Below the pieces are notes generated by a model. The model saw only the letters and a program-made list of their open reading frames with translations. It was not told where the DNA came from and did no database searches. The position numbers and the translations under genes are program-made. A stretch of DNA of 64,000 bases from Acidobacteria bacterium Ga0077534 (lineage in GTDB: Bacteria > Acidobacteriota > Blastocatellia > Pyrinomonadales > Pyrinomonadaceae). Numbering within the stretch: position 1 is the first letter of the stretch; every line of letters begins with the position of its first letter. Where the stretch lies: the NCBI GenBank assembly GCA_001464455.1, contig LNEI01000013.1, positions 62,001-126,000 of the forward strand, written 5' to 3'. Positions 1 through 64,000 of this stretch are shown one piece after another.

Positions 1-1
1 G

Positions 2-1888
2 TTGGGAGGTGCGATCATTGTGATTTCCGCATTGACCGCAGCATTTGTGATCCCGAGGGTTTGGAACAATTCGAGTGAAGTAATAACGCGTCAGACCGGA
101 AAGAAGACGGTGATAGTGATGTTCTTCGATAATCAGACGAGGGACGAAGATCTTAACTGGCTCCGTGAAGGTCTTGCCGACATGCTTATCGCCGGCATAT
201 CACGCTCGCCCAATCTAACGGTCGTTAGCCGCGTTCAGCTGCACACCTTTATCGACCGCAGCTCGTCAGAGAGTACATCGCTAGCGCTACCAAAGGCTCT
301 AGAGATCGCCCGCAGAAGTGGAAGCCACGTCTTGATTACGGGAAGCTTTTTGCGTCTCGGCGAAAAACTTCGCATCGACGCTCACGGTTACGATACCGCA
401 ACGGGAGATCTGCTTGCGAGCGAGACCTTGACAGCCGATAAGCCAGACCTGATCCTGACGGAGATCGACCTGATATCCTTGAAGCTAGTCAGAAGACTCG
501 GAGGCTCTCAAAACGAGGAGCCACGGGGAGTATCCGGGGCGATGACAACAGACCTTGGGGCGTATCGGTACTACTCGCTTGCGGTAGAAAAGGCCCATGC
601 TCTTCACAGCGACGAAGCTATCCGACTTCTTGAACGCGCGATCGCCCTCGATCCAGAGTTTGCTATGGCTCATGCCCGCATCGGATATACATACGCTGTC
701 GCGGAAGGAAATGCCGAAAAAGGAAAAGCTCCGCTGGAACGAGCGTTTCAGCTTTCCGACCGTTTGACCCAACTCGATCGGCTAAATATCAATGCGTGGT
801 ACGCGATCGCAAATCTCGATTATCCCGCCGCGATCGAATCCCTGCAGGAGATCATCGCGAAATATCCGCTTGAGACCGAAGCATATTGGCGGTCCGGCCG
901 CCTGCTTCTCGGCGAAGAGCGTTACGACGACGCCGTAAATGTACTCAAACAGGGTCTTCTCGTAGATCCCGACGACAAGGACATGTATAACGCACTTAGC
1001 GTCACCTATCGTGATTCGCATCGTCATCAGGAAGCGATCGCGATGGCTGAGCGTTATCTTTTACTGGCGCCGAACGAACCAAACGCTTTCGACACCTTAG
1101 CCCTCGCTTTGCAGGCAAAAGGTGATTTGCTGCAGGCCGAAGAACAGTATCGAAAAGCTTTGGAGATCCAGCCGAATTTCGATGTAGCAGTCCTTCATCT
1201 CGCTAATCTCAAGTTTCAGACGGGTTTGTATTCTGAGGCAATCCGCCTCTACGAACGCTACTCGGAACTCGTTCGGTCGAACGGCGACAAAGCCTGGGCC
1301 CTAGGTCGAATCGCATGGGTGCACTGGCGGCTCGGCAATACGAATAAAGCACTCGCTGCATTAGAAAAAGAACAGAAACTAGATCCAAACGCTTTCTCGA
1401 TCGGTCTGCTTATCGCTATTGAACGCGGAGATCTGGCTTCTATCGCCCGACTCCGGCAGCGTCTGGATACCCAATCGAAGAGCAGTGAGCGGGGTCTTCG
1501 CCCATCGAAGCGACTCGAAGCTGTGATTCGAGGAAAACTCGCCTTATTTGTGGGCGATCGATCGACTGCTCTCAGCTATTTCAACGACGCCCTAAGGCAC
1601 AGGCCGCTTTTTTGGGACATAGCGGCACATGAGGACGCCCTGGCAGACGCCCTCGTTCAGCTCGAAGAATATACCGACGCCGCGATTGAATACGAGCGGA
1701 TCATCACTTTCAATCCAAACTACCCTTTCGCGACCTTCAAGCTGGCACATGTAGCTGAAAAGACGGGGGACCGAGTGAAGGCAGCAGAAAACTATCGGAG
1801 ATTTATTGAGAGCTGGAAAGAAGCCGATACGGCCATTCCTGAAATAGTCGCAGCAAAACGGTTCCTGCGCGGCTATAAGGCTCCATGA
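2..1888 (+). CDS. FlgO-like/TPR repeat protein, 5' truncated
   Basis: The reading frame is open from the first bases of the window, so the N-terminus is missing; the apparent TTG at 2 is probably internal. The visible part opens with a membrane segment (about residues 3-20), then an alpha/beta domain of about 120 residues of the FlgO/TolB-N type (motifs VIVMFFDNQT and GSHVLITGSF), then at least eight tetratricopeptide-like repeats (about residues 190-620, e.g. AIRLLERAIALDPEFAMAHA). In Acidobacteriota this tail is often attached to an N-terminal Ser/Thr kinase or CadC-type winged helix, so the lost part is likely one of these. The TPR region should be periplasmic and protein-binding. The 3' end overlaps the convergent peroxiredoxin gene by 16 bases. 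Confidence 0.8.
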   Translation: MGGAIIVISALTAAFVIPRVWNNSSEVITRQTGKKTVIVMFFDNQTRDEDLNWLREGLADMLIAGISRSPNLTVVSRVQLHTFIDRSSSESTSLALPKALEIARRSGSHVLITGSFLRLGEKLRIDAHGYDTATGDLLASETLTADKPDLILTEIDLISLKLVRRLGGSQNEEPRGVSGAMTTDLGAYRYYSLAVEKAHALHSDEAIRLLERAIALDPEFAMAHARIGYTYAVAEGNAEKGKAPLERAFQLSDRLTQLDRLNINAWYAIANLDYPAAIESLQEIIAKYPLETEAYWRSGRLLLGEERYDDAVNVLKQGLLVDPDDKDMYNALSVTYRDSHRHQEAIAMAERYLLLAPNEPNAFDTLALALQAKGDLLQAEEQYRKALEIQPNFDVAVLHLANLKFQTGLYSEAIRLYERYSELVRSNGDKAWALGRIAWVHWRLGNTNKALAALEKEQKLDPNAFSIGLLIAIERGDLASIARLRQRLDTQSKSSERGLRPSKRLEAVIRGKLALFVGDRSTALSYFNDALRHRPLFWDIAAHEDALADALVQLEEYTDAAIEYERIITFNPNYPFATFKLAHVAEKTGDRVKAAENYRRFIESWKEADTAIPEIVAAKRFLRGYKAP

Positions 1889-2430
1889 ATGGATGAACTC
1901 GAAGCTGCTCGTTTTTTCAGGTCCTCGTAGACGTCATTGAGGGCATCGCCGCGGGCGGCGTAGATGTCGGTTATTATCTTTTCGTCCGAAGGGCGAAATG
2001 CTCGAAGCATGATGTCGCGATTGCGGACGATCCCCTTCGCGTCGATGACGACAACGCCGCGGGTAAAGCTGAGTGGATACAGCCAATGCTCAGCAAATAT
2101 GCGGGTGATCGTTCGGTCGGGGTCGGCAAGAAGCGGTATCGGAAGTTTCCGGCTTTTAGAGAATCTGCGATGTTCATCCGGCGTCCCGGGCGAAATGCCT
2201 ACGATCGTCGCCTTCGTCGCCAGATAATCTGACCAGTGATCGCGTACGGAGCACAATTGTTTCGTGCAAACCAGCGTTTCATTCTGCGGGTAAAACAGCA
2301 GGACGGTTACCCGTCCGTGGGAGTCGGACAGCCGCCAGCTTTGATTCTCATCGGTCCTGAGTTCAAAATCAGGTGCGGGCTGCCCGATAGCGACCTTATC
2401 GATAGAATCGTCAACATATAAAGCAGGCAT
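1873..2430 (-). CDS. Peroxiredoxin, AhpC/TSA superfamily, PrxQ/Bcp-like
   Basis: A 185-residue thioredoxin-fold peroxidase that would reduce hydrogen peroxide or organic hydroperoxides in the cytoplasm, since no signal peptide is visible. The signature is YPQNETLVCTKQLC: Cys55 sits in the peroxidatic position and Cys60, five residues later, matches the resolving cysteine of PrxQ/Bcp atypical two-Cys enzymes. The preceding PAPDFEL motif and the later GVVVIDAKGIVR strand are typical of the family. Residues 150-185 form a slightly longer charged C-terminal tail than usual. The gene is convergent with the upstream TPR gene and lies 50 bases from the HEAT-repeat gene on the same strand, so the two may be co-transcribed. 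Confidence 0.9.
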   Translation of the reverse strand: MPALYVDDSIDKVAIGQPAPDFELRTDENQSWRLSDSHGRVTVLLFYPQNETLVCTKQLCSVRDHWSDYLATKATIVGISPGTPDEHRRFSKSRKLPIPLLADPDRTITRIFAEHWLYPLSFTRGVVVIDAKGIVRNRDIMLRAFRPSDEKIITDIYAARGDALNDVYEDLKKRAASSSSIHGAL

Positions 2431-2480
2431 TCCTCGTTGACGAGCCGATCAAACGGCTCCCCTCCTTGATGGTTAGAAAC

Positions 2481-3665
2481 TTACCGGACGCTCACTGCTG
2501 AAAGGCTCGCATAGGTCTCTCTTACCCGTTCAGCTACCTCAGTACTTAGTGATGAGTCTCGACTGATCTTATCGAGACGTGGACAAACACGCTCATCCTT
2601 TTGGACTTTGAGAACGTGAAGTAATGCGAAACGAACTCGCTCATCCTTGTGCGAAAGGATCGCTTCAAATATCTCCGTCGTTTCGTCAGCAGCGATCATG
2701 AAAGCTACCAGGGCAAATGCCTCCTGAGCGATCTTCATATCTTCATGAACCAGCCGCTCAAACGATTTTACAGCGATACCTGATTCGATAGCTGCACGAG
2801 CGGCGTGCCGCATGCGGTATTCATCGTGCGTTTCGGCGATACGCTTCCACGCGTCCGCGCGGTCGAAGCTAAGCTTGAAGAGTCCACGGGCCGCAGCAGC
2901 CCGCACCTCTCGAGTTGGGTCGGCACAAGCGAGCAGGATCGATTCAAAAACTGATGGATGGTCAAAATCCGTCAAGGTTGTAACAGCCTTCGAACGCAGG
3001 TTAGACGAGAGATCGTAAAGCGCGATCTGTGAGAGCGACTCGACCGAATTTTTCGTCCTGAATGCAGCAAGGATCTTCACCGAGAGTTCTCGCACTGCCT
3101 CGTCTTCCTCGTATTCTTCGCCCGCCTGCTCGATCGCACTGAGCAGCGAAGGGTCATCCGAATACGGCAACTCCTCAAAAACTCTTGCGGAGCGGACAGT
3201 CAAAAACGAGTTGATCGGAAGCTGCGAATATTGGGCTTTTCGCATCTTCTCCTGAAATGCTCTCGTATCAATATCGACAATTCCGGTCGCTCGCCCATAC
3301 GCCCGGAGTTCGGGACTCGCGGCTACTTTCCGTACCGGTTTCGAAGTTTTCGACTTCTTGGCCTTTCTGAACCATTCCAATTCTTTATCAACGTCGACCC
3401 CTTCAAAATCATAACTGCCGGTGTGGTTGTAATAATCGTCCCCGTGCCCTTTCTCGGGTTGAGTTGCAGGCGCACTTTGCGAACGGCGCCAGACGAAAAA
3501 CCCAATGCCAATGATCGCAACGATCACAATGGCCAGGATCGGCAGGCCCATGCCTGACGATTCGGCGGCAGCCCGATTCGTCTGAGCTAATGCACCTAAA
3601 GCCGGCAGGACAATAAGGGCCTTCGCAGCTGCGGCAGTCTTAATATGTGAGAAAGTTATTTTCAT
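2481..3665 (-). CDS. Membrane-anchored HEAT-repeat protein
   Basis: The frame stays open further upstream (to 3770), but I chose ATG 3665 because it begins a plausible signal peptide (MKITFSHIKT, then AKALIVLPALGALAQ). A second hydrophobic segment follows at about residues 38-60 (GLPILAIVIVAIIGIGFFVW) with RRS on its C-terminal side, so the bulk is probably cytoplasmic. Residues 160-390 consist of degenerate alpha-helical HEAT-like repeats, for example DPTREVRAAAARGLFKL and HKDERVRFALLHVLKV. Such repeats bind proteins; no catalytic motif is visible and no partner is apparent. It lies just upstream of the peroxiredoxin gene in the direction of transcription. Start confidence is moderate because there is no clear ribosome binding site. 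Confidence 0.75.
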   Translation of the reverse strand: MKITFSHIKTAAAAKALIVLPALGALAQTNRAAAESSGMGLPILAIVIVAIIGIGFFVWRRSQSAPATQPEKGHGDDYYNHTGSYDFEGVDVDKELEWFRKAKKSKTSKPVRKVAASPELRAYGRATGIVDIDTRAFQEKMRKAQYSQLPINSFLTVRSARVFEELPYSDDPSLLSAIEQAGEEYEEDEAVRELSVKILAAFRTKNSVESLSQIALYDLSSNLRSKAVTTLTDFDHPSVFESILLACADPTREVRAAAARGLFKLSFDRADAWKRIAETHDEYRMRHAARAAIESGIAVKSFERLVHEDMKIAQEAFALVAFMIAADETTEIFEAILSHKDERVRFALLHVLKVQKDERVCPRLDKISRDSSLSTEVAERVRETYASLSAVSVR

Positions 3666-3900
3666 GCAATGGCAAGTACAGCCCCGGAAGAGGTATATTT
3701 GCATGTTGAAATTACGAGAGGGATCATGTCCGTGTCGAGCGAAGTCGCCGGAACACTTCCCATTATGCATCTTTCCGGAACGTTTGTCACCAGAAATTTT
3801 AACACTGTTGTTAAATAGATAAACATTTTGGTATTCCAGACAATTTTTTGCCGTGGTTGACGGCTTTGCCTCGATAGCTCTGACGTATTAAGGTGTTGTT

Positions 3901-4797
3901 ATGAATCCTGGACTTCAGGTGTCTGAAACCCATTTGCCTGGCCTCGAACTTGTTCATCGCGGGAAGGTTCGCGATGTTTACCGCGTCGATCAGAACTCGC
4001 TCTTGCTGGTCGCGTCTGACCGCATCTCAGCTTTCGACTGTATTTTACCAACGCTCATAGATCGCAAGGGAGAGGTGCTAACGAGGATCTCTTCCTTTTG
4101 GTTCAACGAGTTAAGGGCGATCACCCCAAATCATTTAATAACTACGGACATAAGCGCGATGCCGGAGATCATTGCCCAAAATAGAGATCTCGCCGGGCGT
4201 ACATCGCTGGTCAAGAAGACCGAGGTTTTCCCGGTAGAATGCGTCGTTCGAGGGTATCTCGAGGGCTCCGGATGGAAGGAATACCAGGCGACCGGCAGCG
4301 TTTGCGGACAACTTCTGCCTGCAGGGTTAAAACAATGCGACCGACTTCCAGAGCCGCTCTTCACCCCCGCGACCAAAGCCGCAACCGGCCATGACGAGAA
4401 CATCGATCTAGCGACTTTCAGAGAGATCGTGGGAGATGAAACCGCCGAATATCTGCGTTCGACTAGCTTGCGTATTTTCGAACACGCTTCGGCGTATGCG
4501 GCTCAAAAAGGCCTGATCATCGCGGATACTAAATTTGAATTCGGTCGCGACAACGATGGGAGTATTCTGCTGATCGATGAAGTGCTAACACCGGATTCGT
4601 CACGCTTTTGGGACGCGGAAACCTACTCGCCCGGGAGGGCACAAGCATCTTTTGATAAGCAGTTTGTTCGCGAGTATCTGGAAACACTCGACTGGGACAA
4701 AACCCCGCCAGCTCCCCCGCTTCCTGCTTCGGTCGCAGCAGCGACAACTGAACGGTACATTCGAGCCTTTGAACTGCTGACCTGCACTCGTTTCTGA
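3901..4797 (+). CDS. purC: Phosphoribosylaminoimidazole-succinocarboxamide synthase
   Basis: SAICAR synthetase, which joins CAIR and aspartate using ATP in purine biosynthesis (cytoplasm). The 298-residue length fits the longer single-domain form. Recognisable family motifs are GKVRDVYRV near residue 20, LVASDRISAFD near 36-46, VVRGYLEGSGWKEYQ near 113-127 and the C-terminal DEVLTPDSSRFW. ATG 3901 is preceded by AAGG about eight bases upstream, and the protein starts in the usual place for the family. It stands alone; no other pur gene is in the window. The 235-base stretch upstream contains no gene, and I saw no convincing purine riboswitch in it. Confidence 0.96.
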   Translation: MNPGLQVSETHLPGLELVHRGKVRDVYRVDQNSLLLVASDRISAFDCILPTLIDRKGEVLTRISSFWFNELRAITPNHLITTDISAMPEIIAQNRDLAGRTSLVKKTEVFPVECVVRGYLEGSGWKEYQATGSVCGQLLPAGLKQCDRLPEPLFTPATKAATGHDENIDLATFREIVGDETAEYLRSTSLRIFEHASAYAAQKGLIIADTKFEFGRDNDGSILLIDEVLTPDSSRFWDAETYSPGRAQASFDKQFVREYLETLDWDKTPPAPPLPASVAAATTERYIRAFELLTCTRF

Positions 4798-4840
4798 GTC
4801 GCGACAGTGGTTTTATGAAACCGCAAGGCGTTGACGAGCG

Positions 4841-4849
4841 TGTTATAAT
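4841..4849 (+). promoter_or_regulatory. Extended -10 promoter for the secreted protein gene
   Basis: TGTTATAAT is a perfect extended -10 element (TGnTATAAT) 35 bases before the chosen start at 4884. No good -35 box lies at the usual distance, as is normal for extended -10 promoters. The predicted transcript starts near 4856 and includes the GGGAGG ribosome binding site at 4868-4873. Confidence 0.55.
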
Positions 4850-4883
4850 TCAGGAAATCCGATATACGGGAGGCTTTGAAGGA

Positions 4884-5696
4884 ATGAAGAAGTACATTAC
4901 AGGGTTGGTGCCCCTTGCGGCATTTTTATTTGCAGTGACCGCATTCGGCCAGACGCCGCCGCCGCCGCCAAAACCTAATCCACAAAATCCGCCTGCCGGC
5001 CAGCCGGGACAGCCCGTACAACCAGCTGTAATTCCATGCCCGCAACTCCAGGTTCAGGTAGCGAACCCGCGCATTATGCGCGATGGCGAACGTGTAGTTT
5101 TCGCCGCAAATGTCGGTGGTGGCGACCCGAAGGTTCAGCCGATCTACAGCTGGTCTGTAAGCTCAGGCACTATCATTAATGGGCAAGGCACACGAAATAT
5201 CACGGTCGATTCGACCGGAGCGGGGAACGATCGGCAAATAATTGCGGATCTTCTTATCGCGGGCTACTCATACGAATGTAACGTTCGAGCCTCGGCCACA
5301 GTTCAAGTCGCAGCCCCCCCGCAAAAAGTCGATGAATTCGGAGACCTTCCGGAGGTTGACGAGGCCGGTAAGCTGAATAGCATTGTTAACTTCCTCAAAC
5401 AAGGATCGCCTGATAGGGTCTACATTGTCGGCTATGCCGGCAGGAACAATGTACGCGGGTATGCGGCAGACGTTCTTCGTCGTATGAGAGCATTCCTTCA
5501 GAACGCAGGAGCCCCAATGGACAAAATAGTTGCCATGGACGGCGGTTTTCGCGAAACTCCGGCTTACGAGATCTGGGTAGTACCGATCGGCTCCGATTCT
5601 CCGCGAGCGACCCCGACTATCGACCGTAAAGACATAGTCTATCCCAAACCACCGCCGCGGACGCCACCAGCTAGGACTCCAGCGAAGAAACCTTAA
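4884..5696 (+). CDS. Secreted proline-rich protein of unknown function
   Basis: I place the start at ATG 4884 (270 residues) rather than the more upstream 4815, because GGGAGG lies ten bases before it, an extended -10 promoter at 4841 falls inside the longer frame, and the shorter protein begins with a clean signal peptide (MKKYITGLVPLAAFLFAV, cleavage near FGQ). A proline-rich linker (about 25-50) follows, then an Ig/PKD-like beta domain (about 55-145, with YSWSVSSGTI) and an alpha/beta segment (about 155-240, with VYIVGYAGRN and YAADVLRRMRAFLQNAG) that resembles OmpA-type tails in layout only. A proline-rich C-terminus ends in KKP. Function unknown; location probably periplasmic or outer surface. 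Confidence 0.75.
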   Translation: MKKYITGLVPLAAFLFAVTAFGQTPPPPPKPNPQNPPAGQPGQPVQPAVIPCPQLQVQVANPRIMRDGERVVFAANVGGGDPKVQPIYSWSVSSGTIINGQGTRNITVDSTGAGNDRQIIADLLIAGYSYECNVRASATVQVAAPPQKVDEFGDLPEVDEAGKLNSIVNFLKQGSPDRVYIVGYAGRNNVRGYAADVLRRMRAFLQNAGAPMDKIVAMDGGFRETPAYEIWVVPIGSDSPRATPTIDRKDIVYPKPPPRTPPARTPAKKP

Positions 5697-5722
5697 ACGA
5701 GGTAGGTCAAATCAACTTTGGG

Positions 5723-5762
5723 CGGCAAGAAAAGGACTTCTGATTCTTGCCGTTTAATTGTT
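5723..5762 (+). terminator. Hairpin terminator between convergent genes
   Basis: CGGCAAGAA (5723-5731) pairs perfectly with TTCTTGCCG (5744-5752) and is followed by a T-rich tract. It lies between the end of the secreted protein gene and the convergent VWA gene and most likely ends the plus-strand transcript. Confidence 0.75.
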
Positions 5763-5773
5763 TCTAGTGGTTT

Positions 5774-7489
5774 CTAATTTGCGGTAACGGCGGTCACCGT
5801 CGCAAAGGCATTGTCTTTCTTCACTCGGATCTTCAACTTCGGCGAAGCCCCGTTACCAGCAGGCTCGGGCGTCGAGCGAAACTTTACATTGTAAGCGGCC
5901 CTCATTTGCAGGACTATGTCTTCGTAAGCCTTCTGTATCTGGCCGATCTGCGTTATGGGGTAATATACGCCGCCGGACATCTTGGCGAGTTTATCGCCCT
6001 CGCCTTCGCTTTTTGCGGTCAGCGACATGTATTTCTTGCGAAGCGGGTCGATGTCGGCGTTGATGTTTTGAGCGGCAAGGGCGATCAGTCCGGATGGAAC
6101 GTACAGAGGATAGATCAGGGCCCCGCTTTCCTGTATCGAACCCGCGAGTGAATCAAACGCAAGAAATGAGCGATTATCGTCGCCGTCGGTGAGGACGACG
6201 ATGGCAGTTCGTTCTCCCTTTAGCGGCCTTAATGTGTCGGCGATGGTGTAAGCGAGAGCATCGTAGTACGCCGTACCGCCGCCAGCATCGAATGTATCCA
6301 GGCTTTCCGAAAGCTTGCCCTTGTCAGTCGTAAAGGTCGAGAGCTGCTTCACGTCCTCGTTGAAGATAACGATCGCGACCTTATCGTCACGACCCACGGT
6401 ATCGACGAAATTTCGGGCCGCTTTGCGAATAAAATTTACGTAATTCTCCACACTTCCCGAAACATCGAGTAGCAGGACCAGGTTAAACGGAGCTTCTGAC
6501 CGCTCGATCGAGAGTATTTCGCGAACATTCCCGTTTTCAGTTACTTCAAAATCGTCCTTTATCAGGTCGCTGATCGCTCTGTTTTTAAGATCGGTAACCC
6601 GAACGACCGCGGTTTTCAGATCGGCATTTAGGCCGGCGGCTCGCGGGCCTTTGGTGGTGAGGCTGGGTTCGGTGCGGATCGGCGGAAGCGTTCTGGTGTA
6701 GTCGCCGAAATACTTTGGCGATGCCCTGCGGATCGCCTCCATTAGCAGTGAATCGCCGCTGCGGACGATCGCTTTGGCGGCGTTGGTTAGCGGACGCTCA
6801 CGGAGGTCACTATTGACCTCGCCGGGCGGGACATTGAGCAGAATGATGCCGCGGGCGGTTGCGAGTTCGAGCGAAACCGTTTCGATCTTCGGCGGTTCGG
6901 GTTGACTGATTGAGTCTTCGCCGTTGCCGGGTATAGGCTTCGGTACAATGGGCCTTACTTCGTCGCGGTGCTGGCCGCGTATCTGAAAACGCCCAGCCGA
7001 CTGTTCCTTCACCTTTTCAAGCTCAAAATCCGCGAGAAATCGAGGACGTGACTCAGTCCATTCAAGCCGATATCTCACATCGCCCGTCGGAACATCTACG
7101 GCGATCGTACCGGTCTCGGTTTTCGCCTGAATAAGCGTGAAATTCCCAGCGACGTCGATCGCCCCTTCATCGGTTTCGACGCGAACACTCGAACGCTCTG
7201 GGACAGTAACCACTAGGTCTATCCGTTTCCGAGCATCACTCGTGGATACCGTCACCGAGCCTCCTGAGACCTTTACCTCACCATCGGAAACGCCTCCTGA
7301 CGACGTAGCCACGAGCGAAAACCCGCTGTCCGCGGTCTTAATACTTACGCGACCGCTCTTATTGATGATCTGGATCGTCGATCCCGCTCCGCTCAGGTCA
7401 CGCCGAAGTTCCTGAGCGAAGCCAGAAGAAACTAAAATGAGTAATAGAAAACCAAGAGGGAGAACAGGTTTTCTTGAAAGAAAGGTCAT
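5774..7489 (-). CDS. Secreted VWA-domain protein (acidobacterial VWFA type)
   Basis: A 571-residue protein starting at ATG 7489, which overlaps the kinase stop codon as ATGA, so the two genes are translationally coupled. A signal peptide (SRKPVLPLGFLLLILVSSGF) is followed by a beta-rich region of short repeats (about 25-170) resembling DUF4097-type adhesin folds, a linker, and a C-terminal von Willebrand A domain (about 320-545). The VWA domain opens with a strand typical of the acidobacterial VWFA-related family (RVTDLKNRAISDLIKDDFEV) and carries the metal-binding DVSGS motif and a later TDGDDNRS loop. It should bind ligands or partners outside the cytoplasm. Coupling to a membrane kinase suggests a shared envelope role, but that is inference. 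Confidence 0.88.
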   Translation of the reverse strand: MTFLSRKPVLPLGFLLLILVSSGFAQELRRDLSGAGSTIQIINKSGRVSIKTADSGFSLVATSSGGVSDGEVKVSGGSVTVSTSDARKRIDLVVTVPERSSVRVETDEGAIDVAGNFTLIQAKTETGTIAVDVPTGDVRYRLEWTESRPRFLADFELEKVKEQSAGRFQIRGQHRDEVRPIVPKPIPGNGEDSISQPEPPKIETVSLELATARGIILLNVPPGEVNSDLRERPLTNAAKAIVRSGDSLLMEAIRRASPKYFGDYTRTLPPIRTEPSLTTKGPRAAGLNADLKTAVVRVTDLKNRAISDLIKDDFEVTENGNVREILSIERSEAPFNLVLLLDVSGSVENYVNFIRKAARNFVDTVGRDDKVAIVIFNEDVKQLSTFTTDKGKLSESLDTFDAGGGTAYYDALAYTIADTLRPLKGERTAIVVLTDGDDNRSFLAFDSLAGSIQESGALIYPLYVPSGLIALAAQNINADIDPLRKKYMSLTAKSEGEGDKLAKMSGGVYYPITQIGQIQKAYEDIVLQMRAAYNVKFRSTPEPAGNGASPKLKIRVKKDNAFATVTAVTAN

Positions 7490-9873
7490 CGGCTCGGATT
7501 GCTCGAAATTCGTCCGGACTGGATGAGTCTCTGTCGAACCCGCTCCTGCCACTTTTTAGTTGGACGCCCATCGTCCTCAAAACGTTCGACGAGATCGTCC
7601 ATTGATTCGCCGCCCGCAAGGCGGGTTTTCACATAGAGCAACGCCACAATAATACCAGAAAACGAAAAAGCAAGGATCTGCATTGGCAGCAGAAGTATCT
7701 GAATAAGCGACTCAAGGATGGTCTTTTTGACACGAGTACGCATGTCCATTTCGGGTTTTGCAGGCCGAGCGGGGCCGGTTAGCCCAAAATTCCACGGGCC
7801 GCTCTTTCGCTCCGCTTGCGTGGCATCGCTGCCTGAAACGGGTTCGGAAGCCGGTGGCTCAGAAGGAGCGCTTTCCGTAGCTGGCTTTGCGTCGTTATCG
7901 ACAGAGACCTGAACTGGTGGATTCGCAGATTTAGGATCAAACGCACGTGCGGACACGTTGACAACGTAAGAGAGCGATCCCGCAGCAACCACCGGGATCA
8001 GAAACATCAGTAGTGCGGCAGCGGCTGAAGTGGCAAACGAGCGTTTGGTTAAGTCCCGCGACCGACGAAACGCATCGCGGATGCCGCGATTTTCCATCAT
8101 CACAACCGGAGCGACGAGCATAAACTTGATGTACGCGCCTAAGAAACCGGCGACACCAAAGATCGAAGCCCCGACTGCGCCCGCAGCAAAAATGGCTCCT
8201 ATCGACCCGGTGATCGGATACATAATCCCCAGGATCGCGGCGAAAACGATAAAACCAACCAACGAACCGAGAGCGGCGAAAACAAAAGGCAGGATCGCGT
8301 TAAGCGCGCCGGCCCCGGCAAAACGCTTCCATTTTTTACGAGCTTCGATCAATACTGGCCTAAGCCGCAACGGACGAAGCGGAACGGCAAGCGACTGCGT
8401 CACCACCCAGGCGATCGTGCCGATAATAAGGCTGCCGCAGAAAGCATTTGCGAATGTCATGCATGTCGCTAGCACGCCGATAAGGATGCCCGATGTGGTA
8501 TCGGACAGGGTTTCGCTAACTTTTAGAAACGATACGATCAACAATGCGACGGTGAAAATTGTCGGAGGAATAAAAAACAGCGCGGTCAGCGTTAGAAATT
8601 TCGGCAGGTGTTCGCTATAGATAACCAGAGCCCTGCGAACGAGTCCAAAGATACCCTCGGCACGCGACTTCAGCTCGCTCGCAAACGCCTCGGCGGTTTC
8701 AGGTCTTTCATGCGTTTCTTTTGAAAGCGCCTGATGGATGACCCGTTTCATTTTTCGCCTGACCTTAGGGGCCTTCAAGGGCGGCGGAGCGGCCTCCTTG
8801 TGAGCCGCCATGACATCCTTAAAATCGCCCTCGAACGGCGGTTTCCCGGAAAGCATCTGATAGGCGATCACGCCAAGACTGTAAATATCCGATCGCTGAT
8901 CGAGCTTTTCACCTCGACATTGCTCCGGCGACATGTACAACGGCGTGCCCAGAACAGCTCCTACGCGAGTCAATTCGGCTGAGTTTCGCGATTCATAGAG
9001 CGAACGGCTGGTGGTTCGCTTATGTTCGCCCGAGCCGGAGCTATGATTCTCAGAAATGACCCGCGTGCTGATAGTGTCCTGAAATTCATCCGAAATATCG
9101 CCGTCGCTAAGGATCGCCGTCTTCCCTTCTGTGTCGACCGGAGCGAGGTGGATGGTTCCCGCTTCCGAGGCGAAGGTGGAACGCTCACTCTTCTTCGCCG
9201 GAGCTGCAGGCCCTACAACTTGCGTGCTACCGACACTATCGATGGTCGTTGAATCCGAATCGACGCCGCCGAATGTAGTCGACCTGCCCGAAACATATGT
9301 CGGTACAGAAGTTTTGAAAACCGCAGGAAAGTCTTCGGTATTAGGAAGGTCGTCATGCTCTTCGAGTTTGGCGATACCAAAATCCAGCACCTTTACCGTG
9401 TAACCGCCGCGTTGGTTTGGTTCGAGCCAGATATTGTCGGGCTTGAGATCGCGATGGATGATGCCCTGGCTGTGAGCCTCATGCACGGCTGAGCAGACCT
9501 GTTCCAGAATATCGAGCGTCCAGGCAACGGGCAGATGTTTTTCTTCGTCCAGGATCTCGCCCAGCGTACAGCCATCGAGATATTCCATGACGAGGTAAGC
9601 GACCTGGCCTTCATCGGTATCGGCAAAGCCAAAATCGGTCACGTTAACGACGTTTGGGTGCCGGAGACGCCCTGCGGCCCGGGCCTCGCGCCGAAACCGC
9701 TCGACAAACTCGCCCCGTTGCATGAACTCCGGCGAAATGATCTTGACCGCTACAGGTCGTTCGGTACCGAGATGGTTGGCAAGATAGACCGTACCCATGC
9801 CGCCACGCCCAAGCTCACGCTCGATGTGATACTTACCGTCCAACGTTTGGCCTGAAAAATCCAAAACACCCAT
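7486..9873 (-). CDS. Hanks-type Ser/Thr protein kinase with multi-pass membrane domain
   Basis: A 795-residue receptor-like kinase. I chose ATG 9873 (AAGG just upstream) over TTG 9888. Kinase motifs are complete: glycine loop GRGGMGTVYLA (22-32), VAVK lysine 44, HRDLKPDNIW (140-149), DFG (164-166), GTPLYMSPEQ (309-318) and SDIYSLGVIAYQM (328-340). The segment between DFG and SPE is about 150 residues long instead of the usual 20-30 and is packed with Ser, Thr and acidic residues. After residue 415 come roughly seven hydrophobic segments, interrupted by an acidic/proline-rich loop near 660-700, with a charged cytoplasmic tail. The membrane part resembles permease-like accessory domains but I cannot name it. 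It is coupled to the VWA gene by a 4-base overlap. Confidence 0.92.
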   Translation of the reverse strand: MGVLDFSGQTLDGKYHIERELGRGGMGTVYLANHLGTERPVAVKIISPEFMQRGEFVERFRREARAAGRLRHPNVVNVTDFGFADTDEGQVAYLVMEYLDGCTLGEILDEEKHLPVAWTLDILEQVCSAVHEAHSQGIIHRDLKPDNIWLEPNQRGGYTVKVLDFGIAKLEEHDDLPNTEDFPAVFKTSVPTYVSGRSTTFGGVDSDSTTIDSVGSTQVVGPAAPAKKSERSTFASEAGTIHLAPVDTEGKTAILSDGDISDEFQDTISTRVISENHSSGSGEHKRTTSRSLYESRNSAELTRVGAVLGTPLYMSPEQCRGEKLDQRSDIYSLGVIAYQMLSGKPPFEGDFKDVMAAHKEAAPPPLKAPKVRRKMKRVIHQALSKETHERPETAEAFASELKSRAEGIFGLVRRALVIYSEHLPKFLTLTALFFIPPTIFTVALLIVSFLKVSETLSDTTSGILIGVLATCMTFANAFCGSLIIGTIAWVVTQSLAVPLRPLRLRPVLIEARKKWKRFAGAGALNAILPFVFAALGSLVGFIVFAAILGIMYPITGSIGAIFAAGAVGASIFGVAGFLGAYIKFMLVAPVVMMENRGIRDAFRRSRDLTKRSFATSAAAALLMFLIPVVAAGSLSYVVNVSARAFDPKSANPPVQVSVDNDAKPATESAPSEPPASEPVSGSDATQAERKSGPWNFGLTGPARPAKPEMDMRTRVKKTILESLIQILLLPMQILAFSFSGIIVALLYVKTRLAGGESMDDLVERFEDDGRPTKKWQERVRQRLIQSGRISSNPSR

Positions 9874-10256
9874 ATACCTTGTAGGCAAACTCTAACCGTT
9901 TCACAGCACCTAGTGCAAGTATTTACGACCCACACGGCCCGGAAGTTTGAGGAAATCCATAACAAATTTGAAGACGAGTATTGACGGCTCCTGTTATCTA
10001 AACAATGCAACAAATCGACGGTGTCGTCGTTAAATCTGACAGGTGCCGTCCAGCAACGATTTTCGAGCGTACGGCATCGATTAGATGATCGATCGTTCTT
10101 TCTGATTTTTACGAAAATTTCACGCGTCAGTGTAAAAGCCCGCGCACAAGCAAGGGCGTACCGCTAGGTAGCGTGTTTTGCCCTTGCTTACGCGGGGCTT
10201 CTGCAGATCAAAACGCGGCAGCTTACCGTTTTCTCTTTACTTAACATGGTCCCACT
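9874..10256. other. Divergent intergenic region between kinase and TonB receptor
   Basis: There is no open frame I believe in. The region must hold promoters for the kinase (minus) and the TonB receptor (plus), but no strong sigma-70 boxes stand out. Its main feature is the palindromic repeat at 10138-10198. Confidence 0.6.
10138..10198. repeat. Dispersed REP-like palindrome, copy 1
   Basis: Left arm GCCCGCGCACAAGCAAGGGC pairs with right arm GCCCTTGCTTACGCGGGGC (10180-10198) across a 22-base spacer. The same arm recurs at 27505, 34965, 40101 and 46311, always outside or at the very edge of genes. Confidence 0.85.
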
Positions 10257-13124
10257 ATGGCTAAGCTTCACCATTTTCTAGCGATCTCTCTCATCGTCCT
10301 CGTTTCGGCCGGCCTTGCAAATGCTCAGGCAACAGCGTCGGTAATAGTGAGCGTCAGCGACCCCAATGGCAATATCGTCGCCGGAGCGTCGTCGGAATTG
10401 ACTTCGGCATCTTTAAAGCAAACTGCCGTTTCGAGCGATCTCGGCGTGCTGGCGTACCGAAATTTAAGGCCGGGTAAATATGAGCTAACGATCACGGTCG
10501 ATGGTTTCAAACCTTACAAAAATGTCTCTGTCGAACTAAAGTCCGGCGAAGCGAAACGCCTCGATATCGTACTCGAACTCGCTGACATCGTGACCAATGT
10601 CGATGTGTCACAAAACGAAGCCGTTGACCCGACCACTTCGGGAACTGTCCGCGACCTTGGCGAAGAAGAGATCCAGAACCTTCCGACCGACCCGGACGAG
10701 CTAAGACGCATCTTACAAGCTCTCGCCGGCCCCACGGTCACTGGTGAAGAAATGCAGATAACCGTTAACGGAATACCCGGCGGAGCGCTTCCAAACAAAG
10801 AAAATATCAAACTCATTCGCATCAACCGCAATGTCTTCTCAGCTGAGTTCGAATACTCCTACGGCGGCGGCATCCAGATATTCACAAACAGTGACGTTAA
10901 GAAGATCACCGGCTGGGTTGGTTTTAACTTCAGCGATGCCCGATTCAATGCGGCTAACCCTTTCATCGGCCGTCGCGTCCCTTCGCAGTCTCGCAGTTAT
11001 AACTACGGATTTTCGGCTCCGCTCGGCAAAAAAGCTTCCGTCACGCTGTATTCGAGCTACACCGACAGCGAGACAAGTTCGGCCGTAAACGCCGTGATCC
11101 TTGACCAAAACCTTGATCCCGTCGACTTTCGCGAATCGTTCGATACTCCCAGATTTTCGAGCTATAACAATTTGGTACTGAACTGGGACCCGAACAGGAA
11201 ACACAAATTCGTCGCTCAGCTCGGTCTTTCCTACGGTAATTCGGACAACGATCTCGGCGGTTTCACGCTCGAGAGCCGCGCAAACAAAACCAAATACTAC
11301 AACCTGTCTCTCGCGTTCACGGAGACCTACATCATCAATCCCGATTTCGTTAACACTTTTCGTTTCTCTGGCCTCATTGATTCAAACCAGACAATAGGCC
11401 GAACTTCCGGTACCGCGATCAACGTAAGTGAAGCCTTTCTCGGAGGAGCGTCGCCATCGGACCAGGAAGCCACAACCAAACGGTTTGAGATCTACAACGA
11501 TGTGACCCGGAAATTTGGACGGCTCAACATTTCTTTTGGCGGAATGTTTCGCGGTTATCGGATCGACGAGGTTTCGCGTACCAATTTCGGCGGCACCTAC
11601 ACGTTCAGCGGCCGGACGGCTCCAGTACTGGATGCAAATTTTCAGCCGGTACTGGATCCCCAAGGCAATATCGTCACAACCCAGATCACCAGCCTCGAAA
11701 GCTACCGACGAACGCTCCTGTTGAGAACCCTCGGCTTTTCCAGCGCTCAGATCCGAACGCTTGGCGGCGGAGCTGATCAATTTACGATCTCAGGCGGCGT
11801 GCCGGAGATCGGCGTTGGCCAATACGACTACGCTCTCTATCAGCAGAACAATTTCAGCCTGAACGAAACGATGGGTGTGAGCTTTGGGCTGCGGTGGGAG
11901 AATCAGACAAACATCGAGAACCGTACAAATTTCGCCCCGCGATTCGGTTTCACTTGGGCACCAAAAACAAAACCAAAGCAAAAGCCCGAAACAACGCTGC
12001 CGCGCGTTACGGTCGGTAACGGTGCGTTTTACAACCGTTTTGGCGTTAACTACTCTCTCAACGAGCTTCAGGCAAATTCGCCCGATCGTGCGTTCTATTT
12101 CATAACAGATCCGGCGATCCTCGACCGTTTTCCTGCGGCCCCGTCGGTTTCTGAATTGCAGCAAGGAGCGACGCTTCGCAGTCTACGGCTGATCGACGAC
12201 GAACTGCGAACTCCTTTGTATACGATGTTCAACATCAACATCGCAAAAAATCTGTGGCAAGGATTGTCAGTAAATGCCGGATACACGCGTATTCAGAATT
12301 CGCGATCGATCCTGACGCGAAACATCAATGCCCCACTCGCCGCCGCACCGGGCTCGACCGCTCCGCCGGTATATCCGTTCGGCAATTCGCGAAACATCTA
12401 CGAAACCCGATCTGAGGGCCGCGGCGAGTCCGATCGATTCTTCCTCTCAGCGAACCTGCCGCCGATCATAAAGTTCTTCGGCAAACCCGCAAATATCAGC
12501 TTTCACTACAGTTTCGCAAAGATTCGCAACGACGTCGTAACCGGCAGCGGTTCGCCGCTCGACCCGTACGATTTCAGTCGCGAATGGGGGAAAGCACCGA
12601 CAGATGGCGTTCACACTGTTTTCGGCTATTTTTTCATCACCTTGCCGAAGATGATCTCGATCCGCGGTGATTTCAACCTGCGAACGGGTTCCCGTTTCAA
12701 CATCACTACCGGCCGCGATACAAACCGTGACGGCATCTACACCGAACGTCCGGCCTTCGCCTCAGATCCGACCAAGCCCGGCCTGATTCAAACCGAATAC
12801 GGCCTGCTCGACCCAAACCCATTGCCTGGCGATAACATCATCCCCCGAAACCTCGCACGCGGTCCCGGCGGTGCCGAGGTCAACATCTCGCTCTCAAAAA
12901 CGTTCGGGTTCAATAAGGACTCAGCCAACAAAAACACTCCACGGCAACGCCTGAACTTCGGCATCTGGATCAACAACATCTTCAACAAAAACAACAAAGG
13001 AAACCCCATCGGCAACATGTCGTCTCCCAATTTCCTCCAAACCATCTCTAGTTCCAGCTTCGACGGTGAATTCCGCCCCAGCAATCCACGGAGAATGAGC
13101 TTTTCGACGAGCTTTTCGTTTTGA
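10257..13124 (+). CDS. TonB-dependent receptor, Oar-like, with carboxypeptidase-regulatory domain
   Basis: A 955-residue outer-membrane protein. A signal peptide (FLAISLIVLVSAGLANAQ) is followed by a carboxypeptidase-regulatory-like beta-sandwich (about 25-105; DPNGNIVAGA and LRPGKYELTITVDGFK), a short plug region (about 110-210; EIQNLPTDPDELRRILQ and GGGIQIFTN) and a long beta-barrel ending in the aromatic MSFSTSFSF typical of outer-membrane porins. It imports a bulky substrate using TonB energy; the substrate is unknown. No SusD partner, TonB or ExbBD is nearby. The plug is shorter than in classical siderophore receptors, as in the acidobacterial Oar group. The ATG is preceded by a weak ribosome binding site. 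Confidence 0.9.
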   Translation: MAKLHHFLAISLIVLVSAGLANAQATASVIVSVSDPNGNIVAGASSELTSASLKQTAVSSDLGVLAYRNLRPGKYELTITVDGFKPYKNVSVELKSGEAKRLDIVLELADIVTNVDVSQNEAVDPTTSGTVRDLGEEEIQNLPTDPDELRRILQALAGPTVTGEEMQITVNGIPGGALPNKENIKLIRINRNVFSAEFEYSYGGGIQIFTNSDVKKITGWVGFNFSDARFNAANPFIGRRVPSQSRSYNYGFSAPLGKKASVTLYSSYTDSETSSAVNAVILDQNLDPVDFRESFDTPRFSSYNNLVLNWDPNRKHKFVAQLGLSYGNSDNDLGGFTLESRANKTKYYNLSLAFTETYIINPDFVNTFRFSGLIDSNQTIGRTSGTAINVSEAFLGGASPSDQEATTKRFEIYNDVTRKFGRLNISFGGMFRGYRIDEVSRTNFGGTYTFSGRTAPVLDANFQPVLDPQGNIVTTQITSLESYRRTLLLRTLGFSSAQIRTLGGGADQFTISGGVPEIGVGQYDYALYQQNNFSLNETMGVSFGLRWENQTNIENRTNFAPRFGFTWAPKTKPKQKPETTLPRVTVGNGAFYNRFGVNYSLNELQANSPDRAFYFITDPAILDRFPAAPSVSELQQGATLRSLRLIDDELRTPLYTMFNINIAKNLWQGLSVNAGYTRIQNSRSILTRNINAPLAAAPGSTAPPVYPFGNSRNIYETRSEGRGESDRFFLSANLPPIIKFFGKPANISFHYSFAKIRNDVVTGSGSPLDPYDFSREWGKAPTDGVHTVFGYFFITLPKMISIRGDFNLRTGSRFNITTGRDTNRDGIYTERPAFASDPTKPGLIQTEYGLLDPNPLPGDNIIPRNLARGPGGAEVNISLSKTFGFNKDSANKNTPRQRLNFGIWINNIFNKNNKGNPIGNMSSPNFLQTISSSSFDGEFRPSNPRRMSFSTSFSF

Positions 13125-13351
13125 TCGACTTTCTTGCGTGGTTTGGATGATGCGGTAGGCGATTGCTATTTTGACGAAACTCATCTACTATTGGGTCAAA
13201 TTTCAATCTTTCGACGATTTTTTTCGTGATTTCTTGTCTTTTTCCGGGAATCTGGTTGTTTTATTTGTGAAACGCGGTGGCATATGTGTTAGATTTGTAG
13301 TTGGTTCATGGAGAATTTTGAAAACACTTGGATGGGGAGAATTAACAGCAA

Positions 13352-14371
13352 ATGAGCAGTGATAAAAGTAAAGCTATCGAGTCGGCATTGGCTCAGATCG
13401 AGAAGAAGTTTGGCAAAGGGTCGATAATGAAACTCGGTGACCGGCCCCGGCAGGATTTTGGGGCGATCTCGACAAACTGTCTGAGCCTCGACGCGGCCAT
13501 CGGCGTTGGCGGCTTTCCTCGCGGCAGGATCGTTGAGGTTTACGGGCCTGAAAGCTCGGGTAAGACGACACTCGCGTTGACCGTTGTTGCCTCGGCACAG
13601 AAGACCGGCGGCGTTTGTGCATATATCGACGCCGAGCACGCGATGGACCCCGAATATGCTCAAAAGCTAGGCGTCAACATCGACGACATGCTCATCTCGC
13701 AGCCGGATTCCGGAGAGCAGGCACTTGAGATCGCCGAAACGCTGGTTCGTTCCAATAGTGTCGATGTGATCGTCATCGATTCGGTCGCTGCTCTTGTGCC
13801 GAGGGCTGAACTCGACGGCGAGATGGGCGATTCGCTGCCAGGCCTTCAGGCCAGATTGATGTCGCAGGCTTTGAGAAAGATCACGGCGATCGTTTCGAGT
13901 TCGAATACCTGCTTTATATTTATTAACCAGCTTCGCGAAAAGATCGGCGTGTTCTTCGGCTCACCTGAGACGACGACGGGCGGTAAAGCTTTGAAATTTT
14001 ACGCCAGTCTTCGTCTGGACATTCGCCGCATCGGTGCTATCAAGGACGGCGACAAGGTCGTCGGCAACCGTACCCGCGTAAAGGTCGTTAAGAACAAATG
14101 TGCTCCGCCGTTTCGCGAGTCGGAGTTCGACATCATGTACGGCGAAGGCATCTCGCGAACTGGCGATCTGCTCGATCTGGCGGTAAACCACAACATTGTG
14201 GATAAATCAGGCGCGTGGTTCTCGTATAAAGGCGAACGCCTCGGCCAGGGCCGCGACAACGTCAAGAATATGCTGAAATCAAACCTCGACCTGCTCGAAC
14301 GGATCGAGGCAGATGTGAAAACGGAATTAGGATTTCCTGATGAAAAATCAGAAGCAGCCGCGGCTTCGTAG
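13352..14371 (+). CDS. recA: Recombinase A
   Basis: The 339-residue RecA drives homologous strand exchange and LexA-type repressor cleavage. Motifs are unmistakable: Walker [10 protein letters not shown] near residue 68, the segment [19 protein letters not shown], Walker [13 protein letters not shown], loop L2 region [21 protein letters not shown] and the C-terminal domain ending in an Ala-rich tail. GGGGAGA at 13334-13340 precedes ATG 13352. I found no LexA/SOS box I could identify in the 227 bases upstream, but the SOS operator of this phylum may differ from the known ones. No recX follows; the next gene is on the other strand behind a hairpin. Confidence 0.98.
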
Positions 14372-14395
14372 ACAGTGAAAAATTGAGATATCGGG

Positions 14396-14425
14396 CGAGC
14401 GGACGTGACTGAAAACGTCCGCTCG
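14396..14425 (+). terminator. Hairpin after recA
   Basis: CGAGCGGACGT (14396-14406) pairs perfectly with ACGTCCGCTCG (14415-14425). It lies between recA and the convergent lipoprotein gene. There is no U-tract, so it is either a weak terminator or a transcript-end stabiliser for either strand. Confidence 0.5.
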
Positions 14426-14433
14426 AACAGCGT

Positions 14434-14919
14434 TTAGAGAGGCTTGCCGCCGAGTTTGCGGGTAGATTTTGTCATCTGGGTATTGTCCGACTTCGGCCGC
14501 ATTGTCTCGCCCGGTTTTGACTTCATCATAGGCGTGGACCTCATCATCGAGCTATCGTTTACTTCATCTTTCGTGACAGGCCTCGCGAATGCCTTTCGCA
14601 TCTCGTCATCAGACGGGATCTCGGTTGAAGGAGCGGTAGCCCTGGCGGACTTCTTTTCCTCTACAATACGCGGCCTTTCCGCGGCCGGGGACGAATTCGT
14701 ATTTGCCGCAGGAACCTGCGTCCTTGCCGGCGTCGCGGTTGGAGCAACGTTCACCGCCGGAGTCGCGGTCGGCGGTACGCCTGGAGACGTCGTGGTATTC
14801 GAAGCTCGATTGGCGACGGCATTGCTGTTCGGCCGATTATCTGTAGTCGACGTGCCGCCGCATGCTGCCACAAAGGCCGACGTAGAGACGATAATTGCGA
14901 AAGTAGAGATCTTTGACAT
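14434..14919 (-). CDS. Low-complexity lipoprotein
   Basis: A 161-residue protein with a lipoprotein signal: a hydrophobic stretch ending in FVAACGG, where Cys20 would be lipidated. The mature part is low-complexity, rich in Thr, Pro, Ala and Asn (TPAVNVAPTATPART), followed by a basic, Met-rich C-terminus (SSMMRSTPMMKSKPGETMRP). No fold or enzyme motif is visible. Such proteins are usually disordered envelope spacers. It converges with recA and is divergent from tRNA-Phe. The open frame on the opposite strand is a compositional shadow of the same codon-biased sequence. Confidence 0.7.
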   Translation of the reverse strand: MSKISTFAIIVSTSAFVAACGGTSTTDNRPNSNAVANRASNTTTSPGVPPTATPAVNVAPTATPARTQVPAANTNSSPAAERPRIVEEKKSARATAPSTEIPSDDEMRKAFARPVTKDEVNDSSMMRSTPMMKSKPGETMRPKSDNTQMTKSTRKLGGKPL

Positions 14920-15015
14920 AGTGAAAATTGGCAGTCAAATGTTACCAACATTTGACAGAATTACCTTGCTTAATTACACTTACAAATTCGCGTCCAACCT
15001 CGAGTTAGATGCAAT

Positions 15016-15091
15016 GGCCAGATAGCTCAGTTGGTAGAGCAGCGGATTGAAAATCCGCGTGTCGGCGGTTCGACCCCGTCTCTGGCCACCA
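15016..15091 (+). tRNA. tRNA-Phe (GAA)
   Basis: A complete 76-base cloverleaf. The acceptor stem GGCCAGA pairs with TCTGGCC, the D-arm is GCTC-AGTTGGTAGA-GC, the anticodon stem GCGGA/TCCGC encloses loop TTGAAAA with anticodon GAA, and the T-arm is GGCGG-TTCGACC-CCGTC. CCA is encoded at 15089-15091. Confidence 0.98.
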
Positions 15092-15112
15092 CAATTTTTT
15101 TCTTTATCAACT

Positions 15113-15140
15113 GGCCGTCACCTTAACGGCCTTTTCCTTT
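15113..15140 (+). terminator. Terminator after tRNA-Phe
   Basis: GGCCGT (15113-15118) pairs with ACGGCC (15126-15131), followed by TTTTCCTTT. It lies 21 bases past the tRNA 3' end. Confidence 0.75.
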
Positions 15141-15208
15141 GTTCTGAAACGCTGTTTTTCCTTGCTTGAGCGTCTTTCAAAGTGTTAACTTCTGACTAGA
15201 AATCGCAA

Positions 15209-15442
15209 ATGCATACCCACCACGATATCAGATGCAGTTGGAGTCGATGCGAAGCTCCGGCAACAAAGCATGTTCGATTCGGCAACCGGACATTTGGAAT
15301 CCATGACATATTGCCGGCCCCGGACCAAAATTATACCGTACTTCATCGCAATCTCTGCGATGAACACGTTGGGAGTATCAGCGAGCAGTATCTGGATGTG
15401 AGGGTTTTTGAGATCGGAAACTGCCCGAGCTGCCGGAGATAA
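15209..15442 (+). CDS. Small Cys/His-rich protein, possible zinc ribbon
   Basis: A 77-residue frame with regularly placed metal ligands: HTHHDIRCSWSRC near the start, LCDEH in the middle and CPSC at the end. This pattern suits a small zinc-binding protein, though I recognise no named family. The gene is weakly supported at its start (no clear ribosome binding site), but a strong plus-strand terminator lies 100 bases downstream at 15544, consistent with a real transcript. An overlapping minus-strand frame of 97 residues covers the same DNA; I prefer the plus-strand frame because its cysteine pairs are ordered and the terminator points the right way. Confidence 0.5.
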   Translation: MHTHHDIRCSWSRCEAPATKHVRFGNRTFGIHDILPAPDQNYTVLHRNLCDEHVGSISEQYLDVRVFEIGNCPSCRR

Positions 15443-15543
15443 TTCGTTAAGGTATTCTAGCGTACAGACTTCGCTCACGGCTCGGCATAGTATGAAGAAG
15501 ACTCATAGTTTCCTTTTCATACTGGCACCTCGGTGCATTTTGT

Positions 15544-15571
15544 GATGCTCTCTCGTGGAGAGCATCTTTTT
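15544..15571 (+). terminator. Strong rho-independent terminator
   Basis: GATGCTCTC (15544-15552) and GAGAGCATC (15558-15566) form a perfect 9-bp stem with a 5-base loop and a TTTTT tail. It lies just before the histidine kinase start at 15598, so it insulates the kinase from upstream transcription. Confidence 0.9.
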
Positions 15572-15597
15572 CGTTGCGATCTGGTGAAAAATAATCG

Positions 15598-17949
15598 ATG
15601 GATCGAGAAAGACAAATAGATGATCAGGATCCTACTCCGGACCAGTCGGCGATTGTCGAGCGGAAGAAGAACGAAGCGATCCTACAGCGTTACCGGCTTC
15701 TTTCCGAGCGGTCGCGCGATGTTATCTGGTTTCTCTCCCCTGACTATCGCTTTGTCGAGGTAAATCAGGCGGCGATCGATCTGTACGGCTATTCGCGTGA
15801 AGAATTTCTCACGATGAGCCTTCCGGACATCCGGCACTTCACAACGCTTGAGCAGTTTGAAACCCAGTTCGAAAAGGCGTACACAGAAGGCATTCATTTC
15901 GAGACGCTGCATGTTAAGAAGGATGGAACTGTTTTTCCGGTCGACGTTAATGCCAACGGGGCAGACTTCGGCGATGGACGCTTGATCCTCGCGATCGTCC
16001 GCGACATCAGCGAACGAAAACGTTACGAGGAGGACCTTCGTGAATCGGAAGAGCGCCGAAAACTGGCGCAAGAGGCGGGCCGCGTCGGCATTTGGGACTG
16101 GGACGCCGCATCAGGCAAGACTTATTGGTCTGAAACGATGTGGCTCTTTTACGATTCATCTCCTACGGGGAACGTGCCGGATCACGAATCCTGGCTCTCG
16201 AGCCTGCACCCAAGCGATCGCGAGAGAGTGGATATTAGCATCCGCGAAGCTCTTGCATCGCGAGAGGATCGATTGCACGCCGAATTTAGGATAATAAAGA
16301 AAGACGGAAAAGTCCGATGGCTCGAGGCGATCGCGAAGATCGTCCGCGACGAAAATGGCCACGCCCTCCGGATGTATGGGGTCAACCTCGATATAACGGA
16401 AAGAAAAGATACGGAAGAGCGCATCAGGCTCAGCGAGAACCAACTGCGACTTGTCACCAACGCGGTCCCTGCCCTCATCTCATACGTCGACAGCAATGAG
16501 CGATATAGATTCGTTAATCAGCAGTTCAATGAGTGGTTTGGAATACCGGCCGACCAGCTTGTAGGAAAACGCGTCCGCGAGGTTTTCGGGATGCCAGCCT
16601 ATCGCCGGATCAAACCGAAGATCGACGAGGCTCTGGCAGGTGAGCCGGTATCGTTTGAGACCTGGCTGAACTACAAAGCCGTTGGCCCGCGATACGTTCA
16701 TGTTTCGTATATGCCCGACATCGGCGTCGACGGAACTGTTTACGGTTACTACGGACTAACCAACGACCTGACCCGGCTGAAACGATCGGAAGACCTGTTG
16801 CGTTCCACTGAAGAACGAATGGCTTTGATGGTCGAGAATGTCACCGATTACGCTATCTTTTCGGTGGATAAGAACGGCATCGTCGACAGTTGGAACACCG
16901 GGGCTGAACTCATTTTCGGACATGCGGCCGACGAGATCATCGGCCAGTCATCGGATATTGTCTTTACCCAGGAAGACATCGATCGCGGCGTACCGCAATT
17001 GCAAATGAAAGTTGCTCGTCAGAAAGGGCGTGCTTCGGACGACAGGTGGCACTTGCGCAAGGACGGGACGCGGTTCTACGCAAGCGGCGTAATGATGCCG
17101 CTTTATCTGGGCGACGAACTCACGGGCTATGCAAACATCGCTTCGGACCTAACAGAAAAGCAGCGGAGAGCGGAAGAATTGCAGCGGGCTCATGACGAAC
17201 TTGAGGTCAGGGTCAAGGAACGAACGCGGGAATTGGCCGAGGCTAACCTCGAACTGATCAGGCAGATGGACGAACGCGAGGTGGCCGAGAGGCAGAAGAT
17301 CGAATTACTCGGCAGGCTCGTCGCAAGTCAGGAAGTTGAAAGGCGTCGGATCGCCCGCGATATTCATGACCAGCTCGGCCAGAGCCTGACGGCTTTACGG
17401 TTGAAGATCGCTTCGCTTAAAGAACTCTCGACCGGTCATGACGAGATCCGTTCCCGCGTTGACAGGCTTCAACAGATCGCTGAATCGCTCGACGGCGAGG
17501 TTAGTTTTCTTGCCTGGGAACTGAGACCGACAGCTCTCGACGATCTTGGGCTGGTCGACGCAGTCGGGGCGTTCGTTCAAGAGTGGTCGCGTCATTATGA
17601 ACTACCGGCAGAATTTCACGCGTCAGAGCTTGTAAAGGCCCGTCTTGATCGCGAAACAGAGACTCACCTTTACCGCATCGCGCAGGAAGCTTTGAATAAT
17701 GTTGTAAAGCACGCCGAGGCGACTTTTGTTACGGTTATGCTCGAAAGGCGCGATTCGGAGGTGGTATTGATCATTGAGGATAATGGAAAGGGATTTTCGA
17801 CGAACGTTCAGCGTTTGTCAGACGCCGAGGGCGGTTTAGGTTTAGTCGGAATGCGCGAAAGAGCCTCACTCGCTAAGGGGGAACTCGAGATCGAGTCAGC
17901 CCCGGGCCGCGGGACGACCATTTTCGTGAGGGTGCCGATCAGCGATTGA
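15598..17949 (+). CDS. Multi-PAS sensor histidine kinase (NarL-type, HisKA_3)
   Basis: A 783-residue cytoplasmic sensor with no membrane segment. Four PAS modules are visible in order (about residues 27-145, 148-275, 278-400 and 405-525), each ending in a DIxxRK-like or DLTEKQ-like PAC tail. A coiled-coil (about 525-575) links them to a HisKA_3 dimerisation helix with His590 in RDIHDQLGQSLT, then an HATPase_c domain (EALNNVVKHA N-box, EDNGKGF, GLVGMRERA). It would phosphorylate the NarL-type regulator that starts four bases after its stop. The PAS signals are unknown; no haem- or flavin-binding residue can be assigned by eye. Confidence 0.95.
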   Translation: MDRERQIDDQDPTPDQSAIVERKKNEAILQRYRLLSERSRDVIWFLSPDYRFVEVNQAAIDLYGYSREEFLTMSLPDIRHFTTLEQFETQFEKAYTEGIHFETLHVKKDGTVFPVDVNANGADFGDGRLILAIVRDISERKRYEEDLRESEERRKLAQEAGRVGIWDWDAASGKTYWSETMWLFYDSSPTGNVPDHESWLSSLHPSDRERVDISIREALASREDRLHAEFRIIKKDGKVRWLEAIAKIVRDENGHALRMYGVNLDITERKDTEERIRLSENQLRLVTNAVPALISYVDSNERYRFVNQQFNEWFGIPADQLVGKRVREVFGMPAYRRIKPKIDEALAGEPVSFETWLNYKAVGPRYVHVSYMPDIGVDGTVYGYYGLTNDLTRLKRSEDLLRSTEERMALMVENVTDYAIFSVDKNGIVDSWNTGAELIFGHAADEIIGQSSDIVFTQEDIDRGVPQLQMKVARQKGRASDDRWHLRKDGTRFYASGVMMPLYLGDELTGYANIASDLTEKQRRAEELQRAHDELEVRVKERTRELAEANLELIRQMDEREVAERQKIELLGRLVASQEVERRRIARDIHDQLGQSLTALRLKIASLKELSTGHDEIRSRVDRLQQIAESLDGEVSFLAWELRPTALDDLGLVDAVGAFVQEWSRHYELPAEFHASELVKARLDRETETHLYRIAQEALNNVVKHAEATFVTVMLERRDSEVVLIIEDNGKGFSTNVQRLSDAEGGLGLVGMRERASLAKGELEIESAPGRGTTIFVRVPISD

Positions 17950-17953
17950 GTGT

Positions 17954-18610
17954 ATGGGCGGGAAACTTAGAATATTGATCGCGGAAGATCATCAGACGGT
18001 ACGCGAAGGGGTAAAGCTGCTCGTAAATTCGCAGCCCGACATGGAGGTCATCGGCGAAGCCGGTAACGGTGACGAGGCTGTGAGCAAAACGGCTGAAATG
18101 GCTCCGGACCTGCTTTTGATGGACATTTCAATGCCGAGCCTGAACGGTTTGCTAGCAACCAAACGACTGCGTGCGGCGATCCCGAAACTCAAGATACTTA
18201 TCCTCACCCGACACACCGACGACGGCTATCTGCAGCAGCTGCTCGGTGCCGGAGCCAACGGGTACGTCCTTAAACAAAGCGCCCCAACAGAACTAATAAC
18301 AGCGATACGCACCATTGCTGCAGGAAACGCCTATCTAGATCCGAGTCTCACCCGGAAAGTAATGGGCGGCTATGTCAGTCGAACATCATCCCTTCGGGGC
18401 GAAACCAAGGGCGAGCTCTCCGACCGCGAGTCCGAGGTCTTACGGCTGATAGCCTTCGGGTACAGTAACAAGGAGATCGGCGGCAAGCTGGATCTAAGCG
18501 TCAAGACCATAGAAGCCCATAAAGCGAACGCGATGCGTAAGCTCGGCATTACAAGCCGGATCGACATTGTAAAGTACGCGATCCTCCAAAACTGGCTGCA
18601 GGATAATTGA
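17954..18610 (+). CDS. NarL/FixJ-family response regulator
   Basis: A 218-residue regulator whose gene starts four bases after the histidine kinase gene, so the pair is an operon and cognate. The receiver domain (1-120) has acidic residues ED at 11-12, phosphoacceptor Asp57 in LLLMDISMPSLNG and the conserved Lys in VLKQSAP. The C-terminal LuxR-type helix-turn-helix (about 150-215) reads LSDRESEVLRLIAFGYSNKEI and SVKTIEAHKANAMRKLG. It should bind DNA as a dimer when phosphorylated. The Crp-like regulator and small membrane proteins directly downstream are plausible targets, but no binding site is proven. Confidence 0.95.
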   Translation: MGGKLRILIAEDHQTVREGVKLLVNSQPDMEVIGEAGNGDEAVSKTAEMAPDLLLMDISMPSLNGLLATKRLRAAIPKLKILILTRHTDDGYLQQLLGAGANGYVLKQSAPTELITAIRTIAAGNAYLDPSLTRKVMGGYVSRTSSLRGETKGELSDRESEVLRLIAFGYSNKEIGGKLDLSVKTIEAHKANAMRKLGITSRIDIVKYAILQNWLQDN

Positions 18611-18690
18611 ACCCGTCTAAGGGTTTTCCCCTAGTGATTTTGTCCAACTCCCCTATTTTCCCGGTTCCTCAACACCTTCATACTTAGAAC

Positions 18691-18798
18691 ATCGGATAGG
18701 CTTTGTGGTCGCGATGTGATGGAGCGGCGAACGAAAAGGGGTCGCCTATCCGATTCTTTCAAGGGGGAACGGCAAGGAACCGGGGCGGTTCCTTGCCG
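18691..18798 (+). other. Two consecutive hairpins in the leader of the Crp-like gene
   Basis: ATCGGATAGGC (18691-18701) pairs perfectly with GCCTATCCGAT (18744-18754), enclosing 42 bases. It is followed by a perfect 13-bp stem CGGCAAGGAACCG / CGGTTCCTTGCCG (18770-18798) with a GGG loop. Neither is followed by a U-tract, and both precede the Crp-like start by 65-170 bases, so a structured 5' leader or a small RNA is possible. Confidence 0.6.
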
Positions 18799-18862
18799 CT
18801 TTGAACGAAATTCCTTTCGCGGCATTTCGACTTAAAAGCAAAACATACAGGGGGAGATCAAG

Positions 18863-19642
18863 ATGGATTTCAGAGACAGCATTTCGAACGATTTCGACCG
18901 TTACGAACACTACGATGGGTACGGTTCGACAGTTTCCCGTTTGCCTCGTATCAAAGAGAGAGTCGCCCCAACATCGGCCAACCTCATCATCGAGGCACTG
19001 TCGCCCGAGGTCAAGAATCTTCTCGCACCGGCTCTCAGAACGGTCACGCTCAAGAAAGAAGAGTTCTTGAACCAGGAAGGCGACCGGATCGATTACATTT
19101 ATTTTCCGATCACTGCGGTCCTTTCGGAATTCAAGACGTTAGAAGACGGCCGGATGGTTGAGATCGCGGTTACCGGCAACGAGGGGGCGGTCGGCCTATC
19201 GTCGGTCTTGTCGGGTTCATCCACTGCGATGAGCTGCACACAGGTTTCCCAGGCAGGAATAGCGAAACGGATAGATTCTGCGACTTTTGCACGTCTGCTG
19301 AAGACCAACGAAAAAATGCGTACCGGGCTCAATGTGTTCCTTGACCAGTACATCAGACAGATCTCGCAAAAGGCGATCTGCAACATGTATCACTCAGTCA
19401 AGGAAAGGCTCTGCACGTGGCTTCTGATGGTTCAGGATCGCTGCGGTCACAGCAAATTGACGCTGACCCATGAGCAGATCGCTCGTACTCTCGGCGTATA
19501 TCGACCGAGCGTAACGTGCATCGCGCAGGAACTGCGGGAACAGAAACTTATTAACTACTCGCGAGGCGGTATCTCGATCATAAGCCGTGAACGGGTGAAA
19601 AAATCGGCATGCACCTGCTACGCCGAACTCAGTCTCGCCTAA
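18863..19642 (+). CDS. Crp/Fnr-family transcriptional regulator
   Basis: A 259-residue regulator with a strong GGGGGAGA ribosome binding site just before ATG 18863. After a roughly 45-residue unusual acidic/aromatic N-terminus comes a cyclic-nucleotide-type beta-roll (about 60-165; FLNQEGDRIDYIYFPITAVLS), a long dimer helix and a winged helix-turn-helix (about 195-245; LTHEQIARTLGVYRPSVTC, with wing GGISIISRE). It lacks the N-terminal cysteine cluster of FNR, so it is not an obvious oxygen sensor, and the cAMP-binding arginine of CRP is not evident. Its position after a two-component pair and before two stress-type membrane peptides suggests a role in envelope or nutrient stress (inference). 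Confidence 0.9.
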   Translation: MDFRDSISNDFDRYEHYDGYGSTVSRLPRIKERVAPTSANLIIEALSPEVKNLLAPALRTVTLKKEEFLNQEGDRIDYIYFPITAVLSEFKTLEDGRMVEIAVTGNEGAVGLSSVLSGSSTAMSCTQVSQAGIAKRIDSATFARLLKTNEKMRTGLNVFLDQYIRQISQKAICNMYHSVKERLCTWLLMVQDRCGHSKLTLTHEQIARTLGVYRPSVTCIAQELREQKLINYSRGGISIISRERVKKSACTCYAELSLA

Positions 19643-19795
19643 ACGAACACTTTGTTAGCCGTCGCACCGAACCGATGGCTTGGGACAGGTTAGGATAGAC
19701 CTGAACCATGGCGGGGAAAGCCGAACACACCTTGAACATCCACACCAAAAATGTTCGCACGGATTTCCCCGTCAATTTTTTCAATGGAGACGATC

Positions 19796-19999
19796 ATGGC
19801 AAAGGATGTAATTAGCGTGGACGGCCAAGATGTGGTCGTTCCGGAAACAGAGGCGAAAGCTTTCCGAGGTACTAACTGGGCAATTTGGTCCATCGGTGGC
19901 TTCATACTCGTAGCAGTCATTTTATTCGTAGTTTTTTTCTCGAAGGCAGCTAGCGATGGCGAGGTCAAAAGCCCGGCATCGATAGCAAATTCGAATTGA
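19796..19999 (+). CDS. Small single-pass membrane protein
   Basis: A 67-residue protein. ATG 19796 has GGAGA five bases upstream, better than the more upstream starts of the same frame. Residues 1-30 are polar (VISVDGQDVVVPETEAKAF); one transmembrane helix follows (about 31-53, WSIGGFILVAVILFVVFF) and the tail is short and polar. It is 19 bases upstream of the 49-residue membrane peptide and probably shares its transcript, which ends at the terminator at 20193. I do not recognise a family. Confidence 0.75.
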   Translation: MAKDVISVDGQDVVVPETEAKAFRGTNWAIWSIGGFILVAVILFVVFFSKAASDGEVKSPASIANSN

Positions 20000-20018
20000 C
20001 ATTTTGGAGGATTAACTT

Positions 20019-20168
20019 ATGCTTTGGACTATTTTTATAATTCTTTTAGTACTTTGGGCTTTGGGCTTCGGCGTCGCAGGCGCCGCTTTGGGACAGTTTG
20101 TCCATATCTTATTGGTGGTCGCAGTTATCGTTCTCGTGCTGCAATTAGTACGCGGTCGAAAAGTCTAG
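20019..20168 (+). CDS. 49-residue membrane peptide, Lmo0937/DUF5670-like
   Basis: A very short gene: ATG 20019 to TAG 20168 with GGAGG eight bases upstream. The product starts MLWTIFIILLVLWALGFG and continues through a glycine/alanine turn into a second hydrophobic helix (HILLVVAVIVLVLQLVRG), ending GRKV. Two helices with a WALGFG-type turn and a basic end match the Lmo0937 (DUF5670) membrane peptides found across many phyla, whose role is unknown but often linked to stress regulons. A terminator sits 25 bases after the stop. Confidence 0.85.
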   Translation: MLWTIFIILLVLWALGFGVAGAALGQFVHILLVVAVIVLVLQLVRGRKV

Positions 20169-20192
20169 ACGGATCAATTAATAAGCTCTTAC

Positions 20193-20218
20193 GAGGCGGC
20201 CTGACCGCCTCTTTTTTT
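20193..20218 (+). terminator. Rho-independent terminator after the small membrane peptides
   Basis: GAGGCGG (20193-20199) pairs with CCGCCTC (20205-20211), followed directly by seven T residues. Confidence 0.95.
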
Positions 20219-20371
20219 ATGCGCCATAATTGGTCTGACCAATCTTCTCCCCAAAATGCCGATCTCTTCCGCCCCCCTTTCCCAGTATCCTCTAGAGATG
20301 CGCCCCGTCCCTTCGAAACTACCTACATATCGTATTTCTCGTAACTTTTTAACAAATTTACGAATTTTCGC

Positions 20372-20399
20372 TTGACGTAATCTCAATTCGATGTAATAT
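20372..20399 (+). promoter_or_regulatory. Sigma-70-like promoter for the ROK gene
   Basis: TTGACG (-35, 20372-20377) and TAATAT (-10, 20394-20399) are separated by 16 bases. The predicted start near 20406 leaves a leader of about 128 bases before the ROK gene. Confidence 0.6.
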
Positions 20400-20514
20400 G
20401 TTTAAAGTTCTAACAAAAGAAGCATTCTCTGATCACTATGCCCGTGTATTAGCGGCATTTCTATGCTGTTCATGCACCGGCGGACCGCCCGCAGCAGCTT
20501 AGAGCGAGTATTTT

Positions 20515-20529
20515 GTTAAAGCATTTAAC
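20515..20529. promoter_or_regulatory. Candidate ROK autoregulatory operator
   Basis: GTTAAA-GCA-TTTAAC is a perfect 6+3+6 inverted repeat ending five bases before the ROK start codon, where a bound repressor would block elongation or translation. Assignment to ROK rests on position only. Confidence 0.45.
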
Positions 20530-20534
20530 ACCAG

Positions 20535-21761
20535 ATGCGAAGGATCAATCCAAAAGATTTTAAGCTAGCCAAGCGCGGAACATCAAGAGGTATCAACAAG
20601 CAGATAGCCTTGACGCTCATTGGCACGCATCAGCCCGTCTCGCGAGCAGACCTATCTCGATTAATGGAGACGAACCGAGCGAATGTGACCTTCCTCGTCA
20701 ACGAATTGCTCGAGGAAAAGCTCATTCGCGAGGGCGATGCCGGCAGCCAACGCGTACGTGGCCGCAAACCAACGCACCTTTATCTAAACTCGCATCAAGG
20801 CATCGCCGTTGCACTCGATATTCGGGCCACCCGAATATACATGATGGTCACCGATTCGATCGGCAGACAGATCGGCCAGGTAGTTTCATTCCCAACGTTT
20901 CGGGAACCTGACAGATTTATCGCGTCACTCGGCGAGAATGTTCGGCATTTTGTAAAGGATCTTGCCGAGAACGCTGCGATCGTCGGGATCGGCGTAGTCG
21001 TGCCCGGGTTGCTGGACCGTGCGAATGGAACGGTACTCAACTCGCCAACCCTCGGTTGGAAGAATGTAAAGCTGCTCGAGCCCTTAGAACGTGAATTCCC
21101 CGGTATCGCGATCCACCTTGAAAACTCAGGCAAGGCCTGTGCTTTATCGCAGCTTTGGAAGACCCACGATGACGGCATTGCACACAACGACATCGTCTTC
21201 GTCAGTGTTTCAGACGGAGTTGGCGTGGGAGTTGTGATCAATGGCGAGGTTGTTCGCGGACGTCACAATACAGCGGGCGAATTCGGGCACATTCCGATCA
21301 GCGTGGACGGCCCCCGATGTGCGTGCGGAGCGAGCGGATGCTGGGAAGCCTATATTTCGAACATCGCGACTTTGACGCGGTATTTTGGACGCGAGGCCGG
21401 TTCATCGCGGCCGCAATCATTGGATGTCGCTAATTTCACGGTCGAAGACCTGATCATTCGTGCCCGCGGTAACGACAGCAAGGCTCTAACTGCTCTGAAT
21501 TCGACCGCTCGCTACCTCGGCCTCGGGCTCGCATCCATAATCAACGCAATCGACCCGATGCAGATCTATATTGGCGGTGAGATCACGGAAGCGTGGGACC
21601 TAATCGAACCGCATGTTCGCGAGGCTATTCGCGAACGAACTCTTACGGCCGATCTCGGCCGCGTAGCGGTCACGATAGTACCGGCAAGCGAATACCCGCG
21701 CCTGAGAGGAGCGGCGGCTTTGGTCACTGCACCGGCTTTTGCGGCACCAAAAGTTGCTTAA
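20535..21761 (+). CDS. ROK-family transcriptional regulator (NagC/XylR type)
   Basis: A 408-residue sugar-responsive repressor. An N-terminal winged helix-turn-helix (about 20-80; QPVSRADLSRLMETNRANVTFLV) precedes an ROK sugar-kinase-like domain (about 90-395). The ROK zinc site is intact (CACGASGCWE near 258-267, with GEFGHIPIS before it). It should bind DNA as a repressor and release it on binding a sugar or sugar acid. It stands 58 bases upstream of a TonB receptor and opens the uronate locus, so it probably controls receptor expression. Whether it keeps kinase activity cannot be told. A dyad just before the start suggests autoregulation. Confidence 0.93.
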   Translation: MRRINPKDFKLAKRGTSRGINKQIALTLIGTHQPVSRADLSRLMETNRANVTFLVNELLEEKLIREGDAGSQRVRGRKPTHLYLNSHQGIAVALDIRATRIYMMVTDSIGRQIGQVVSFPTFREPDRFIASLGENVRHFVKDLAENAAIVGIGVVVPGLLDRANGTVLNSPTLGWKNVKLLEPLEREFPGIAIHLENSGKACALSQLWKTHDDGIAHNDIVFVSVSDGVGVGVVINGEVVRGRHNTAGEFGHIPISVDGPRCACGASGCWEAYISNIATLTRYFGREAGSSRPQSLDVANFTVEDLIIRARGNDSKALTALNSTARYLGLGLASIINAIDPMQIYIGGEITEAWDLIEPHVREAIRERTLTADLGRVAVTIVPASEYPRLRGAAALVTAPAFAAPKVA

Positions 21762-21819
21762 GCCGATCAAGGGGAAGTTATTTACTAAAGACCCAGATTC
21801 ACAAGGAGAGAAGTAAGAA

Positions 21820-24800
21820 ATGAAACGGTTAACCAGCAGATTACAGTCAATTGTTCTATCGCGGTCTATTTTGACGGCTTCCCTACTCGCGATGGTGCTC
21901 ACAATTTCGGTGACAGCCCCCGCCCAGATCACGACGGCAACGATGGTCGGAAACATCGCGGACCCGAGCGGTGCCCCGGTTCCCGCAGCCAGCGTAACCG
22001 CCCGAAATGTCGATACCGGCCTTACTCGTACCGTCGTCACGGGCCAGGACGGCAGCTACAGGATAGATTTCCTGCCCGTTGGCAAGTATTCGGTCGAGGT
22101 TGCTGCATCGTCCGGATTCAAGAAAGCTTTCCGCGGCGACATCGTTTTGCAGGTCAATGACACCGCCAAGATAGACGTAGCACTTGAGGTTGGTTCGGTC
22201 ACTGAGTCGGTTACGATCACAAGCGACACCAATGCGGTGAATACTACATCTGCCGAGCTCGGTCGTACGATCCAAACACAGGAGATCGAAAATCTTCCGC
22301 TGGTTGAACGAAATCTCTACGCCCTGCTCGATCTGACGCCCGGCGTCCAATCGAACAGCAGCGGGGTCGCGACAGCGTCTGCCAACACGAGCAATCTGAG
22401 CCTGGGTTTCCCGGAACAGCGAACTTTGATCAACGGCGGCACCGATGGCGGTACGGGCTCGGTGAACTACTACCTTGACGGCGGAACGAACATGACGAAT
22501 CTCCGCAATACGGGCAACAGTGCTCCGAATCCGGACGCAATTCAAGAGTTTCGCGTACAAACAAATGCCTACAACGCCGAATATGGACGGTTTGCAGCCG
22601 GGATCATTAACGTACTGACTAAATCTGGCACCAACAAATTCCGTGGATCAATTTACGAATTCATCCGTGATGATGTCTTCAACGCGAATGAATGGGGATC
22701 GCTCTTGGAAAGGCCACCATATAAGCGTAACCAGTTTGGCGGTACGATCGGTGGCCCGATCAAGACGGACAGAACATTTTTCTTCGGCTCCTATTCCGGG
22801 CTTCGGCAGCAGACAAACAGGTTTTTGTCCGGTGCGATCGTACCGACTGCGCTTGAGCGGGCAGGAGATTTCAGATCATCAGCGAGCCAACCGCGAGACC
22901 CTGCGACCGGAACAACCCTGGCGAATGCGACCCCGTTTTCATGCAACGGAGTGGTTGGTGTGATCTGTGCAAACCGGATAGATCCGGTTGCCGCTCGAAT
23001 AATTGCTGATTACATTCCAACGGCCAACCTCCCGGGCAACCGCTGGCAAGGCAACGTACCTATCCCGTTTGACACTGACGAGTTCCTCGTCAAGCTCGAC
23101 CACCAGATAAACGAGCCTCATCGTTTGACCATTTCGTACTTCACAACTGCCGGTGAGACAACGGTCTTCCCGGGAAGCGGGAACCTTCCGTGGGCAACTC
23201 AGAACTTCAAATGGCGCCAGCACAATTTCAACGTCAGTGACGTTTGGGTCATCGGCCCGGATAAGGTCAACCAAATATGGGCGACGTATGGCCGCAATTT
23301 TGGCGGACGGCTAAACGTTCCGGATACCTCGCTTCGTGATCTGGGTTCATCGTTCTTCCCGCAAGGCGCACCGTCACTGCCTCAGATCAACGTTACAGGC
23401 TACTTCTCACTCACAAATGCCATCGGCGGACCTGTCGCTGGTACTAATCTCTACTCGCTCCGTGACGTGCTCAGTTGGAACGTCGGCAGACACTCGCTAA
23501 AAGTGGGCGGAGAAGTTTCGCTTAATAAGGACATTCAGGAAACTCTCCTGAACAATTATGGCGTGTTTACCTTTAACAATACGTCAACCGGAAATGGATT
23601 TGCGGATTTTCTGATCGGTATCCCGAGTGCGGTATCGCAGGATTCACCTGTGACTGCATATACCAACACCTGGTACACGGCCCTCTTCGTTCAAGATGAT
23701 TATCGTGTAAGTCCGGGTCTAACCCTGAATCTTGGACTCCGATGGGACGTGCAAACGCCGCCGACCGATCCTTATAATCGCGTCGCCAACTACATCCCCG
23801 GAAAGCAATCGATCGTTAACCCCATTGCCCCCGTTGGACTCCAGTTCTTTGGTGACGAAGGCGTTGAACGCGGCGGTATACCTGTCAGCTATTCACACTT
23901 TTCGCCACGCTTCGGTTTTGCGTGGGATCCGTTTGGCGACGGAAAAACATCGCTCCGAGCAGCAGTCGGACTTTTTTACGGCAGCATCTCGGGCAATGAG
24001 TGGAACACGCAGACCAATACACAACCATTCTCCACGAGATTGACCTTTAGCAATACCAATCGACGCGCGAACGCGACCACTCTTCAGCCACTAGGAGCTT
24101 CGCTCAGCAATCCATACAACGCTTTTGTTGGCGGCCCGCCATTCCCTTACAACGGCACGTTTGTGACAGGAGGCGGAGCCTTCGCCGTAGCCACCGACTT
24201 CTCCTGGCCCCGGACCGTTCAAATGAACTTTTCCCTACAGCGCCAGATCACAAAAGACCTTACGTTGGGGGCTGCATACGTAGGAACACAGAGCAGCGGG
24301 CTTCCGTTCGGGCGTGACGTTAATTATCCGGTGGTAAACGCTACTGCGACCGCAGCTGGCGCAAATATCCTGTCTCGAAGACCAAATCCGGCACTCGGTG
24401 CGGTGCTCATTCTTGACTCTGACCAGGAGGCCTCGTATCACGGCCTTCAGCTAACAGGGGCGATGCGGTTTTCGGAAAAGCTTTCGTTAAACGGCTATTA
24501 CACTTTCAGCAAAACGCTCAGCAGCGTGCAGCTCCATAACAACACGACACAGGGCTTGGCACAGAACTACAGCAAGCTTTTCCTTGACAAAGGACGAGCC
24601 GATACCGATCAACGCCACGTTTTCAGCATGAGCATGAATTTCCAACCGGATTTTTATAAGGGCGAGAACAAAATTCTGCGCGGGATCATAAATGGCTGGA
24701 GCCTTTCGCCGATCATTAAACTCCGCAGCGGAAGGCCTTTCACTGTCACTAACGGCAACGTCGATGCCAATCTGGACGGCGTAGCCACCGACCGTGCTCA

Positions 24801-25155
24801 ACTGATCGGCGACCCTGATATTAGCAATCCGACGGCAGACCAATGGTTCAATATCGCGGCGTTCGCGAGAAATCCTATCGTCACAGGCGTCGCGACTGAA
24901 GGCAACTCCCCACGCAACTTCCTCGACGGACCGGGCTTCCGAGCAGTTGATCTCGGCCTCTCGAGGGATTTCCGTTTCGGTGAACGGATCAAAGTACGAC
25001 TCCGTGCTGAAGGAACCAATATCTTTAACACGGTAAACTTAGACCAGCCAAATTCTGCGGCCCCCGCAAATCCTGCTTCCCCCGGCAACTTCGGCCGCAT
25101 TACAAGTGCCAAGGACATGCGTCGGCTTCAGTTTGGTGCTCGGTTAACGTTTTAA
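21820..25155 (+). CDS. TonB-dependent receptor, Oar-like, of the uronate locus
   Basis: An 1111-residue outer-membrane receptor. It has an N-terminal secretion signal (LTASLLAMVLTISVTAPAQ), a carboxypeptidase-regulatory-like domain (about 40-125; ADPSGAPVPAASVTARNVDT), a plug (about 135-270; LPLVERNLYALLDLTPGVQ, YYLDGGTN, AEYGRFAAGIINVLTKSG) and a long beta-barrel ending LQFGARLTF. GAGAAG precedes the ATG. It would import oligosaccharides released outside the cell. Its place between the ROK regulator and the secreted toroid protein argues for a polyuronate-derived substrate. No SusD-like protein is encoded beside it, as is usual for this receptor group. Confidence 0.92.
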   Translation: MKRLTSRLQSIVLSRSILTASLLAMVLTISVTAPAQITTATMVGNIADPSGAPVPAASVTARNVDTGLTRTVVTGQDGSYRIDFLPVGKYSVEVAASSGFKKAFRGDIVLQVNDTAKIDVALEVGSVTESVTITSDTNAVNTTSAELGRTIQTQEIENLPLVERNLYALLDLTPGVQSNSSGVATASANTSNLSLGFPEQRTLINGGTDGGTGSVNYYLDGGTNMTNLRNTGNSAPNPDAIQEFRVQTNAYNAEYGRFAAGIINVLTKSGTNKFRGSIYEFIRDDVFNANEWGSLLERPPYKRNQFGGTIGGPIKTDRTFFFGSYSGLRQQTNRFLSGAIVPTALERAGDFRSSASQPRDPATGTTLANATPFSCNGVVGVICANRIDPVAARIIADYIPTANLPGNRWQGNVPIPFDTDEFLVKLDHQINEPHRLTISYFTTAGETTVFPGSGNLPWATQNFKWRQHNFNVSDVWVIGPDKVNQIWATYGRNFGGRLNVPDTSLRDLGSSFFPQGAPSLPQINVTGYFSLTNAIGGPVAGTNLYSLRDVLSWNVGRHSLKVGGEVSLNKDIQETLLNNYGVFTFNNTSTGNGFADFLIGIPSAVSQDSPVTAYTNTWYTALFVQDDYRVSPGLTLNLGLRWDVQTPPTDPYNRVANYIPGKQSIVNPIAPVGLQFFGDEGVERGGIPVSYSHFSPRFGFAWDPFGDGKTSLRAAVGLFYGSISGNEWNTQTNTQPFSTRLTFSNTNRRANATTLQPLGASLSNPYNAFVGGPPFPYNGTFVTGGGAFAVATDFSWPRTVQMNFSLQRQITKDLTLGAAYVGTQSSGLPFGRDVNYPVVNATATAAGANILSRRPNPALGAVLILDSDQEASYHGLQLTGAMRFSEKLSLNGYYTFSKTLSSVQLHNNTTQGLAQNYSKLFLDKGRADTDQRHVFSMSMNFQPDFYKGENKILRGIINGWSLSPIIKLRSGRPFTVTNGNVDANLDGVATDRAQLIGDPDISNPTADQWFNIAAFARNPIVTGVATEGNSPRNFLDGPGFRAVDLGLSRDFRFGERIKVRLRAEGTNIFNTVNLDQPNSAAPANPASPGNFGRITSAKDMRRLQFGARLTF

Positions 25156-25169
25156 TGTCAGTTAATGGT

Positions 25170-25222
25170 CTAGAGTTCGTTCGGAAATGTCTTATCTCCT
25201 AAACGAACTCTAGTCCATTTTT
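25170..25222 (+). terminator. Terminator after the TonB receptor
   Basis: CTAGAGTTCGTT (25170-25181) and AACGAACTCTAG (25202-25213) form a perfect 12-bp stem, followed by TCCATTTTT. It ends only ten bases before the next gene start, so it may attenuate rather than separate. Confidence 0.8.
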
Positions 25223-25231
25223 GTGCTCCAA

Positions 25232-27109
25232 ATGACCAGATCTAACAAAATATCCCGGTTCGTAGTGATGGCTGTTTTGGCGGCTTTACTCGGTATTGCG
25301 ACGCCGACTGGTCTAGCCCAGTCGAACGAAGTATCGACGAAAACTTTTGCGAGCGAAGGCCGGGACTTTCTTGCCAAGGAAGTAGCCGCTCATTTTGGCA
25401 ACATCAAAACGCTCCAGCCGCCGCCTGATCGGGTCTTCTCGGCATTGACGGTCGGGGATTTTTCATGGGGTAGTTTCGCTCGGGCTCTCGCAGCACAGGC
25501 TGATGTCGGTGGAACTCGCAACCTCGCCGGCAAAGACACGGCCCGAGCTATCGCCGAGATCGGGCTGATCGAATCGCGTCAGGGCGGCAAAGCGTTTTCT
25601 CAGCTCTACTCGACACTCGCACTGCGGCACTACGGTACAGACCTTTCTCGAAACGCCGTATGGCAGAGCATGTCCGACGCGGAGCGGAAAGAATGGCAGT
25701 CGCTACTCGACCCGAGTCGATTCTATGACCCGAAAACTCGGCGAGTGATCAACCTGCCCGAAAACTACCTCGGTGTTGCGGCACGCGTCGCGGCGATGAG
25801 CTATCAAATGGGCGTGCTTAAGGATAAGGCGTTCCTCGATTCCGTTGTCGAAAGTGCCGCGAAGCAGTTCACCGACGGAGCGATCTACGCCGACGACAAT
25901 CCGCCGACGGGCCGATATGATCGCTATTCTCACGAATACGCGAGATTTTGCTGGGACGCGGCTGAGATCGCGGGCAGGACGGACATTCTCGATAAGCTCA
26001 AACCTTCGCTGCGAACTCAATACAAACTCTGGTGGGACATCGTCTCTCCAGAAGGCTACGGCTACAACTGGGGCCGCAGTCAGGGGCTGGTCAGCTATCT
26101 CGACACGCTCGAATTTGTCGCCTTTGCCGCGAAGCATCCCGAGTTTCGCCCTGCTCCGATCGCTGAGCTTGCAGCTCTCTATAATCAGGCGTGGCGATGG
26201 ATAAGGGCGGATTACGATGACAACACGCACATGTTTCGCGTCTTCGCGTATGGTCGTGGAAATTATTCGTACATAAACCCAAATCGCGAGTGGCAGCAAA
26301 CGGGAACATCATTTGGGAAGATGATCATGGCTCACGCCGAACTGGTCGCCGTTCTAGAAAAGGAAAACATCACAAGCTTCCCTGCCAAACCGACACTGCC
26401 AAACGCGGCTCGCTTCGAGTTCTACACAAAGGCTAATGGTAAGCAGGAAGGTGTCTGGGTATTTCGCGGGGGGAAATTAAGATTTACTCTGCCTATCACC
26501 GTCGGTACGAAGCCGGCGATCGCAGATTATCTTCCCGCCCCGCATGGGCTTGCAGGATTCTCAGCTCCGGTGGAGGAAGTCTACCCTTCGATGGTGCCGT
26601 TCATAACGCTCGCCGACGGTAAAACCTATGCGGCAGCCGACGGTGCCGACTTGATCGTACCCGCCCCAAATGGCCGCGGGGTAAGTTTCTCAACCCAGAA
26701 TTGGGCACAAATAGGCAGCAAGTCGGGTGACCGATTCGCCAATGGCCTGAAGAGCGAAGTTGACTACGTTGTCAAAAACGGAAGGGTCATTCGGCGAGAA
26801 ACGGTGACGGCCCTTAAAGATGTCGAGATTAAAAAGTGGCAGTTCGCGTTCCCGTCGACGGCAACGAGCGTTACGGAGAACAGAACGGCGACCACCCGAA
26901 CTTTCCATCTCAGCGGCCGCGATGGTTCTGTCGCGGTGACGTTCGAGATAAATGGGTCGGCTGAGATTCGCATTTTCGCAGCCGGTGACGGTAAACTCGG
27001 CAAAGGGGTTCTCGGGGCGATCCCGATCCATCTTGTTGCAGAAAAAGGCAGTTTCCGCCTTGCGGCGGGTGAAAAGCTCTCTTGGGAACTGACGATCGAA
27101 CCAAAATAA
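25232..27109 (+). CDS. Secreted alpha/alpha-toroid protein, probable polysaccharide lyase or hydrolase
   Basis: A 625-residue secreted protein. I use ATG 25232, which begins a signal peptide (FVVMAVLAALLGIATPTGLAQ); a GTG nine bases earlier is possible but sits against the terminator. Residues 30-390 are helical with toroid-like repeats and conserved-looking aromatic/acidic clusters (GRYDRYSHEYARFCWDAAE, GYGYNWGRSQGLVSY). Residues 400-625 are beta-rich, as in the C-terminal sandwich of heparinase II/III-like and other toroid lyases. I cannot assign a CAZy family. Location before KdgF and KduI implies it generates or trims unsaturated uronates, but the reaction is inferred from context only. 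Confidence 0.7.
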   Translation: MTRSNKISRFVVMAVLAALLGIATPTGLAQSNEVSTKTFASEGRDFLAKEVAAHFGNIKTLQPPPDRVFSALTVGDFSWGSFARALAAQADVGGTRNLAGKDTARAIAEIGLIESRQGGKAFSQLYSTLALRHYGTDLSRNAVWQSMSDAERKEWQSLLDPSRFYDPKTRRVINLPENYLGVAARVAAMSYQMGVLKDKAFLDSVVESAAKQFTDGAIYADDNPPTGRYDRYSHEYARFCWDAAEIAGRTDILDKLKPSLRTQYKLWWDIVSPEGYGYNWGRSQGLVSYLDTLEFVAFAAKHPEFRPAPIAELAALYNQAWRWIRADYDDNTHMFRVFAYGRGNYSYINPNREWQQTGTSFGKMIMAHAELVAVLEKENITSFPAKPTLPNAARFEFYTKANGKQEGVWVFRGGKLRFTLPITVGTKPAIADYLPAPHGLAGFSAPVEEVYPSMVPFITLADGKTYAAADGADLIVPAPNGRGVSFSTQNWAQIGSKSGDRFANGLKSEVDYVVKNGRVIRRETVTALKDVEIKKWQFAFPSTATSVTENRTATTRTFHLSGRDGSVAVTFEINGSAEIRIFAAGDGKLGKGVLGAIPIHLVAEKGSFRLAAGEKLSWELTIEPK

Positions 27110-27134
27110 AGGCCACGTTATAAATACTAATTTT

Positions 27135-27488
27135 ATGATCGCAAACGAAGTTAAGCTATCGGCACTTGTAACTGATTGGGATAAAGTTCCCGTAACCGAA
27201 CCGTCACCCGGCATCAAACGCCAAATGATCGTTGGCGAAAACGTGATGATCTGCCGCTTTACGTTCGAACCGTTTCTCGAAACGCCGCAGCACACACATC
27301 CCCACGAACAGATGACGCTCGTCGCGAAAGGAAAAGTACGCTTCTTCATCGACGGGGTCGAAACGATCGTCTCAGCCGGCGATGTGCTCCATTTTCCGCC
27401 GCATAACCTGCATGGAGCGACGATGATGGACGAAGAGGTGGTGCTGATCGACATCTTCTCGCCGATCCGCGAAGACTTTTTAACCTAA
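27135..27488 (+). CDS. KdgF-like cupin
   Basis: A 117-residue single-domain cupin. Metal-binding motif HTHPHEQ (about residues 55-61) and the second cupin box SAGDVLHFPPHNLHG are intact. The ending VLIDIFSPIREDFL matches the C-terminus typical of KdgF, which speeds ring opening of 4,5-unsaturated uronates released by lyases and GH88/GH105 enzymes, giving the substrate of KduI. KduI follows 120 bases downstream, which supports the call. It is 25 bases after the toroid protein gene and probably co-transcribed with it. Assignment to KdgF rather than a generic cupin is moderately sure. Confidence 0.8.
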   Translation: MIANEVKLSALVTDWDKVPVTEPSPGIKRQMIVGENVMICRFTFEPFLETPQHTHPHEQMTLVAKGKVRFFIDGVETIVSAGDVLHFPPHNLHGATMMDEEVVLIDIFSPIREDFLT

Positions 27489-27504
27489 CCGTTTTGTTTA
27501 TAAT

Positions 27505-27566
27505 GCCCGCGTGTAAGCAAGGGCGTATTTGCCAGTTGGATATTTCGCCCTTGCTAACGCGCGGGC
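27505..27566. repeat. Dispersed REP-like palindrome, copy 2
   Basis: Left arm GCCCGCGTGTAAGCAAGGGC and right arm GCCCTTGCTAACGCGCGGGC (27547-27566) form a long stem with a 21-base loop. It lies between the KdgF-like gene and kduI. A TATAAT hexamer abuts it at 27499. Confidence 0.9.
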
Positions 27567-27608
27567 TTTCGCATTGCAGTCAGCGATCGATATCCGAATT
27601 TTCTTATT

Positions 27609-28457
27609 ATGTTTAACAAAACCTATTACGCAACCGATCCGAAGTCGATGGCCGGGTCGAGCAATCAAGACCTGATCGAACGGTATCTGATCGATGACCT
27701 GTTCGAAGACGGCCAGATCCGTCTGAATTATCTGCATTACGAGCGTTTCGTCATCGGCGGCGTTTCTCCGCTCGGGTCCCCGATCGCGCTGCCGCTTCAA
27801 ACCGAACCCGCATCTGCTAACGGCAAACCATTTCTCGAACGCCGCGAACTCGGTGTCATCAACGTCGGCGAATCACAGGGCTCGGTCACAGTTGACGGCG
27901 AGCGGTTCGAACTTGTTCCGAAAGACGGCCTTTACATTCCGATGGGGACCGAGAGCGTTTCGTTCGAATCCGCTGAACTCGATGATCCGACGCGATTCTA
28001 CTTAACATCTACGCCGGCACACGCTCGTTTTGAGGTCAAGCATATTTCCATCGAGAACGCCGTTCCGCTCGAACTCGGTTCGACCGAAACGGCGAACGAA
28101 CGTACTGTCTATCAGTACGTTGTACCCGCCACGTGCCAGTCCTCGCAGCTTTTGCTCGGGCTGACCGTGCTCAAACCCGGCAGCGTCTGGAACACCTGTC
28201 CGCCGCACCTGCATGATCGCCGGTCTGAGGTCTATTTCTATTTTGATCTTAAGGAAAAACAGCGCGTAATGCATTTCATGGGTCAGCCCGAGGACATGCG
28301 GCACATTGTGATCGACGACGATCAGGCCGTCGTCTCGCCGCCATGGTCGATCCACATGGGCGTCGGCACGGGAAACTACGCGTTCATCTGGGCGATGGGC
28401 GGTGAGAATCTCGACTACACCGACATGAACGTGCTAGATATCTGTCAGCTTCGATGA
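27609..28457 (+). CDS. kduI: 5-dehydro-4-deoxy-D-glucuronate isomerase
   Basis: A 282-residue bicupin isomerase converting 5-keto-4-deoxyuronate (DKI) into 2,5-diketo-3-deoxygluconate (DKII) in pectin and polyuronate breakdown. Length and motifs match KduI throughout: RYLIDDLF near 28-35, [11 protein letters not shown] near 79-89, zinc-binding [16 protein letters not shown] (about 198-213), the later [11 protein letters not shown] and the end [10 protein letters not shown]. Cytoplasmic. Its stop codon overlaps an ATG of the GH105 frame as ATGA. The KDG kinase and aldolase that would complete the pathway are not in this window. Confidence 0.96.
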
Positions 28458-28468
28458 AGGGCCAGTTT

Positions 28469-29587
28469 ATGAAACGAAGAATTTTTGTCGCTTACCTCGC
28501 CTGCATTCTTGCGGCTCTACCAGCTTTCGGCCAAACCTCCGATGTCTTTAAGCGCAAGAACATAGAGACAAGAATGATCTCGGTCGCGAAGTGGCAGCTT
28601 GCCAATCCGAAGCACAAGCTTTGGGATTGGACCAACGGGGCATTCTACGCCGGCGTTTTTGCGGCGTACGAGACGACAAAGTCACCCGAGATATGGGCCG
28701 CCCTGATGGAGATGGGCGAGAAGAACGAATGGAAGCCCGGGCCGCGTTTCGACCACGCTGACGATATCGTGATAAACCAGACCTATCTTGATATGTACCG
28801 CATCAAGAAAGATAAAAAGATGCTCCAGCCGACGATCGACGTCGTCGAACGCATCAAAAAAGAAACCGGAAATGAGGTCGCAAAACACGGCATAACCTGG
28901 TGGTGGTGCGACGCGATCTTCATGGCCCCGCCAACGCTCGCTAAGCTTGCTAAGATAACTGGCGACAAGTCATATCTCGACCTGAACGACCGCCTTTTCA
29001 AGGAAACTTACGACCGGCTCTACGACAAACAGGAGAAACTCTACGCCCGCGACGCGTCCTTCCTGATCAACGCTAAAGGCGAGGGAAAACGCGAGGCTAA
29101 CGGTCAGAAGATCTTCTGGAGCCGCGGCAATGGCTGGGTCGTTGGCGGCCTTTTGCGTCTGCTCAAAGACCTGCCGAAAGATCATCCGACACGCGGCTTT
29201 TACATGACGCAGTTCAAAAACATAATGGACCGCGTTCACGCTCTGCAGCAGCCGGACGGACTGTGGCGTTCGAGCCTGCTCGATCCGGGAGCATATCCCG
29301 GCGGTGAAGCAAGCGGAACCGGATTCTACACCTACGCGATGGCTTGGGGAATTAATAACAAGGTTCTCGACCGCACCAAGTTCTTGCCCTCAGTCAAAAA
29401 AGCGTGGATCGGTCTCAACGGCCTCGTTCATTCGAATGGCATGGTCGGCTGGACGCAACCGATCGGAGCCGATCCGCGTCGAAATTTCAACGCCGACAGC
29501 TGGGAAGTCTACGGGGCCGGAGCCTTTATGCTCGCGGGTTCAGAGGTTGTGAAGCTAAAGCTTTTGAGTGGCCGTGGAGCGGCCTAG
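28469..29587 (+). CDS. GH105/GH88 unsaturated uronyl hydrolase, secreted
   Basis: A 372-residue glycoside hydrolase of the GH88/GH105 toroid group, which removes the unsaturated uronate from the non-reducing end of lyase products such as rhamnogalacturonan oligosaccharides. Asp148 in WWWCDAIFMAPP occupies the catalytic position; SRGNGWVVGGLLRLL and the aromatic motif WDWTNGAFYAGVF are typical. ATG 28469 has AAGGG upstream and gives a signal peptide (MKRRIFVAYLACILAALPAF). An ATG at 28454 overlapping the kduI stop is an alternative start. It is likely periplasmic. The product would be processed by KdgF and KduI encoded just upstream. Confidence 0.92.
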   Translation: MKRRIFVAYLACILAALPAFGQTSDVFKRKNIETRMISVAKWQLANPKHKLWDWTNGAFYAGVFAAYETTKSPEIWAALMEMGEKNEWKPGPRFDHADDIVINQTYLDMYRIKKDKKMLQPTIDVVERIKKETGNEVAKHGITWWWCDAIFMAPPTLAKLAKITGDKSYLDLNDRLFKETYDRLYDKQEKLYARDASFLINAKGEGKREANGQKIFWSRGNGWVVGGLLRLLKDLPKDHPTRGFYMTQFKNIMDRVHALQQPDGLWRSSLLDPGAYPGGEASGTGFYTYAMAWGINNKVLDRTKFLPSVKKAWIGLNGLVHSNGMVGWTQPIGADPRRNFNADSWEVYGAGAFMLAGSEVVKLKLLSGRGAA

Positions 29588-29591
29588 AGAT

Positions 29592-29737
29592 CCTAGCCAG
29601 ACGTGAAACGTCTGGGAAAACGTGTTAGGAACCAACCGCACTGAAGGTGCGGCAGACGCCCGCAAACATTGAGCTTTCGCCCCTTCAGGGCGACATGCGG
29701 GGATGGCGGCTTATCCAGAGGTTTCACCTCTGGCTAG
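29592..29737. repeat. Non-coding element with self-palindromic terminal inverted repeats, copy A
   Basis: The ends CTAGCCAGACGTGAAACGTC... (29592-29614) and the inverted copy at 29715-29737 are each a hairpin and are also inverted repeats of one another. The two arms differ at a pair of positions that compensate within each hairpin (ACG/CGT against AGG/CCT). Further hairpins lie inside (CCGCAC/GTGCGG, CGCCC/GGGCG). There is no open frame. It fills most of the gap between GH105 and GH2. Confidence 0.85.
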
Positions 29738-29812
29738 TTTCTTGTGGCGGCTTCGCCGCCTAACCGAGACCGTCTCCAACTGGGATACCAGAGATATTCC
29801 TTGTCGAATTAC

Positions 29813-32386
29813 ATGATGATCCATCGAAATTGTATAACTCTAATTTCGATCATTCTGATCGCACTGTCGGCGACTGCTTTATCGCAAAGCTCACAAAATG
29901 TTCGCATCGTCAGATCGTTGAACACCGACTGGAAATTCCTGCCTGAAGACAAACCCGGTTCCGAATCCGCTGACATCCTCGATGACCAATGGCAGAACGT
30001 GAAAGTTCCGCACACGTGGAACGTCAAAGATGTCGATGACGACACGCCCGGATATCGACGCGGCGTTAGTTGGTACCGCCGTGATATCGAACTCGGTGCC
30101 GACCTCGCGAACAAGCGGCTTTATCTCTATTTCGAAGGCGTGAATCAGGTCGCCGATGTTTACGTAAATACGCACCACGTCGGCAAACATATCGGCGGGT
30201 ATTCGGCCTTTGTTTACGACATTACGCCGCACATTACGCTCACAAAGCCCAATTTTTTCGCCGTCCGCGTCGATAACAGCCTTAATAAGGACATCCCGCC
30301 GCTTTCCGGCGATTTCAACATGTACGGCGGCATCTATCGCGACGTGTGGCTGATCGCAGTTGATGAAACGCATTTCAAAATCGACGATCACGCCTCGCCC
30401 GGCGTTCAGATAACAACGCCCGAACTTAGCGAAACATCCGGCAAGGTGCGCATTCGCGGAACTGTCGTTAACAAGTCGCGTGGGCCAGGGAAAGTCACGG
30501 TCACGAGCACCATCAAAAACGCGGCGGGTGGCACTATAACCTCAGCTTCGACAAACATCGAGATCGCAAACGCTTCGGAAGCAACGTTTGACCACACCAC
30601 GCCAGCGATCATAAAGCCACGGCTCTGGTCGCTCGACGATCCTTATCTTTATTCAGTCGAAAATGTAGTTAAGCGTGACGGAAAGGTTATCGATAAGAAG
30701 ACGCAGCCGCTCGGTTTCCGATGGTTTCGTTTCGATGCGAAAACAGGCTTTTGTCTGAACGGAAAGCCCCTGAAGCTTCGCGGCACTAATCGCCATCAGG
30801 ACTTCAAGGGGATCGGCAATGCACTTTCAGATCGTCAGCATATCCGCGATCTTGAGCTGATAAAATCGACCGGCTACAATTTCCTCCGCCTTGCTCACTA
30901 CCCGCAAGACCCGGCCGTTCTAGAAGCCGCCGACCGCTTAGGATTGCTGCTCTGGGAAGAGACGCCTCTCGTCAATTACATCAACGATACGCCCGCGTTT
31001 GCCGAAAACTCGCGGGTGATGGTCCGCGAAATGGTCCGCCAGCATCGCAATCACCCTTCTGTTCTGCTTTGGGGTTACATGAACGAGATCTTCCTGCCGC
31101 CCGCTCCCCTTTCCGAAAGCACGATGCAGGCTACCGTCAAACTCGCTAAAGAACTCGACGCGATCATTCGCGACGAAGACCCGACCCGCTTCACCGCGAT
31201 CGCATTTCACGGAAATGAGGTTTACAACCGATACGGCCTCGGCGAAGTCGCTCAAGTGGTCGGCTGGAATCTTTACAAGGGCTGGTACGAGGGCGTTTTT
31301 GACGATTTCGGCAAGTTCATGGACGACCAGCACCGCCGCTATCCTGACCGCGTTCACATCATCAGCGAATATGGTGCGAATGGCGACCAGCGGCTGCATT
31401 CGTCAAACCCGCGGCGCTTTGATTCGACTACTGAGTGGCAGCGGATGTTTCACGAATCTCACTGGAAACAGATAAACGAACGGCCCTACATCGCCGGAAG
31501 TGCGATCTGGAACGAGTTCGATTTCGGCTCGGAATTTCGCGGCGAAACCATCCCGCACCTCAACCAAAAAGGCATGTGGACCTTCGACCGCAAACCCAAA
31601 GACGTTCACTATTTTTATCAGGCGAGTTTCTCAAATAAACCTGTCGCCCACATTGCCGTCAACGATCGCCCAATCTTTTCCGGTCAGCCTAAGACAGAAT
31701 TCCCGATCGATGTCTATTCAAATTTCGCCGAAGCCGAGCTGAGAGTAAACGGCGTTTCGCTCGGTAAAAAGGCCGTTACAGATCGCAAAGCGACGTGGAC
31801 GACCGCGTTTCGCAAAGGCAGGAATACACTTTCCGTGATCGGCCGCACCGGCAACCGTACGGCGACCGACACGGCTGTCATCGATTTCAAAGAGATATCC
31901 GCTGACTCTCCCGAGATAGCTATAAACGTCGGCTCGAACGCCTATTTCACCGACGCGTCGAACCGTGTCTGGCTGCCAGATCAGGCTTACAGATCGGGTT
32001 CGTGGGGATTCGTCGGTGAAAAGTCGAAGTTCATCTACTCGACGCCGCCCGACCGCAATATCCTCGGGACACTCGACGATCCGCTTTATCAAACGATGCA
32101 GGAAGGCCTCGCGGCTTACAAGATCGACGTTCCTGCGGGTCTGTACGAAGTCGAACTCCTATTTGCTGAGACAAAGCACTCGGACGCGGGTAAAAGGATA
32201 TTCGACGTCCTGGTGAACGGGGCCCTATTTATCAAAGGGCTAGATCTCGCCGCCGATGTCGGACGGAACAAGATGTATTCAAAACGCTCTCGGTTTCGCA
32301 CGAGTGGCGGTCTGAATATCGAATTCTCTCCGTCCGCGGGCGAGGCAGTGCTGAGCGGAATCAGGATCCAGCGAGTTTCTCGGTAG
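29813..32386 (+). CDS. Secreted GH2 beta-galactosidase/glucuronidase-like enzyme with malectin domain
   Basis: An 857-residue secreted glycoside hydrolase. I chose ATG 29813 (signal peptide ITLISIILIALSATALSQ); the longer frame runs into the upstream repeat element. Domains in order: GH2 sugar-binding sandwich (about 30-190; WQNVKVPHTWNVKD), Ig-like domain (about 195-300), TIM barrel (about 305-600) with acid/base Glu425 in WGYMNE and nucleophile Glu519 in IISEYGANGD, a DUF4982-like sandwich, then a C-terminal malectin domain (about 705-857) that binds carbohydrate. Exo-acting on beta-galactoside or beta-glucuronide chains is likely. In this locus it could remove side chains of a pectic polymer. 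Confidence 0.92.
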   Translation: MMIHRNCITLISIILIALSATALSQSSQNVRIVRSLNTDWKFLPEDKPGSESADILDDQWQNVKVPHTWNVKDVDDDTPGYRRGVSWYRRDIELGADLANKRLYLYFEGVNQVADVYVNTHHVGKHIGGYSAFVYDITPHITLTKPNFFAVRVDNSLNKDIPPLSGDFNMYGGIYRDVWLIAVDETHFKIDDHASPGVQITTPELSETSGKVRIRGTVVNKSRGPGKVTVTSTIKNAAGGTITSASTNIEIANASEATFDHTTPAIIKPRLWSLDDPYLYSVENVVKRDGKVIDKKTQPLGFRWFRFDAKTGFCLNGKPLKLRGTNRHQDFKGIGNALSDRQHIRDLELIKSTGYNFLRLAHYPQDPAVLEAADRLGLLLWEETPLVNYINDTPAFAENSRVMVREMVRQHRNHPSVLLWGYMNEIFLPPAPLSESTMQATVKLAKELDAIIRDEDPTRFTAIAFHGNEVYNRYGLGEVAQVVGWNLYKGWYEGVFDDFGKFMDDQHRRYPDRVHIISEYGANGDQRLHSSNPRRFDSTTEWQRMFHESHWKQINERPYIAGSAIWNEFDFGSEFRGETIPHLNQKGMWTFDRKPKDVHYFYQASFSNKPVAHIAVNDRPIFSGQPKTEFPIDVYSNFAEAELRVNGVSLGKKAVTDRKATWTTAFRKGRNTLSVIGRTGNRTATDTAVIDFKEISADSPEIAINVGSNAYFTDASNRVWLPDQAYRSGSWGFVGEKSKFIYSTPPDRNILGTLDDPLYQTMQEGLAAYKIDVPAGLYEVELLFAETKHSDAGKRIFDVLVNGALFIKGLDLAADVGRNKMYSKRSRFRTSGGLNIEFSPSAGEAVLSGIRIQRVSR

Positions 32387-32387
32387 T

Positions 32388-32423
32388 TTTGCGTTTTTCT
32401 TTGCGTACTTTGCGGTCTTTGCG
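32388..32423 (+). repeat. Short direct repeat of TTTGCG
   Basis: TTTGCG occurs at 32388, 32400, 32409 and 32418, giving a 9-base beat (TTTGCGTAC, TTTGCGGTC, TTTGCGTTA). It lies just after the GH2 stop, where no gene is present. Confidence 0.7.
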
Positions 32424-32552
32424 TTAAATCGAGAAGTCGCGGAGCCATGTGGATCATCGGCCAAGACCGGCTGAGTTCACATTTTGATCCGCGGATTGTG
32501 TTATTTTGTGTGATTATGTGTTATCGTTAACTTATCCAAACATAGCTTTATT

Positions 32553-33608
32553 GTGATCCGAAAGAAACAGGTAACTCTAAACGATATCGCAGCCCGCAGC
32601 GGCGTGGCGGCAATGACCGTTTCGCGCGTCGTCAACGGTAACGGCTACGTTAGCGAGGAAACGCGAGAGAAGGTGCTGGCGGCGGTCACCGAGATGAATT
32701 ATCGCCGCAACGGCCTAGCCCGCAGTTTGAAGCGGCAAAAGACAGAGACGGTCGGCCTCGTACTCGGTGATCTTTCTAATCCATATTCGACTGAGCTCGC
32801 AAACGCCGTTCGCGAAAGCCTTTCGGCTCAGGGCTTTAACCTCTTTATCTGTATCAGCGAGCACAGCGGCAAGGAAGACATCGCGGCGTTCGAGGCTCTG
32901 GTCGACCACAACGTCGACGGGATCATCGTCGCGACCCGCTCGAACAGGGACGGCAATGAGCGGCTTGACCGGATCGCCGATTCCGACCTGCCGATCGTCG
33001 TCGTCGGCCGCGATTTTCCGCACAAAGGTGTCGATTATGTGTCGGCGGACAATTTCACCGGCGGTTTCGAAGCGACCCAGCACCTGATCGATCTCGGGCA
33101 TCGCCGGATCGGTTTTATCGGAGCGGCATTCGAGGATCGACACAGTTTGAAACGTCTTCAGGGCTACCTCAAAGCATTGGAAAAACACGACATAGCGGTC
33201 GACGAACGTCTGATCACGGGCCGCAGTGAATCCGCCGCAGACGTTCCGGGCTATTCCACCGAGAAGATCGGCTACGAAGGCATGAAACGCTTGCTTTCGC
33301 TGCCGAATCGCCCGACAGCCGCTTTTGCCCGCAACGATCTTACGGCGTTCGGAGCGATCGCTGCTATCAAGGAAGCGGGGCTTTCGATCCCGAACGATAT
33401 CGCGATCGTCGGATTTGACGACACGCCGCTCGCGTCGCATACGACGCCGGCTCTTACGACAGTTCGCCAGCCGATGCGTCTGCAGGGACAGATCGCGGCC
33501 GAGATGCTGCTTCGGCGGATCAGGGCCGTTGAGGACGTTCGCCGCGAAGACAGAATATTGGATTGTGAGTTAATAGTTCGCGGCTCGACGGTCGCGGCGA
33601 AGTTGTAG
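32553..33608 (+). CDS. LacI-family transcriptional regulator
   Basis: A 351-residue repressor that probably starts at GTG 32553. The N-terminal helix-turn-helix is classical (VTLNDIAARSGVAAMTVSRV, then YVSEETREKVLAAV), with a hinge helix RNGLARSLK, followed by a periplasmic-binding-protein-like effector domain (about 60-345; VGLVLGDLSNPYSTELA, IGFIGA, DIAIVGFDDTPLA, TTVRQPM). It sits mid-locus directly before the MFS transporter gene (23 bases), so transporter and downstream enzymes are its likely targets and a uronate its likely effector. No operator was securely located; the AT-rich stretch around 32510-32545 is the place to look. Confidence 0.94.
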   Translation: MIRKKQVTLNDIAARSGVAAMTVSRVVNGNGYVSEETREKVLAAVTEMNYRRNGLARSLKRQKTETVGLVLGDLSNPYSTELANAVRESLSAQGFNLFICISEHSGKEDIAAFEALVDHNVDGIIVATRSNRDGNERLDRIADSDLPIVVVGRDFPHKGVDYVSADNFTGGFEATQHLIDLGHRRIGFIGAAFEDRHSLKRLQGYLKALEKHDIAVDERLITGRSESAADVPGYSTEKIGYEGMKRLLSLPNRPTAAFARNDLTAFGAIAAIKEAGLSIPNDIAIVGFDDTPLASHTTPALTTVRQPMRLQGQIAAEMLLRRIRAVEDVRREDRILDCELIVRGSTVAAKL

Positions 33609-33631
33609 CACTTATTCGGCCGGACACTTTT

Positions 33632-34957
33632 ATGCAGAATACTTCGGAAATGAACGACGCCGGTGGCGGATTCAAGTTTCGCGGGCTCCGTTGGGTGATC
33701 ATTTCGCTCATCTTTTTCGCGACGCTGATCAACTACATCGATCGCCTGACGATATCGGTCCTCGGCCCGATCATTGTCGAAAAGCTCCAGCTTACGAACA
33801 CCGAATTCGGTAGCATCGCGACGTGGTTTCTTTTCGCGTACACCATGAGCCAGGCTCTTTCGGGCAAACTGTACGACAAGATCGGCATTAAGAAAGGCTT
33901 CACGGTCTCGATCGTCGTTTGGTCGCTCGCGGGTATCGCGACGGCATTTTCAACCGGTCTCAAAACCCTGTCGCTGTGCCGTTTCGTCCTCGGCCTCGGC
34001 GAAGCTGGCAACTGGCCGGGTGCCGCGAAAACGGTTGCCGAATGGTTCCCGGCTCGTCAACGGGCGCTCGGAATGGCCATCTTCAATAGCGGAGCCGCTA
34101 TCGGTTCAATCGTCGCTCCGCCGATCATCTACGGCCTTTATGCGTTTTATGGCGACTGGCACGAGGTTTTCATTTTCACAGGCCTGCTCGGATTTGTCTG
34201 GCTCGCGGCTTGGCTGCTGATCTATGACCGGCCTGAAAACCATAAATGGCTGACAAAAGAGGAGTTCGCTCTGATCCGCGAGGAAGAGCCCTCGGAGAAG
34301 GCCGAACCGAGCCAACCCCAAACTGAGGCTCCGCAGCAGATCGGATGGTTCGAACTTCTTCGCTATCGGCAGACATGGTCCATCGTGCTCGCTCGCTTCC
34401 TCGTCGACCCGATCTGGTGGCTCTACATCACCTGGCTGCCGCTTTATCTGAGCAAGGTTCACGGTTTCGACCTCAAACAGATCGGCCTTTTTGCGTGGGT
34501 GCCGTATGTTGCTGCCGACGCCGGAAGTCTGTTCGGCGGATGGCTTTCGGGGTACCTGATAGGCCGCGGATGGTCGGTTAACAACGCTCGAAAGGCGGTG
34601 ATCATCTTCGCCGCGTGCCTGATGCCCGCAGGCATTCTCGCTGCGTTTTCGACCGATTCGATGACCGCGCTTGTACTGATCGGCGTCGTGCTATTCGGCT
34701 TTCAAGTCTGGATCAACAATGTTCAGACGCTGCCGAGCGACTTTTTCCCGTCGTCTGCCGTCGGTTCGGTCGCTGGTCTCGGCGGCATGGGAGCCGGAAT
34801 CGGCTCGATGATCTTTATCTTCACGACCGGTTGGGTCGTCGACAATTTTTCGTACACCCCGATCCTCGTCACCGCCGGCATTTTGGCTCCGATCGGGACG
34901 ATAGTCCTGTGCCTGCTGGCGGGAAAGATCGAAAAAGTGAAATTGCAAAAAACGTAA
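33632..34957 (+). CDS. MFS transporter, hexuronate/anion-cation symporter type
   Basis: A 441-residue major facilitator with about 12 transmembrane helices. The first loop carries the family pattern (NYIDRLTISVLGPII, later LYDKIGIKKGF), and helix 4/5 has RFVLGLGEAGNWPGAAKTVAEWFP, which is characteristic of the ExuT/hexuronate and sugar-acid symporter group. It should import galacturonate, glucuronate or a related acid across the inner membrane with protons. Directly after LacI and before an SDR in a uronate locus, the context fits well. The stop is followed by a copy of the dispersed repeat. Confidence 0.9.
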   Translation: MQNTSEMNDAGGGFKFRGLRWVIISLIFFATLINYIDRLTISVLGPIIVEKLQLTNTEFGSIATWFLFAYTMSQALSGKLYDKIGIKKGFTVSIVVWSLAGIATAFSTGLKTLSLCRFVLGLGEAGNWPGAAKTVAEWFPARQRALGMAIFNSGAAIGSIVAPPIIYGLYAFYGDWHEVFIFTGLLGFVWLAAWLLIYDRPENHKWLTKEEFALIREEEPSEKAEPSQPQTEAPQQIGWFELLRYRQTWSIVLARFLVDPIWWLYITWLPLYLSKVHGFDLKQIGLFAWVPYVAADAGSLFGGWLSGYLIGRGWSVNNARKAVIIFAACLMPAGILAAFSTDSMTALVLIGVVLFGFQVWINNVQTLPSDFFPSSAVGSVAGLGGMGAGIGSMIFIFTTGWVVDNFSYTPILVTAGILAPIGTIVLCLLAGKIEKVKLQKT

Positions 34958-34964
34958 TGCAAAA

Positions 34965-35020
34965 GCCCGCGCGTAAGCAAGGGCGAAACACGAACGTTGG
35001 ACGCAAAGCCCGAGCGAGTA
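34965..35020. repeat. Dispersed REP-like repeat, degenerate copy 3
   Basis: GCCCGCGCGTAAGCAAGGGC starts at 34965. Instead of an inverted right arm, a partial direct copy (AAAGCCCGAGCGAGTAAG) follows at about 35005. It sits seven bases after the MFS stop. Confidence 0.75.
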
Positions 35021-35060
35021 AGTTTTTGGAATAACGATTGAAAGACTGACGTTAATATTT

Positions 35061-35831
35061 ATGAACAATTATTTCGATTTTATAGGCAAGGTCGTACTCG
35101 TGACCGGGGCCTCGAGCGGTATCGGTCGTGCTACAGCCGAGCTTTTTGGCAGTTTCGGGGCTTCTGTCGCAATTACCTACCACCAAAACAAGGCCGGGGC
35201 CGAAAATGCCGTCAGCAACATTAACGAAAATGGTGAAAGGCGAGCGATCGCTCTCGAGGTCGACGTTCGCGACAATGCTCAGATCACAAAGATGGTTCGC
35301 GATGTCGAAGAAAGCCTCGGCCCGGTCGACATTCTGGTCAACAATGCCGGCTCGCTCATCGAACGCCTGCGAACGCTCGAAATGACCGAGGAACGCTGGG
35401 ACGAGGTAATGAATCTCAATACGCGAAGTGCATTCTTCGCCGCTCAGGCCGTGATCCCTAAAATGCTCGAACGCGGCGGCGGGTCGATCATCAACGTGAC
35501 ATCCATCGCCGGACGCAACGGCGGAGCACCCGGTTCGATCCATTATTCGTCCGCAAAAGCCGCCGTGCTGACGATGACAAAGGGGCTGGCGAAAGAGTTT
35601 GCTGCTCAAGGCATCCGAGTAAACGCCGTATCACCGGGCGTGATCGATACTCCGTATCACGAGACGTTTACGACGTCCGAAGTAATGGAAAACTTGCGAA
35701 AAGCGATACCGATGGGCCGCGAAGGCCGCTCGTCCGAGGTCGCCGGAGTTATCGTGTTTCTCGCCTCAGACGCTGCCAGCTACCTTTGCGGCGAAACGAT
35801 CGAGATCAACGGCGGACTTCTGATGGATTAG
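35061..35831 (+). CDS. Short-chain dehydrogenase/reductase, possible KduD function
   Basis: A 256-residue classical SDR with NAD(P) motif TGASSGIGRA (about 15-24), NNAG (about 93), catalytic Tyr and Lys in YSSAKAA, and the C-terminal DAASYLCGETIEINGG. In this setting it could reduce the KduI product to 2-keto-3-deoxygluconate, the step KduD performs, but the sequence is not clearly KduD and could equally act on another sugar acid. Cytoplasmic. It is followed 18 bases later by the acetyl-esterase gene, so they are probably co-transcribed. Confidence 0.9.
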   Translation: MNNYFDFIGKVVLVTGASSGIGRATAELFGSFGASVAITYHQNKAGAENAVSNINENGERRAIALEVDVRDNAQITKMVRDVEESLGPVDILVNNAGSLIERLRTLEMTEERWDEVMNLNTRSAFFAAQAVIPKMLERGGGSIINVTSIAGRNGGAPGSIHYSSAKAAVLTMTKGLAKEFAAQGIRVNAVSPGVIDTPYHETFTTSEVMENLRKAIPMGREGRSSEVAGVIVFLASDAASYLCGETIEINGGLLMD

Positions 35832-35849
35832 CCAATAGGGGTAATAATT

Positions 35850-37169
35850 ATGAAAAAGATCAAACTGATCCTGGTCGTTCTGGCCGCTTTCATCTCTTCG
35901 ACGGTCGCCAGTGGGCAGGAACTTACCGGGACTTACCAGGTCCGCGTCTCGCTGGACCGGCCGAATTGGACATACGAGCTAAACGAGACGCCAAAATTCA
36001 CGCTCGCCGTGACGCTGAATAATTCGAATGTCGCCGGACTTCCGGTCAGATATTCCTGCGGCCCCGAAATGATGCCGCCGACGGTCGAGAAAACCGTGAT
36101 GACGACTGCGGCTCCGTTGCTGCTCGACGCAGGGACGATGAAGGATCCCGGCTTTCTTCGCTGCACCGCGATTTTGACAAAAGACGGGCGCGGCTATCGC
36201 GGGCTGGCGACGGCGGCATTTCGCCCGGACTTAATTAAGCCTGTGGTAAATGACCCTGCTGATTTTGATAAATTCTGGGCCGACGGACTTGCCCGGCTGC
36301 CTAAGATCGCCGTCGACCCCAAGCTCGAACACCTTCCCGCTTCGTCAACGCCGAAAGCAGACGTTTATCACGTAAACTTTCAAACCGTCGGCTCAGGCCC
36401 CAGCCAGATGAGCCGCATCTATGGCATTCTCGCTATTCCGAAAGGGCCTGCGAACCAGAAATACCCTGCTCTTCTTCGCGTACCGGGAGCAGGCGTCCGG
36501 CCTTACACCGGGCAGATCGCTCTTGCCGAGCAAGGAATGATCACGCTTGAGATCGGGATTCACGGCATCCCGGTTACGCTGCCGCAGATGCTTTACGACG
36601 AGCTCCGCGGCGGAGCCTTGAACCGCTATTTCACCTATAACCTGGATGACCCGGAAAACTATTATTACCGCCGCGTTTTTCTCTCGATGGTGCGTGCTAA
36701 CGATTTTCTAACTTCGCTGCCACAATACGATGGCTCAAATCTTGCCGTAATGGGCGGTAGCCAGGGCGGAGCTCTGGCGATCGTTACAGCGGCTCTGGAC
36801 AAACGCGTGAAGGCATTGGCAGCGTCGTATCCGGCAATGTCAGACATGGCAGGATACACGGCAAACCGGGCAGGCGGCTGGCCGCACATGTTTCGCGATG
36901 TGAAAACACGGACGAAAGAAAAGCTCGATACGGCCGCTTATTATGACGTCGTGAACTTCGCCCGCCGCGTGCGCGTCCCCGGAATCTACACATGGGGTTT
37001 TAACGACGAAACATGTCCGCCTACGTCGATCTACGCATCATTCAACACGATCTCGGCTCCGAAAACGACTGTTCTGTCCCTCGAAATGGGCCACTCAAAT
37101 TCGCCCGAGCAGACCGCAAAGCTAAATAGTTGGATCGAGAAATTCTTAAAGACTGGGAGGGGCGAATAG
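35850..37169 (+). CDS. Secreted acetyl xylan esterase-like enzyme (CE7/AXE1)
   Basis: A 439-residue alpha/beta hydrolase with a signal peptide (IKLILVVLAAFISSTVASGQ). An N-terminal beta domain (about 22-130) precedes an AXE1-type catalytic domain (about 145-435) with nucleophile Ser304 in MGGSQGGAL, the acid in GFNDETCPP and the His in EMGHSN. CE7 enzymes deacetylate acetylated sugars and oligosaccharides. Here it would strip acetyl groups from an acetylated pectic or xylan-like polymer before cleavage. The gene ends one base before the next esterase-like gene, so they are tightly linked. Confidence 0.88.
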   Translation: MKKIKLILVVLAAFISSTVASGQELTGTYQVRVSLDRPNWTYELNETPKFTLAVTLNNSNVAGLPVRYSCGPEMMPPTVEKTVMTTAAPLLLDAGTMKDPGFLRCTAILTKDGRGYRGLATAAFRPDLIKPVVNDPADFDKFWADGLARLPKIAVDPKLEHLPASSTPKADVYHVNFQTVGSGPSQMSRIYGILAIPKGPANQKYPALLRVPGAGVRPYTGQIALAEQGMITLEIGIHGIPVTLPQMLYDELRGGALNRYFTYNLDDPENYYYRRVFLSMVRANDFLTSLPQYDGSNLAVMGGSQGGALAIVTAALDKRVKALAASYPAMSDMAGYTANRAGGWPHMFRDVKTRTKEKLDTAAYYDVVNFARRVRVPGIYTWGFNDETCPPTSIYASFNTISAPKTTVLSLEMGHSNSPEQTAKLNSWIEKFLKTGRGE

Positions 37170-37170
37170 G

Positions 37171-38091
37171 ATGCACGTCAGACAATATTTCGCGGTCATT
37201 GCTCTCCTGCTTTGCGTTTCAACGCACGCATTCTCGCAGGAGCCGGATGCAACGGCCGCCGCGAAGCCTGCGCCCGATATCGCGAACGCAAAATACGGCC
37301 CGCTTGAACGCAATGTTTTCGACCTGTGGCGGCCAAAGTCGAAATCGCCAACCCCGCTGATGGTCTACATCCACGGCGGAGGTTTCGTTAACGGCGACAA
37401 GGGCAATCTGTCGCCAAAGCTCCTCGAGATGCTTCTAGGCCGCGGCATCGCCGTGATGGCGATAAACTACAGCCTGCTCGCTACCCACGTTTATCCGCAG
37501 GCCTACAAAGACTCAGCGCGTGCCATCCAATACGCCCGGGCAAACGCTAAAGACTGGAACATCGACAAGACAAAGATCGGTGCGATGGGCAGTTCAGCCG
37601 GCGGGCTGACGTCGCTCTGGCTTGGATTTCACGACGATCTAGCCGACGCCAAGTCGACAGACCCTGTGCTTCGCGAGTCGACCCGGCTCAAGGTAATGGC
37701 CGTCTGGTCGGCTCAAACGACGCTTGTGCCTGAGATCGTCAAACCACGAGTCGGCGAAGCGACGCTCAAACATAGCTTCTACACCGGACGGCTATTCGGA
37801 CTAACGAAGGAAGAAATGACTGCCGAAAAAGGCAGGGAGATGACCAAACAAGCCTCGCCGCTTTCGCATCTGACCAAGGATGATCCGCCGGTGTGGGCGT
37901 TTTACAGCGTTGCAAACAAACCGCAGACTGCGGAAACAACGACCAGCGATGCGATCCATCACCCCTATTTCGGCAAGGTGCTGAAAGAAGAAATGGACAA
38001 ACTAAAGATCGAGTGCAAGCTTCGTCATAAAGACGATGGCAAAACCGTAAATGACGATGTGACAGCATTTATCGTCAAACACATGAAGTAA
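37171..38091 (+). CDS. Secreted alpha/beta hydrolase (BD-FAE/esterase-like)
   Basis: A 306-residue secreted esterase-like protein with an N-terminal signal (FAVIALLLCVSTHAFSQ). The oxyanion motif YIHGGGFVNGDKG (about 67-79) and nucleophile Ser142 in AMGSSAGGL are characteristic of the hormone-sensitive-lipase/BD-FAE group, which includes feruloyl and acetyl esterases of plant cell-wall polymers. The expected His lies near the end in DDGKTVNDDV or is displaced; the usual HG motif is not obvious. GGGAGGGG precedes ATG 37171. It lies one base after the CE7-like gene and nine bases before the heparinase-like gene, in one operon. Confidence 0.85.
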   Translation: MHVRQYFAVIALLLCVSTHAFSQEPDATAAAKPAPDIANAKYGPLERNVFDLWRPKSKSPTPLMVYIHGGGFVNGDKGNLSPKLLEMLLGRGIAVMAINYSLLATHVYPQAYKDSARAIQYARANAKDWNIDKTKIGAMGSSAGGLTSLWLGFHDDLADAKSTDPVLRESTRLKVMAVWSAQTTLVPEIVKPRVGEATLKHSFYTGRLFGLTKEEMTAEKGREMTKQASPLSHLTKDDPPVWAFYSVANKPQTAETTTSDAIHHPYFGKVLKEEMDKLKIECKLRHKDDGKTVNDDVTAFIVKHMK

Positions 38092-38099
38092 AACATTCT

Positions 38100-40088
38100 A
38101 TGAAAAAGGCAGCATTATTACTAGTTTCGCTATTGGCTCTCACGTCGTTTTCGTTTGCTCAGGATCAACAGGAACTCGAAGCCGAAAGGGCGGCAAACGC
38201 TAAACTGAAAGGTGAACACCCGCTCATCAAGCTTGCGGCTTCAAAGCCCTCTTCGCTAAAGAAGGAGTTGGCCGGCGTTCATCCTCGCGTATACATGACG
38301 CAGGGCGACATCGATCTTTTGAAGGAAAAAGCAAAGAGCGAGAAAGAGCTTTGGCAGACCGCTCTCTCGCGTGTTCGGGCCCTCAGCACGGAACCCGCAC
38401 CGGCACCGGCTCAGGAACGTCGCGTCCAGAACGAGGTCGGGCTGGGCATCGCCGAGGCGGCGTTTGTTTACAAGATCACGGGCGAGAAAAAGTACCTCGA
38501 CGCCGCGAAGAAATATATCGACGCCGGCATCAGCTACAACACCTGGGGCTACGAGTACAACAAGCCCAACGTCGACCTCGCCGCCGGACATCTGCTCTAT
38601 GGAATGGGTTGGGGCTACGATCTGCTATACAACGATCTGACGCCTGCCGAACGCACTCGGATCCGCGAAAAGCTCGTAAAACAAGCTCGACTTTTACATG
38701 AGTTCTTCAAGCCTAAAAGCGGCAAGACATACGCTTACAGCCAAAACCACACCTTCATTCCGATCTCCGGACTGGCGATCACCGCGTATGCTCTGATGGA
38801 CGAGGTTCCTGAAGCAAAGGAATGGGCCGCGACGTCGCGAGCGATCTTCGACCGCGTGCTGGAAACCTATACGCAGGACGGCTATTTCTACGAAAGCATG
38901 GAATATTGGATCTTCTCCACGCCGTGGATCGTCCACTACATGGATGCCCATCACCACGCGACCGGCGAAGACCTGTACGCGACCACCCCGGGTTTTCGCA
39001 ATGCTCACAAATACGTCTCGCATATCACCCTGCCTGGCGGCGAGTTCAATTTCGACTACGGCGACATCTACGCGGGCCCCGTCACGCGAGCCCGAAAAGG
39101 AAATGACTACGAACGCGAACGAATAAACGGAAAGTTTCGAACTAACTACAACATTATCTATAACTTAGCTTCCAGGTACGGAAACGCCGAAGCTCAGGGC
39201 GTAGCAGACTGGCTCAAGTCAGAAGGCCAGGTAAATGCAGAGGAATTCTGGACATTTATCTGGTACAACCCAAAGATCCAGCCCGTCGCGATCGAGAGGC
39301 AGCCGACGCGTCATTATTTTGAGGATCACGGCGTTGTATTTTGGCGTTCTTCGTGGAAGGACGACGCAACTGCCTTTTCATTCAAAGCCGGGCCGCCCGA
39401 AGGTCATTCAGCAACGGCTAAAGTAAAGGCATATCCCGACTGGCGGCTCTCCAGCGGCCACGCTCACCCTGACAGCGGCAGCTTTATCATCTGGGCGAAC
39501 GGCAAGTATCTGACGGGCGATTCCGGCTACGCTGGCGTGCCGATGACCGAGCATCACAACACGCTGGTATTCGACGGCCTCGGTCAGCACAAGGAAGGTA
39601 AGGGCCACGATGTTTTCGTCGGCGTCTCGTACGACCGTATGAACCAGATCCGGATCGAAAAGGTCTCTATGACCGATAAGGATGCCGAGATAATTGCTGA
39701 TATAGCCCCGGCTTACGAACCCGCAGTCGGCGTAAAGAAATTTAAGCGAACCTTCAAATTCACTGCCCCGGGAACCTTTTTGGTCAGCGACAGTGTCGAA
39801 ACCGACCGGCCGCGAACGATAACTTCCTTTTTGCATTCCGATAACAAGATCGTCGCCGAAACCGGTGGAAGATTCATCTTCGAGCCGGGTGGAACTCAGC
39901 TAAAAGTCGAACTGCTCCGCCCCGCCGATCTCGACGCCAAGTCAGAGGTCAACATCCTGACGGCTCCGGGCCGTCCCGGCTCCGTTGACAAGGGCGAGCG
40001 CGAGGAACGCGGCGTTCGATTGAATATTTCAACGAAACAGAAGGTACAGAAACTAGAGATAGGTATAAAACTTAGAATCGAAAAATAG
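38100..40088 (+). CDS. Secreted heparinase II/III-like polysaccharide lyase
   Basis: A 662-residue secreted protein (signal peptide AALLLVSLLALTSFSFAQ). Residues 50-380 form an alpha/alpha toroid (DLAAGHLLYGMGWGYDLLYNDL, SQNHTFIPISGLAI, YESMEYWIF), and residues 390-660 a heparinase II/III-type beta-sandwich with the signature SGHAHPDSGSFIIWANGKYL. The Asn-His of QNH, Tyr of EYW and His of GHAHPD are in places used for catalysis and metal binding in this fold. It should cut uronate-containing chains by beta-elimination, producing the unsaturated ends that GH105, KdgF and KduI process. The exact substrate is unknown. It is last in the operon, before a long palindrome. Confidence 0.88.
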   Translation: MKKAALLLVSLLALTSFSFAQDQQELEAERAANAKLKGEHPLIKLAASKPSSLKKELAGVHPRVYMTQGDIDLLKEKAKSEKELWQTALSRVRALSTEPAPAPAQERRVQNEVGLGIAEAAFVYKITGEKKYLDAAKKYIDAGISYNTWGYEYNKPNVDLAAGHLLYGMGWGYDLLYNDLTPAERTRIREKLVKQARLLHEFFKPKSGKTYAYSQNHTFIPISGLAITAYALMDEVPEAKEWAATSRAIFDRVLETYTQDGYFYESMEYWIFSTPWIVHYMDAHHHATGEDLYATTPGFRNAHKYVSHITLPGGEFNFDYGDIYAGPVTRARKGNDYERERINGKFRTNYNIIYNLASRYGNAEAQGVADWLKSEGQVNAEEFWTFIWYNPKIQPVAIERQPTRHYFEDHGVVFWRSSWKDDATAFSFKAGPPEGHSATAKVKAYPDWRLSSGHAHPDSGSFIIWANGKYLTGDSGYAGVPMTEHHNTLVFDGLGQHKEGKGHDVFVGVSYDRMNQIRIEKVSMTDKDAEIIADIAPAYEPAVGVKKFKRTFKFTAPGTFLVSDSVETDRPRTITSFLHSDNKIVAETGGRFIFEPGGTQLKVELLRPADLDAKSEVNILTAPGRPGSVDKGEREERGVRLNISTKQKVQKLEIGIKLRIEK

Positions 40089-40097
40089 ACGAATGCG

Positions 40098-40165
40098 GAA
40101 GCCCGCACGAAGTAAGGGCTCTTGTTCGTAAATGCGAACGGGAGCCCTTACTTCGTGCGGGCTTC
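40098..40165. repeat. Dispersed REP-like palindrome, long perfect copy 4
   Basis: AAGCCCGCACGAAGTAAGGG (from 40099) pairs with CCCTTACTTCGTGCGGGCTT (to 40164). The stem continues inward through GCTC/GAGC and a GTTCG/CGAAC tip, giving over 25 base pairs. It lies between the lyase operon and rarA, where it may end the operon transcript. Confidence 0.92.
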
Positions 40166-40193
40166 TGCATGCTGTGGTAGATTTGAACTACGG

Positions 40194-41333
40194 ATGGAAC
40201 CGCTCGCAAATCGGATAAGGCCCTTAACACTAGATGATTACGTCGGCCAGCTTCACCTGGTTGGTGAAGGCAAGCCGCTGCGTCTGGCGATCGAGCAGGG
40301 GCATGTTTTCTCCTTTGTGCTTTGGGGTACGCCGGGCACCGGCAAGACTACGCTCGCCCGGATCTATGCAAACGCCATCAACGCGGAATTCCATGAATTA
40401 TCGGCCGTGTCGGCTGGAAAGGAAGATATTCGACGGATCGTAAGCTCGCGTTCGCTCGATAGCCGGCCAAAACTCCTCTTCCTCGACGAGATCCACAGAT
40501 TTAACAAGGCCCAGCAGGACTTTTTGCTTCCATTTGTTGAGAATGGACAGCTGGTTTTGATAGGGGCGACGACGGAGAATCCTAGTTTCGAGGTCATTCC
40601 CGCCTTATTGTCACGTCTTAGGGTTTTTGTTCTAAATGAACTATCCAATGAAGATATGACCGCGATCATCGACCGCACTGGCTACGATCTCGACCCCGTA
40701 GCAAAAGAGTGGCTGATCGAGATGGCCAACGGCGACGCGCGTCAGGCGATCACGATGATCGAGAACACTTCGCGGCTTTACGACCAAATAACGCTCGAGA
40801 CTCTTACAGAGACACTTCAATCAAAGTTTCTGCGATACGACAAAAAGGGAGAGGAACATTACAACGTTATTTCAGCCTTCATTAAATCAATGCGGGCAAG
40901 CAAACCCGACGCCGCGATGTACTACCTGGCCCGCATGATCGAGGGCGGCGAGGACCCAAAATTCATCGCCCGCCGCATGGTGATATTCGCGAGCGAGGAT
41001 ATTGGACTGGCTCAACCGACCGCACTTGTCGTCGCAAACGCCGTTTTCCGTGCCGTCGAAACGATCGGCTATCCCGAATGCACACTTAATTTAGCTCACG
41101 GTGTTGCATATCTCTCGAACGCCGCAAAAGATCGTTCAACTACTAATGCCATCGGCAAAGCCATGGAAGATGCCAAGAAATACGGCAATCTCCCCGTCCC
41201 GATGAAAATAAGAAATGCCCCGACAAAACTAATGAAGGACCTTGGCTACGGCCAAGACGAAGGCAACGATCCCGAAGCTGACCTGATGCCGCAGAAACTG
41301 CGAGGACGAAAGTATTTTGAGGAAAATAGCTAG
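40194..41333 (+). CDS. rarA: Replication-associated recombination protein A (MgsA/RarA)
   Basis: A 379-residue AAA+ ATPase related to clamp loaders that acts at stalled replication forks. I chose ATG 40194 because the longer frame runs back into the palindrome; the protein then begins MEPLANRIRPLTLDDYVGQ as is standard. Walker A is GTPGTGKTTLA (about 45-55), Walker B LLFLDEIHRFNKAQQD (about 95-110), and the C-terminal tetramer domain includes RMVIFASEDIGLA and ending motifs YKYP-like replaced here by PVPMKIRNAPTKLMKDLGYG. Cytoplasmic and housekeeping; unrelated to the preceding sugar locus. Confidence 0.95.
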   Translation: MEPLANRIRPLTLDDYVGQLHLVGEGKPLRLAIEQGHVFSFVLWGTPGTGKTTLARIYANAINAEFHELSAVSAGKEDIRRIVSSRSLDSRPKLLFLDEIHRFNKAQQDFLLPFVENGQLVLIGATTENPSFEVIPALLSRLRVFVLNELSNEDMTAIIDRTGYDLDPVAKEWLIEMANGDARQAITMIENTSRLYDQITLETLTETLQSKFLRYDKKGEEHYNVISAFIKSMRASKPDAAMYYLARMIEGGEDPKFIARRMVIFASEDIGLAQPTALVVANAVFRAVETIGYPECTLNLAHGVAYLSNAAKDRSTTNAIGKAMEDAKKYGNLPVPMKIRNAPTKLMKDLGYGQDEGNDPEADLMPQKLRGRKYFEENS

Positions 41334-41373
41334 GATCTGATCAGCTTACAGCTATTAGCTGCTTGTCGAAAAT

Positions 41374-42201
41374 ATGAGAAAACTACTAACAATCGGACTC
41401 TTGCTCTTCGTCTCTTCGCTGACAGCATATCCCCAACCCGCCAAAGACGTCCTTCCCACCCGCGAAATGGACCGCATCAACTGGATGGATTTCAAGGCGG
41501 CCGTCCCGTCGAAGGTTAATACAGTTCTGCTTCCAACAGGCACGCTCGAACCGCACGGCGTCGCCAACAACGGAGCCGACAACACCGCGCCTACGGCGAT
41601 CGCGAAAACTATCGCCGAACGCACCAATGCAATGATCGCGCCGACGCTTTCCTACGGCATCACGGGCTCGATGGAGGCATATCCCGGAGCGTTTCAGATC
41701 AGCGAAGCGGCGTATCGCCCGTTCGTCAAACAGATACTCGAAGGCCTTGTGAAGAACGGCTTTAGGAACATAATCATCGTCAACGGCCACGGCGGAGGCC
41801 AGACGGCCGTGCTCCAATCAGTCGCTGCCGAGGTGGCGACCGAAAAACGCGTGCGGACGCTCGTGATCAACTGGTGGTCGTTCGCGTCGGACGAGACGAA
41901 AGAGGTCTTTGGCGAAGACGGCGGGCACGCTGGCTGGAACGAGACCGCGTTTATTCAAGCGATCGATAAAACGCTCGTCCATCCTGAAAAATATACCGGC
42001 CCCGAAATGACCACTCCGTATCCGCCGGCCGGAACGTATTCGGCAGTTCCCTTCCCTTCGTCGATCGGCCTCTATCAAAAAGGCCAGGGCTTCCCCAGGT
42101 TCGATCAGGCGAAGGCTGATCTTTATTACAAGAAAGTGACTGACAAGATCGCCGGACTTATAATCGATACGGTCAAAAAATGGGATCTCGCAGGCCTCTA
42201 A
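41374..42201 (+). CDS. Secreted creatininase-family amidohydrolase
   Basis: A 275-residue creatininase fold protein with a signal peptide (LLTIGLLLFVSSLTAYPQ), which is unusual for the family. Metal-ligand motifs are intact: LPTGTLEPHG (about 50-59), NGADNTAP (about 64-71), NGHGGGQTAVL (about 134-144) and GGHAGWNETA (about 188-197). Relatives hydrolyse creatinine, formamides of flavin precursors or peptide-like amide bonds in modified peptides; the substrate here is unknown. It starts 40 bases after rarA. The export signal suggests periplasmic amide cleavage. Confidence 0.88.
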   Translation: MRKLLTIGLLLFVSSLTAYPQPAKDVLPTREMDRINWMDFKAAVPSKVNTVLLPTGTLEPHGVANNGADNTAPTAIAKTIAERTNAMIAPTLSYGITGSMEAYPGAFQISEAAYRPFVKQILEGLVKNGFRNIIIVNGHGGGQTAVLQSVAAEVATEKRVRTLVINWWSFASDETKEVFGEDGGHAGWNETAFIQAIDKTLVHPEKYTGPEMTTPYPPAGTYSAVPFPSSIGLYQKGQGFPRFDQAKADLYYKKVTDKIAGLIIDTVKKWDLAGL

Positions 42202-42218
42202 CGAAAATTTATCGAAAC

Positions 42219-42277
42219 TTTACACGCTGATCGAACGTCATCTATTATGACCAGAAGACGTTTTTGGTCAGTGGTCA
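42219..42277 (+). promoter_or_regulatory. Promoter with overlapping TetR operator candidate
   Basis: TTTACA (42219-42224) and TATTAT (42243-42248) are 18 bases apart. TGACCA (42248-42253) and TGGTCA (42265-42270) form a dyad overlapping the -10 and start point, and a third TGGTCA lies at 42272-42277, just before the TetR start at 42282. This geometry suits autorepression. Confidence 0.6.
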
Positions 42278-42281
42278 CTAT

Positions 42282-42881
42282 ATGAAGAACGCCACACAGT
42301 CAAAAAGCACTCGCGACGCGATACTCGACGCCACCGACATCTTGCTGGCCAAGTTCGGCTATAAAAAGATGTCGATCCAGGACCTGGCTGACGAGGTCGG
42401 TATCGGAAAAGGCAGCATTTATCTGCATTTTTCGAGCAAGGAAGAGATCGCTCTTTCGCAGATCGACCGAATGATCGGACGGTTGAAAGACGAGCTTGAG
42501 GTCATCGCCGCCGGCAAAAGCTTGCCCGGCGACAGGCTTGCGAAAATGCTCCGCTTGCGGGTGATCTATCGTTGCGAGAGCGTCCACCATTATTCTCAGG
42601 GTATCAACGACCTTCTCGCCCAGCTTCGGCCAAAGCTTTTAGAGCGAAGGAAAAAGCACTTCAATGAAGAAGCCGTCCTGCTGTCGCGAGTCATTACCGA
42701 AGGTCAATCTGCCGGAGAATTTGCGGCTGGCGACCCTTTGGTTTTGGCTAGAACGCTTGTCACGGCAACAAATTCATTACTGCCGTACAGCCTGAGTGCC
42801 TATGAGCTCGGTGATCTAAAAACGATCGAGAGCGAGATCAAGACTGTGGCTAAACTTCTCATACGTGGCCTTCGGAAATAA
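42282..42881 (+). CDS. TetR-family transcriptional regulator
   Basis: A 199-residue regulator. I use ATG 42282; a TTG 18 bases earlier would fall inside the operator. The N-terminal helix-turn-helix is typical (AILDATDILLAKFGYKKMSI, then DEVGIGKGSIYLHFSSKEEI), and the rest is an all-helical ligand domain with no recognised pocket. The S41 peptidase gene follows 26 bases after the stop, so the regulator most likely controls it as well as itself through the TGACCA/TGGTCA dyad upstream. The effector is unknown. Confidence 0.92.
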   Translation: MKNATQSKSTRDAILDATDILLAKFGYKKMSIQDLADEVGIGKGSIYLHFSSKEEIALSQIDRMIGRLKDELEVIAAGKSLPGDRLAKMLRLRVIYRCESVHHYSQGINDLLAQLRPKLLERRKKHFNEEAVLLSRVITEGQSAGEFAAGDPLVLARTLVTATNSLLPYSLSAYELGDLKTIESEIKTVAKLLIRGLRK

Positions 42882-42907
42882 GGTAAGTATTTTTGAAGGA
42901 GTACAAG

Positions 42908-44032
42908 ATGAAATCTATTCGATCCACGGCCAACAGCCTCTTTGCGGCTTTTGCCATCGCTATTTTATTCTCTCTCGCCGCCTCGGCACAGCCGCCGGCC
43001 CAACCAGACATGCCCGTCGACGCTGCAACGCGTTCGGCAGTCATCGATACATTGTTAAAGCAGCTGAACGATGCCTACGTCTTTCCCGAAGTCGCCAAGA
43101 AAATGGAAGCGGACATTCGCTCGCGGATCGCGGCAAAGGAGTACGACTCGGTCGACAGTTCTACGGCTTTTGCCCAGAAACTAACGGCCGACCTCCAGTC
43201 GGTCAGTAAGGACAAGCATCTGCGTGTCAGATATTCCAGCCGGCCGATACCCGTGCGGACCGGCGGCGGCAGCGGGCCGACGCCGGAACAGCGGGCCGAG
43301 TTCGAACGGAATGTAAAATTTGATAATTTCGGCTTCGAACGCGTCGAACGCCAACGCGGCAATATCGGTTACGTTGACCTTCTCGGCTTTTTCGCTCCGG
43401 AACTGGGAGCGGAAACCGTTCGCTCAGTTTTTAGCTTTCTGGCGAATACCGATGCTCTGATCATCGATCTTCGACGAAACGGCGGAGGCGATCCCGAAAT
43501 GGTCGCTCGGATCTCGTCGTATCTGTTCGCCGACCGCGTCCTGCTAAACACTATGTACTGGCGAAACACGGGCAAAACCGACGAATTTTGGACCGATCCG
43601 AAGGTCGTCGGGCCGAAGTTTGCTGACAAGCCGGTTTACGTGCTGACGAGTGCAAGGTCGTTCTCAGGTGCCGAGGAATTTGCCTACAATCTCAAAAACC
43701 TAAAACGAGCAACGATCGTCGGCGAAACGACCGGCGGCGGAGCACATCCCGGCGGACCGCACCGCCTGAGCGACCACTTCACAGTCTTCGTGCCGATTGG
43801 GCGGGCGATAAACCCGATCAGCAAGACCAATTGGGAAGGCACAGGCGTCGAGCCGGACGTGAAAGTTCCAAAGGAACAAGCCCTCCACACAGCACAGCTC
43901 CTGGCACTGCAAGCGTTGCTAAAGGATGCGAAAGACGACGACCGAAAGGCCATGCTCAATCGTACGATCGCGGCGGTACAGGGCGAACTCGATCAGATGA
44001 AAGCCGCAGGTGCAAAAACAGCTGCGAAATGA
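42908..44032 (+). CDS. Secreted S41-family peptidase
   Basis: A 374-residue serine protease of the C-terminal-processing/IRBP-like S41 family. ATG 42908 follows GAAGGAG at optimal spacing and begins a signal peptide (SLFAAFAIAILFSLAASAQ). A helical N-terminal part (about 40-110) and a catalytic core (about 140-350) are visible: IIDLRRNGGGDPEM, then TSARSFSGAEEFAYNLK, whose Ser (of SFSGAEE) is the expected nucleophile, and GETTGGGAHPGGP. No PDZ domain is present, unlike CtpA. It is likely periplasmic; the substrate is unknown. Encoded beside a TetR regulator that probably represses it. Confidence 0.92.
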   Translation: MKSIRSTANSLFAAFAIAILFSLAASAQPPAQPDMPVDAATRSAVIDTLLKQLNDAYVFPEVAKKMEADIRSRIAAKEYDSVDSSTAFAQKLTADLQSVSKDKHLRVRYSSRPIPVRTGGGSGPTPEQRAEFERNVKFDNFGFERVERQRGNIGYVDLLGFFAPELGAETVRSVFSFLANTDALIIDLRRNGGGDPEMVARISSYLFADRVLLNTMYWRNTGKTDEFWTDPKVVGPKFADKPVYVLTSARSFSGAEEFAYNLKNLKRATIVGETTGGGAHPGGPHRLSDHFTVFVPIGRAINPISKTNWEGTGVEPDVKVPKEQALHTAQLLALQALLKDAKDDDRKAMLNRTIAAVQGELDQMKAAGAKTAAK

Positions 44033-44491
44033 TCAGCGTTTCCAGTAATTCTTGATCTTCAGATCCAGATAGGGAAAAGCGCAATATTCGACGAAGCGGT
44101 CAGAATCGCGTAGCTTTTGGACCATTTTGACCGCTGCGTCGGCGTTTCGGGTGTGGACGATTATTGTCGCCGCACGCTGCAGGTCCGGGTTTTCGTATAG
44201 ATATTCGGCGATGGCGTATCCGGTCGATCCAAAATCGTCGTGGTCGTTCGATTCGTAGTGATGCGGCAACAGGTCGTGGTCGAGAAAGATAGCATCGTAG
44301 GTACCGTCCTGCAGCAGTTTTTTCGCCTCGGCCACGGTCGCCGCTATCGAAAGGTCGTCACCCTCAAAACGCTTCTTGAACCAGCGGTGCCGGCGCTCAT
44401 CGTCGTCGAGCAGCATCACGCTGATCGGCGCACGTTCGGCACTCAGGTCTGCGAGCCCGAGTTTTATCATTATGCTGCGGAGAAGGCCCAT
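44033..44491 (-). CDS. Cyclic-phosphate-processing receiver-like protein
   Basis: A 152-residue receiver-fold protein resembling the cREC family (a receiver-like domain proposed to handle cyclic phosphates). The core reads ISVMLLDDDERRHRWFKKRF, then YDAIFLDHDLLPHHY, with the Asp/His-rich loop LDHDLLPHH in place of the normal phosphoacceptor loop, and IIVHTRNADAAVKMVQ. Start choice (ATG 44491) is uncertain; TTG 44506 and ATG 44470 are alternatives. It converges exactly with the S41 gene end. It stands alone, without an RNA ligase or phosphatase gene nearby that would explain its substrate. Confidence 0.75.
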   Translation of the reverse strand: MGLLRSIMIKLGLADLSAERAPISVMLLDDDERRHRWFKKRFEGDDLSIAATVAEAKKLLQDGTYDAIFLDHDLLPHHYESNDHDDFGSTGYAIAEYLYENPDLQRAATIIVHTRNADAAVKMVQKLRDSDRFVEYCAFPYLDLKIKNYWKR

Positions 44492-44694
44492 AGCGAGAAA
44501 GATCAAATCTAAATATTAGCACATCACCTAACGACCGCCCACGCCGTCAGCACAAGTCCTTTGTCCTATGTCACTTACGGCCATTTCTCGCAGATTGCGT
44601 CAATTTACGCATTTTTGGTCAATTTGTGCGAACTAGTGCTTTTCACGCACTTTGGCCTATCTTTTTGTCTTATTTTTAGGTTAATGTTTCATAC

Positions 44695-45174
44695 ATGAAC
44701 ACTCGTGCCCTTTACGACCACCGCTCAGATCTTCCATCCGAACTCGCCCGGCAACTCGGGTTCATCGAAAACGTCTGTGACCTGCTGATCCAAAGCCGCT
44801 TTGACAATGGCCATGCCGAAGCTTGGGCTTTTCCTGATCAGCCGTCCACCTTTGACTGCGGAACGCCGTTCATCATCCGCGATCCGCTATCGCTCGATGA
44901 CAATTTCGAGATCGTCCCGCGTCAACCGCGCTTCGCGGCACCGATAGCTGAACGAGCAGGCGAACGTGAGTCCCGCATAGAGCGAGAAGTACGCGACATC
45001 TCTGCCTCAGGAGCACGAGCGGACGCTTTGTTGACTCGGGAGGCAGCCGCCTTCCCCGCCTATTACGTCCAGCCCCGCGGCTCACCGGCGGTCAAGATAA
45101 TAGTAACTAAAATCGGAGATCTGAAATTTGAGATTCGAAATTGGAAATTGTTTTTCCGTAGCCTTGATCTTTGA
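44695..45174 (+). CDS. Hypothetical protein with repeat-derived C-terminus
   Basis: A 159-residue frame I do not recognise. The N-terminal 130 residues are acidic and look genuinely coding (MNTRALYDHRSDLPSELARQ, FDCGTPFIIRDPLSLDDNFE). The last 27 residues (from about VKIIVTKIGDLKFEIRNWKL) are encoded by an AT-rich phrase of repeated GAAATT-like words that belongs to the following non-coding cluster, so the original stop may have been lost. No signal peptide, membrane segment or motif is visible. An AT-rich 180-base leader with small dyads precedes it. It lies 380 bases upstream of the DnaC-like gene; any relation is unknown. Confidence 0.55.
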   Translation: MNTRALYDHRSDLPSELARQLGFIENVCDLLIQSRFDNGHAEAWAFPDQPSTFDCGTPFIIRDPLSLDDNFEIVPRQPRFAAPIAERAGERESRIEREVRDISASGARADALLTREAAAFPAYYVQPRGSPAVKIIVTKIGDLKFEIRNWKLFFRSLDL

Positions 45175-45555
45175 AAACTCAATTGCCGTTGGCTTTAGCC
45201 AACGGATATCGGTATCCGAATTCCTTCGGGCTTTAGCCCAACACGCGCCCGACGTACCGGTTTCCTGCGAACTCAATGTAGCGGCTTCGCTTCTCAATTG
45301 CCGTTGGCTTCTGGTTAAGTGTTCAATGATCTCGCCGCGTCGGAGATGCGGCAAGGTAAGGCTGGTGCGGCTTCACCGCACGGATATCCATAAGATTCCG
45401 GCAACCAGAAGCTCCGCATCAGGCTATTGTCTTTTCGCCGCTTCACGGCTAGGAATTTCAAGATGCCCCATTACCCCAAACCGGTTTCGCAAGATCCTTG
45501 GGACGCAGCTCATCGGTATGGTCTATCGCTCGGACGATGTTATAATTCTGGAAAA
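45175..45555. repeat. Intergenic cluster of small perfect hairpins
   Basis: A non-coding stretch dense in hairpins: CCGTTGG-CTTTAG-CCAACGG (45186-45205), CGGATA-TCGG-TATCCG (45203-45218), GGGCTTTAGCCC (45228-45239), GTGCGG-CTTCA-CCGCAC (45365-45381), plus a long-range pair GGCTTCTGGTT/AACCAGAAGC around 45309 and 45403. It resembles the other compound hairpin elements in the window but lacks clear terminal repeats. The DnaC-like promoter lies at its right end. Confidence 0.75.
45538..45546 (+). promoter_or_regulatory. Extended -10 promoter of the DnaC-like gene
   Basis: TGTTATAAT is a perfect extended -10. The start codon at 45556 lies ten bases downstream, about where transcription should begin, so the mRNA is probably leaderless or nearly so. 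Confidence 0.6.
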
Positions 45556-46323
45556 ATGCCTGAAAACAAATCAAAAAACTCCATTCTAAAGGCCGTCCCA
45601 ACGCGCGTCGGAGCTGATCCTGACGAGTGCCCGAAATGCTTCGGGAGCGGGATGGAGATCGTCACCGGCAAGGGGGCGAGGATATGCGATTGCCGTAAGC
45701 TTAAGGCCAAGAAGGGCCAGTTTGAGAGCGTTCGGCTGCCGCGTCGTTACGATGGCTTTCACTTCTCGACCTACAAACCGCAGTCTCCGTCGCAGGCCGA
45801 GGCATTCAAATACGCCCAGACCCTAACCCACGAATACCCCGCGGTCGAGCGCGGACTTTTGCTGATGGGAACGGTCGGCGTCGGCAAAACACATCTCGCG
45901 GTCTCGATACTCAAGGGGTTGACCGAACGCGGTTTCAATTGCCTATTCTACGAGTTTGGGACGCTTCTCAAGGAGATCCAGGATTCGTATAACCCAAACA
46001 CGCATGCGTCGGAGCTTGGCGTTTTAGCTCCGGTCCTGAATGCTGAGATCCTCGTTCTCGATGAGCTGGGGGCTTCGAAGCCGACCGACTGGGTCCGCGA
46101 CACCATGGCTCACGTCATCAATACTCGCTACAACGACAAGCGGCTCACGATCTTCACCACCAACTACCTCGACGACCGCCGCAACGATCGAGACGAACTC
46201 CTGGAAGACAGAATCGGGACGCGTCTGAGGTCAAGGCTTTTCGAGATGTGCAAAACAGTAACGATGGACGGGCGGGATTTCAGACGATCGTTCGACGTAA
46301 CAAATGTAAAAGCCCGCTCGTAA
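45556..46323 (+). CDS. DnaC/IstB-like AAA+ ATPase with N-terminal zinc motif
   Basis: A 255-residue AAA+ protein like helicase loaders. The longer frame to 45427 crosses hairpins, so ATG 45556 is preferred. Residues 20-45 hold a zinc-binding motif CPKCFGSG...CDCRK, as in DnaC/DnaI-type loaders. Walker A is GTVGVGKTHLAVS (about 100-112), Walker B ILVLDELGASKP (about 165-176), and the arginine-rich end is DRIGTRLRSRLFEMCKTV. No transposase is adjacent, which argues for a replicative helicase loader rather than IstB. The last codons (Lys-Ala-Arg-Ser-stop) are contributed by the first unit of the tandem repeat at 46308. Confidence 0.88.
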   Translation: MPENKSKNSILKAVPTRVGADPDECPKCFGSGMEIVTGKGARICDCRKLKAKKGQFESVRLPRRYDGFHFSTYKPQSPSQAEAFKYAQTLTHEYPAVERGLLLMGTVGVGKTHLAVSILKGLTERGFNCLFYEFGTLLKEIQDSYNPNTHASELGVLAPVLNAEILVLDELGASKPTDWVRDTMAHVINTRYNDKRLTIFTTNYLDDRRNDRDELLEDRIGTRLRSRLFEMCKTVTMDGRDFRRSFDVTNVKARS

Positions 46324-46458
46324 GCAAGGGCGAAACCTCCGACGCACGTCGCCCGTTGCAAAAGCCCGCGCGTAAGCAAGTGCGAAACCTCCGACGCAGG
46401 TCGCCCGTTGCAAAAGCCCGCGCGTAAGCAAGGGCGAAACGACGCAGGTCGCCAACGG
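46308..46458. repeat. Tandem array of the dispersed REP-like repeat, three units
   Basis: AAAAGCCCGC begins at 46308, 46360 and 46412, a strict 52-base period. Each unit holds the GTAAGCAAGGGCG arm and a GACGCAGGTCGCC tail, and the third is shortened by an 11-base or similar deletion. The first unit supplies the stop codon of the DnaC-like gene. Confidence 0.92.
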
Positions 46459-46664
46459 CGACAAATATTAAAGCCTAGGGTGCAGCCGCTTCGGCGGAAC
46501 CCTAGGTTAGGATAGAAACCGATTTTGCTCGCTGAAGGCGAGCTATATCTGCAGCGAATTGTTCGTCCCCTTCAGGGACGCGGAGATTTGTAAACGGATC
46601 AACCTAGGGTTCCGCTCGAAGACTCGCTCCACCCTAGGCTTTAATGTTTTTCGCCGTTGGCGAC
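46448..46664. repeat. Nested non-coding element with self-palindromic terminal repeats, copy B
   Basis: The outer pair GTCGCCAACGGCGA (46448-46461) and TCGCCGTTGGCGAC (46651-46664) encloses an inner pair of arms at 46471-46508 and 46601-46641. Each inner arm is a hairpin (CCTAGGGT...ACCCTAGG), and the two are inverted copies of one another. The core contains CTCGCTGAAGGCGAG and CGTCCCCTTCAGGGACG hairpins. No gene fits here. Confidence 0.88.
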
Positions 46665-46670
46665 TAGATC

Positions 46671-47528
46671 CTAATAACTACCCACAACGATGTTTGATTT
46701 CACACCGCTCGCTTCCTGAGCGATCTTGACGCCGACCGAGGCTCCGATGCGGGTCGCACCGGCTTCGAACATGGCACGGGCATCGTCGATTCCCTTTACG
46801 CCGCCCGAAGCTTTGACCCCGAGAGCACTTCCGACCGTCCGGCGCATTAGGGCGACATCGTTCGCGGTGGCCCCGCCCTTGGCAAAGCCGGTCGAGGTCT
46901 TAACGAAATCGGCACCGGCATTTTTCGCGGCAAGGCAGGCTCGGACCTTTTCGTCGTCGGTCAGCAGGGCGGTTTCGATGATTACCTTGCAGAGGATATT
47001 GTTCTCGTGTGCCGCTTCGGCAACTGCCCGGATGTCGTCTTCTACCAGGCAATCGTCACCCGATTTAAGAGCCCCGATGTTAATGACCATATCGACCTCG
47101 CGGGCACCGTTGAAGATCGAACGCCGAGTCTCATACGCCTTAACATCCGGAAGCGTCGCCCCAAGCGGAAACCCGATGACCGTGCAAACCGGAACGCTGG
47201 TTCCCTTAAGAAATTCCGCGGCTTTTTTGACCCAGCCGGGATTTACGCAAACCGAAGCAAAGCCAAACTGCGCAGCTTCGTCGCAGAGTTTTTTGATATC
47301 GGATTCCGAGGCGTCCGGCTTAAGCAAAGTATGATCGATCAAACTAGCCCAATCGCCCGCCGTCGCCGATTCGCCCAAAACGATGCCGATGCGCTCGGCC
47401 CCCGCATCGACGATCCGCTGCACGTCGGCATGGCAAAAAGTCGGACAATCGTCACCGCCAAGCTTCGCCAGCACAAGGTCAGTTATCTGGTCGATCAGTT
47501 TTTCGTAGTTGCCGTTTTGCAAAGTCAT
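46671..47528 (-). CDS. deoC: Deoxyribose-phosphate aldolase with N-terminal encapsulation-like tail
   Basis: A 285-residue class I aldolase cleaving 2-deoxyribose 5-phosphate to acetaldehyde and glyceraldehyde 3-phosphate. The barrel (about 65-285) begins [12 protein letters not shown] and carries the Schiff-base lysine in FVKTSTGF and the proton-relay lysine in VKASGGVKG. Ordinary DeoC is about 220 residues; here about 60 residues precede the barrel, starting with an amphipathic helix ([16 protein letters not shown]) and a Cys/His segment ([12 protein letters not shown]). That layout matches BMC cargo aldolases. ATG 47528 overlaps the MazF stop as TAATG, so it is translated from the same message. 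Confidence 0.94.
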
Positions 47529-47860
47529 TATGAATTTACTGCTATCGCAATTCGTAGACGCTCCTGAATTTCTTCCCAATCACGGTCGGAAACCTTGCCG
47601 ACGATGGAGGTGAATAGCCGCTGCTCATACGTTCCCAAATAAGCACGAAACGCTGAAGGCTTTCGCAACCCTGCAATATGCCAATCCTTCAACAAATAGT
47701 CCGTTAGCGTGTTGGCCGAATCGATCTTCGTGGTGATCACCGCGAGAACCAGATCAGGACGAGACTGGTGATAATCATCGCTCGAAACAATGATAGCCGG
47801 CCTTCGTTTGATCCCCATCGCACCCTGAAAATGAACCAACACTATATCGCCGGCCGTCAT
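47528..47860 (-). CDS. PemK/MazF-family type II toxin
   Basis: A 110-residue toxin, by homology an mRNA-cutting endoribonuclease. The fold markers are [10 protein letters not shown] near the N-terminus, [12 protein letters not shown] (about 17-28) with the RP motif used at the active site, [10 protein letters not shown] and a C-terminal helix ([13 protein letters not shown]). Its start overlaps the antitoxin stop by four bases (ATGA), as is normal for such pairs. Its stop overlaps the deoC start (TAATG), which is unusual and ties aldolase translation to the toxin. Confidence 0.9.
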
Positions 47861-48063
47861 TTGATACTCATTTCAACGAACCTGGAAGAGGAGGTGAAAT
47901 CGAGAAGGTCTTCGTCTGACCATTCATCTCCATCATCAATGACCTGCGATCGCTGGTTCTGCAGGTGCAAAAAATTGACAAAATCCTGCACCACCTTGAT
48001 CTTATCCTTCGGCAACCCATTGAGTACTCTTAAGATCTCTGTAGTTTCTGCTTCGGTAATCAT
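47857..48063 (-). CDS. Antitoxin of the MazF-like toxin
   Basis: A 68-residue acidic protein starting at ATG 48063, with GAGGCGAAG just upstream. An N-terminal helical segment (TEILRVLNGLPKDKIKVVQDFVNFLHLQ) resembles DUF2281-type antitoxins, and an acidic tail (DDGDEWSDEDLLDF) is suited to binding the basic toxin. It lies 44 bases after rpiB and overlaps the toxin by four bases. It probably neutralises the toxin and may repress the operon; no operator was located. Confidence 0.82.
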   Translation of the reverse strand: MITEAETTEILRVLNGLPKDKIKVVQDFVNFLHLQNQRSQVIDDGDEWSDEDLLDFTSSSRFVEMSIK

Positions 48064-48107
48064 ACTCTTCGCCTCTAACCCGATTTTAAGCCTAAACCTA
48101 GTACATG

Positions 48108-48896
48108 TCACCTAATGTATTGTCGTTCGATCGTCTCGATCTTCCCAACACGCTTTTTATGCCGATCCTCAGAAATATCTGTACCGATAAATGCGTCGAC
48201 TATCGATTTCACCTCTTCGAAGCTGTTCTGCCCCGCTCCGAGCGTCAGAACATTCGCTCCGTTATGCTCACGCGAATTTTTTGCGAGAACAACGGAATAG
48301 CACGCGGCGGCTCGGACTCCCGGAACTTTGTTGGCGGTCATAGCACTGCCTATCCCGGCTCCGTCGATGATGATCCCGACATCGACCTGGCGGCCGCTGA
48401 CCGACTTGGCAACCGCGTGGGCAAAATCCGGATAGTCGACCGCATCTTCGCTGCTCGTGCCAAGATCGCGAATGTTTAGGCCGAGATCGCTCAGGTAGTT
48501 TTTGAGCTGCTCTTTGAACTTAAATCCGCCGTGATCCGAGCCAATGGCAACGGTTCGAACTTTGGTTGCGGCCACCCGCGGCTCTTTGCGGATCAACTGG
48601 AGCTTTCGATCTTTGACAATATCTTCGGCCAGAGCGGTAAATTTAGCCGTCGCTGAAATACGCACCCGCGAGCCGTCTTCGAGGCCGCGAAGGTCGTCCT
48701 CCGTGAGCAAGGACTTTGCCGATTCGTCGCGGTCCCATTCACGACTTAATTTAGCCTGAAGCGAAGTAACAACAACGTGCTCGACCGCTGAAGTAGCATT
48801 ATTGGGCGTATCTTCGCCTTCGGTCGGCACGGTCGCGAGCACCTGCCGGACCAATGCCCGCACTCGATCGCGTGTTTCGGTACTTGTTTCGCTCAT
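48108..48896 (-). CDS. RpiB-like sugar-phosphate isomerase with BMC-type N-terminal extension
   Basis: A 262-residue protein whose C-terminal 150 residues are an RpiB/LacAB isomerase (VAIGSDHGGFKFKEQL, DYPDFAHAVAKSV, GAGIGSAMTANKVPGVRAA, LTLGAGQ). RpiB alone is about 150 residues. The extra 110 contain an amphipathic helix (TRDRVRALVRQVLATV, about 8-23) that looks like an encapsulation peptide, and a module (about 62-105; LLTEDDLRGLEDGSRVRISA, then FTALAEDIVKDRKLQL) like the short domain seen on several BMC-associated enzymes. With deoC nearby this fits the sugar-phosphate-utilising type of BMC. No shell gene is in the window. It would interconvert ribose 5-phosphate and ribulose 5-phosphate or related sugars. 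Confidence 0.9.
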   Translation of the reverse strand: MSETSTETRDRVRALVRQVLATVPTEGEDTPNNATSAVEHVVVTSLQAKLSREWDRDESAKSLLTEDDLRGLEDGSRVRISATAKFTALAEDIVKDRKLQLIRKEPRVAATKVRTVAIGSDHGGFKFKEQLKNYLSDLGLNIRDLGTSSEDAVDYPDFAHAVAKSVSGRQVDVGIIIDGAGIGSAMTANKVPGVRAAACYSVVLAKNSREHNGANVLTLGAGQNSFEEVKSIVDAFIGTDISEDRHKKRVGKIETIERQYIR

Positions 48897-48970
48897 AACT
48901 TGAATCTAAGCCGCTGATTGCATAGTATTTTGTTATACCGATTCTTTCAAATCAGTGAGGAAAATTCGCC

Positions 48971-49540
48971 ATGGAAACAGCCCCAAAGGCGGTTACGGAA
49001 TTTAGTAACCCGAACATAGACGTAATGTATTCGGCCGATCAGATCAGTGGCAGGATCAAGGAACTCGGGCGGCAGTTGACTGCAGAGTACGCGGGAAAAG
49101 ACCTGGTTCTGGTTGGCATCCTAAAGGGCTCCGTAATTTTCCTCGGCGATCTGATGCGCGAGATCGACCTTCCGCTAAAGATCGATTTCATGGCCGTCTC
49201 GAGCTATAAAGACGAAACGGTTTCGACCGGCGATGTCGAGATCCTAAAAGATCTTACAAACCCGATCCGCGATAAACACGTCCTGATCGTCGAAGACATT
49301 ATCGACACCGGGCTAACGCTGACTCGCCTTGTCGAGATCCTCGGTTCCCGCGGAGCGGCTTCGATAAAGATAGCCACGTTTCTCGACAAACCTGAGCCGC
49401 GGATCAATAAGGAACTCAAGGTCGATTACACGGGATTCACGATACCAAACGAATTCGTAGTCGGCTACGGCCTCGACGCGGCGGGAAGGTACAGGAATCT
49501 TCCGTTTATCGGTGTGGTAAAGGATCCGTCGGTGGCTTAG
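48971..49540 (+). CDS. hpt: Hypoxanthine phosphoribosyltransferase
   Basis: A 189-residue purine salvage enzyme that converts hypoxanthine or guanine with PRPP to IMP or GMP. The PRPP-binding loop VLIVEDIIDTGLTLTRLVE (about 98-116) is exact, preceded by GILKGSVIFLGDLMREI and followed by FVVGYGLDAAGRYRNLP. GAGG precedes ATG 48971 at a workable distance. It is divergent from rpiB across 74 bases that must hold both promoters. Directly after the stop begins a palindromic element. Confidence 0.96.
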   Translation: METAPKAVTEFSNPNIDVMYSADQISGRIKELGRQLTAEYAGKDLVLVGILKGSVIFLGDLMREIDLPLKIDFMAVSSYKDETVSTGDVEILKDLTNPIRDKHVLIVEDIIDTGLTLTRLVEILGSRGAASIKIATFLDKPEPRINKELKVDYTGFTIPNEFVVGYGLDAAGRYRNLPFIGVVKDPSVA

Positions 49541-49672
49541 GAGAGCGGACACTCCTGTCCGCAACTCCGGTTCCTACGGCGTAACTATCTTGGCAATCGC
49601 TAACGTTGAAAATATTTTAAACGCATCAGGCCGCCGAAGCGGCGACCTTGCGGACAGGAGTGTCCGCGCTCC
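49540..49672. repeat. Non-coding element with self-palindromic terminal repeats, copy C
   Basis: The left arm at 49540-49564 (GGAGAGCGGACACTCCTGTC and five more bases) and the inverted right arm at 49648-49672 match at all but one position. Each arm folds on itself through GCGGACA/TGTCCGC. The 83-base core has GCCGCCGAAGCGGC and no frame. It begins at the hpt stop codon and ends 13 bases before the rplU promoter. Confidence 0.88.
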
Positions 49673-49684
49673 GTTTGTTTCGCC

Positions 49685-49713
49685 TTGACTCGCATTCGGT
49701 GTTTCCGTATAAT
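49685..49713 (+). promoter_or_regulatory. Strong sigma-70 promoter for rplU-rpmA
   Basis: TTGACT (49685-49690) and TATAAT (49708-49713) are separated by exactly 17 bases. The start is predicted near 49720, leaving a 48-base leader with a small CAAGT/ACTTG hairpin and GGAG before rplU. Confidence 0.88.
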
Positions 49714-49767
49714 TCAAGTTTTTCGACTTGTGCTGAGAATAGTGCCTGTCGTTAGGAGCTAACACAA

Positions 49768-50040
49768 ATGAGTTACGCAATTATCAAAACCGGCGGCAAA
49801 CAGTTTGCAGTCGAAAGCGGCATGACGCTTCGCGTTCCGACCATCAGTGCCGATGCTGGTGCTAAGGTCGATATCGACACGCTTCTTACAGGCGGTGCGG
49901 TTGGTGCCGGAACGATCGGTGCGACCGTAGTCAAACACGGCAAAGCGGACAAGATCATTGTCTTCAAAAAGAAGCGCCGCAAACAGTACAAACGCAAACA
50001 GGGCCACAGACAAGGTTTTACGGAAATTACGATTGATTAG
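49768..50040 (+). CDS. rplU: 50S ribosomal protein L21
   Basis: A 90-residue ribosomal protein binding 23S rRNA in the large subunit. The start MSYAIIKTGGKQFAVESGMT and the end KRKQGHRQGFTEITID are diagnostic, with the basic run FKKKRRKQYKRKQGHRQ binding RNA. TTAGGAG precedes the ATG. It is followed by rpmA, the usual partner, and driven by a near-consensus promoter. The short leader is a possible place for autoregulation by L21, but I could not identify a known L21 leader structure. Confidence 0.97.
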   Translation: MSYAIIKTGGKQFAVESGMTLRVPTISADAGAKVDIDTLLTGGAVGAGTIGATVVKHGKADKIIVFKKKRRKQYKRKQGHRQGFTEITID

Positions 50041-50044
50041 TAAA

Positions 50045-50102
50045 CAGTGACATGTAACAGGTGACAAGAGATCTTGTCACGGTTCACTTGTCACCTGTCA
50101 CC
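50045..50102. repeat. GTGACA-type palindrome between rplU and rpmA
   Basis: GTGACAAG-AGAT-CTTGTCAC (50061-50080) is a perfect 8-bp hairpin. The left arm with two more bases (AGGTGACAAG) can pair instead with CTTGTCACCT (50087-50096), giving two mutually exclusive folds just before rpmA. Confidence 0.7.
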
Positions 50103-50108
50103 AAAGAT

Positions 50109-50408
50109 ATGGCACATAAGAAAGGTGTAGGTTCATCCAGAAACGGCCGCGACTCAAATGCTCAGCGGCTTGGGCTCAAGAAATTTGGCGGCGAGCACGT
50201 GCTCGGCGGCAACATCATCGCACGTCAGCGCGGCACCAAGTGGAAGCCGGGCAACAACGTCGGCAAAGGCAAAGACGATACGCTCTTCTCGCTGATCGAA
50301 GGTTTTGTTAAATTCGAGAACAAAGGCCAGAAGGGCAAATTTATCAGCGTATATGCCGAAGGAGCCCCGGAATTGGCACCTAAGGTCGTTGCTGAAGCCG
50401 CGAGCTAA
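50109..50408 (+). CDS. rpmA: 50S ribosomal protein L27
   Basis: A 99-residue ribosomal protein whose N-terminus reaches the peptidyl-transferase centre. ATG 50109 gives the canonical start [20 protein letters not shown]; upstream in-frame codons belong to the palindromic spacer. The motif [22 protein letters not shown] is standard. There is no N-terminal leader requiring cleavage as in Firmicutes. It is co-transcribed with rplU. No classical ribosome binding site is visible, because the palindrome occupies that position, so initiation may depend on which hairpin forms. Confidence 0.97.
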
Positions 50409-50460
50409 ATATTGTCAGAACCACCGTTTATAGCGGTCGGTTGAATTTCGATAAAAAATG

Positions 50461-50500
50461 AAAGCGTCGACAACTGGCAACAGTTGTCGACGCTTTTGAT
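50461..50500. terminator. Bidirectional terminator after rpmA
   Basis: AAAGCGTCGACAACTG and CAGTTGTCGACGCTTT form a perfect 16-bp stem capped by a GCAA tetraloop, with T residues on the right and an A-run on the left. It serves both rpmA and the convergent surface-protein gene. Confidence 0.95.
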
Positions 50501-50540
50501 CATCCTGCCCTTCTGCTTCAGCATGGCCTCTTTCCGAAGA

Positions 50541-53003
50541 TCAAGGGCATGCCTGTGCATTCGCCGACAGAACACCTGCATTACTGACGGTTATTTTGAA
50601 GCAACTCCCGTTCGGCGACTGGATTATCAGGCTGTTTGGATTGTTCTCAATGTAGATGTTCCCGACCACATGAAGGCGGGCTTTCGGTGCGGTCGTATTG
50701 ATCCCCACGCTGGTGGTCGCGGTAGCATTGTTTACTCCGTTAATGCTGCCTATTACGACCGAATTGTCCTGCGTCACGAGAGCTTTCGCACCGATGGCGG
50801 TCGCATTATTCAGATTCGGGGCCCCGACATCTGCTTGACTACCGATGAGAGTGTTGTCATTTCCTATCGTGTTTGACAGGCCAGATAAAGTGCCGAAGTA
50901 GGCGTTGTAGTCACCTGTGGTATTCCCGATGCCCGCGGATGACCCGACAAATGCGTTGAGGTTTCCGCTCGTGTTTGCAACGCCAGCTTCTTGGCCAAAG
51001 AAGACATTGATCGAACCAGTGGTGTTAAGAATGCCCGCATATCTGCCAAAGAATGTGTTGCTATCACCAGTAGTATTGGCAGAGCCCGCACTCTGGCCAA
51101 AGAACGTGTTGCGGTCGCCAGTAGTATTAGCAGAGCCCGCGTTTTGGCCAAAGAAGGCGTTGTTGCTGCCAGTTGTGACCGATGATCCCGCACCCGCCCC
51201 AGCGAAAAGATTATTGGTGCCTAGGTTACTCAATATGCGATTGCCGCCTATGTTGTACTGGGTCGTTGCGTTGACCACGTTGCCCGACAAAGTGCCTGAA
51301 AAAGTCTTGTTGCCGCCGATCGTCTGAGCGGTCGTCAGATCGACAAAATTCTGTGTTGCCGAACCGGTGCCGCCGTTACCCACTGGTACGATCCCAAGTC
51401 GTGAATTACTTAATGTGCCGGTGGTGATGTTGCTTGCATTTAGGTTGGTGATGCTTGCTCCGCTGATGCTGCCGGTAAAAGTACCTGTGACATTAAGATC
51501 TCCCGGTATCCGAACCGTATCCAGACCAGCGCTCCGCCCCAGAACGATCGTGTTGCTCGTCGAAACCTGCGTTTCGGCCCCGATCGCGGTCGCGAAAGTC
51601 AGATTCCCTGAACCAACGTCAGAGCGGTCGCCAAGCAGCGTATTTTTGCTCCCCGTAATATTTGTGCCGCCGACAATTGTGCCGACAAACGTATTCGAGT
51701 TTCCAGTTGTAGTATTGCTTCCGGCATTCGCGCCAAAAAACGAATTTTCGCTCCCTGTTGTGTTATCGAACCCGGCGGAACGTCCAAAGAAAGAGTTCGT
51801 GCTTCCGGTCGTGTTCAACAATCCGCTGCTGCGACCGAAAAACGAATTCGCGTTTCCCGTGGTATTAGTGAAACCCGCAATATTCCCGAAAAAGGTATTT
51901 GCTGATCCAGTCGTGTTCCCGATCCCAGCCGAGCGTCCGCCAAATGCGTTCTCAGTTCCGGCGAAACTCAAAGCCCTTTCACTGCCGAGGTTAAATTGGG
52001 TCAAGGCGGTAACAGTGTTGCCTGTAAGCGTGCCCGAAACCGTGCCGTTGCCGACAATATTGAAGTTCGCCCCGCCTTGCGGCGTCGTCTGATTGAAGAT
52101 CGCGTTTGGCGCCGTCGAAGATATGGTGAGTGTGTTGAGTGTCGGCGTGATCGACATATTCGAGCCGGCAGCTAGCGTGACGTTTTCGGTCAGGCTGTTA
52201 AGGCTTCGCACAGCGACACCGTTCGAGATCTTAACCGCGGTAACGGCACCCGTAGCAAGTTGCGGAGTATCAACGCCTCCGTTTGCGATGGATAATGCCA
52301 CATTCCCGCTCGAGCCGCCGCCGTTCAACCCGGTCCCGGCCGTCACACCGGTAATCGTCCCGCCTCCGCCACCGGTGCTTGTTTCATCAGTCGCGGGCTG
52401 CCATTGGCCCGACGTGCTATTGAATTTCAGCACCTGTCCATTTGCTGGTGCGGTTGTCGAGACATTCGTTCCTCTAAGCCTTGCCACCGTCGTCGCTCCC
52501 TGGGTTCCGGCCACATCGCCGACGAGAGTTCCGGTGAAATTCGTTGCGGTCGCTGCGTTTGTGGCATTGGTCGCATTTGTGGCCGTAGCAGCGTTGGCAG
52601 CATTTGTCGCATTGGAAGCTATATCGGCCGTGAGACTTTTGATCGCGTAAGGCGAACTCGCGACCCGCTGTCGCGGAGCGAGCGTCGAGAAAGCACCGCC
52701 GCCGCTCGTCCTGACGCGGATCTCCAGCCACCTGTCGGCACCCGGAAAACTCACACCGAAATCGAGATTGACCGAGAAAACGCCATTAGTTGCCGTTATT
52801 CCGGTCCGGTTCAGCGTCGACCCCACCTGTGGCCCGCCGAGGGCTGATTCGAATAACGCAAACTCAAAATCGAACTGCCCATTTGCAGGCGAACCCGCGT
52901 TCGTCAGATTACCCTGATACGAAAAGTCCGTCGTTTGGGCCACGAGGCCGACGCTTAGAAAGCAAACGAACAGAACTACGCCCAAACCCCTTAATATTCT
53001 CAT
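50541..53003 (-). CDS. Large repeat-containing surface protein
   Basis: An 820-residue secreted protein: signal peptide (GLGVVLFVCFLSVGLVAQ), a beta-domain (about 24-120) that resembles tail-collar-like N-terminal regions, an Ala/Thr/Asn-rich stretch, then two blocks of a 17-residue repeat (about 350-455 and 605-710) of the form NTTGSxNxFFGxxAGxx. Regular Gly and Phe spacing suggests a beta-helical or fibre-like stalk. The C-terminal 100 residues include TTSVGINTTAPKARLHVVGN, a sequence typical of fibre-end domains. GGAGGGAAG precedes ATG 53003. It is probably a surface adhesin or fibre; no anchor or secretion partner is encoded nearby. Confidence 0.85.
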   Translation of the reverse strand: MRILRGLGVVLFVCFLSVGLVAQTTDFSYQGNLTNAGSPANGQFDFEFALFESALGGPQVGSTLNRTGITATNGVFSVNLDFGVSFPGADRWLEIRVRTSGGGAFSTLAPRQRVASSPYAIKSLTADIASNATNAANAATATNATNATNAATATNFTGTLVGDVAGTQGATTVARLRGTNVSTTAPANGQVLKFNSTSGQWQPATDETSTGGGGGTITGVTAGTGLNGGGSSGNVALSIANGGVDTPQLATGAVTAVKISNGVAVRSLNSLTENVTLAAGSNMSITPTLNTLTISSTAPNAIFNQTTPQGGANFNIVGNGTVSGTLTGNTVTALTQFNLGSERALSFAGTENAFGGRSAGIGNTTGSANTFFGNIAGFTNTTGNANSFFGRSSGLLNTTGSTNSFFGRSAGFDNTTGSENSFFGANAGSNTTTGNSNTFVGTIVGGTNITGSKNTLLGDRSDVGSGNLTFATAIGAETQVSTSNTIVLGRSAGLDTVRIPGDLNVTGTFTGSISGASITNLNASNITTGTLSNSRLGIVPVGNGGTGSATQNFVDLTTAQTIGGNKTFSGTLSGNVVNATTQYNIGGNRILSNLGTNNLFAGAGAGSSVTTGSNNAFFGQNAGSANTTGDRNTFFGQSAGSANTTGDSNTFFGRYAGILNTTGSINVFFGQEAGVANTSGNLNAFVGSSAGIGNTTGDYNAYFGTLSGLSNTIGNDNTLIGSQADVGAPNLNNATAIGAKALVTQDNSVVIGSINGVNNATATTSVGINTTAPKARLHVVGNIYIENNPNSLIIQSPNGSCFKITVSNAGVLSANAQACP

Positions 53004-53109
53004 CTCACTTCCCTCCTAAGCATTCTGAATCTTGCAGAACCCGCGTATATCCTCTTCCGTCGAGTTTCACAAAGACCCCGACGGCCAAATTTCCGCGAGC
53101 TAGTCACGG

Positions 53110-53508
53110 TTACCTAATTCCGTAAAGCGTCACCGATGACCTGACGCCGCGACGGACAGTTTGGGCTTCGTACCAGACATCGACCTTATCAATACGACGA
53201 TCCGTACCGGCCAGATCCACAGCGCGAGTCTCGCCGCCGGCCCGGATAAGGTTTCTCAGTTCTATCTCCTGCGCCGCGCCGTTTTCAAATTTCACTCGCA
53301 GCCTGTAAAACCTGACAGCCCTGTGATAAACCTTGATCTTGATCGAGCGGAACGCCCCTTTGCCGGCACCGACGTGCCATGTGTCCTGTTCGGCTCGATC
53401 CTTTACCTCTTTTGTACCAAGATCGATCCATTCCTGTGCAGAAACATTCGCAGAGGCGATCGCGAAAGCGAACAAAATAGATGAGATAACAGTGATTTTC
53501 TTGAACAT
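53110..53508 (-). CDS. Secreted beta-rich protein, DUF2541-like
   Basis: A 132-residue protein with a strong AAGGAGAA ribosome binding site and a signal peptide (ITVISSILFAFAIASANVSAQ). The mature part is a single beta-sandwich: WIDLGTKEVKDRAEQDTW, RSIKIKVYHRAVRFYRLRV, then GGETRAVDLAGTDRRIDKVD and a terminal YGIR. The pattern (strand, Asp-Leu-x-Gly-x-x-Arg turn, strand) is like the DUF2541 family of periplasmic proteins of unknown role. It belongs to a run of small exported proteins on the minus strand, each with its own start site. Confidence 0.75.
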   Translation of the reverse strand: MFKKITVISSILFAFAIASANVSAQEWIDLGTKEVKDRAEQDTWHVGAGKGAFRSIKIKVYHRAVRFYRLRVKFENGAAQEIELRNLIRAGGETRAVDLAGTDRRIDKVDVWYEAQTVRRGVRSSVTLYGIR

Positions 53509-53558
53509 AATTTTTCTCCTTGCATCTGATTAAGAACTTATTTTCGGAATTCCCTTGG

Positions 53559-54014
53559 CTACGGCTTTTCTATCTTGCTGACATTTACCTTGCATTTGTC
53601 CTTTTCGTCGGCTTCCGTCGGGCCGGTCAGCTTTACAAGTTCGCCAGCGACGATCGTCTTGTTGTCATTGGTGAAGGCCATCAAGTCCTTCCAGGTGTAG
53701 TTGTCGGGCAGCATCTTGATGCGGTTCGGGTCGGTAACGCTCGTGCCGGACATATTCACAAAGACCGCATCGCCGCTCGCATCCTGTTTAGTCATTAGAA
53801 TGAGTTTGTAATTGATGCCAGCTCCCTGTCCGCCGCGGGTGTACTTTGTCACCTCGAGGGATTTTGGCAGCGAGAAATAGCCTTGAATGGTCACATTCGT
53901 ACCCATCGGCTGAGAGCAAACATCTTTGATCTCGACCGCGATCGGCGGGGCTTCGCTGCACGAGGATGCGATAAAGCTCACCAGGGCAAGTGCAAAATAT
54001 AGTTCCTTTTTCAT
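53559..54014 (-). CDS. Small lipoprotein with OB-fold-like domain
   Basis: A 151-residue lipoprotein: hydrophobic signal ending FIASSCSEAPP with lipidated Cys19, preceded by GGAGAT before ATG 54014. The mature domain reads MGTNVTIQGYFSLPKSL, FVNMSGTSVTDP and IVAGELVKLTGPTEADE, the strand order of OB-type tRNA_anti-like or soluble metal-binding folds; two cysteines (in KDVCSQP and KDKCKV) may form a disulfide. It has no enzyme motif. Function is unknown. It lies 50 bases before the DUF2541-like gene and may share its transcript. Confidence 0.8.
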   Translation of the reverse strand: MKKELYFALALVSFIASSCSEAPPIAVEIKDVCSQPMGTNVTIQGYFSLPKSLEVTKYTRGGQGAGINYKLILMTKQDASGDAVFVNMSGTSVTDPNRIKMLPDNYTWKDLMAFTNDNKTIVAGELVKLTGPTEADEKDKCKVNVSKIEKP

Positions 54015-54083
54015 TTAGTTCATCTCCGAATATTTTTTTATCGTTCTGTGTCACATCGTTTTAATGCGTAAATGCGCAGATAG

Positions 54084-54332
54084 CTACCTTTTTCGCCTCG
54101 TTTTTCGCGCCTTGTTTGTTGGCGTAACCGTTGCCCTTGGCGACTGAACCGGTCGCGGGGATTGGATCGGTCTTGGGGATTGGATCGGTTTCGGACGTTT
54201 TGTCCGGGGACTTGGCGTGGCGGTCGGCGACAGTTCATTGGCTGCCTTGATCCCAGTTGAGTGTGAAATGGCCATGGCAACCCCAAAAGCCGCAACGAGT
54301 ATTGCGATAAGGGGAAAATTTGTTTTGTTCAT
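54084..54332 (-). CDS. Small Pro/Arg-rich exported protein
   Basis: An 82-residue protein with AAGGTAA before ATG 54332. It has one hydrophobic N-terminal segment (FPLIAILVAAFGVAMAI) acting as a signal or anchor and a disordered tail with near-perfect short repeats (QSPRPIQSPRPVQSPRATVT) ending in a basic cluster (KARKTRRKR). The basic proline-rich tail could bind nucleic acid, peptidoglycan or phosphates, but no family is recognisable. An overlapping frame (54038-54295) is rejected because it lacks a signal and a start site. Confidence 0.65.
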   Translation of the reverse strand: MNKTNFPLIAILVAAFGVAMAISHSTGIKAANELSPTATPSPRTKRPKPIQSPRPIQSPRPVQSPRATVTPTNKARKTRRKR

Positions 54333-54552
54333 AGTGTTACCTTGTGAGGTGAAAACGTCTCCGCCATCTGCGTTTTACGAATCGATCGCTGTTGTGACTC
54401 GAGAGTTTTCTTTGTCGCGATGTTCGTTTGTACTAGAATCTAAACGCTGAAGGTCAAAATAGATCCGAGCGACATCGAAACTGTAAAGCGGAGAGCACTT
54501 CTTGTCTTCAAAGAACTGCTCAAAACTTCTCAAAGTTATTCTCAAGGCGGCT

Positions 54553-56733
54553 ATGCTCAGCAATATCAACAAGTTATACGAATTTGGCGAGTTTCGATTC
54601 GACGGACATGATGGAAAGCTATCGCGAAATGGCACCCGTATTCCGCTCTCGCCAAAGGTCACCGAGCTGCTTGCTCTATTGCTTTCGACCAGCGACCGCT
54701 ACCTTGAAAAGGACGAAATTTTCGAGACGGTTTGGAAGGATACGTTCGTCGAAGACGGCGTGCTAACTCAGAACATATACGTGCTGAGAAAGATCCTTGG
54801 GAAGAACCCAGATGGCGATTCCCTCATAGAGAACAAGCCGCGGCTTGGCTATCGTATTTCGGTACCTGTAACCGTGCTTGAGTGCTCCGACCCGGGCGAT
54901 CTGACCAGTGACCCACCCGGTTTTGACCAAGCCGTACAACAAGCGTCCGTAGTGGCTTTGCCGGGGCGATCGCCGAAAAAGTTTCTTTTGGTTGGCGGTA
55001 TCACCGCGATCCTAGTGGTAGTCGTTTTGGCGATCGGATGGCAATTCGTTCGGCCATCGCTCGCGGCTTTGCTACGAAAGCCAGTCGAAAGCGTAAAATT
55101 CACACGAGTAACAAATTACGGCGACCTCGCAACGGCAGTGATCTCACCCGACGGCGGTGTCCTTGCGTTTATTAACGATTCAGGCGTTTATCTGCGAGAC
55201 ATCGAGACGGAGAAAGAGATAAAGTTTGACATCCCCGGCCATCAGTCGGTCGGGGCATTGCGATTTGCACCTGACGGCAGATCACTTTACTTTCGCGACA
55301 GCAAAGTACTCTCGACCCAATCTGCTGTTTACAAGGTGTCAAAGTTCGGCGGACAGCCTGAGCGCGTTATCGACCGCTCGTGGGGCTCATTCAGCATTTC
55401 GCCGGACGGTAATAAGATCGCTTATTTTCTGAACGTTCCGCCGGTCGGAAGATTTAATTTGCACGTTCGCGATCTTGCGACCGGCGAGGAACGCGAGATC
55501 GCGGTGACCGATCAGCCGCAAAGTCCCTGTATGGTCTGCTCGCCCGCCTGGTCGCCTGACAGCTCAACGATCTTGTTTTCCGTGAATTCGCCAAACGGCA
55601 CCGGTCAGCTTTTTTCGTATGATATGGGTCGAAATGAAAAGAAAGAGATGAAGTTCGAGAGGCTTCGCCGTTTCGGCCAGGCCGCCTGGCTGCCTGACGG
55701 CGACTCGTATCTGATCTCGGCCTCCGAGGGCACGCGCTTTTTTCACATTTGGAAAGTCTATTTTCCGGACGGCCAGGTCGAACAGCTAACGAACGGACTT
55801 TCAAATTACGGCAATATTTCAGTTTCGGCGGACGGAAAAAAGGTCATCTCGATCCGCTCGGACGAGACTGCAGATATTTTTGTAGCTTCTGCCGACAACC
55901 TCAACGATCCAAAACAGATCACTTTCGGCGGCCAGAACAGCTTTGGCCAAAATGGCCTTCACTGGCTCGACGATCGGCGAATACTTTTTTCGAGCCAAAC
56001 CGAGCAGAACCTGGCCGACAATCTAAGCGTGCTGGACCTAAACAGTAACTCGCGAGTCCAGATCACAAATGAACCGCAAAATGCCTATCGCGTTCCGGTT
56101 TCTAACGGCAAAAATATTTGGTACGCGATGAATAAGAACGGCGTTTCCCATATATTCCAGATGACTACCGAGGGTAAGGACGTGAAACAGATAACGACCG
56201 GCGACGTCGGCCAGCGTCAGTCGCCGCGGATCACGAGCGATTCACGATACCTTTACTACGTCCATCGAACAAAGGATGGCGGCCGGATCCTTCGATACGA
56301 TCTTGTCGAGCAAAAGGAAGAAGTGTTTTTTGATAATCCTGATTTTCAGCCAGGCCCGTATCTCGAGCTTTCGCCCGACAACACATATCTGACATTCCCA
56401 CGAGTGATCGACCGACCGGAAAATGCGGAAACCTCCGGAGTCGAAATGGCCATCGTTTCGGTTGAAAACCGGGAGGACATCAAACATTTTCGAATCGCCG
56501 ATATTCCGCCGATCCGCCGATTTTCGCCCGACAGCCGGTCGATCGAATATGTGTCGGCCCCTTCGAATACTACCCAGATCGTGAGGCAACGGTTCGATGG
56601 CGGAGACCCTGTTACTATTTTCACCGCAAAAAATGGAAAAGTCTTTAATTTTGCGTGGTCAAAGGATGGGCGTCAGCTTGCGATATCGATCGGCAGGCAG
56701 GATCGTGATGCCGTTCTCTTGTCAGGATTTTAG
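54553..56733 (+). CDS. CadC-type winged-helix regulator fused to a WD40-like beta-propeller
   Basis: A 726-residue one-component regulator. The N-terminal OmpR/CadC winged helix (about 1-100) reads YEFGEFRFDGHDGKLSRNG, VTELLALLLSTSDRYLEKDE, LTQNIYVLRKILG and ENKPRLGYRI. A single membrane helix follows (about 148-168; FLLVGGITAILVVVVLAIGW), and the periplasmic part (about 185-726) is a TolB/PD40-like beta-propeller with repeats such as SPDGGVLAFINDSG and SPDGNKIAYF. DNA binding inside the cell is thus linked to sensing outside. I prefer ATG 54553 (AAGG upstream); TTG 54502 with GGAGAG is possible. No target gene is apparent; autoregulation is common. Confidence 0.9.
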   Translation: MLSNINKLYEFGEFRFDGHDGKLSRNGTRIPLSPKVTELLALLLSTSDRYLEKDEIFETVWKDTFVEDGVLTQNIYVLRKILGKNPDGDSLIENKPRLGYRISVPVTVLECSDPGDLTSDPPGFDQAVQQASVVALPGRSPKKFLLVGGITAILVVVVLAIGWQFVRPSLAALLRKPVESVKFTRVTNYGDLATAVISPDGGVLAFINDSGVYLRDIETEKEIKFDIPGHQSVGALRFAPDGRSLYFRDSKVLSTQSAVYKVSKFGGQPERVIDRSWGSFSISPDGNKIAYFLNVPPVGRFNLHVRDLATGEEREIAVTDQPQSPCMVCSPAWSPDSSTILFSVNSPNGTGQLFSYDMGRNEKKEMKFERLRRFGQAAWLPDGDSYLISASEGTRFFHIWKVYFPDGQVEQLTNGLSNYGNISVSADGKKVISIRSDETADIFVASADNLNDPKQITFGGQNSFGQNGLHWLDDRRILFSSQTEQNLADNLSVLDLNSNSRVQITNEPQNAYRVPVSNGKNIWYAMNKNGVSHIFQMTTEGKDVKQITTGDVGQRQSPRITSDSRYLYYVHRTKDGGRILRYDLVEQKEEVFFDNPDFQPGPYLELSPDNTYLTFPRVIDRPENAETSGVEMAIVSVENREDIKHFRIADIPPIRRFSPDSRSIEYVSAPSNTTQIVRQRFDGGDPVTIFTAKNGKVFNFAWSKDGRQLAISIGRQDRDAVLLSGF

Positions 56734-57024
56734 TTCATAGTTGTAAAATATCAGCTTCCAAACCCGAGAAAACCTGAATTTTGCACCTCTTTCAAAACTT
56801 TTTTTATTTTTTTTCGCGCCATAAACTGAATCCTGTACTAACAGAGAAATATGAGTCACAGCGCGTTAATATTGTGTTAATTCGACTTGTTTCAACGCGG
56901 CTGATCTTGTCCACAGAGCAATCACAGGATTTCCACAGCATATGCACAGAACGCCCGTGTTTATTGGGCAATAGTTAAAGTACTTTCTACTTGACACTGA
57001 AAATAGTGGGTGTAAGATGTAATC
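56734..57024. other. Intergenic region with AT-rich tract and DnaA-box-like sequences
   Basis: An AT-rich run (about 56795-56815) is followed by three same-strand nonamers resembling DnaA boxes: TTGTCCACA (56907-56915, 8 of 9 to TTATCCACA), ATTTCCACA (56929-56937) and ATATGCACA (56940-56948, 7 of 9 each). The ncRNA promoter lies 40 bases further on. No protein gene is here. Confidence 0.5.
56991..57018 (+). promoter_or_regulatory. Promoter of the candidate large ncRNA
   Basis: A consensus -35 TTGACA (56991-56996), a 16-base spacer and -10 TAAGAT (57013-57018). Transcription should start near 57025, at the left end of the structured region. Confidence 0.75.
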
Positions 57025-57546
57025 ACAGTCGAGGTTGCTTACGGGCACTTTGACCGGCACCGAGAGGTGGAGCGGACGCGGTGACGCGATCGTTCGAGGG
57101 CAGAAGGAGCGGAAAGCCGCTGTCTGGTACGCTCGGAGCCGAAGCCGAAAGGCTTGCTAGGATCGGGACGAAAGGAACGATCTGAGTTGCTCGGATAAAA
57201 ACGAGTAACACTCATTGGAAATGATCAGCCATTGAGAGCTACGCCGCTCACTTTCTCTTCGGAGAATTGCTGAGCCTCGTTGCCGGGAACGTAACCGGCG
57301 GTGGAGGAAAAGCCACCACAACAAAAACCTAATGGTACCAGACGCGAGAGCGTCACGAGGAGAGAAATCAATTTGGGTACTGACCGGAGAAGGCTCCCCG
57401 CAGAGTGTCTTCGGAATACAAAATCGGTGGTTCGAACGTGTACATGCGAGAGCCACCAACCTTTTGAAGAAGCACTTCGGTGTTGCGAAAGAGGAATAAC
57501 AAATGCGTTGTTTTGAGCAATCAAAGCAACGCATTTGTTTTTTATT
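57025..57546 (+). ncRNA. Candidate large structured non-coding RNA (about 520 nt)
   Basis: Between a promoter at 56991 and a strong terminator at 57498 lies a region packed with short hairpins closed by stable tetraloops: AAGCC-GAAA-GGCTT, GACGC-GAGA-GCGTC, TCTC-TTCG-GAGA, AGCAC-TTCG-GTGTT, CGCG-GTGA-CGCG, with GCCGG/CCGGC and GGTGG/CCACC stems. The frames crossing it on either strand are Cys/Ser/Arg-rich translations without a ribosome binding site, typical of RNA genes. I looked for RNase P, tmRNA, SRP and 6S signatures and did not find them. It lies directly upstream of obgE but has its own terminator. It may be a new or very diverged RNA class. Confidence 0.7.
57498..57546 (+). terminator. 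Terminator of the candidate ncRNA
   Basis: AACAAATGCGTTG (57498-57510) and CAACGCATTTGTT (57527-57539) form a perfect 13-bp stem, extended inward by TTTGA/TCAAA around GCAA, and followed by a T-rich tract. Confidence 0.95.
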
Positions 57547-57595
57547 AGGGCGAGCAATTTCCCGTCAGGCGAGATAACGCCTAGAATATAAGGTT

Positions 57596-58603
57596 ATGTT
57601 CCTGGATCGGGTCAAGATAAGGGTAAAGGCAGGTGATGGCGGCAACGGCGTGACGGCGTTCCGACGAGAAAAGTTCGTGCCTCGCGGCGGACCTTCCGGC
57701 GGCGACGGCGGCGTTGGGGGCAGCGTATGGATCGAATCGACCGAGGGGCTGAATACGCTACTGCATCTCCGCTACAATCCCGAACATAAAGCAGAACGCG
57801 GTCGTCACGGCGAGGGCTCTAACCGCTACGGCAAAGATGGCGAGGATACTGTTGTTCGCGTGCCGGTCGGCACGCAGATATTCGATCCAGAATCAAATGA
57901 CCTGCTTTTCGATTTTACAGAAGCGGGACAGCGATACCGGGCCGCCAAGGGCGGAAAGGGCGGATGGGGGAATTCCCATTTCGCGACCCCGACACGACGG
58001 GCACCAAAGTTTCATTTCACCGGCCGCCCAGGGGAGGAGCGGGAACTCCAACTCGAGCTGAAACTGATCGCTGACGTTGGCCTCGTCGGCTTTCCCAATG
58101 CCGGTAAATCTACGCTGATCAGCGTCATTTCGGCCGCGAAGCCAAAGATCGCCGATTACCCTTTTACAACGCTCGAACCAAATCTCGGCGTTGTCGATAT
58201 GGGCGACTTTCGCACATTCGTTGTGGCGGACATTCCCGGGCTGATCGAGGGTGCAGCGGACGGAGCGGGGCTCGGGCACAGATTTCTTCGCCACGTCGAA
58301 CGAACCAAGATAATACTGCATCTTGTCGATGTTTCATCTCTTTCGGGCCGCGACCCGATCGAGGACTACGAGATCATCAATCGCGAGCTTTCCAAATACG
58401 ACGAAAATCTCGGTAACCGTCCGCAGATCGTCGTCGCGACAAAGATCGATGCTCTTGACGAACCCGAAAGGCTCGAAGCCCTAAAGAAAAGATCCAAAAA
58501 GGACCGAAAACCATTCTTTGCTATCTCGTCAGTGACAAACGACGGAGTCAAGGCGTTGGTGGATGCAGTTTCCCGACGGATTACTGAAACTGAAGATAAA
58601 TAA
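57596..58603 (+). CDS. obgE: GTPase Obg/CgtA
   Basis: A 335-residue essential GTPase for large ribosomal subunit assembly. The glycine-rich Obg fold (about 1-158; [30 protein letters not shown]) precedes the G domain with G1 GFPNAGKST, switch [18 protein letters not shown] and G4 TKID. There is no C-terminal OCT extension, so this is the short form. ATG 57596 gives the expected N-terminus. It starts the housekeeping run obgE-nadD-rsfS-rlmH-dksA-like-comF, in which later genes overlap. Only 49 bases separate it from the ncRNA terminator, so its promoter must be short or readthrough is used. Confidence 0.97.
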
Positions 58604-58639
58604 TTGAGCCGCAGCTAATTCCGAACGAAATAGATCGAT

Positions 58640-59281
58640 ATGCGCACTGCATACTACGGAGGTTCATTCGACCCACTCCACCGCGGGCATTTGGCGATAG
58701 CCGAAGCATTGGTTCAGCAGTTCTCACTCGATCGGTTCGTGTTCATACCGGCATTTCACGCTCCGCATAAGCTCCGGTTGAAGCCGACGTCGGCGTACGA
58801 TCGCTATGCGATGTTGTGTTTGGCGACAGACCATGACCCTAACCTTTTCGTTTCACGGATCGAGATCGAGGCTCCTGAGCGGCCATATTCGATCGAAACA
58901 CTAACGCGGCTAAAGTCCGAAATGCCGAACGATGATATTTTCTTCGTCATGGGAGCCGACTCGTGGATGGACATTCGAACCTGGCGGGAATGGGAAAACG
59001 TTCTGAATATCACGGATCATATTGTCGTCACACGGCCGGGATACGAGATCGGAGTGGACCACGTCAACGAAGAGCATCGCGAAAGGATCATCGATCTGCG
59101 AGGCAAGGGCGATAAAGAAATAGATCTAAAGCAACACGGGATATTTATCACGGATTCCGTGAATATGAACATCTCGGCAACCGCGGTCAGGGCTTCGATC
59201 CGTGATGAACGCGACAACTGGCGAGCCGACCTCTCCGATGAGGTTGCAAATTACATCGAAAAATATCAGATTTATAGCTAA
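58640..59281 (+). CDS. nadD: Nicotinate-nucleotide adenylyltransferase
   Basis: A 213-residue nucleotidyltransferase that adenylates nicotinate mononucleotide to NaAD in NAD biosynthesis. It carries the T/HxGH signature in YGGSFDPLHRGHLAIAE (about 4-20), FVMGADSWMDIRTW and the C-terminal ISATAVRASI (ISSTxIR motif with Ala for the second Ser). It follows obgE by 36 bases, and its stop overlaps rsfS as TAATG, which is the frequent nadD-rsfS arrangement. Cytoplasmic. Confidence 0.95.
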   Translation: MRTAYYGGSFDPLHRGHLAIAEALVQQFSLDRFVFIPAFHAPHKLRLKPTSAYDRYAMLCLATDHDPNLFVSRIEIEAPERPYSIETLTRLKSEMPNDDIFFVMGADSWMDIRTWREWENVLNITDHIVVTRPGYEIGVDHVNEEHRERIIDLRGKGDKEIDLKQHGIFITDSVNMNISATAVRASIRDERDNWRADLSDEVANYIEKYQIYS

Positions 59282-59709
59282 TGGAAGAAATTCAGGAAAA
59301 ATCGCTTCAACGTGAAGCTGTCAAAATAGAAATCGCCGAAAAACCCACGCCGTTTGCCGACCTCGACCCTGAGATCCAACTTGCGATCCGCTGTGCTGCC
59401 GACAAGAAGGCATTCGACATAGTCGGCCTGGATCTTCGTGACATTGCGAGCTTTACCGAGTACTTCGTGATCGCCAGCGGTTCGAACCAGCGCCAGGTTC
59501 AGGCGGTCGCTGACGAGGTCAACGACCAGCTTAAGAAACAGCTCGGCTCGCGCCCCGTTCGGATCGAGGGCTACAACTCCGCTGATTGGGTCTTGCTCGA
59601 CTACGGTGATTTTGTTTTTCATATATTTAATGGCGAATCCCGTGAATTCTACGACCTCGCCCGCCTTTGGCGCGATGCCCGCAAAGTTGAGATCCCGGCA
59701 AACCTCTGA
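59281..59709 (+). CDS. rsfS: Ribosomal silencing factor RsfS
   Basis: A 142-residue member of the Iojap/RsfS family, which binds L14 on the large subunit and prevents subunit joining in starvation. The core reads AFDIVGLDLRDIASFTEYFVIASGSNQRQVQAVADEV, split here as the conserved ASGSNQRQVQA motif, then EGYNSADWVLLDYGDFVFHIF. About 25 extra N-terminal residues precede it. It overlaps nadD by one base and rlmH by one base (TGATG), so the three are translationally coupled. Confidence 0.95.
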   Translation: MEEIQEKSLQREAVKIEIAEKPTPFADLDPEIQLAIRCAADKKAFDIVGLDLRDIASFTEYFVIASGSNQRQVQAVADEVNDQLKKQLGSRPVRIEGYNSADWVLLDYGDFVFHIFNGESREFYDLARLWRDARKVEIPANL

Positions 59710-60161
59710 TGAAATTTCGCTTCGTCTGGGTCGGAAAGACAAAAGACCCGAGCTACCGCACGCTTCAGGAAAACTACCTCGGCCGCCTCTCTCATTTTGT
59801 AAAAACTGAGGTAGTCGAGGTTCGTGATGCGACTTCAGGTGAGACGAAAGAAATCGAAGGCAACCGTATCCTTGAAAAGCTGAATCAAAGCTCCTTTGTC
59901 TGTCTGCTTGACGTGCCCGGCCAGCAGGTTTCATCGCATGAACTCGCCGCAAAGGTCGAAGGCTGGCAGAACAGCGGAGTCAAAGAGATCTCGTTCGTGA
60001 TCGGCGGGGCCGATGGTATTTCACCTAGAGTTGCGGCGAAGGCGAACTATACGCTATCCTTATCGTTTCTCACTTTTACGCACGAGATGGCTAGAGTCGT
60101 ATTACTAGAACAGCTATATAGAGCTTTTACAATAATTAAAGGTTACCCGTACCAGAAATGA
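59709..60161 (+). CDS. rlmH: 23S rRNA (pseudouridine-1915-N3)-methyltransferase
   Basis: A 150-residue SPOUT methyltransferase acting on helix 69 of assembled ribosomes. SAM-binding motif FVIGGADGIS (about 97-106) and the knotted C-terminal segment LSFLTFTHEMARVVLLEQLY are typical. The C-terminus ends YPYQK; most relatives end YHK or YHR, so a Gln replaces a usually conserved His. Sequence is otherwise normal. It overlaps rsfS (TGATG) and the DksA-like gene (ATGA). Confidence 0.94.
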   Translation: MKFRFVWVGKTKDPSYRTLQENYLGRLSHFVKTEVVEVRDATSGETKEIEGNRILEKLNQSSFVCLLDVPGQQVSSHELAAKVEGWQNSGVKEISFVIGGADGISPRVAAKANYTLSLSFLTFTHEMARVVLLEQLYRAFTIIKGYPYQK

Positions 60162-60511
60162 GCAAATTGAATATAGACGAGATCAAGGACAAGTTAATTG
60201 CCGAACGCGAGCTTTTGGTTAGAAAGCTGAGCGGTAACGATCTTTCGGTCGATGATTCGGAAACGCCTGATCCTGTTGATCTCGCGGTTAGAAATTATTC
60301 CAAGAACGTCATGCTCGCGGTCTCTGAGAACGAGAGCCGTCAAGTCGCCCTTATCGATCAGGCTCTGTTGCGGATCGAAGACGACGAATACGGTATCTGT
60401 CAGAACTGCGAAAAGGACATCAATCCTAAGCGTCTCGCAGCGGTTCCGTCGGCACGCTATTGCATCGAATGTCAGGAACTCCAGGAACGCGGACTCCTCG
60501 ACGAGGAGTAG
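60158..60511 (+). CDS. TraR/DksA-type zinc-finger protein
   Basis: A 117-residue coiled-coil plus zinc-finger protein of the DksA/TraR superfamily, which binds RNA polymerase and modulates initiation. Two N-terminal helices (about 1-75; IKDKLIAERELLVRKLSG, MLAVSENESRQVALIDQALL) precede the four-Cys finger CQNC-(17)-CIEC. It is shorter than E. coli DksA and lacks a clear DxxDA tip, though DDSETPDPVDLAV carries the acidic tip in altered form. Encoded in the ribosome-related operon, overlapping rlmH by four bases. Confidence 0.92.
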   Translation: MSKLNIDEIKDKLIAERELLVRKLSGNDLSVDDSETPDPVDLAVRNYSKNVMLAVSENESRQVALIDQALLRIEDDEYGICQNCEKDINPKRLAAVPSARYCIECQELQERGLLDEE

Positions 60512-60512
60512 T

Positions 60513-61244
60513 TTGTCCAGGTTGATCGCTAATTCCCTCCTCTCGGTCCTTTACCCGCAAAAATGCCAGGTATGTTCAGGGCCTATCGACCATCTTAAAA
60601 GCGCGGTCGCGTGCAGCGATTGCTGGAAAGAAACTCGGCTGTTTTCGGGTGAGGAAATGCTGTGCGGGCGATGCGGAGCTTTGCTCGGTGAAAAGGCCGC
60701 TCCAATGCCCGTCTTCTGCCGCAAATGCGACGACTATCATTTTGAGCGGGCATTTGCCGCAGGCATTTACGAGAAAGCACTCGCCGCCGAGGTCAGTGCA
60801 CTCAAAGCCGCAGACCATCTTTCGCCGGCTATCAGATCAACAATTCGCAAGTCCCTTGATCTGCATTCCGGTAAGATCACCGGCGATATGGTCGTACCCG
60901 TTCCTCTCTCTAAGCTTCGTCGCGTCGAACGCGGCTTCAATCAGGCAGAAACGATCGCAGTCGCAGTCGCTAAAATTCTAAAGATCCCCGTTGATGCCAT
61001 GAGCCTTACACGTACCGTTCACACGCCGATCCATCGCGTTGGTATGGATCAGAAAGCCCGTGAACTCACCGTCGAAAAAGCCTTTGCCGTCATCAGGCCA
61101 AATCTGATCAAGGACAAGAATATTGTTCTTGTCGATGATGTTATGACGTCCGGGGCGACAACGTCTGCATGTGCAAAGGCGCTAAAGAAGGCAGGCTCGG
61201 GTCGCGTGACTGTTTTCACGCTTGCCCGAGCCGTGTTGCAGTAG
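60513..61244 (+). CDS. ComF-family phosphoribosyltransferase
   Basis: A 243-residue protein. GAGGAG at 60503-60508 supports TTG 60513 (or TTG 60522); the same frame continues much further upstream only as an overlap with the DksA-like gene. The N-terminus carries two zinc knuckles (CQVCSGPI, CSDCW, LCGRCGALL, FCRKC). The C-terminal PRTase domain has VVPVPLSKLRRVERGFNQAE and the PRPP loop VLVDDVMTSGATTSACA. ComF proteins support DNA uptake or replication restart. It is the last gene of the operon and converges with tsaD, three bases away. Confidence 0.9.
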   Translation: MSRLIANSLLSVLYPQKCQVCSGPIDHLKSAVACSDCWKETRLFSGEEMLCGRCGALLGEKAAPMPVFCRKCDDYHFERAFAAGIYEKALAAEVSALKAADHLSPAIRSTIRKSLDLHSGKITGDMVVPVPLSKLRRVERGFNQAETIAVAVAKILKIPVDAMSLTRTVHTPIHRVGMDQKARELTVEKAFAVIRPNLIKDKNIVLVDDVMTSGATTSACAKALKKAGSGRVTVFTLARAVLQ

Positions 61245-61247
61245 GTT

Positions 61248-62321
61248 CTACAACCGGTATTTTACCTTCCCTTCTCGAATGTTTTTGTTTTCTTCAGGCA
61301 TGTTCTGAAGACGCATTGTGATATCGGCGGTCATTCTAAGGTCGGCCGTCTTATCCTGCTTTAGCTGGAAATACCCAGCGGCAGCGATCATCGCGGCGTT
61401 GTCAGTCGAAAGGTGTTTTGACGGGAAATAGACTGGAAGGGACAGTTCGCCGGCAGCCTGCTCAGCTGCTCGTCTTAGCGATCCATTACAAGCGACGCCG
61501 CCGGCGACGATCAGTGTCCTTGGATGGTGCTCTCTCGCAAGCTTTTCGAGCGTTCCGACCAGAGCATTTACGACAGCTTTCTGAAAGCTCGCCGCGATGT
61601 CCCGCACCTGATCCGAAGACTCAGCCCCCGCAGCGATCACCACATCGTGTTCTTTTAGATACCTAGACACGGCAGTTTTTAGCCCGCTAAAGCTCAGGTC
61701 GGGCCGTCCGTCGGATATCTTTGCTCTCGGAAATTTTATAGCATTCTCATTACCGTTCACTGAAAGCTTTTCGATCACGGGTCCGCCGGGATAGCCGAGC
61801 CCGAGCATCTTCGCGACCTTGTCAAAAGCCTCTCCGGCCGCATCGTCACGGGTTCGCGAAACGATGCGGTAGGAGCCTTCTTCCGGAACTAGAAAGATAT
61901 TTGTATGGCCGCCGGAAACGATCAGTGCGAGTGCGGGATACTGAACTTCCGGGTTTTCAAACGCCACAGAGTAAACGTGGCCTTCGATGTGATTGACCCC
62001 GACAAGCGGAATATCGAGTGAGTACGCGAGTGACTTCGCAAAACAAACGCCGACCAACAGCGAGCCGATCAACCCGGGCCCCTGCGTGACGGCGATCGCA
62101 TCGATTTCCGCGAGGGTAACGCCGGCCTTCGTTATCGATTCTTCGACGATCGCTTCTATCTTTTCAAGATGTTCCCGCGAGGCAAGTTCGGGCACGACAC
62201 CGCCCCAGGGCTTATGAAGATCTATCTGCGAAGCGATGATCGACGACACGATCTCACGCCCGTCACGGACAACTGCCGCCGCCGTTTCATCACACGAACT
62301 TTCGATTCCCAGGATAAGCAC
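61248..62321 (-). CDS. tsaD: tRNA N6-adenosine threonylcarbamoyltransferase
   Basis: A 357-residue ASKHA-fold enzyme that transfers threonylcarbamoyl to A37 of ANN-reading tRNAs, working with TsaB, TsaE and TsaC, which are not in this window. The start is GTG 62321, giving the standard MLILGIESSCDETAAAVV. The metal motif HIEGHVYSV (about 111-119), SGGHTNIFL and the GGVACNGSLRRAAEQ motif are intact. It converges with comF and lies 20 bases downstream of the DUF4286 gene on the same strand. Confidence 0.97.
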   Translation of the reverse strand: MLILGIESSCDETAAAVVRDGREIVSSIIASQIDLHKPWGGVVPELASREHLEKIEAIVEESITKAGVTLAEIDAIAVTQGPGLIGSLLVGVCFAKSLAYSLDIPLVGVNHIEGHVYSVAFENPEVQYPALALIVSGGHTNIFLVPEEGSYRIVSRTRDDAAGEAFDKVAKMLGLGYPGGPVIEKLSVNGNENAIKFPRAKISDGRPDLSFSGLKTAVSRYLKEHDVVIAAGAESSDQVRDIAASFQKAVVNALVGTLEKLAREHHPRTLIVAGGVACNGSLRRAAEQAAGELSLPVYFPSKHLSTDNAAMIAAAGYFQLKQDKTADLRMTADITMRLQNMPEENKNIREGKVKYRL

Positions 62322-62341
62322 TTTAATAGACTAACATGCGG

Positions 62342-62680
62342 TTAACGCGGGGCGAGAACGGCTACAACGTTCCATTCGGTACGTTCAATTTGTAGTCCGT
62401 TTGGAAATCGCTCGACAACCTCGGCTCGAAGCCTCGGAGCGTGTTTTTCAAGATAGGCTCGCAGATCTTCGGACGAGAGAGCGATGTACGATATCCTGAG
62501 AGTTCGGTTACTTTGAACGACAGTCGCGGATGCGAAATGTCCGGTCGCAAGCAGGTCAGGGACGTGCTTTTCCACCATGAAGGCAGTAAATTCCTCAGCG
62601 AGTTCCGGTTCCATGCGAGCTGTTATCTCGTATACGACCTGGCCGCGAGAGCCTTCCTTAAACTTCCGATCATGACTCAT
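62342..62680 (-). CDS. DUF4286-family protein
   Basis: A 112-residue cytoplasmic protein resembling DUF4286: VVYEITARMEPELAEEFTAFM, HVPDLLATGHFASATVV, ISYIALSSEDLRAYLEKHAPRLR and the end RTEWNVVAVL. The ferredoxin-like dimeric alpha/beta-barrel pattern suggests ligand binding; the function of the family is unknown. I chose ATG 62680 with GAAG nearby rather than the TTG at 62692. It is co-directional with tsaD. Confidence 0.82.
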   Translation of the reverse strand: MSHDRKFKEGSRGQVVYEITARMEPELAEEFTAFMVEKHVPDLLATGHFASATVVQSNRTLRISYIALSSEDLRAYLEKHAPRLRAEVVERFPNGLQIERTEWNVVAVLAPR

Positions 62681-62748
62681 AAGTAACTTCAATTCCCAAG
62701 TATGAAAACGCAGGCTTCTTCAGTAGAATATCACCAGCAGTCAAAGGT

Positions 62749-64000
62749 ATGAAACCGACATCCAAAATGGCATATCGTCTCACTAAATCGGCCTATTTGC
62801 AGTACCTGAAATGCCCGCAGGAATTCTGGCTTGAGGTTCACGAACCGCTCATGTCGGTCCAGCCAATGACGCTCGAGCATGAGCATCTGCGTCAGCAAGG
62901 TTATGCCGTTGAGTCGTATGTAAAGCAGCTCCAGCGCTTTCAGACAAACGACGACTATTTCGTCGATTTCCAGCGAACCTTTCAGACCTCTGATCTTTGG
63001 GCTCGTAGCGACGTCGTCGTTGCCGACCGTACGACCGGCGAGATCGAGATCTACGAGATCAAATCGTCGTCGAGCGTAAAAGAAGAGCATTACGACGACA
63101 TGGCATTCCAGCTAGTCGTTGCCGAACGAAGCGGCGTGAAGGTCAAGGCGACGTACGTTGTTACGATGAACAGCGAATACGTGCGCGATGGCGATATCGA
63201 TCCCGAACAGCTTTTTACCATTACGGACGTAACATCGGCGGTCGAACAGAAACGATTTGATACTGAGGACCAGATCCGTCTCGCCTTCGAGTATTTAAAG
63301 TCGTTTCCGGCCGCATCTCTAGCGGAATACTGCGTCGACAAGAAGCTCGATTGCCGTTTTCTCAGACTGCATTTTGAAGATCTGCCGAATTCAACGGTCT
63401 TCGACCTCGTTTTTCTCAAGCACGAAAAACGCCGCGAACTCCTTCGTGACGGCATCATCGATATAGTCGACATCCCCGACCACTTCCCGCTTTCCGACAA
63501 GCAGCGGACACAGGTCGAGATCGCACGATCGGGTGCTGCAAGGATCGATGGCGAGAAGATCGCCTCGATCTTGAGCACCTTCCAGTATCCGATCCATTTT
63601 CTCGATTACGAGACATTTGCCTACGCGATCCCGCAATTTAACGGCCTGCGGCCGTTTCAGCAGATGGTGTTTCAGTATTCGCTGCACACGATAGACGCTC
63701 CGGGAGCGGCACCGCGACACTCCGAGTTTCTTTCACGTGGCGAAGCCGAACCGGCCCATTCTGTCGCCGCTCATCTTCGCAATGCTATGGCCGATGGCAT
63801 CGGCACGGTACTCGTGTGGTACGAAGCATTCGAGAAGGGACGAAATGAGGAAATGGGTATGATGTACCCTGAATTTAAGGCCTTCTTCGAAGAAGTGAAT
63901 GCTAAGACCTTCGATCTGATGAAGATCTTCTCCGAAGGACACTTTATCCATCCGGACTTCCGGGGAAGGACGTCGATCAAAAAGGTTCTCCCCGTCCTCG
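62749..64000 (+). CDS. DUF2779 protein with RecB/Cas4-like nuclease region, 3' truncated
   Basis: A gene starting at ATG 62749 and running off the window end with no stop (at least 417 residues). The N-terminus LTKSAYLQYLKCPQEFWLEV and, later, TGEIEIYEIKSSSSVKEEHY with DMAFQLVVAERSG match the RecB/Cas4-type nuclease core (Glu-x-Lys of EIKSS, plus the Gln of QLVV). A second domain (from about residue 270) carries HFLDYETFAYAIPQFNGLRP, the DUF2779 signature, which looks like an RNase H/DEDD exonuclease with FLDYET as its first motif. The combined protein is a predicted nuclease of unknown role. AAAGG precedes the ATG. It is divergent from the DUF4286 gene; no CRISPR array is present. Confidence 0.88.
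   Translation, partial: MKPTSKMAYRLTKSAYLQYLKCPQEFWLEVHEPLMSVQPMTLEHEHLRQQGYAVESYVKQLQRFQTNDDYFVDFQRTFQTSDLWARSDVVVADRTTGEIEIYEIKSSSSVKEEHYDDMAFQLVVAERSGVKVKATYVVTMNSEYVRDGDIDPEQLFTITDVTSAVEQKRFDTEDQIRLAFEYLKSFPAASLAEYCVDKKLDCRFLRLHFEDLPNSTVFDLVFLKHEKRRELLRDGIIDIVDIPDHFPLSDKQRTQVEIARSGAARIDGEKIASILSTFQYPIHFLDYETFAYAIPQFNGLRPFQQMVFQYSLHTIDAPGAAPRHSEFLSRGEAEPAHSVAAHLRNAMADGIGTVLVWYEAFEKGRNEEMGMMYPEFKAFFEEVNAKTFDLMKIFSEGHFIHPDFRGRTSIKKVLPVL

Follow-up and report, generated by a model that had tools for sequence, protein, structure and literature searches.

What fills the gap upstream of obgE? Between the end of the preceding open reading frame (56733) and the start of obgE (57596), the window, by which we mean the whole stretch of 64,000 nucleotides that was analysed, leaves a gap of 862 nt. 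An earlier note, made from the sequence alone, had put the gap at 860 bases and had seen in it a large, structured RNA with a promoter and a terminator of its own, possibly a new class, possibly a very diverged known one. The length is practically as claimed, and we have next to no doubt that the RNA class is real. When tested against Rfam 15 it is new: no family matches above cut-off. We call it a categorically new RNA class, which, more widely, belongs with the handful of large ornate RNAs known from bacteria. To our knowledge, few bacterial RNA classes longer than 500 nt have been described.

The gene, its signals and its neighbours

The predicted RNA has about 520 nt, and positions 57026–57545 of the window read as a stand-alone gene with a sigma-70-type promoter and an intrinsic terminator:

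56976–56995, + strand: upstream block TAAAGTNNTTTCTACTTGAC, conserved (also visible in the sequences of relatives), which runs into the −35 hexamer
56991–57018, + strand: sigma-70-type promoter TTGACA-16-TAAGAT (promoter scan; conserved in 70 copies)
57026–57545, + strand: RNA gene with inferred ends (5' by the promoter, 3' by the terminator); conserved in relatives
57498–57545, + strand: intrinsic terminator, 19-bp stem and T tract (terminator scan; double changes)

The TTGACA hexamer occupies 56991–56996 and is separated by 16 nt from a TAAGAT that ends at 57018, with 10 of 12 matches. The terminator stem spans 57498–57539 and is followed by the T tract. Taken alone, the promoter scan proves little. 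Two promoter-like sites were found in the region where 0.8 were expected, and one terminator where chance would yield 1.1. The patterns as such thus occur at about chance frequency, and the two signals are credible because both are conserved in relatives. The hexamers match on average 9.76 of 12 positions in 70 copies (L180 and L188 being left out) versus 7.77 in shuffles, and in the terminator every pair counted has changed on both sides among the copies. The promoter had thus been read correctly in the earlier note. The terminator with its U-tract is likewise there; its stem, given as 13 bp, was underestimated. In the genome of the window, the block TAAAGTNNTTTCTACTTGAC finds no match but itself at up to two mismatches.

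A protein-coding gene was rejected, since no frame is conserved open across copies, in line with the first impression that no protein frame was credible. In 70 copies (again without L180 and L188), the six frames, read from a fixed anchor in the core, contain on average 4.1 to 7.1 stops per frame; in each of them some copy retains no more than 22 codons around the anchor, and for any given frame at most one of the 70 copies lacks a stop throughout the element. The minus strand is poor in stops (median longest open stretch 115 codons versus 92.5 in shuffled sequence), which we put down to composition. A long antisense frame in any single copy therefore means little.

The position of the element could suggest a cis-regulatory leader of obgE. 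In at least 18 of 67 loci, and so in the window, that gene does follow within 200 nt on the same strand; several of these loci have rpmA upstream. A terminator, however, lies between the RNA and obgE. Downstream of this RNA, other genera have unrelated genes, often in the opposite orientation: there the RNA is found between HIT-like and VOC-like genes or in other places, and the downstream genes lie on either strand. (HIT, VOC, EamA, rpmA, nadD and rsfS are names given from reading the sequences, without profile searches.) The flanking genes differ by clade, and the RNA is therefore not an obgE leader. Synteny rejects this reading, to which we give hardly any credence.

Distribution, fold and comparison with known classes

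Judged from these searches, the class would comprise structured non-coding RNAs of about 500–650 nt, usually single-copy and present in most of the genomes searched from Pyrinomonadaceae, the Acidobacteriota family to which the window belongs. By BLAST the element was found in 24 of 40 relatives, i.e., in 24 of 25 members of the genus and in none of 15 from other families. A covariance model of the core (R1) matched 82 of the 162 genomes searched in the class. With R2, a core model made for the whole family, matches were obtained in 84 of 119 Pyrinomonadaceae genomes, among them 54 of the 69 high-quality ones. R2, like alignment A3, was built on 36 of 72 copies that had been hand-picked for diversity; among its 84 genomes one is doubtful (G142, 22 bits) and one holds a partial match (G127). 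In 396 genomes of the phylum R2 yielded 29 matches, 24 of them in Pyrinomonadaceae. The five outside, at 17.5–22.8 bits, were taken for chance; alignments were inspected for two of these and for a similar second match in the window's own genome. No match was obtained with R2 in 35 of the 119 family genomes. Nearly complete ones are among them, which implies that the RNA can be lost and is not essential everywhere.

A single copy is present in 82 of the 84 matched genomes and two copies in the remaining two. The two copies differ in each of these (G128 with L175 and L176; G083 with L179 and L180) and may reflect real duplication or mixed bins. One lineage (L188 and L051) has other sequence, with DnaA-box-like words, in place of the first ~80 positions; this variant is either 5'-truncated or rearranged.

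The 520-nt strand folds with a minimum free energy of −208.9 kcal/mol, which corresponds to z = −7.5 against 100 dinucleotide shuffles. A consensus structure of 151 pairs was derived from 72 distinct copies with a mean pairwise identity of 62%; L051, L110, L111, matches of 100 bits or less, spans below 440 model positions and duplicates had been left out. Its parts are the following:

57028–57054, + strand: hairpin 1, 10 pairs, 7 of them with changes on both sides
57055–57141, + strand: domain with a 9-pair closing helix, double changes in 9 of 9 closing pairs
57078–57087, + strand: conserved GNRA hairpin inside that domain, from the alignment
57142–57155, + strand: hairpin with a C-GAAA-G loop, loop and closing pair identical in 72 of 72 copies
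57186–57209, + strand: hairpin with the near-invariant loop GGAUAAAAAC, double changes in 7 of 8 pairs
57239–57341, + strand: core, the most conserved part and basis of model R1 (alignment, pair counts)
within 57239–57341, + strand: core hairpins GCUC/GAGC and GCCGG/CCGGC, the latter with CGUAA in the loop
within 57239–57341, + strand: core hairpin GGUGG-AGGAAAAG-CCACC with invariant stem; linker ACAAAAACCUAA
57333–57382, + strand: helix GGCACC/GGUGCU (in the window GGUACC/GGUACU) that encloses a variable arm
57384–57414, + strand: helix CCGGAGA/UCUUCGG with an internal CCGC motif
57426–57457, + strand: long hairpin with apical GUAC at 57440–57443, a candidate symmetric kissing loop
57458–57500, + strand: small hairpin (57469–57486) inside a further complementary helix of CCUU/AAGG type that RNAalifold had missed

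The many short hairpins that the earlier note had described over some 520 bases are thus borne out by a strong fold, and GNRA loops are indeed present and conserved. The loop at 57081–57084 is of GNRA type in 71 of 72 copies (GUGA, GCGA, GCAA, GUAA or GAAA), the remaining copy being unaligned there, while C-GAAA-G at 57146–57151 occurs in all 72. From these features a compact multi-domain fold, held together by GNRA and A-rich contacts, may be inferred. Core analyses were done without the near-identical L030; L051 was left out of one of them, and the partial L061 out of the first alignment. At 57220–57229 of the window the pair that closes a loop switches between U-A and G-C around GAUC, GAAC or GACC (E = 0.17).

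Covariation was tested in 71 copies by an R-scape-like procedure, the G statistic with average-product correction, against a null in which substitutions were re-dealt along a FastTree tree. L188, the first ~80 positions of which do not match, was omitted from these tests and from alignment A4. All eight pairs with E ≤ 0.05 fall inside the structure. Once 80% or more standard pairs are required, the score becomes 17 of 17 at E ≤ 0.05 and 22 of 24 at E ≤ 0.5. In a two-set test, which considers only pairs of the structure, 53 of 151 pass and 98 are not significant. Pair counting in A4 (71 copies) points in the same direction. Standard pairs make up 88.0% of the paired cells versus 74.8% in shuffles and 34–42% when partners are slid by 1–3 columns; 115 of 146 pairs have changed on both sides, and cells with double changes number 1554, while shuffles have 522 of them and slid structures no more than 403. 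An extra helix at the 3' end has a complementarity of 4.66 with its own partner, versus 3.78 when partners are re-dealt (maximum 4.04 in 200 draws). It has to be kept in mind that the same sequences served both to derive the structure and, later, to test it. Covariation in relatives, proposed at the outset as a check, is nevertheless strong by both approaches, and the outcome that would have refuted the RNA, lack of conservation and of covariation, did not materialize: the element is conserved in 20 of the 29 Pyrinomonadaceae genera.

Could it still be a housekeeping RNA in disguise? Its size range and single copy would suit RNase P RNA or tmRNA, each of which likewise has one clear copy per genome. 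Both are, however, separately present in the same genome. RNase P RNA (RF00010) has its only match on contig C9 (22352–22738, 281 bits), the small SRP RNA (RF00169) on C18 (90799–90897, 63 bits), and the only tmRNA match (RF00023) above cut-off lies on C25 (2810–3183, 163 bits), none of 13 weaker ones being on C13, the contig that carries the window. A candidate for 6S RNA (RF00013) was seen in the same genome (G000, C2:40517–40717), at 39.1 bits below the cut-off of 46.4. Signatures of these four had been reported absent from the locus by eye, and rightly so: three of them, and a 6S-like candidate, are found elsewhere in the genome.

The search with all 4227 models of Rfam 15, which the earlier note had also recommended, returned at gathering cut-offs a tRNA at 15016 as the sole match in the window and nothing at the RNA gene. 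By E-value, the copy of the window and two diverged copies from other genera gave matches below cut-off only, nearly all of them on the terminator hairpin; a single one lay inside the element (IMES-4, 17.7 bits, E = 5.9). Gathering-level matches were also absent from three loci with copies and from the contigs L110 and L111 discussed below. A diverged housekeeping RNA is, therefore, barely conceivable, and the alternative of a very diverged known class has become unlikely with the housekeeping RNAs sitting at other loci of the same genome. The suggestion of a new class gains support from the lack of a Rfam match above cut-off, which had been named as the other outcome that would refute it, together with conservation and covariation.

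The large ornate RNAs deserve a closer look. OLE, GOLLD, ROOL and raiA, the families of which are presumably among the 4227 models, gave no Rfam match above cut-off for the new RNA; structures were not compared. The OLE RNA of Bacillota is described as similar in size (~600 nt) and ornate in fold like the new RNA, and as having known protein partners, whereas the new RNA belongs to another phylum and no constant neighbour gene was found for it. GOLLD and ROOL are large and ornate and self-associate via kissing loops and A-minor contacts (PMC12286853); the new RNA differs by its lack of a Rfam match above cut-off and by the absence of copies from the phage and plasmid records searched. The raiA-motif RNA (ModT) is described as a structured non-coding RNA of many bacterial species (PMC11706538). 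By cryo-EM it is a monomer (PMC12286853), and the new RNA does not match it in Rfam either. In the literature on structured RNAs of Pyrinomonadaceae or Acidobacteria, on RNA phages and on DnaA with non-coding RNA, we did not find the RNA described, with the reservation that subscription papers mostly remained out of scope.

DnaA boxes upstream of the promoter

While its claim of an RNA holds, the earlier note had foreseen neither a self-complementary loop nor the array of DnaA boxes that precedes the promoter:

56907–56948, + strand: three degenerate DnaA-box-like 9-mers, one mismatch each
56907, 56929 and 56940, + strand: the boxes TTGTCCACA, ATTTCCACA and ATATGCACA, at about −119, −97 and −86 from the predicted start

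Exact boxes are missing upstream of the window's RNA, and in the window overall they are no commoner than expected by chance. In many relatives exact boxes do occur at positions of the −119/−97/−86 type. Over 81 loci the density of DnaA-box-like words amounts to 13.2 per kb in the 250 nt above the element and to 1.09 per kb elsewhere in the same loci. Between −230 and −31, 80 loci contain on average 3.11 boxes with at most one mismatch (2.01 exact), as compared to 0.77 in dinucleotide shuffles; at least three are present in 55 of the 80 loci versus 4.2% of the shuffles, and in 64 of the 80 no other 200 nt of the locus are as rich in boxes as this stretch. The preferred starts are near −206, −132, −120, −97 and −86. 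No or only one box is found in 15 of the 80 loci, mainly in genera g36 and g42. Three of 83 loci had been left out of this count (L180, L051 and one near a contig end). The count is a description with controls and not an independent test, as the pattern had first been noticed on nearly the same loci.

The exact double box is rare. In 14 genomes it occurs one to five times each, 34 times in total; in 13 of them it is found above the RNA, and in five it is the only one in the genome. The 14 genomes had mostly been chosen as an exact pair was expected there. One further exact double box, in G097, adjoins dnaA; in G084, G087 and G089, two sites separated by about 1.8 kb may possibly do the same.

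Arrays of boxes with an AT-rich stretch nearby are reminiscent of a chromosome origin, and the RNA could then be an origin-linked transcript. In the genome of the window, dnaA is located on another contig (C27) with box clusters of its own. In G105 and G058 the sampled GC skew flips sign at dnaA and not at the RNA, yet it flips elsewhere too, and in G097 it shows no stable change at either place. GC skew is weak and noisy in this family, which leaves the skew test with little power and the question unsettled on this count. Some genera, moreover, have kept the RNA without the boxes. On the position of dnaA and its own box clusters, an origin at this place is unlikely, and the reading as a whole seems very improbable to us. 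We think that the boxes belong to the promoter of the RNA rather than to oriC.

Boxes at conserved places upstream of the promoter, as one would demand of a DnaA-controlled gene, are thus present in most loci. Control of the RNA gene by DnaA appears likely to us, although both the binding and its effect on transcription are inferred. DnaA-regulated promoters likewise have clusters of DnaA boxes upstream (PMC8203912); the regulated genes named in the literature searched code for proteins. No large structured RNA under DnaA control turned up in the literature on DnaA and non-coding or small RNAs, as far as it was accessible.

Tight clusters of boxes outside oriC are also known to serve as titration or reactivation sites, such as datA and DARS in E. 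coli. The RNA might accordingly be real and new, the boxes being no more than an adjacent site of this kind without any control of its transcription. The small number of double boxes per genome, and the lack of boxes beside the RNA in some genera, would be compatible with such a site. A separate titration site, however, need not keep its distances to a promoter or follow the RNA; the boxes do hold preferred distances and accompany the RNA across gene contexts, also where a gene other than obgE comes next (L163, L182–L185), which counts against titration. We consider it improbable, though by no means negligible, and retain DnaA control as the preferred reading.

A self-complementary loop, phage contigs and possible meaning

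The hairpin at 57426–57457 ends in a tetranucleotide that reads GUAC in 72 of 82 copies, GCGC in one, GGCC in one, GUGC in three and GACG in five (the 83-sequence set without the short L179, L061 and L291, and with L166 lacking the loop). In 77 of the 82 the loop is self-complementary, in the three GUGC copies by means of wobbles. In the five GACG copies, a single clade of the tree that adjoins the GGCC copy, the palindrome is broken. The palindrome switches at adjacent bases, which excludes pairing within one chain as the cause. In OLE and GOLLD, symmetric kissing loops change from GGCC to GAUC or AGCU (PMC12286853). OLE is a dimer, the palindromic tetranucleotide of which changes as a unit (PMC12286853), comparable to GUAC/GCGC/GGCC in the new RNA. 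The same argument that supports the kissing loops of OLE and GOLLD leads us to propose a homodimer here. Its basis is sequence only, with two strict switches in favour and one clade against, and a homodimer or higher assembly must be regarded as a fair guess with the balance slightly tipped against it. A UGAUCA loop was considered as a second palindrome and rejected, as GAAC and GACC variants are common.

Phages with single-stranded RNA genomes have no DNA stage. Two IMG/VR contigs, L110 (2–313, ~312 nt) and L111 (203–391, 189 nt), carry pieces of the new RNA that share about 90% identity with the copies found in genus g36; both contigs encode maturation proteins of such phages, and L111 also a replicase (Pfam PF03863, PF03431). 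The absence of a DNA stage makes RNA the most likely source of the joined piece. The contigs thus weakly support transcription, perhaps even abundance, of the RNA, for which direct expression data are lacking. The piece in L110 makes up the terminal part of the third phage frame, as would suit a chimaera better than a functional phage. The contigs could be assembly or library chimaeras or result from DNA carry-over; real recombination is also possible. In a chimaera control, an RNase P pattern retrieved 36 contigs, none of which matched four phage protein queries. Three further patterns of the RNA retrieved 13, 7 and 9 contigs from IMG/VR. Apart from L110 and L111, these had at most short weak matches: L152 (47 nt, E = 3e-4) as well as L227 and L230 (E = 0.0055). 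L142 and L146 are also ssRNA phages, but have the motif inside a long open frame and were taken for chance.

Is the RNA then of phage or mobile-element origin, be it an intron or a relative of ROOL and GOLLD? The latter two are often phage-borne, and two phage contigs do hold pieces of the new RNA. Both, however, are ssRNA phages with partial fragments, which suits chimaeras; no match was found in 50,697 phage and 72,556 plasmid records, and a single copy in 82 of 84 genomes does not favour mobility. We therefore attach very little weight to this origin.

As the best explanation of the whole, a new, DnaA-controlled, trans-acting and possibly dimeric RNA appears quite likely. The data establish conservation of sequence and structure, a promoter and a terminator of its own, independence from neighbours and, in most copies, DnaA boxes at preferred places. 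Transcription would start from the sigma-70 promoter under the replication initiator DnaA, and two copies might pair via the GUAC loop. The product may function in trans, be it structurally or as part of a ribonucleoprotein, and its amount would be tied to the replication state; its target is unknown. No protein partner was found: TROVE/Ro60 had matches in just 10 of 119 genomes, mostly to a short stretch of the profile, and was dismissed. Some of the large bacterial RNAs with solved structures form complexes of RNA only (PMC12286853). A role in coupling growth with replication remains tentative. Still more speculative is the idea of an ornate RNA that is synthesized at times set by DnaA, assembles into homodimers or larger complexes and works as an RNA machine coupling replication to growth in Pyrinomonadaceae, with ssRNA phages occasionally taking pieces of it.

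The class spans 20 of 29 genera of its family, its covariation is good enough for modelling, and its core is small enough for searches. It offers a regulatory lead in DnaA and a testable lead on assembly in the GUAC loop, and would allow one to ask directly whether a structured RNA takes part in replication control.

Other parts of the window may be mentioned in passing. A frame at 45427–46323 (+ strand), 11 kb from the RNA, reads as a helicase loader of the DnaC/DnaI type and has a weak hit to the DnaA model (24.5 bits). In G105, G022, G013 and G109 this model likewise gives weak matches, 7–9 kb from the RNA. At 50541–53003 (− strand), a frame of 820 amino acids contains many NTTGxxNxFFGxxAG-like repeats and, by reading, is perhaps a surface- or fibre-like repeat protein.
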